From IMG/VR virus record IMGVR_UViG_3300047666_000614, positions 1-21,455 of that record: a stretch of 21,455 bases of DNA, one strand, 5' to 3'. Positions 1 to 21,455 of the stretch are shown piece after piece. The notes under the pieces were generated by a model. That model worked only from the letters and a program-made list of their open reading frames with translations. It was not told where the DNA came from and ran no database searches. Numbering within the stretch: position 1 is the first letter of the stretch; every line of letters starts with the position of its first letter. Source of the DNA: a virus. The translations under genes were made by a program, and so were the position numbers.

Positions 1-905
1 CGTTGGTGTCCAAGTTGAGGATTCTCCCACAGTGTGAGGAGTATTTTGAGGAGTTGGAGCATGTCCACGGGATTGTGCTGACTGATGGGCAGAAGCGGTG
101 GTATCAGGATGAAGCATGGCCCCTGCTGAATAACCGGTTCGGGGAGTATCCTTCCACGCTTGAGGAGTGTTTTAAGTCCCCCATGGATGGGGTGATCTAC
201 GAGATGGAGATCGCGCGGGCACTTGCTGAGAAGCGGGTCACGACCGTTCCCATTGAGCGGGGGATACCAGTGTTCGCGAGCTTTGACATCGGGCGCAACG
301 ACGCCATGCCGGTCACCTTGATCCAGGCGGTGGGGAAGGAGCTGCGCATCGTGGGCTATTACGTGAGCCACCGTGAGACGGCGCGGCACTATGGGGACTG
401 GCTCAAGGCATGGATGGCGGACAACCGGGTGCAGGATCTCCGCATCTTGCTGCCCCACGATGGTGGGCGGAAGAGCATGGAGAGTGGGAAGACGCTCGTG
501 GAGATCTTTCACGAGATGGGTTTCCCCAACGTGCAGCACGTCCCGAAGATCCCGTCAGTCTGGACAGGGATCAATTATGTGAAGGACACTTTTGAGTATC
601 TGTGGTTTGACAAGGCTGCGGTCACGAAGCACCATTCACGGGGGAACAAGAAGTTTCCAAGCCTCATGGAGTGCATCGACAATTACCACCAAGCGCAGAA
701 CGCGAATGGGATCATGATGTCCACGGAGCCTGTCCACGACGACTATTCGCACGGGTGTGATTCTCTGAGGACATTTTGTGAAGCTTGGCAGCGGGGGTTG
801 ATCTCCCGCACCATCGCACGGATCTCCGGTGATGGGTTTGACAGCACGGACTTCAGCAGTGGCAGCGGGGTGAAGTTGGCGGGGAGTAGGAGGTTCGTGC
901 GATGA
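1..905 (+). CDS. terL: Terminase large subunit, C-terminal part (cut by the window edge)
   Basis: This is the DNA-packaging motor subunit that cuts concatemeric phage DNA and drives it through the portal. The reading frame is open to the left edge, so the ATPase half lies outside the window; the TTG at 3 is only the first start-like codon. The visible part begins with a WYQDEAWPLL...EYPSTLEECF stretch, typical of the linker after the ATPase domain. An RNase H-like nuclease domain follows. Its likely acidic metal ligands lie in FDIGRND (near residue 95), LPHDGG (near 150) and a late HDDYSHGCDSLR motif (near 245). These three blocks in this order are the usual TerL nuclease signature. The last four bases overlap the next gene (ATGA). 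The coding strand is noticeably richer in G than the genes that follow. Family call is firm; the exact terminase subtype cannot be told without the N-terminus. Confidence 0.9.
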   Translation, partial: LVSKLRILPQCEEYFEELEHVHGIVLTDGQKRWYQDEAWPLLNNRFGEYPSTLEECFKSPMDGVIYEMEIARALAEKRVTTVPIERGIPVFASFDIGRNDAMPVTLIQAVGKELRIVGYYVSHRETARHYGDWLKAWMADNRVQDLRILLPHDGGRKSMESGKTLVEIFHEMGFPNVQHVPKIPSVWTGINYVKDTFEYLWFDKAAVTKHHSRGNKKFPSLMECIDNYHQAQNANGIMMSTEPVHDDYSHGCDSLRTFCEAWQRGLISRTIARISGDGFDSTDFSSGSGVKLAGSRRFVR

Positions 906-1315
906 GTAAGACACGCATCATTGACTTCCCGGACTGCCCCTTCCAGCAGTTCCTCACCCACATGAACCAGTCGGACTCCCCGGAGTGGACGTGGACGTTT
1001 ATTGAGATGTGCGCGCGGTTCGGGGTTTTTTACTCCTCACCGGATACCACGTTTCTTGCTCGACCGATTGACTCGTCCATCGCTGAGGAGGACATACTGG
1101 CGTTCAACGACATCGACCCCTCACACCCGCTCGGATCTTCAGGCTTGACGCGCACCCCTGATACGTGGCACATCCTCTACGCGAGTGGTGACCCCTCCGC
1201 CTTCTTTGATCTTTGTCCGTATGAACTCCCGTTCATATCGTGGCACAGGAACAAAGGAAATAAGAGGTTAAGGACCACAAACTTTCAACATCTGAAACAA
1301 CGATTCCATGGGTAG
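902..1315 (+). CDS. Small phage protein, possibly T7 gp13-like internal virion protein
   Basis: This gene encodes 137 residues and overlaps terL by four bases (ATGA), so it is probably translationally coupled. It is the only gene here with a textbook Shine-Dalgarno sequence: AGGAGGT at 888-894, seven bases before the ATG, made by two AGG arginine codons at the end of terL. The C-terminal half reads WHILYASGD, then PFISWHRNKGNKRLR, then a basic end. That shape, an aromatic strand followed by a W/F-x-R turn and a basic tail, recalls the GNAT-like T7 gp13 family (internal virion protein A), and the length matches T7 gp13 (138 residues). In T7 that gene sits next to gene 14, so its place beside terL would be a rearrangement. 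The resemblance is weak and by eye, so the safe call is a hypothetical phage protein. Confidence 0.75.
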   Translation: MSKTRIIDFPDCPFQQFLTHMNQSDSPEWTWTFIEMCARFGVFYSSPDTTFLARPIDSSIAEEDILAFNDIDPSHPLGSSGLTRTPDTWHILYASGDPSAFFDLCPYELPFISWHRNKGNKRLRTTNFQHLKQRFHG

Positions 1316-1493
1316 CAGCGCACCAAAACCACCAAAGTCAGACCCCGCCACGATTTCTTCATCTCCCGGTGAGGCGGCGAAGAAGAAGCAGGAGTTAGAG
1401 AATCGCCGCAAGGGTGGGTTCTATTCAGGCTTCAAGGATATTCAAGCTTCACCAAACTCCACCACTGGTGGAGGGAACCAAACAATCGGCTAA
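1308..1493 (+). CDS. Small basic/Gly-rich hypothetical protein before the portal
   Basis: This gene encodes 61 residues. It starts inside the previous gene (8-base overlap) and its stop overlaps the portal start as TAATG, so translation is likely coupled on both sides. The N-terminus is rich in proline, lysine and serine (APKPPKSDPA), the middle is charged (AAKKKQELENRRKG), and the end is Gly/Asn/Thr-rich. No hydrophobic core, membrane segment or enzyme motif is visible, so it is probably disordered or a peptide bound to the head or tail. T7 gp7.3, a small basic tail-assembly protein, also lies just upstream of the portal gene, which makes a similar role conceivable; there is no clear sequence match. 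The tight overlaps support a real gene. Confidence 0.65.
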   Translation: MGSSAPKPPKSDPATISSSPGEAAKKKQELENRRKGGFYSGFKDIQASPNSTTGGGNQTIG

Positions 1494-3169
1494 TGGCAAT
1501 CGACGTCAAACAAGAACTCGACATCTGTAAGCAGGAGGAGTCCGACCGGGCACCTATGGACTCATGGTGGCAGTCGATCAAGGAAGTGGCAGTCCCCAGG
1601 GATGCCTACATCAACGTTGCGACAACCCCGGTCCCATCGAACAGTTACGCCAACATCCACGACACTACGGTGATTGAAGCGGTGGAGGGTCTTAGCAACA
1701 TGCAGACCGCGCAGTTTACCCCAGCGGGTGACAATTGGGTGAGTTACGAACCACCCTTCGAGTTCCAGGACGATGACGAAGTTCGTGAGTGGTATCTGAC
1801 ATGCTCGCATATTGCGATGCAGTTGGTGAACCAGTCCAACTTCCACACGGTGACTCAGCCGGTCAACCTTGAGCGTGCCAGCGTCGGCACCGGGATGATG
1901 ATGTGCTACGAGACGGGGAACAAGTATGCCCCATTTTATTTCAAACACTCCCACGTGGGCACCTACACTTTTCAGGAGGATCTTCAAGGACGCCCCGACA
2001 CCCTTCGCCGGTGGTTCATGGCGTCGGCGCACCAGCTGTCGAAGGAGTTCCCCAACGGAAGCTTTGGACTTCGTGTGCAGAATGCACTCTTGGACCACAA
2101 GAAGCGGCACAGCGAGAAGTTCAAGATCTGGCACGTGGTCAAACCCCGTGCGGAGCGTGACCCCTCAAAGCTGGACAATGTCAACATGCCCTACGCGGAG
2201 TTCTACATCTGCAATGAAGATGAGAATCTCATCGAAGAGAGTGGCATGCACGAATTTAACACGATGGTTTCCCGCTTCCAGCATGGTGCGGATGGGATCA
2301 TTTGGGGGGTTTCTCCCGCACGGAAGGCGATGCCAGCCATTGCCCAGGTGAACTATTTGCAGGAATCCCTAGACCTCCTGCTCGACATCAAGATCAATCC
2401 CCGCATTCTCGCCGAGGCGGGGATGGTGGGAGAGATCGATATGCGCCCAGGCCAGAAGACTCTCACCCGCGCCGGTGCTCTCAGCACCTCGGGTGGTGGG
2501 GTCCGTGAGTGGGCGACCGGTGGTGACTACCCGATGGGTAAGGACCGCATCCGCGACAAGCAGGACCAGATCCGCAAACTTTTCTTTAACTCACTCTGGC
2601 AGCCATTCTCCGATGTGCAGAAGGAGATGACGGCAACCGAGTTCGCGGGCATCCGTGATCAGTCGGAGATGCTCTTCGTGGGTGTCAACGCCCGCTACGA
2701 GGCTGACATCAATCCGATGCTGTCCAAGAGAGTCTTCGGAATCTGTATGCGCCAAGGGGTTTTCCCTGATCCGCCGCAGCAGCTCCTCAAGGAATCCAAT
2801 GGGTTCTATGATATTCCGGACCCGCTTACCACCTTCCAGACCAACTTGTCACGGACGATGAAGCGGAAAGCGGTGGAGCACCAGGACCAGTTCTTCCTAC
2901 GTCTCCAACAGTATGCACAAGTTGATCCGACCGTCCTCGATGAGATTGACCTCGCCGCACACACCCGTGAGCTGGCAAGAACCTATGGGTTCCGCAACCC
3001 ACTCCTCCGCCCTGAGACTGAGGTGATCCAGATCGCGCAAGCCCGCCTTGAGGCGAATGCACAAGCCCAGCAGCAGCAGGAAGCCATGCAGGTGGCGGAC
3101 ACTGCCTCCAAGTTCTCCCCTGAGATTCAGCAAGGGATGATGGACCAAGCACAAGCAGTCACACCATAA
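1493..3169 (+). CDS. Portal / head-to-tail connector protein (T7 gp8 type)
   Basis: The portal forms the dodecameric ring at one capsid vertex through which DNA enters and leaves and to which the tail binds. The 558-residue length is close to T7 gp8 (536). The N-terminus (MDSWWQSIKEVAVPRDAYIN) matches the usual helical start of podovirus connectors, in which a W/R-rich helix precedes the first conserved turn. The core has NMQTAQFTP near residue 75 and GTGMMMCYE near 130. Later comes a long helical stem with RKAMPAIAQVNYLQESLDLL, then TATEFAGIRDQ, the conserved T-A-T/E-V-type helix of connectors. The C-terminus is Ala/Gln-rich and helical, as expected for the barrel. The start overlaps the previous stop (TAATG) and there is no Shine-Dalgarno sequence. 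The next gene begins on the base after the stop. Confidence 0.92.
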   Translation: MAIDVKQELDICKQEESDRAPMDSWWQSIKEVAVPRDAYINVATTPVPSNSYANIHDTTVIEAVEGLSNMQTAQFTPAGDNWVSYEPPFEFQDDDEVREWYLTCSHIAMQLVNQSNFHTVTQPVNLERASVGTGMMMCYETGNKYAPFYFKHSHVGTYTFQEDLQGRPDTLRRWFMASAHQLSKEFPNGSFGLRVQNALLDHKKRHSEKFKIWHVVKPRAERDPSKLDNVNMPYAEFYICNEDENLIEESGMHEFNTMVSRFQHGADGIIWGVSPARKAMPAIAQVNYLQESLDLLLDIKINPRILAEAGMVGEIDMRPGQKTLTRAGALSTSGGGVREWATGGDYPMGKDRIRDKQDQIRKLFFNSLWQPFSDVQKEMTATEFAGIRDQSEMLFVGVNARYEADINPMLSKRVFGICMRQGVFPDPPQQLLKESNGFYDIPDPLTTFQTNLSRTMKRKAVEHQDQFFLRLQQYAQVDPTVLDEIDLAAHTRELARTYGFRNPLLRPETEVIQIAQARLEANAQAQQQQEAMQVADTASKFSPEIQQGMMDQAQAVTP

Positions 3170-3427
3170 ATGGCCCAACACCTTACAGATGAAGAACTGG
3201 CACGGAAACGTGCGGATGCTGACCTCCGGGAGCGCATCCCTAGAATCTTTTCAAGTGACCCCACCGTTCGTGAGGACGCGCATAAAGCTTTGAAGGAGGC
3301 TTGGAACTTTGATGAACCGAGCTTCAACCTTGGCGAGCTTGCCACAATGGACCCCCAGTCCGCCGCGCTCGCAGCTATGCGCCGAGACAGTTACAAGGAA
3401 CTCATCACTTGGCTCACCAAACTTTAA
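3170..3427 (+). CDS. Hypothetical 85-residue helical protein
   Basis: The start codon directly follows the portal stop (TAAATG), so translation probably continues by re-initiation; no Shine-Dalgarno sequence is present. The product is charged and predicted helical: an acidic/basic N-terminal helix (LTDEELARKRADADLRERI), a middle LKEAWNFDEPSFNLGELA, and a C-terminal SYKELITWLTKL helix. It has no membrane segment, cysteine pair or recognisable motif. Its place between portal and scaffold suggests a head-assembly accessory role, but that rests on position alone. I do not recognise the family. Confidence 0.7.
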   Translation: MAQHLTDEELARKRADADLRERIPRIFSSDPTVREDAHKALKEAWNFDEPSFNLGELATMDPQSAALAAMRRDSYKELITWLTKL

Positions 3428-3438
3428 CCAATAACCAA

Positions 3439-3957
3439 ATGGCAGTAAAATACACAAACAAGAAAGCTGGAGAAGATTACGAGATCTATCGTGATGATGT
3501 CCATGTCGCCACCTACGACCCCACATCCGATGACACCACCTACACAAATGGCAGTGACAAATACTCTGGCCCCATCGGGCGGGAGGTTGTGGTAATCCAA
3601 GGGAGTTTCACTTACCCACCACCCCCGGAACTCGCCTCGGAAGTTTCCAGCCCCCCATTCCCAAAACCTAAAGAGACTTTCAAGCTGACCAACAAGATCA
3701 TCGAGTTGGAAAAACTTGTCCTCAGTCTCAAAAAGGAGATCGTTGAACTTGAGGCGCGTGCCACCAACAGTGTGACAAAGTCAGTCAACCCTCGATACGT
3801 TGACAAGGTAGACCTCACCGGCGCACCGGTGACAAGTAAATACCTGGGGGATCTCACCCCTGATTTCATCAAATGGGCACGCAATGGAGGGATGACTGAA
3901 GAAGTTTTCACCCGCCGCTACACTGGCCGCATCAAAGATATCACTTACAAAGGATAA
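3439..3957 (+). CDS. Hypothetical 172-residue protein with a central coiled coil
   Basis: I chose the ATG at 3439 over an upstream in-frame TTG at 3409, because the TTG lies inside the previous gene and the ATG follows that gene's stop by 11 bases. That gap contains no G and no Shine-Dalgarno sequence. The N-terminal third looks beta-rich and polar (YEIYRDDVHVATYDP), followed by a Pro-rich linker (YPPPPEL, PPFPKPKE). Next comes a heptad-like helix (IIELEKLVLSLKKEIVELEA), a convincing short coiled coil. The C-terminus ends with a compact charged segment (LTPDFIKWARNGGMTEEVF). It lies between portal and scaffold, a place where phages often encode assembly factors or minor head proteins. No family is recognised and no catalytic motif is visible. 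Confidence 0.75.
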   Translation: MAVKYTNKKAGEDYEIYRDDVHVATYDPTSDDTTYTNGSDKYSGPIGREVVVIQGSFTYPPPPELASEVSSPPFPKPKETFKLTNKIIELEKLVLSLKKEIVELEARATNSVTKSVNPRYVDKVDLTGAPVTSKYLGDLTPDFIKWARNGGMTEEVFTRRYTGRIKDITYKG

Positions 3958-3979
3958 CCCTCAACCCACATAACCAAAC

Positions 3980-4810
3980 ATGGAAACTACAATAGACCCC
4001 GCCGTAGACGCCCCACCAGCAGAACTTCCCCCGCTCATCGATGGGGATTTGAACTTCTCCGAAGGGTGGCAAGAACGTGTCGGCGAGCATGCCGAAGGTG
4101 CAACCTTCAAGAACCTCTCTGATGTTCTGAAGTCCAACAAGGAATCACAACGCGCTATCAGTGAACACGGCAACGTAAAGGCGGAACTCACCCGGCAACT
4201 CGCGGAAGCACAGGCAGCCACACCCGCCGCTCCGGAGATGCCAGCCGACGCGGATGCTTTCAAGGCGCAGCTGAAACTCCCAGACATGCCAGAAGGTATC
4301 ACCCTCAGTGACGACATTCTGGACAAAGCCATCGCCTATTCCATGGAGAAGGGGCACGGGCATGAAGTACTTACGGACTTCCTCTCCTTTGATTTGCAGC
4401 GTGTAGCTCTCGAAACAGAGGCTCAGAAGACCGCAGCTTTTGAGCAGCAAGGAGCGTCTAGGGACACCATTACTGCCGCAGTTGGTGAGCAGAATTACGA
4501 TGTCACCATCGCTGATGCGAGGTTTGCCCTTGAAACACTTGGACTCCCTTTGGACGCTGATGACATGGTTAACCAGCCAAACATGGTGCTCGCCTTGTCC
4601 AAATTGAAGAACTCTCTCAGTGAGGGAACTCTCAAAGGTGCCTCCATTGGTGGGGTTGACATCACCGATGGGAGTTCATTGGCGAGGGCGGAGGATATTA
4701 TTTCAAACTCCAGTAACCCCTTACACGAAGCCTTTTACGACAATTCCCACACCCAATATGCACAAGCACAAGCAGAACATGCTCGACTTGTTACCGAGTC
4801 TGGGCCATAG
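3980..4810 (+). CDS. Capsid scaffolding protein
   Basis: Scaffold proteins guide capsid assembly from inside the prohead and are then expelled. The call rests on position (after portal, just before major capsid protein), size (276 residues; T7 gp9 is 307) and composition: acidic, Ala/Glu/Gln-rich and mostly helical, with no cysteine. The N-terminus is disordered and Pro/Asp-rich. A helical stretch with FKNLSDVLKSNKESQRAI and the following Ala/Glu helix fits a coiled-coil dimer. The end, ISNSSNPLHEAFYDNSHTQYA, resembles the conserved C-terminal pattern of podovirus scaffolds (n-P-x-x-x-A-y-x-d-x-x-H), which binds the capsid protein. The ATG at 3980 follows a 22-base leader without G (3958-3979). 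Downstream come a terminator and a long gap, so this gene ends a transcription block. Confidence 0.82.
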   Translation: METTIDPAVDAPPAELPPLIDGDLNFSEGWQERVGEHAEGATFKNLSDVLKSNKESQRAISEHGNVKAELTRQLAEAQAATPAAPEMPADADAFKAQLKLPDMPEGITLSDDILDKAIAYSMEKGHGHEVLTDFLSFDLQRVALETEAQKTAAFEQQGASRDTITAAVGEQNYDVTIADARFALETLGLPLDADDMVNQPNMVLALSKLKNSLSEGTLKGASIGGVDITDGSSLARAEDIISNSSNPLHEAFYDNSHTQYAQAQAEHARLVTESGP

Positions 4811-4863
4811 TTCGGCGAAGCAAACTCGCTAGGTTTTCTTTATTCATGGTAATTGTTGTATGC

Positions 4864-4901
4864 AAGATCACCTCCTCAGCAATGGGGAGGTGATCTTTTT
4901 T
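4864..4901 (+). terminator. Rho-independent terminator after the scaffold gene
   Basis: A perfect 12-base-pair stem (AAGATCACCTCC at 4864-4875 with GGAGGTGATCTT at 4886-4897) encloses a 10-base loop and runs into a T tract (T at 4896-4901, then GTT). It lies 53 bases after the scaffold stop. The 5' arm plus one loop base, GATCACCTCCT, is identical to the 3' tail of bacterial 16S rRNA, and the 3' arm is therefore an extended Shine-Dalgarno sequence. Confidence 0.9.
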
Positions 4902-4902
4902 G

Positions 4903-4930
4903 TTGACGGCACCCCCACACCTGTGATAGC
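4903..4930 (+). promoter_or_regulatory. Possible sigma70-like promoter upstream of the capsid gene
   Basis: TTGACG at 4903-4908 matches five of six bases of the -35 consensus. After 16 bases, GATAGC at 4925-4930 matches only three of six of the -10 consensus, though it is preceded by TGT, an extended -10-like TGn. It lies directly behind the terminator, where a new promoter for the capsid genes would be expected. If the phage encodes its own RNA polymerase, this match may be irrelevant. Low confidence. Confidence 0.3.
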
Positions 4931-5070
4931 AATTAAACAGTCATCGAAGAGAGAGACAATCCTTGCTGGACCTTAGACCTTAGACGACCACCTCAGTTTC
5001 TCGGAATGACCCTTGAAGCGAGTTGGACAACCCATCCGGACCCAGCAAGCAACTTAAGGATAACCAGGCC

Positions 5071-5090
5071 AAAAAGACTACCTTCTTTTT
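5071..5090 (+). promoter_or_regulatory. A/U-rich hairpin just upstream of the capsid start
   Basis: AAAAAGA (5071-5077) pairs with TCTTTTT (5084-5090) around a six-base loop, ending 20 bases before the capsid ATG. The stem is A/U-rich and thermodynamically weak. It could protect the 5' end of a processed capsid mRNA or hold the start region open; it could also be chance in a low-complexity stretch. Confidence 0.3.
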
Positions 5091-5110
5091 AACCTCTTTA
5101 TTTTTACAAA

Positions 5111-6028
5111 ATGACTCCTATCGAACACGCCCAAATTTCTTATGGGCAACAGTGGAAAGCTCGCATTTCCAAAAAGATCAACATCCTCAAGGATTACGTC
5201 ACCTACAAACCGGATTGTGCCGGACGCTACGCCACCGTCGAACAGTTTGGTGACCTCGACTTGGAAGAGAAAACAGCACGCTTCGAAGAGAAGGCAGCTG
5301 TTGAACTTCCAACCGCACGCGCCTTCATCTTCCCATCGAACTTCGAACGCACCGTCCACTTTGATGAGGATGATGTGTGGAAGCTCAACCGCCTCGGTGT
5401 CCCCATGCCTGAATCAGCTATCCGACTCATGCAAGCTGGTGAGCGCAAAATGGAAGACATCATCATGAAAGCCATCCTCGGGACCACCACCATTGGTGCT
5501 GGCGCTGAAGAAGCGATGACCACGGAAGTCCTTGATGGCGTCCAAGTTGTTGCGGTTAACCATGGGGGCACTCAAGCCAACCTTACTCAGGCTAAGATCC
5601 TTGAAGCTATCACAGTCTTCATGGATAACGACGCTTACGGACAAGGCACAGATGATGGGGAGCAACTTTGCATGGGTGTCACCCCCCGTTCTCTCCTCGC
5701 ACTCTGGACAAACACTTCAGTCACAAGTGCTGACTTCCGTGCCTTCACCGGTGGTCGCCCATTCGACAAAGGAGTTATTGAGAATTTCCTCGGTGTGAAG
5801 TTCCTCGTCTCAAGCCGCTTTGCCCTCAACCACAAGACCGGAGACATCCAGTCCTGCCCGATGTGGCTCAAATCTAAGATCACCTATGGTGATTGGCAGA
5901 AAGCCACAACCCGCGTTTGGAACACTCCAGCCAACGGTGCCGACAACATCCGCTTCAAGTTCCGCGCTGGTGCAGTGCGTGAGGAGAAGAAAGGCGTCGT
6001 TAACATCCTCTGTGACGTCACCGCATAA
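5111..6028 (+). CDS. Major capsid protein (HK97-fold expected)
   Basis: This 305-residue protein is expected to form the icosahedral shell. Evidence is position (after scaffold, before the head-decoration-like gene and tail tube genes), size, and the style of the sequence. A helical N-terminal arm (WKARISKKINILKDYVTY) is followed by a mixed core with ARAFIFPSNFERTVHFDEDD. A helix AGERKMEDIIMKAILG leads to a loop-rich region, then VTPRSLLALWTNTSVTSADF and FLGVKFLVSS, a pattern common in podovirus capsid proteins. The end (RAGAVREEKKGVVNILCDVTA) is a typical closing strand. No protease or maturation site is evident. The ATG at 5111 is preceded by a pyrimidine- and A-rich leader without G and without a Shine-Dalgarno sequence, which is surprising for what is usually the most highly expressed phage gene. 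Terminators lie on both sides of this gene and its follower. Confidence 0.87.
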   Translation: MTPIEHAQISYGQQWKARISKKINILKDYVTYKPDCAGRYATVEQFGDLDLEEKTARFEEKAAVELPTARAFIFPSNFERTVHFDEDDVWKLNRLGVPMPESAIRLMQAGERKMEDIIMKAILGTTTIGAGAEEAMTTEVLDGVQVVAVNHGGTQANLTQAKILEAITVFMDNDAYGQGTDDGEQLCMGVTPRSLLALWTNTSVTSADFRAFTGGRPFDKGVIENFLGVKFLVSSRFALNHKTGDIQSCPMWLKSKITYGDWQKATTRVWNTPANGADNIRFKFRAGAVREEKKGVVNILCDVTA

Positions 6029-6061
6029 CCCACCAACCCTAAAATTTAACAAACAAAAATT

Positions 6062-6526
6062 ATGGCTTCATTCGATGCAAGTATTTATACCGCTCAGGTA
6101 GCTGCCGCCGCTAAGGCTGGCAGCATGATCTCTGATGCGTCCCTTATCAGTGGGAAGGTTTCCTTCCTCCAGTTCCCTGTCTCAAAGGGTGCCGGGGCAC
6201 TTAGTGCTGCTGACACTATCAACCTTGGTTTTGTCCCTTCGGGCATGACCATCATCCCAGGTCTTATTACCGTCACCACCACTGTAACCGGTGGTTCGGG
6301 GACATTCAAGATTGGTACCGCTACCGACGCAGGTGTTGCTGTTGACGACGACGCCATCACTGGTTCCGTCAATGCAGTAGCAAACACCGTTGGCACCGCA
6401 GTCCTGAATACCTCGGTGGCAAGTGTGGCATTCGCCGCCCGGACCCTCCTCATGGTGACACAAGTTGGAGCACTTTCAGCCAACGCCGTCTACACCATCA
6501 ACATCCCAATGGTGAACAGCAACTAA
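6062..6526 (+). CDS. Small beta-rich head protein, probable decoration or cement protein
   Basis: This gene encodes 154 residues, small, Ala/Thr/Val/Gly-rich and almost free of charge after the N-terminus. Alternating hydrophobic/Thr strands such as ITVTTTVTGGSGTFKIGTA and a closing AVYTINIPM suggest a beta-sandwich. It shares the terminator-bounded unit with the major capsid gene, so it is likely made in large amounts with it. Phage genes at this place often encode head decoration or cement proteins that stabilise the expanded shell; a head fibre is the main alternative. The leader (6029-6061, 33 bases) contains no G. The function is inferred from place and composition only. Confidence 0.75.
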   Translation: MASFDASIYTAQVAAAAKAGSMISDASLISGKVSFLQFPVSKGAGALSAADTINLGFVPSGMTIIPGLITVTTTVTGGSGTFKIGTATDAGVAVDDDAITGSVNAVANTVGTAVLNTSVASVAFAARTLLMVTQVGALSANAVYTINIPMVNSN

Positions 6527-6550
6527 TCTGACATTTGGTTATGTCCTTAT

Positions 6551-6586
6551 AAAAGGCAGGGAGGGGTTGCCTTCCCTGCCTTTTTT
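6551..6586 (+). terminator. Rho-independent terminator after the head genes
   Basis: A 12-base-pair stem (AAAAGGCAGGGA at 6551-6562 with TCCCTGCCTTTT at 6573-6584) encloses a 10-base loop and ends in T at 6581-6586, then CTTT. It stands 24 bases after the head-protein stop and 16 bases before the tail tube A start. The position corresponds to T7 Tphi, between the capsid genes and gene 11, where partial read-through feeds the tail genes. Confidence 0.9.
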
Positions 6587-6602
6587 CTTTACTAACATTT
6601 CT

Positions 6603-7277
6603 ATGAGTTCGCCAATCGATATCTGCAACATGGCACTAGCCCACTTGGGCGACCGGCGCATCACACGTCTCGACGATGATGCCCAGACCTCTGATGCCCT
6701 TGTGAGATACTGCGCCGAGTTCTACGCGCAAGCACGGCAGGAGGCACTCGCCGCGCACCAATGGACTTTTGCACACCACATTGCCGCCCTCAGCCGCCGC
6801 ACCGACGCCACAATAATTGGGTTTACTTACTCCCACCAACTTTCAACAGATCGACTGCGCGTAATGCGTTTGTTCTCCGGCGGCGTGGCTGCTGGGGTGA
6901 CTACCTACAACAGCACACCCGTTGACAGCTTCAAGATTGTTGGCTCACAAGTCTGGAGCAACAGCGAGTTTATTGCGCTTGAGTATATTAGGGACGTCAA
7001 CAACCCCGACGACTGGTCCCCCCACTTCCGTGCCGCCGTCGCGCGACTCCTTGCCGCATACCTTGCCGGTCCAACTGCGGACAACCCGGATGAGGTGACC
7101 AAGCAAATGCGGATCTATGAGACCGTCACTTTGCCAAATGCTCAATATTACGACGCAGTGCAAGACAAGTCCGGAGAGAACTCCCAACACTCGGTCCGCC
7201 TCGCAGGGTCTCCCCTCCTCCAAGCCCGCCTGAACACCCGGTATGGGCAATCAGACCCCACTGACTTCAGCTACTAA
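6603..7277 (+). CDS. Tail tubular protein A (T7 gp11-like adaptor)
   Basis: This 224-residue protein is expected to form the ring that joins the portal to the tail nozzle. The N-terminus has the family hallmark: SPIDICNMALAHLGDRRI, then an aspartate-rich turn, ALVRYCAEFYAQARQEALAAHQWTFA. This gives the D-x-C/V-N-x-A-L-x-x-L/I-G start, the helix with Y-x-x-A/S-R-x-x-x-L, and W-x-F-A. Later, EFIALEYIRDV and a helical segment SPHFRAAVARLLAAYLA also follow the family pattern. The size is close to T7 gp11 (196). I chose the ATG at 6603; an in-frame TTG at 6567 falls inside the terminator hairpin loop and is rejected. The stop overlaps the next start (TAATG). Confidence 0.9.
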   Translation: MSSPIDICNMALAHLGDRRITRLDDDAQTSDALVRYCAEFYAQARQEALAAHQWTFAHHIAALSRRTDATIIGFTYSHQLSTDRLRVMRLFSGGVAAGVTTYNSTPVDSFKIVGSQVWSNSEFIALEYIRDVNNPDDWSPHFRAAVARLLAAYLAGPTADNPDEVTKQMRIYETVTLPNAQYYDAVQDKSGENSQHSVRLAGSPLLQARLNTRYGQSDPTDFSY

Positions 7278-9706
7278 TGCCAGAACTTTCCAAACTCGCA
7301 CTCAACGCTGGTGAACTCTCTGATGAGTTGGCTGGGCGCATCGACCTCAGCAAGTTCAACTCTGGGTGTGAGATTCTTGAGAACGCCAAGGTGCTCCGCG
7401 CCGGTGGTGTCACTCGACGAGCTGGATTCAAATACCTTGGGGTAACAACGCCGGGGAGCACTAAATCGCGACTGGTGGGGTTCCGGTTCTCCGAGACGCA
7501 AGGATATGTCCTTGAATTCACTGCGCTGAAGCTGCGTGTTCACACTGCTGGTGCGATCAACGTGACAGAGTATGACACCCCATGGACTGAGGACCAGATC
7601 TTCGATCTCCAGTTTGCACAAAGGATCGACCGGATTATCGTCACCCACCCTGAAGTTCCCGTCCAGAACATCGTCCGCTACGCTGGTGGGACGTGGGGAG
7701 TCGTCGCCCACCCTTGGCAGACGCGGATCTGGGAGACCTACCCATCGACTGACGACTTTATTCTCACACCTGGGGCAGTTACCGGCACGACCACCATCAC
7801 ATCTGACGCAGCACTCTTCGACGCCACATGGATCGGTGACCGGATCAAGATTGAACACACCGTTGGGGAGTCGAAGAACGAATATGATGTCGCTGATGTC
7901 ATCGTTGGGCAAGTGGCATTTAATGCTTCCAGCACCAGTAACACTGCGGGGGACATTGTTTATGAGGTGACTAACAGTGTGCTTGTTTACTACATTTGCA
8001 TTGCCGACTATGACAACACGGCGGTTGATTCAGACGGAGATTATGTGGCTGGTAACACACTCATGGGGGACTACCCAACATTCTTTGCACAGACTTTGGA
8101 ACTCGTCCCACCCACTATCGTTGAGGCCGGATGGGTTTTTGAGACCTTTGGAACTTGGACCGGCACTTACTGGGTTCAACGCTCCTATGATGGGGGAACA
8201 AGTTGGAACACCATCAAAATTGTGTCCTCTGTGGACAACCGGAATGAACGTGTCACTGAGACGGAGGACCAGGCGACGTTAATCCGTGTCATTCTCCCAG
8301 TTTTTGAGAACGACCCCACACAGCATGTGGAATTCACCATCAACACTTACACAGCTTCCGGCAGTGCTGTTGTTGATTCCTTCAGCACGACAACTGTGGT
8401 CAACGTCACAGTCGAGAAAGACTTCCAAGCTGCCACCGCATCCGCCGCGTGGTATGAGTGTGCATTCTCTCCCCGTAATGGTTACCCAACCAGTGTGACT
8501 TTCTACCAGAGTCGGCTTGCATTCGGTGGCACATCGAGTCGCCCGCAGACACTTTGGCTTTCCCGCACGCAGAAACCTTTTGACTTCACCCTCGGAACTC
8601 TCGCCACCGATGGCATGAGCTTCCAGACTGACGCGGAGGGATATGAGTCTATCACCTGGCTATCTTCCCACCTGTCACTGTTGGTGGGCACCACCCTTGG
8701 TGTGTGGGCGATCTCCGCACCTGATGGGAGTTCCCTCACCCCGGAGAACAATGGGCTGAACCGGCAGATGCAACTCGGTGCCCAGAAAGGGTTCCAAGCA
8801 GCACCCCTACAAAACAACGTTCTCTTTCTCCAATACAAGGGCCGGAAGATTCAAGAACTCACAGGGGGTTCGGTTGAATATGGTGGATATCTTTCTGCGG
8901 ACTTAACTCAACTCGCCTCCCACGTCACGAGGGGGGTGGTCACTCAGATTGCGACAGGTGAACTGCCGGACTCCACGTTGTTCTTGGTAAGTGGTGGGGA
9001 GATCCCGTTGCTGACGTATGAGAGAGCGCAGAACGTCGTTGGTTGGGCACGCTGGAAGACGGAAGGAAACTTTGAAAGCATCGCTGTAACGTCAGGAGCG
9101 GGGGAGGATGATGACCACTACGTTGTCGTCAACCGCAATGGGAACCGTTACATCGAATATCTCGCCCCCGACATGCTCCGCATTGAAGAGGATGATGACG
9201 CTGTGAACCTTCGCTTCCTTGACTCCTACACTGAGGCAATCGGAACTGCCTTGACCGAAGTCACAGGGCTTACCCGTTTTGAAGGCATGGAGGTTGACAC
9301 CTTCATCGATGGAGAACCGCATGGGCTGGTTACCGTGACTGGGGGTGTTGCTACTCTGCCCAGCAGCGGAGACAATGTTGTCGTCGGTCTCCCATACACC
9401 ACGGAGGTGCGGCCCATGTCCATCGACTTTGGCGCAATTGGTAGCAAGAGTTCCGTCATTGAGTTGTTGATCCGGTTCCGCAATTCACTCGGCGGCGAGG
9501 TCAGCCAAGACAGGATCAACTGGTCAAAAGTTGCCCAGCAGCAACCAAGGATCACCGAAGATGTCCCCCTCTCTCTGCTCTCTCAAGATTTCCAGTCAAC
9601 ACCGCACTCGACTTGGGAAAGAAAACCCAGTATCTCTGTGAGGCAGACTCAACCTTTACCTATGACCATTTTAGCCATGCGTATTAAAACCAAATCTTCG
9701 AAATAA
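7277..9706 (+). CDS. Tail tubular protein B (T7 gp12-like nozzle)
   Basis: This 809-residue protein is expected to form the hexameric tail nozzle; T7 gp12 has 794 residues. The N-terminal GELSDELAGRIDLSKFNSGC, then LRAGGVTRRAGFKYLG, is the family signature: G-x-x-S-x-x-L-x-G-R-x-D, then n-G-x-x-R-R-P-G-x-x-f. A central FSPRNGYPTSVTFYQSRLAFGG and SRTQKPFDF, followed by TWLSSHLSLLVGTTLGVWAI, are the other conserved blocks (F-x-x-x-R-L-x-f-a-G; S-r-x-x-x-f-x-n-F). The C-terminus closes with QTQPLPMTILAM, the usual P-L-P-x-T-I ending. It is coupled to the genes on both sides by TAATG overlaps and has no Shine-Dalgarno sequence. The frame is intact throughout. Confidence 0.92.
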   Translation: MPELSKLALNAGELSDELAGRIDLSKFNSGCEILENAKVLRAGGVTRRAGFKYLGVTTPGSTKSRLVGFRFSETQGYVLEFTALKLRVHTAGAINVTEYDTPWTEDQIFDLQFAQRIDRIIVTHPEVPVQNIVRYAGGTWGVVAHPWQTRIWETYPSTDDFILTPGAVTGTTTITSDAALFDATWIGDRIKIEHTVGESKNEYDVADVIVGQVAFNASSTSNTAGDIVYEVTNSVLVYYICIADYDNTAVDSDGDYVAGNTLMGDYPTFFAQTLELVPPTIVEAGWVFETFGTWTGTYWVQRSYDGGTSWNTIKIVSSVDNRNERVTETEDQATLIRVILPVFENDPTQHVEFTINTYTASGSAVVDSFSTTTVVNVTVEKDFQAATASAAWYECAFSPRNGYPTSVTFYQSRLAFGGTSSRPQTLWLSRTQKPFDFTLGTLATDGMSFQTDAEGYESITWLSSHLSLLVGTTLGVWAISAPDGSSLTPENNGLNRQMQLGAQKGFQAAPLQNNVLFLQYKGRKIQELTGGSVEYGGYLSADLTQLASHVTRGVVTQIATGELPDSTLFLVSGGEIPLLTYERAQNVVGWARWKTEGNFESIAVTSGAGEDDDHYVVVNRNGNRYIEYLAPDMLRIEEDDDAVNLRFLDSYTEAIGTALTEVTGLTRFEGMEVDTFIDGEPHGLVTVTGGVATLPSSGDNVVVGLPYTTEVRPMSIDFGAIGSKSSVIELLIRFRNSLGGEVSQDRINWSKVAQQQPRITEDVPLSLLSQDFQSTPHSTWERKPSISVRQTQPLPMTILAMRIKTKSSK

Positions 9707-10224
9707 TGGCCGATCCGGTAAGCCAAGGCATAATGCTGATCTCCTCTGTCGGTGCTCAAATCCATGCTCAGAAGACAGCGGAGAATGCAGCCCAAGCCCA
9801 ATCCGAGAACAGTCAGAACCTTCTGGACCGCAAGCGCGAGAACCAACGTCAGGCACTCATTGAGAACTCCGAACGCCAGCAGGGGAACAAGCAACGCTAT
9901 CTCGCGCAGGTTCGCGCCAGCCAAGCCGCTTCAGGGTTCAACACCTCTGGTGGGACCGCTCTCGCCATCTTTGGTGACATCGAGTCCAGCCTTGACGACC
10001 AGATCAACGAAGCAACCAGTCAAGCACTAGACGCCATTAACACCACCCGCAATCAAGGACAGAGCCTCAAGTTTGGTGACAAGCTCAGGGCGCAGGCCGG
10101 TGGGATCAGTCGGGCTGCCATTGGTATTAATGCTGCCACAAGCTTTGGTGCAGGTTATGGTGCCAACTACGACCGGAGTGGGTCTGACCCATTTGGGTTC
10201 TACAAGAAACAAAAGAAACCATAG
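9706..10224 (+). CDS. Internal virion protein B (T7 gp14-like ejection protein)
   Basis: This gene encodes 172 residues (T7 gp14 has 196). T7 gp14 leaves the head first and forms the pore in the outer membrane. Here the N-terminus is a mildly hydrophobic helix (VSQGIMLISSVGAQIHA), followed by a long Gln/Asn/Arg-rich helix. A conserved-looking turn RASQAASGFNTSGGTALAIFGD comes next, a pattern often seen in gp14-type proteins (A-a-x-G-v-x-x-x-G-S). The C-terminus is Gly/Ala/Tyr-rich and basic. Its place, directly after the nozzle gene and before a helical 516-residue protein and a giant protein, matches T7 genes 14-15-16. The start overlaps the nozzle stop (TAATG). Confidence 0.78.
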   Translation: MADPVSQGIMLISSVGAQIHAQKTAENAAQAQSENSQNLLDRKRENQRQALIENSERQQGNKQRYLAQVRASQAASGFNTSGGTALAIFGDIESSLDDQINEATSQALDAINTTRNQGQSLKFGDKLRAQAGGISRAAIGINAATSFGAGYGANYDRSGSDPFGFYKKQKKP

Positions 10225-10226
10225 TA

Positions 10227-11777
10227 ATGCCTCGCATCCCTATTCAATCCCTTGTCTCCTCCCGTGAATCTGGTGTGGATGTCCAACCTGGTGCCTTTCA
10301 AGCCACTGCTCAAGCCACTGCCAACCTGATGTCTTCCGTCAGCGGGGCGGCACAGATGGTGAAGCAACAGTTCGACCGGGCCCAAGACTTGCGGAACCGC
10401 ACACAACTCTCTGAGGAGAGGCGGGGGTTACGCGATGCACGGGGAAACTTCTTGAATAAGATGAATGGTCTCAACGCGGACGGCTCACAAGGAAAGCCAG
10501 TCCCGCCCGCGCAGTGGGGGCCACTCTGGAAAACCGAACTGGACGCAATAAAAAAAGGATTTGAGGATTCTGACATGCCCCCAGTCGTTTCCCGTGCATT
10601 GGCTGAAGACTATGAAAACTTCGCGGGATCTAGCTACGTTCAAATTGCTGGTGCCGCCCTCAAGTTGAACCAGCGGGAAGCTCGCCAGAACTTTGACCGT
10701 GATCTTCAGCATTTTGTGACTGAAGAAAACTGGGAGGAAGCCGGAGGGTTAGTCAAGAATGCTAGGGGGTATGAAATCACAGATGGTGAAGCTGATGGTT
10801 TGAACAAGGCACTGGGTGTGGGTAAACGTAACGCGGACATGGCAACCAGCTTGGACGCTGACCCGGAGGACCATATCAAGAGAATCAATGAGGATGCATT
10901 TGGGCGACTTGCGCCAAGCCAGAAGCGGAAGGAAATCAAGAAAGGCGAACTTGGGATGACCAAGCTGGAGGTTGAGGGTGTCACATTTTTGCAAGACATG
11001 CTCGAAGATGGTAACTACAAAAATATGGGGGAGTTTGAAGTGGCCATTGATGAGATTTCCCACATCACACCACAGACCAAAAAGCGACTGCTGCGGAATT
11101 TCAAATCCAGTGCCCCTATTTCAGAGGGGGGATTACTCTACCTCCAGGACAAGATTGATGACCTCACCAAATTGCGAGGTAACCCAGAGGAATATGAGGC
11201 AGCGTGGAATAAACTTAAAGTCGAGCTTGGGACATACCGGCGTGAAGATATAGGGCATTTTAATACCACCATGCATTTGGAAGCTCCACAGAAGTATTCA
11301 AAGGAGGCGAATGTAAAGCGGACTGAAAAAGAACGGCAGGAAATGTTAGCACCTCTGGCAACGGTAGCAAATGAGTTAGTGAAGGGGCGTGCTGCTGGAA
11401 TTGCAGACATCGCCCAGCAGAAGTCTAACAGCGCCATGGCAGCTATACTTGGGGATGCTGATCCTACCAACGATCAAGCTTTGCAAACAACTATTGGTAG
11501 CAGTGAGTTAAAGCAAACCAACATTCTCGTCCGGTCTGCTCTTCATAAGGAGATGAACAAGTTCATCATGGACTACATTGCAGAGAAAGGGCGCAACCCC
11601 ACCGAGCTGGAGATGAAGAAGTTCCTCGACACTGATGGTGACCGGATCGCTGAAAAAGCAATGGGGACAGTCGGTGGAAGTCTTTCCATCCCCGGTGTCG
11701 CCGCGCCGAAGAAACTAGAAGGTGCCAACCTCGCTAAGGATTGGCTTTCACCCACCACGCTCCCAAAGAACCAATAG
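10227..11777 (+). CDS. Internal virion protein C (T7 gp15-like ejection protein)
   Basis: This gene encodes 516 residues, nearly all predicted helical and highly charged, with no cysteine-rich or membrane region. T7 gp15 (747 residues) forms the periplasmic conduit with gp16; this protein is shorter. The N-terminus (AFQATAQATANLMSSVSGAAQMV) resembles the alanine-rich start of gp15-type proteins. The rest is a run of helices resembling tandem helical repeats, including EDHIKRINEDAFGRL and a late DYIAEKGRNPTELEMKKFL. The gene starts two bases after the previous stop (TAG-TA-ATG) and ends two bases before the giant gene, so the three ejection genes form a tight translational unit. The assignment depends mainly on gene order. 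Confidence 0.78.
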   Translation: MPRIPIQSLVSSRESGVDVQPGAFQATAQATANLMSSVSGAAQMVKQQFDRAQDLRNRTQLSEERRGLRDARGNFLNKMNGLNADGSQGKPVPPAQWGPLWKTELDAIKKGFEDSDMPPVVSRALAEDYENFAGSSYVQIAGAALKLNQREARQNFDRDLQHFVTEENWEEAGGLVKNARGYEITDGEADGLNKALGVGKRNADMATSLDADPEDHIKRINEDAFGRLAPSQKRKEIKKGELGMTKLEVEGVTFLQDMLEDGNYKNMGEFEVAIDEISHITPQTKKRLLRNFKSSAPISEGGLLYLQDKIDDLTKLRGNPEEYEAAWNKLKVELGTYRREDIGHFNTTMHLEAPQKYSKEANVKRTEKERQEMLAPLATVANELVKGRAAGIADIAQQKSNSAMAAILGDADPTNDQALQTTIGSSELKQTNILVRSALHKEMNKFIMDYIAEKGRNPTELEMKKFLDTDGDRIAEKAMGTVGGSLSIPGVAAPKKLEGANLAKDWLSPTTLPKNQ

Positions 11778-11779
11778 CA

Positions 11780-14700
11780 ATGCCTGAATTTAATCCTTTC
11801 GAATCTGACTTCAGCACTTCAGCAGTTGCTTACGGTGACCCTGTGGCAGCAGACCAAATCGGTCTGGACATCCTCGACAAACTGGAACAGGGGAAAGCCC
11901 AGAAGGGCCTACATGGTCCGGAGTTTGATGCTGTCATTGACACTGGGACTCCCAAGCTCATTGCCAACTTGGCAAAATATAGGGACTATAAGACAGGACG
12001 CGGGGAGGAGATGTTCAGCTACCAAGCTGAAATCACTGCCCGGAAGGAGGCAATCCGAGGTGAAGAACTCGCACGGTATGCAAACAAACTCCTCATGGGC
12101 GGGGAGGAAACATTCCAAGCAATCTTGGAAGAGAATGGGCACGCTGAGGAATTCAACCATCAGCGTCTATTTATGCAGGATGAGGGGGCTTTTCGTGAGC
12201 GTTACTCAGCGAACTTGCTTATGAAGAAAGCTGGGTTCGGCGTCAACCAGATCAAGTCTGGTGCCGCCGAGCCACCGATGCGGAAGTTCCTTGATGCCAA
12301 AGAGGACGGTTCAGAAACCACCCGTGCTGCATTTTCCCGGTGGAGCCTCGCCAAGATCAATGCGGTTGATAACCGGCGCGAGTATGTGGATACCGCCCAG
12401 ACATCAGCGTTTAACAACATCCTTGGGATGCAAGGTGACGTGGATGATTTTGAGGAGGTGATGGAGAAGGATTTCTCCACACTCGCTAAAAGTGAACGGA
12501 CTCAAGCTCGCGCCCACTATGTTAAGACCGCAGCAGCCTTGAGGGCAGACTTTGGCCATCTCATACCTATGGTGCAGAAGGTGTTCAACACCATTGCCGC
12601 CGAGGAAGATATAACCACAGAGTTCGACGAAGCTGGACAATTTGCAAGTTTAGAGAAAGCAGCCCTAGCCATGGGTCGAATCCCTAAAAAGGATTGGGAT
12701 AAAATGACCGCCATGCTTGCTAAAACCGCCGAAGCGCATGGGCAGAACCCTGACGGCTTTGGGCGCAAGCTTGGCAAACATTTTGCGAGACCCATGGAAC
12801 GCATGTTCTCCAGCGCAGCGCGGCCTAAGAACATTCGTGATGCGAGAAAAGACATCATTGATGCCAAACGTATCCGTGATGTCGGTGCCAGCCAGGACTA
12901 CATGGTTGAATATTTCAATGAAGATGGGACCAGTCGTGGCATTGAGCTGCAATCAAGGACACGTGGAAGGGTGTCATTTCTCGACACAGTCATTAAAGGG
13001 GATTATGTCGAAACATTGGCAGAAGCTCAAACGAGGGCTGATGGCAATGTCAAACGGTGGAACTCGGTGTCCTCCACCGCTGCACAACGTAAAGCAAACC
13101 CCAAAGTGGGAAGTGCTAAGGTTCTCACCTCTGAGGAAGACTTGAAGCGCGGGGTAAAATATTTTGAGAGTCAAGGCAGAGGTCAGGAGTATGCTTCTAA
13201 GATTTACAATTGGCGCGATGCAGTCGCACGTATTGATCACAACAGCAAAAGTGGGGCCCAAAACATGTTCATGGATAACTGGGTCTATGGTGTCGTCGGC
13301 TCACTTCCTGAGATGGGTGCCGCCGCAACCGGCCTCCCAGGTGTCCTGCTTGTGGCTGCTGCAAAGTCTGAGCAGAACATGGCGGACATCCGAGAGCGAA
13401 CTAACCCAAACGACTGGGAGGCGCAGGAAGGCGCAGCCCTAGCAGCTGGTGTGACATACAGTCTTCTCAACTATGCCCAGCTGAAGACCATCACGAAGCG
13501 ACTCCCAGCCACAAACACTTTCATCAAAAAAGCTGGCACAATCTGGGCTATCGAGACCGCACAGGAGTTGGGGCAGGATTTCTCCCTCGCCCTAACGATG
13601 GAGCTTTACGGTGCAGTCAGTGATGACATCAAAGACTTCGACATGCGCTCTGATAAAGATAAGGATGTGGAGGTATGGACTACTGAGATTGGGGAGAACG
13701 ATGGAGAGCTTTTGAAGCTCATGAAAAAGGCACCCATGACTGCTTTCGCGATGTTGCCTTTTGCTGTTGCCGGTGCTGGTGGCAGCAAGGCACTGAAATA
13801 CATAGACCAAAAAAGTTTTGAGAATCTCTTCCGAGATAGTGAACTGCTGGAAGCTTATGGGGTAGACCAAGAGAACCAGCTCAAGATCCGAAATCTGAGT
13901 CTGCCGGATGCTTTGGACTTCATTCAGGAAAACAGTGGTGCTTTCCTTTCCAACATGGATGGGAAGTTTGAAGCTGCCTTGTCTGGGAACATGGCATTTG
14001 AGCAAGACCATTCAGGCAATGGCCAGCCAGCCATTTCTGAACCGACGACTCAACAGGCACTGATTGCAAGTCAGATCAACCAGGCTGAAAAGAAGCTTCT
14101 GCCGGAGGAACAGGAAATAGCTAATTTTGAAGAGTGGAAAGCCCGAAAGGAGTTTGCTGATGAGAAAGAGCAGGGGGAGAAAACCCCGATGGGTCAGATG
14201 CTTGATGAGCGTTATAGCACCTACTTGGATGACCAACTTAAGGCCATGATTGGTGCAGACAAAACCGACCCCAACAGATCAGCACTTGCAAGGGTTAACG
14301 CACAGGTGGTGCTTCGTGATAAGCTGCTAGAGTTGGAGGCACAGGTAGCAGAGCAAGCACAGCAGAAGCAAGCACAGCAGAAGCAAGCACAGCAGGATGA
14401 GCAAGCACAGCAGGATGAGCGGACACGGATGGGTGAAGGCTTCAGTGGGAGATTTATTGCCCGAGGCGATGGGACACTCTCTGTCACGAATGGGGACCGC
14501 ACAATCGTAGCACACTCCCCAGAGGAGGCTGCCGAGGCTGCACAACAGTTGGACCCGGGGTATTTGGAACGCCGCACGGCGGGGATCAAAGCAAAGGCCA
14601 AGGTTGTATCAAGTGAAAAGATCACCGGTTTGAAGGTGGATATGGCTAAAGACCTCGCCACCATGTCAGCGAAACCTCTCGATATAGACATGTCGTTGGC

Positions 14701-17700
14701 TTTAGACCCACTCATGCCCACCACGAACCCTATTAGCCACCCAGAGGTGACTGAAGGGGTGATTGGCATACTGCGAGCAGCAGGGATAAAAAATGACATC
14801 TGGTTTGGGTCCAAGCTCGGGAAAAACACCTTAGGGACTTTCAACCCAAACAATGGTGTCATTCGTGTAGCCCAGCATGGGGACATTCCTACGGCAGCGC
14901 ATGAAGCAGCTCACGCCATCCAAGACGGCTACCTCTACAAAGGGGAAGTTATGACGGACAACAACTGGAGAGAGGATACCGGTGTGCCAAAGGACGTTCA
15001 AGATCAGTTGATTGACATCGCTGGGGAGAACTATGCAGGGGGCACCATGCGTTCAGAACTGATCAACGAAGGCATTGCCAAATCTGAAGGGTTCGCGGAA
15101 TACGTCCGTTTGAAACTTGCGCCGTCTCTTAACCCCACGACAGGGAAAAGAGCAGATGTGGCAAAGGATTATCCCCTAGTGGACAAATGGTTTGAAAGCA
15201 ACATCCTCCAGAAAAGTCCAGAACTAGCAAAGAGTTTTGATGCTGCAAAGAAAGCGGTTGGTAAATATGCAGATCAAGGGGCGCTAGCACGTGGTGAAGC
15301 AAACATAGCGGACACCCCGACACTCAGGGCGAAAGCTGTTGAGAGCATGCGTGATACTGCGAAATCTACGGTGGGGGATTGGGTTGAGATGTTTGACCCA
15401 ATCCGCAAGATGGTTGCCACAGTCGAGAAAGCGACAGGGGTTAAGTTGGTGGGGACCAAAAACCCCTATGACGTGTTGAAAGTGCATCGGATGACCTCTG
15501 ACAACATTGTTGACCGCATGGTTCATAGAGGGATGGTGTCGTATTCTGGTGCATACACAAAGTCCCCCAGCTTGGAGAAAATTTTACAACGTGTCCCTAA
15601 AAAGGATGTCAGAAAATGGTTGGTCTATCTCTGGGCGCGTAGAACATTAGCTTTAAACAGATCAAAAAAGCCTCGGAACTCGGGCATGCTCGTTGTGGAT
15701 GCTGATTACCTGGTCAAAAAACTCAAGAACCCTGACTTCGACATCGCCGCAACCCAGTTCTATGAGTGGGAAAATGGTGTGCTTCAATACGCTGCTGATT
15801 CCGGTGATCATTACAACCACATGGTGGGTGAGATCCGTAAAGGCGATGCTGGGGATTACATCAGTTTGCAAAGGGAGTTCACAGCACTGGACGAGAAATT
15901 CACATCCTACAACCCCGGTGCAACAGGGCAAAACAAGTTAGTGAAACACATGACCGGCTCCGGACGGAGGGTCATGAACCCCCTTGAGTCTGCAATTGAG
16001 AATGCAGAAATCATCGTTGGGGCGTCACAGCGGACAGCAGCGATGGAGAGTTTAGTTGATTTGGTCGAGGCAAACCCAAAAGTGTTGGGGCACCTTGTGG
16101 CTGAGATCAAGAATGATGATTCCATTCCATTAGCAGCGCGGGCAGCAGAGACGCTGTTAGACCAAATTGGGAGCAAACTGGGCGGCGAGAGTCAGAGGTT
16201 AATTCAAGAAGCGAAAGACCACATGAGTGAAAGCGAGGCTGGCACAGTCATCACAATGTGGGGGAAACCCTATGTGCCCGATTCCGCACTTGGGAGAGCT
16301 ATTATCCCAGTTATGCGTGGGGGCAAAATGAAATATTTCGAGGTAGACCGTGAAGCGTATGAAGCTTTCAAAGGTTTGGAGATTTACCGGCTCAACAAAT
16401 ATGCCGACTTAGCTGTTGGGCTTCCCAACAGAGCTTGGAAAATCGGGACCACAACTCTCAGCCTCCCTTTCCAAATAGTCACGGAACCGCTTCGAGGGAC
16501 TTCCATTCTCTACCGCCAAACTGGTGGCAAAGCCGGACTTGTTCGGACCTTTGGTGAGTGGGTGGCGGAAGCAACCACCTCCTCATTAGAAGCCCTAACC
16601 GCCAATAAATTCCAAACCACAACAGGGAAACTGTTTGAGGAGTTGAACCTAGGGATGACGACACGTCTCGGTGCCGATACATACCACCGAAAAGCAACTG
16701 TCAAACGGTTACACGATGGGAAGATCCTGCGAGTCGTTCGCTCATCAGAACTCTTAAGCTACTACAAAGATGTGATTCAGTTTTCCGATAAGGCGGTGAA
16801 GCGTGTTGAACTCAAACGCGCAATGCGTGACCTTGGCTTTAACCCAAAAACAGATGAGTTAACACCAGACATCGCCCAGCAAATCACGTTGCGTGCCGCT
16901 GAAGTAGATACAGATTTCCGGGGTGCTGGCAAATATGGGAGAGTCTTTAACCAAATCTCACCATACTTCGGAGCTAAGGTCCAAGGTATCCGTGGGCACG
17001 TTCGAGCCTACACTAAGGCAAAAGACAAAATGACCCAAGATGGGCGAAGTGCTGCTGAGTATTACCTGCTGAATCAGTTCATGGTCCGCAACTACATCAT
17101 GTCAGGAGTTGCTGTTGCAGGGTGGCTGACATACAAAGATGAGGAAGGGTGGAAACAGATGGACGAGAGGGAGAAATATTCTGCCTCCTACATCCCTATC
17201 CCTGCGGACATCTCCCTCTCCGGCGAGCCGGAACTGTTGAAAATCCCAAAGTCCCATGAACTTGATGGTTTCTTCATGGGCGCACCGGTGGCCATTTTGG
17301 ACGCGATCTACCAAGACGATCCGAAACTCGCTACCGACTTCGCTAAGGAGTTTGCAAAGCAAACTTTTTCCGCTTCATTACCGGTGGGTGCAGATTACGC
17401 GCTGGAAGTGGCAGGGAAGAGAGACACCTTTGGTCGTAAAGTTGTCCCAATGTGGGAGGAAGTTCTCGATCAAGATGGGCAGAGATATCGCCAATTCGGT
17501 AGCAGAACCACCAAGGTGGCAGTCAGTTTGGGGAAACGCTTTGATGTGTCCCCCCGCAAGATTGACCACTTTGTGAAGAGTTTTGGGGGAAGAAGTTCCG
17601 CTGACATATTGGAGTTCTTCGGTGTCCAAGGGAAGACGGAAGACCCTCACTTGGTCAACACCCCGATTTTGGGGCGTTTGTTCCACCCACCAGGGCAAGC

Positions 17701-17977
17701 ATCCTACTATCCAAAGAGTCAAAAGGAGTTTGATGAGATTTTTGCCGACATGAAAGCACGAAGCTCCGCGATAAACCGGTCGGTAGAAGAGACCGGTGGT
17801 CAGCGTGCTGCACGGCTAGATTTTGAAGACGCTAGAGATGCCATGTCGATCCTCTGGAAAGTGGAAGAGCACACCACTGACCAGAAAGGGATTCGTGAAC
17901 TGCGAAGCCAGAGACTCCAGATTGCAAAAAGTGCGGTCGCTCTATACAAGGAGCAGGAGAAAACCCTTAAAGATTAG
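11780..17977 (+). CDS. Giant ejection protein (T7 gp16-like position) with zincin motif and polyvalent-type C-terminus
   Basis: This 2065-residue protein starts at the ATG at 11780, two bases after the previous stop (an upstream in-frame TTG at 11741 is inside the previous gene). T7 gp16 (1318 residues) occupies this place and spans the inner membrane during DNA entry. Regions seen: a helical N-terminus to about 490; hydrophobic or glycine-rich segments near 500-535, 553-600 and 653-668 that could insert in a membrane; a Gln-rich repeat at 859-880; and a gluzincin-like site HEAAH at 1041-1045 with EGFAEY at 1103-1108, where E1107 may be the third zinc ligand. A C-terminal region of about 1547-2030 contains ISPYFGAKVQGIRGH and RKIDHFVKSFGG, recalling the large polyvalent protein-associated domain LPD38 of phage proteins. 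No lytic transglycosylase motif like that of T7 gp16 was found. The virion role is well supported by place; protease activity is a prediction. Confidence 0.88.
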   Translation: MPEFNPFESDFSTSAVAYGDPVAADQIGLDILDKLEQGKAQKGLHGPEFDAVIDTGTPKLIANLAKYRDYKTGRGEEMFSYQAEITARKEAIRGEELARYANKLLMGGEETFQAILEENGHAEEFNHQRLFMQDEGAFRERYSANLLMKKAGFGVNQIKSGAAEPPMRKFLDAKEDGSETTRAAFSRWSLAKINAVDNRREYVDTAQTSAFNNILGMQGDVDDFEEVMEKDFSTLAKSERTQARAHYVKTAAALRADFGHLIPMVQKVFNTIAAEEDITTEFDEAGQFASLEKAALAMGRIPKKDWDKMTAMLAKTAEAHGQNPDGFGRKLGKHFARPMERMFSSAARPKNIRDARKDIIDAKRIRDVGASQDYMVEYFNEDGTSRGIELQSRTRGRVSFLDTVIKGDYVETLAEAQTRADGNVKRWNSVSSTAAQRKANPKVGSAKVLTSEEDLKRGVKYFESQGRGQEYASKIYNWRDAVARIDHNSKSGAQNMFMDNWVYGVVGSLPEMGAAATGLPGVLLVAAAKSEQNMADIRERTNPNDWEAQEGAALAAGVTYSLLNYAQLKTITKRLPATNTFIKKAGTIWAIETAQELGQDFSLALTMELYGAVSDDIKDFDMRSDKDKDVEVWTTEIGENDGELLKLMKKAPMTAFAMLPFAVAGAGGSKALKYIDQKSFENLFRDSELLEAYGVDQENQLKIRNLSLPDALDFIQENSGAFLSNMDGKFEAALSGNMAFEQDHSGNGQPAISEPTTQQALIASQINQAEKKLLPEEQEIANFEEWKARKEFADEKEQGEKTPMGQMLDERYSTYLDDQLKAMIGADKTDPNRSALARVNAQVVLRDKLLELEAQVAEQAQQKQAQQKQAQQDEQAQQDERTRMGEGFSGRFIARGDGTLSVTNGDRTIVAHSPEEAAEAAQQLDPGYLERRTAGIKAKAKVVSSEKITGLKVDMAKDLATMSAKPLDIDMSLALDPLMPTTNPISHPEVTEGVIGILRAAGIKNDIWFGSKLGKNTLGTFNPNNGVIRVAQHGDIPTAAHEAAHAIQDGYLYKGEVMTDNNWREDTGVPKDVQDQLIDIAGENYAGGTMRSELINEGIAKSEGFAEYVRLKLAPSLNPTTGKRADVAKDYPLVDKWFESNILQKSPELAKSFDAAKKAVGKYADQGALARGEANIADTPTLRAKAVESMRDTAKSTVGDWVEMFDPIRKMVATVEKATGVKLVGTKNPYDVLKVHRMTSDNIVDRMVHRGMVSYSGAYTKSPSLEKILQRVPKKDVRKWLVYLWARRTLALNRSKKPRNSGMLVVDADYLVKKLKNPDFDIAATQFYEWENGVLQYAADSGDHYNHMVGEIRKGDAGDYISLQREFTALDEKFTSYNPGATGQNKLVKHMTGSGRRVMNPLESAIENAEIIVGASQRTAAMESLVDLVEANPKVLGHLVAEIKNDDSIPLAARAAETLLDQIGSKLGGESQRLIQEAKDHMSESEAGTVITMWGKPYVPDSALGRAIIPVMRGGKMKYFEVDREAYEAFKGLEIYRLNKYADLAVGLPNRAWKIGTTTLSLPFQIVTEPLRGTSILYRQTGGKAGLVRTFGEWVAEATTSSLEALTANKFQTTTGKLFEELNLGMTTRLGADTYHRKATVKRLHDGKILRVVRSSELLSYYKDVIQFSDKAVKRVELKRAMRDLGFNPKTDELTPDIAQQITLRAAEVDTDFRGAGKYGRVFNQISPYFGAKVQGIRGHVRAYTKAKDKMTQDGRSAAEYYLLNQFMVRNYIMSGVAVAGWLTYKDEEGWKQMDEREKYSASYIPIPADISLSGEPELLKIPKSHELDGFFMGAPVAILDAIYQDDPKLATDFAKEFAKQTFSASLPVGADYALEVAGKRDTFGRKVVPMWEEVLDQDGQRYRQFGSRTTKVAVSLGKRFDVSPRKIDHFVKSFGGRSSADILEFFGVQGKTEDPHLVNTPILGRLFHPPGQASYYPKSQKEFDEIFADMKARSSAINRSVEETGGQRAARLDFEDARDAMSILWKVEEHTTDQKGIRELRSQRLQIAKSAVALYKEQEKTLKD
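14354..14419 (+). repeat. In-frame tandem repeat encoding a Gln-rich linker
   Basis: Two perfect 15-base units (CAAGCACAGCAGAAG at 14354-14368 and 14369-14383) are followed by two perfect 18-base units (CAAGCACAGCAGGATGAG at 14384-14401 and 14402-14419). They encode QAQQK twice and QAQQDE twice, residues 859-880 of the giant ejection protein. The frame is kept. The segment lies between the helical N-terminal half and the zincin site, so it is probably a flexible or coiled linker that can change length by slippage. Confidence 0.92.
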
Positions 17978-18019
17978 CATTGCCCTTAACCCAAAAATTT
18001 AGCAGCCTCCCACAAGTTC

Positions 18020-18610
18020 ATGCCAGTCACAGTAACAGACACCGTATCGACATACGCCGGTAATGGGGATGCGAATACCGCATATGCCATCACAATCCCC
18101 CGGAGCCGAGATGAAGATCTATTCCTGGAACTGGATGGTGTCAACTCCACAGACTTCACCATCTCACCTGATGGGTTCAGGACTGGCACTGCATTGGCGA
18201 GCACCGTCAAACTGGTCCTTTACCGTGCCACACCACGAACTCAGGACCAACCCTTCCCTTCAAACACCACTCCCCCAGCGGAGGATGTGCGTGCTGCGGT
18301 AGACAAGCTCACCCTGACTACTCAGGAGATTGATGAGACTGTCGCACGTAGTGTTCAGAGCGCAATTGGGACTGCCTTTGCCCCCCTGACCGCCCTTGGC
18401 TTTGACTCACTTGGTGTGCCACTTGCCCGGACAGCTACACAAGAGGTTGCTTTTCTTGGACTTGATTTTGTAATTTCCCGCATTGCAACCTTGGAGGCTG
18501 CGGTCGCGGCACTCGGCGGCGACGTTTCTCCCCCAAGTATCCCAGCTAATGCTCTCACCTTCGGCGGCGATGCTCTCACCTTCGGCGGCGCAACTCTCAC
18601 CTACAACTAA
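18020..18610 (+). CDS. Tail-fibre adaptor with T7 gp17 N-terminal domain
   Basis: This gene encodes 196 residues. The first 120 or so match the T7 tail-fibre N-terminal domain that fixes fibres to the gp11/gp12 junction. They show a beta-strand start (YAITIPRSRDEDLFLELDG), then VKLVLYRATPRTQDQPF, and a helix PAEDVRAAVDKLTLTTQEIDE. The hallmark is the order 'l-x-R-x-t-x-x-t-Q-x-x-x-F', then 'a-x-x-l-x-x-A-x-D-x-L-x-x-x-x-Q-E'. Unlike T7 gp17 (553 residues) there is no shaft or receptor-binding part: after a short helix (RIATLEAAVAALGG, possibly a trimerising coiled coil) the protein ends with a repeated ALTFGG motif. It therefore looks like a docking piece that receives the separately encoded fibre downstream. 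The gap before it (42 bases) contains no Shine-Dalgarno sequence. Confidence 0.88.
   Translation: MPVTVTDTVSTYAGNGDANTAYAITIPRSRDEDLFLELDGVNSTDFTISPDGFRTGTALASTVKLVLYRATPRTQDQPFPSNTTPPAEDVRAAVDKLTLTTQEIDETVARSVQSAIGTAFAPLTALGFDSLGVPLARTATQEVAFLGLDFVISRIATLEAAVAALGGDVSPPSIPANALTFGGDALTFGGATLTYN
18551..18607 (+). repeat. Tandem 21-base repeat encoding ALTFGG units at a protein C-terminus
   Basis: GCTCTCACCTTCGGCGGCGAT at 18551-18571 is repeated with two changes at 18572-18592, followed by a shortened, diverged third copy at 18593-18607. The product ends ALTFGGD-ALTFGGA-TLTYN (residues 178-196 of the fibre adaptor). The regular L-T-F/Y spacing suggests short beta-strands. Confidence 0.88.
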
Positions 18611-18618
18611 ATAAAAAT

Positions 18619-20298
18619 ATGGCCCTCACTCTCGACACCGCAATCACACCCACAACCGGCACAAAAATCGCGTCACTTGATGTGGCAGGGAATGCTACAA
18701 TCGCTCAGATTAACGCACTCACCACAAAGACTGATGTGGGTCTCACCAATGCTGACAACACCAGTGACGTCAACAAACCAATCTCAACTCTTACCCAAGC
18801 GGCTATTGACGCTGTTGACGCTGGCTTTGGTGGAGCGGAACCTCCCCCACCAGTCATCACTGCTGGCACAGGGTTCCCTTATGCCGACGTGGACGCTGAC
18901 GCGATCATTGCAGCAACCTCAATCACTGACGATCTCGGCATCAACCACTATCAACGACTCATCACCGGTTTGAAGAAGGCCAACCTATGGGCCGACATCG
19001 AGAGTGGGTTCCTTTTTGGTGACAAGCATCAGGATGATGACACAGGCGCAGCGGTCAGACCCTTCAAAGGCGCGGCTAACGCAGCCGGAACTGGTGTGAA
19101 TGGTGACTATTCAGTCGCGCTTAATGGGTCAACTAATGGCTATGAATTCCCAAACGAGAGTGAGATCCCCACCGCTGGTGTCACTGTCGTGGCACTATTT
19201 AAACAGGATCAAACCTTTGACACTGCTGTTTCCTCCCCATCTGTCTTGATCTCCGCTGCCAAAGGTTCGGCTGCTAAAGGAATGTCTCTGCTGAGTGCGG
19301 GGAAGGGTGGCGGCACAGGTGGTACTAGTACAATCGACTACGTCGCTGGTTTGGTCGCAACAGTGGCAACAGTCTCGACATCAGGCACTAACGCCGAACC
19401 CTTTGTTGATAATGCCCATGAAGGGGAATGGTCTTTCGGTGCATGCTCTTACCTCGGCACAACAGCGACCGTTATGGGTAATTCCAGAGAGGTTGCGTCT
19501 GCAACATCTGCAACATTCTGGAACAACAACACCGATTGGGCCATCGGTAAGAACCCTAACAATTCCTACTACTTCAAGGGGGAAATTGCGGCAATTCTTG
19601 TCTATGATGTCGGTCTGACAACAGGTCAGCTTTTTGAGCTTCGTCTCTTGCTTGAATCTGTCATGACAGATTCAATTGATTTCCCCCCATCAATCACCTT
19701 TGAAGGTAACTCCCTTACAGCCTCCGCCCCCGGTGGCGGGACAACTTGGCCAACACAACTCCTTCTCGAAACTGGTTGGACAACTGTCAGAAATGAAAAC
19801 CTTGCGGCGGATGGTGCTCGCCAGATGGATAGAGTGGAGAACCAATATTACAACAAGGCTCGTCGATGGGTGGGTGCAAACCGTGCCAAACGGATTTTTG
19901 CTCTCTGGAGTGGGGTGAACGATTTGACCGCGTCTTACACATCTGCAGGGATTATTGCTTCACTGAAACGTCAGCTCCTTGCCGCCAAAGCTGATGGGTT
20001 CTTCGTCATCATTATGCCAATCACCCCCGTTGCAAGTGCTGGTGATGGCATGACATACGGATACAGCACCACCCAGCAGACACGTTTGACCGAAGTGAAC
20101 ACTTGGATCGCCGCTGAAGGTGCTGCAATTGCCGATCAATTCCTCAATCTGAACCTGATTGCCAACACTTACGCGGCATTTTCTGACCCTACCGATACCA
20201 CTTATTATGTTTCCGGTGATGGTCTCCACCACAATGATGCCGGACGTGGATTGATCTCTGATTACTTCCTCGCAAACGTGGCTATCCCGACGGCCTAA
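18619..20298 (+). CDS. Tail fibre/tailspike with C-terminal SGNH hydrolase domain
   Basis: This gene encodes 559 residues. The N-terminus has the phage-fibre motif GLTNADNTSDVNKPISTLTQ (residues 41-60), common where fibres attach or trimerise, then a Pro-rich linker. Residues of about 100-350 look like a concanavalin/LamG-type beta-sandwich (YSVALNGSTNGYEFP; late FKGEIAAILVYDVGLT). Residues of about 358-555 carry the SGNH blocks in order: GNS with S365 (block I), G399 in AADGAR (II), GVND with N434 (III), and DGLH with D534 and H537 (V). All four catalytic or oxyanion residues are present, so an esterase or deacetylase acting on acylated surface glycan is likely. Block I reads GNS rather than GDS. 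The protein may trim capsule or O-antigen during adsorption. It starts eight bases after the adaptor stop behind an A/T-only leader. Confidence 0.86.
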   Translation: MALTLDTAITPTTGTKIASLDVAGNATIAQINALTTKTDVGLTNADNTSDVNKPISTLTQAAIDAVDAGFGGAEPPPPVITAGTGFPYADVDADAIIAATSITDDLGINHYQRLITGLKKANLWADIESGFLFGDKHQDDDTGAAVRPFKGAANAAGTGVNGDYSVALNGSTNGYEFPNESEIPTAGVTVVALFKQDQTFDTAVSSPSVLISAAKGSAAKGMSLLSAGKGGGTGGTSTIDYVAGLVATVATVSTSGTNAEPFVDNAHEGEWSFGACSYLGTTATVMGNSREVASATSATFWNNNTDWAIGKNPNNSYYFKGEIAAILVYDVGLTTGQLFELRLLLESVMTDSIDFPPSITFEGNSLTASAPGGGTTWPTQLLLETGWTTVRNENLAADGARQMDRVENQYYNKARRWVGANRAKRIFALWSGVNDLTASYTSAGIIASLKRQLLAAKADGFFVIIMPITPVASAGDGMTYGYSTTQQTRLTEVNTWIAAEGAAIADQFLNLNLIANTYAAFSDPTDTTYYVSGDGLHHNDAGRGLISDYFLANVAIPTA

Positions 20299-20303
20299 CC
20301 CAC

Positions 20304-20993
20304 ATGAAAATAGTTTTCCTCCTCCTCCTGGCTGGTGCTTTGGCATCGTGTTCGCACGCGCCTTCGTCACCCCCAGAGGAGAGGACCATTCCCGTGGTCA
20401 CTATCCCTACCGCTCCACCCGTGCCAAATGTGGCAGAGGTTGAGCGCAGTGTGCAAGATCTCTCCATGGAGGTGAGTGACGCACGTGAGGAAGTCCGTGC
20501 TGCATCTGCCAAAGTTGCAGAGGGGGTTGCTGAATCAGCCAACCTGCGTGACCTCATCGAGCGGGAATATCAAGCTGCCGAACTGACGGCCCAAGCCGCA
20601 CTGGAGAATATTCGGGACGCTGCTGGTCGAACTGCCACCAAGCTCAGTCAAACGGTCACACTCCTCAACGTCGCATCGACACGGCTCACTGACGCAAATG
20701 AGCGGACCAGTGAGCTAGCACTTCAAGTCTCTGACCTCAAAAGTGAACTCGCCATCCAGACCAGTCGCATTGCGGAGTTCCGTGAGATTGCCTCAGTCGC
20801 CAATCGTCGGAGCGAAGCCGCGACATCCCAGAAGGATGAGTTCCAGAATGCCCTCGCCACCTCCGTTGCTTCTGCCACTATCTTGACCAAAGAGCGGGAC
20901 AAAGCCAGAGGGCACCGGCGGACACTGCTCATGACAACTGGGGTGCTGACAATCGGACTCCTCGGCCTTGCATATCTCCTCTTCAAACCGTAA
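20304..20993 (+). CDS. Probable unimolecular spanin (lipoprotein with C-terminal membrane segment)
   Basis: This gene encodes 229 residues. The N-terminus is a lipoprotein signal (MKIVFLLLLAGALASC) with lipobox LASC and the lipid-bearing Cys at 16. Residues 17-41 carry eight prolines, as in Rz1-type spanins. Residues 42-206 contain no proline and are Ala/Glu/Ser-rich, expected to form one long helix or coiled coil. Residues 207-227 form a membrane segment (TLLMTTGVLTIGLLGLAYLLF) followed only by Lys-Pro. A lipid anchor at one end and an inner-membrane segment at the other is the layout of u-spanins such as T1 gp11 (131 residues), which fuse inner and outer membranes at lysis. The basic cluster (KERDKARGHRR) lies before the membrane segment, the reverse of what the positive-inside rule predicts for this topology. 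A virion lipoprotein is the alternative. No holin or endolysin is visible nearby. Confidence 0.8.
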   Translation: MKIVFLLLLAGALASCSHAPSSPPEERTIPVVTIPTAPPVPNVAEVERSVQDLSMEVSDAREEVRAASAKVAEGVAESANLRDLIEREYQAAELTAQAALENIRDAAGRTATKLSQTVTLLNVASTRLTDANERTSELALQVSDLKSELAIQTSRIAEFREIASVANRRSEAATSQKDEFQNALATSVASATILTKERDKARGHRRTLLMTTGVLTIGLLGLAYLLFKP

Positions 20994-21010
20994 CGAAACC
21001 ACCCAGAATT

Positions 21011-21265
21011 ATGATCCTCACCACCACCGATGCCACCCCAGTCCCGAATGTTCGGAACTTTGTCCCACACTACTTTGCCGCCGCCGGTGGTGATGTGGCA
21101 CTCCTGCGCAAACTCTCAGATGGCACACTCGTCGCACTCGCCAACTCACCTATCCTTGATGGTGAGGAGGTCGAAGTCACGACTGTGACAGCGAACAGCA
21201 CGCTTGTTGCTGTTGCAACGGTAGCTGACACAGAACTCACCTACGGCATCCTCAAAAGCCAGTAG
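21011..21265 (+). CDS. Hypothetical 84-residue beta-rich protein
   Basis: The ATG at 21011 follows the spanin-like gene by 17 bases, without a Shine-Dalgarno sequence. The product has no signal peptide, membrane segment or cysteine. Alternating Thr/Val stretches (EEVEVTTVTANSTLVAVATVADTEL) suggest a small beta-barrel or sandwich. DGTLVALANSPILDGEEV resembles the turn-rich style of small virion decoration or fibre-linked proteins, but I recognise no family. It ends one base before the next start (TAG-C-ATG), so it is probably co-translated with the fibre-like gene that follows. Confidence 0.7.
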   Translation: MILTTTDATPVPNVRNFVPHYFAAAGGDVALLRKLSDGTLVALANSPILDGEEVEVTTVTANSTLVAVATVADTELTYGILKSQ

Positions 21266-21266
21266 C

Positions 21267-21455
21267 ATGATTGTCCGCAACCGTGGTATCTACCGCATCC
21301 GCAAGTCACTGGGTGTGGTGCGTAGATTATTCACCCCGCTCTCCCTCTCCCCATACCAATGGACGATGATGGAGACCGGCCTACTCGACACAGACGGAGC
21401 CGCAGCTGGGTCGGGTGACAGCATCTCGGTCGTCCAGAACCTCGGCTCTGGGGCG
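21267..21455 (+). CDS. Start of a further gene, probably a fibre or LamG-like protein (cut by the window edge)
   Basis: An ATG at 21267, one base after the previous stop, opens a frame that runs without a stop to the window end (63 codons). The N-terminus is basic (MIVRNRGIYRIRKSLGVVRR). It is followed by TPLSLSPYQWTMMETGLLDTDGAAAGSGDSISVVQNLGSGA in two visible parts: a W-containing strand and a D-x-D-G...GDSISVVQN turn. The second part resembles the opening strands of concanavalin/LamG-type domains in phage fibres, where 'd-G-d-x-v-x-x-v-x-n' is common. A second receptor-binding or fibre protein is plausible given the genes upstream. The product beyond the edge is unknown. Confidence 0.65.
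   Translation, partial: MIVRNRGIYRIRKSLGVVRRLFTPLSLSPYQWTMMETGLLDTDGAAAGSGDSISVVQNLGSGA

Follow-up and report, generated by a model that had tools for sequence, protein, structure and literature searches.

The gene at positions 20304 to 20993 of the window probably encodes a unimolecular spanin (u-spanin) with a coiled-coil rod. The window is the whole IMG/VR record IMGVR_UViG_3300047666_000614, 21,455 bases long and classed as linear, which often means a fragment. The u-spanin architecture itself is already known, being defined by an N-terminal lipoylation signal and a C-terminal transmembrane domain (PMC6139136), and the candidate is most likely a new, helical variant of it. We infer the lysis function, probably disruption of the outer membrane late in infection, since the fragment holds no holin or endolysin and no homologue of the candidate was found. 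The gene and its parts are arranged as follows.

18020..20298, + strand: tail-fibre genes upstream of the candidate (18020-18610, and 18619-20298 with Laminin_G_3 and GDSL esterase domains)
20304..20993, + strand: u-spanin candidate gene, 229 aa, ATG start (codon usage; sole lipoprotein-like ORF of the window)
20304..20351, + strand: lipoprotein signal MKIVFLLLLAGALAS and lipobox LAS-C16 (Cys16 at 20349-20351), Ser at +2 (sequence; h-region KD 2.67)
20352..20429, + strand: proline-rich linker, residues 17-42, 8 prolines (sequence; disordered in the AF2 model)
20430..20921, + strand: predicted helical rod, proline-free, residues 43-206, 164 aa (AF2 helix 43-226; periodicity test P=0.003)
20889..20921, + strand: basic stretch K196-R206 (KERDKARGHRR), directly before the membrane segment (charge count)
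20922..20984, + strand: C-terminal membrane segment, residues 207-227, TLLMTTGVLTIGLLGLAYLLF (KD 2.01 for 208-226; Hessa sum -0.64)
20985..20990, + strand: two-residue tail KP (sequence)

Codon usage identifies the ORF as coding: its frame scored +0.18 per codon against -0.12 to -0.49 for the five other frames, and its GC3 was 0.58 vs 0.61 for the big genes of the window. Only 6 bases separate the stop codon of the tail fibre from its start. The candidate is the sole lipoprotein-like ORF of at least 28 aa on either strand and, among the + strand membrane ORFs of the window, the only one that does not lie inside another gene. No second lipoprotein or i-spanin-like ORF was found in the 21 kb window, itself a fragment of a genome, nor did a search of the window that included the other frames reveal a nested, overlapping or separate o-spanin ORF. 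When the residues of the window's 90 ORFs of at least 70 aa were shuffled, 5% of 2000 trials yielded any ORF with both a lipobox and a C-terminal membrane segment (a mean of 0.05 per window), a control in which coding evidence, proline layout and heptad period were not counted.

Signal and membrane features were called from hydropathy scales and motif rules rather than by trained predictors, and the calls bore out the layout proposed in a sequence-only reading of this DNA. The lipobox claimed at Cys16 is L13-A14-S15-C16 (LASC) by both sequence and motif rules; this is the only cysteine of the protein, so that the periplasmic part has none. The proline-rich stretch, previously placed at residues 17-41, is given here as 17-42. 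Eight of the nine prolines fall within residues 20-41 and the last is residue 229, leaving 42-228 proline-free, and the run of about 165 residues without proline noted earlier came to 164-165 (residues 43-206 make 164). The membrane segment was recovered at 207-227 as claimed, with its best 19-residue hydrophobic window at 208-226 and a position-independent Hessa sum that favours insertion.

Single-sequence AF2 modelling produced one continuous helix over residues 43-226, with a rod pLDDT of about 87-98 over most of the length (mostly >90) and no beta strand anywhere in the model of the candidate. The rod contains three glycines, at positions 74, 108 and 203. Its hydrophobic residues (43-206) recur with a period of 3.52 (P 0.003 on a binary scale and 0.0065 on the KD scale; 2000 shuffles), which is the coiled-coil value and not that of a plain helix, and the best-fitting heptad register changes at around residues 71-98. 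Because alignment-free AF2 readily draws long helices for such sequences, the helix is taken to rest jointly on the model, the lack of proline, the low glycine content and the heptad period. A Foldseek search of the rod model against BFVD was uninformative (best E 4.5). If fully helical, the 164 residues would extend 24.6 nm at 0.15 nm each, in agreement with the earlier estimate of about 25 nm, the helical part of which is supported by the AF2 helix. The accompanying suggestion that the protein spans the periplasm by length alone survives in part: a rod of this length would give tethering, but a length match alone would not disrupt membranes. For lysis, the rods would still have to bend, tilt or collapse once the wall has been cut.

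The window encodes a podovirus late region comprising part of the large terminase, a portal of the Head-tail_con type (PF12236, E 1e-75), a capsid protein (PF19821), tail tubular proteins, a gp14-like internal virion protein, a 2078-aa gp16-like protein with LPD38, and tail-fibre genes. In the gp16-like ejection protein (11741-17977), an HEAAH (HExxH) motif with SEGFAEY after it is conserved and varies little among relatives; the HEAAH motif suggests that a zinc-metallopeptidase domain is built into this protein besides LPD38. Tail fibre 18619-20298, in which a Laminin_G_3 domain is accompanied by a C-terminal GDSL/SGNH esterase domain, is probably an esterase or deacetylase carried on the fibre. 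Relatives of the virus, almost all of them metagenomic contigs, share 57-80% capsid and 61-100% portal identity; one virus (L012) encodes a portal protein identical to that of the window and overlaps its upstream part only.

No holin or endolysin gene occurs in the window, which probably ends before its own. The gene content of three relatives places the lysis genes of the group in the tail-fibre region and indicates that the gene at the spanin position is not conserved. The 36.5 kb relative G001 encodes, downstream of its tail fibre, a CHAP-type endolysin (PF05257 E 4.5e-6; PHROG endolysin E 5.6e-12) along with two small membrane ORFs, a lipoprotein of 56 aa and a gene of 160 aa. Downstream of its fibre genes, L035 has a lipoprotein of 96 aa and a membrane protein with two segments. 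In the fibre region of L053, a holin-like ORF comes with a small ORF whose N-terminus is hydrophobic and which a lipoprotein ORF overlaps; a 301-aa gene and a lysozyme endolysin are also there. The lipoproteins of relatives in the tail-fibre region differ from the candidate. Such a lack of conservation is usual for spanins, to judge from the catalogue, which contains 143 i-spanin and 125 o-spanin families, many of them singletons (PMC6139136).

In L053 (L053:18158-18691) the holin-like ORF is followed by a small ORF (18319-18582) that the lipoprotein ORF overlaps in another frame; this is possibly a two-component spanin, and spanin type may then differ inside the virus group. Distant relatives carry lipoproteins with a DG(V/L)(V/I)TPE motif downstream of the gp16 gene (L056:14618-14956, L061:17032-17424 and L055:13556-14047); two of the three have a C-terminal hydrophobic segment, preceded by ~47-60 residues, too short for a straight helical bridge.

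The candidate's place after the tail-fibre genes agrees with that of the annotated Rz-like spanin of CW02, and its position also bears on what else it could be. Many phages encode exclusion lipoproteins such as Cor and Llp, and the candidate adjoins neither a holin nor an endolysin in the fragment; it could on these grounds be a non-lysis lipoprotein for superinfection exclusion, receptor masking or envelope remodelling, held by its lipid and its C-terminal segment. We consider this improbable, as the exclusion lipoproteins known to us are short and have no C-terminal membrane segment, the candidate is packed on the late strand within the late tail-fibre region, and a 25 nm rod anchored at both ends has no evident use in such a role. 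The candidate is also flanked on both sides by fibre-like genes, as might be expected if it belonged to the tail-fibre module as a virion or assembly protein and used its hydrophobic N-terminal stretch and C-terminal segment in virion attachment or ejection. This is very improbable: the lipobox signal would export the protein away from assembling virions, the phage already encodes ejection proteins of the gp14, gp15 and gp16 types, and the annotated Rz-like spanin of CW02, located between an internal virion protein and a tail fibre, shows that a spanin can occupy such a position.

The distribution of charge around the membrane segment was flagged earlier as lying on the unexpected side. The basic residues are real, with +4 in the 15 residues before the segment and +1 after it, and the u-spanins of T1, KP34, SIO1 and CW02 have a charge of -1 or -2 ahead of the segment and one of +2 or +3 behind it. 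Basic residues before the segment are not unique, however: in phi12:1 gp64 and in gp49 of Flavobacterium phage 11b the charge is +3 before the segment and +3 or +2 after it. Because these u-spanins of Bacteroidota phages also place basic residues before the segment, the topology is less odd than first claimed. The low charge after the segment is only mildly unusual, and the tails of u-spanin-like proteins in other loci can be as short as KFVL. The charge difference of the candidate could point to an inner-membrane protein whose N-terminus is uncleaved or retained in the inner membrane and whose C-terminal segment is the second anchor. The rod would then form a periplasmic loop or, under the positive-inside rule, lie on the cytoplasmic side, and the protein would act as a holin regulator or spanin partner and not as a bridge; we give this very little weight, given the good lipobox, a Ser at +2, which in E. 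coli does not retain lipoproteins in the inner membrane, and the +3 that phi12:1 gp64 and 11b gp49 also show on the N-side.

The reading of the candidate as a two-membrane bridge assumes a host with a diderm envelope. A Shine-Dalgarno core 4-mer was present in 4 of the 18 gene-start regions checked in the window, about the chance level, and the gene starts thus hint at a Bacteroidota-type host. Several gene starts also appear A-rich, as in Bacteroidota phages. U-spanins are reportedly the sole spanin type among phages of Bacteroidetes (PMC12596118). A 7.4 kb contig of a Rickettsiales MAG (L038) encodes a portal 79% identical to that of the window; it is probably free phage DNA that ended up in the MAG during binning, and because of this possible mis-binning it was rejected as host evidence.

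For the unimolecular spanin with a coiled-coil rod, we modestly favour a class-I-like helical form in which a single chain combines an Rz1-like proline-rich element, an Rz-like coiled-coil rod and its own inner-membrane anchor. Signal peptidase II would cut before Cys16, the acylated N-terminus would go to the outer membrane, and segment 207-227 would remain in the inner membrane, so that one chain would bridge the periplasm and pass the peptidoglycan mesh, running from the lipid through the proline-rich linker and the coiled coil to the membrane segment. Chains could pair via the heptad surface. With the peptidoglycan degraded by the endolysin, the rods that bridge the two membranes would cluster and collapse. 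Candidate hinges are the proline-rich linker, near the outer membrane, and the place at ~71-98 where the heptad register changes. The collapse would pull the membranes together into fusion, as proposed for Rz-Rz1. More speculatively, the membrane-proximal basic stretch may interact with lipid head groups where the membranes fuse.

Helical two-component spanins have been likened to viral fusion proteins of class I, and the beta-rich u-spanins to those of class II (PMC6139136). If the assignment is true, a helical single-chain spanin would break this proposed split between helical two-component and beta u-spanins, and helical fusion machinery would work without a two-protein interface or disulphides. 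A single gene with a countable rod would also offer a simple system for asking whether rod length must match periplasm width.

Homologues of the candidate were found neither in 50,697 phage records (tblastn), nor in 18 related virus records, 2.35 Mb of fetched loci or PDB sequences, nor in IMG/VR by six exact 8-residue patterns, which can miss divergent homologues. The profile search of spanin collections proposed earlier was run on PHROG and matched no known spanin family significantly. The Rz-like spanin PHROGs 456 (E 0.047) and 812 (E 0.21) covered mainly the N-terminus, and phrog_10107 (E 0.008), phrog_13568 (E 0.024) and Laminin_II (E 0.11) appear to be coil or composition matches; all were set aside. 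A scan seeded with the tail fibre recovered only a common short fibre motif, and its loci were reused as a survey set.

We then compared architectures, requiring a lipobox, a signal-like N-terminus and a C-terminal membrane segment in six-frame ORFs from 18 sources. Five of 1,620 ORFs passed: the candidate, a small ORF of phage 11b, and the known u-spanins T1 gp11, KP34 gp54 (annotated as an Rz-like spanin) and SIO1 gp22. Looser or equal filters gave 9 matches among 5,250 ORFs of 64 related loci and 7 among 2,483 ORFs of 80 unrelated fibre-bearing loci. The longest proline-free periplasmic run in the unrelated loci was 71 residues, compared with 165 in the candidate, and the periplasmic part of the candidate measures 190 residues vs 59-116 in the known u-spanins examined. 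Three u-spanin-like proteins in unrelated loci (L119:8070-8555, L146:8033-8518 and L148:8035-8520) form a family with a lipobox, a 123-residue periplasmic part and a C-terminal segment followed by the tail KFVL; they differ from the 58 catalogued u-spanins in having several cysteines in the periplasmic part.

Overall, the earlier reading of the candidate as a single-protein spanin is supported: the architecture agrees with the published u-spanin definition, the same filter recovers established u-spanins, and the window contains no partner spanin. A lipobox signal, a single C-terminal transmembrane segment and the absence of periplasmic cysteines place it in the architectural u-spanin class, of which 58 members were catalogued in 677 genomes, all without periplasmic cysteines; the periplasmic domain of u-spanins is described as mainly beta (PMC6139136). 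It does not fit a two-component i-spanin of the Rz type, as its N-terminus is a lipobox, its C-terminus a membrane segment, and an o-spanin partner is absent from the window.

The T1 gp11 family (PHROG 1804 with T1 gp11, CW02 gp38 and SIO1 gp22, together with KP34 gp54, placed in it by PMC6139136) shares with the candidate the single protein, the lipobox, the single C-terminal segment and the lack of periplasmic cysteines, and in CW02 and SIO1 the u-spanin gene likewise lies among late tail genes. T1, CW02 and SIO1 match phrog_1804; the candidate does not up to E=1, and its AF2 model is helical, not mainly beta. At 133 aa, T1 gp11 is much shorter than the candidate (229 aa), as noted earlier. 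In its family the periplasmic part spans 59-84 residues and is described as mainly beta, and the C-tail is basic, whereas the candidate has a periplasmic part of 190 residues that is predicted to be helical, and a tail of just KP. The u-spanins phi12:1 gp64 (Cellulophaga) and 11b gp49 (Flavobacterium), which match phrog_5885, resemble the candidate in a short signal (Cys16/17), a charged or basic stretch before the segment, a short tail and a single protein. The candidate did not match phrog_5885 either, and these proteins have 99-116 periplasmic residues, a longest proline-free run of 52-69 (165 in the candidate) and no proline-rich N-terminal block.

Lambda Rz/Rz1 shares with the candidate a helical coiled-coil rod (Rz) and a lipid-anchored proline-rich region (Rz1), both functionally needed, as mutations that abolish function fall in the coiled coils of Rz and in the proline-rich region of Rz1 (PMC5295617). 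In lambda, two proteins are joined C-terminus to C-terminus, Rz is anchored by its N-terminus, and disulphides are present; the candidate would be a single chain in the reversed order, with a C-terminal membrane segment and no periplasmic cysteine.
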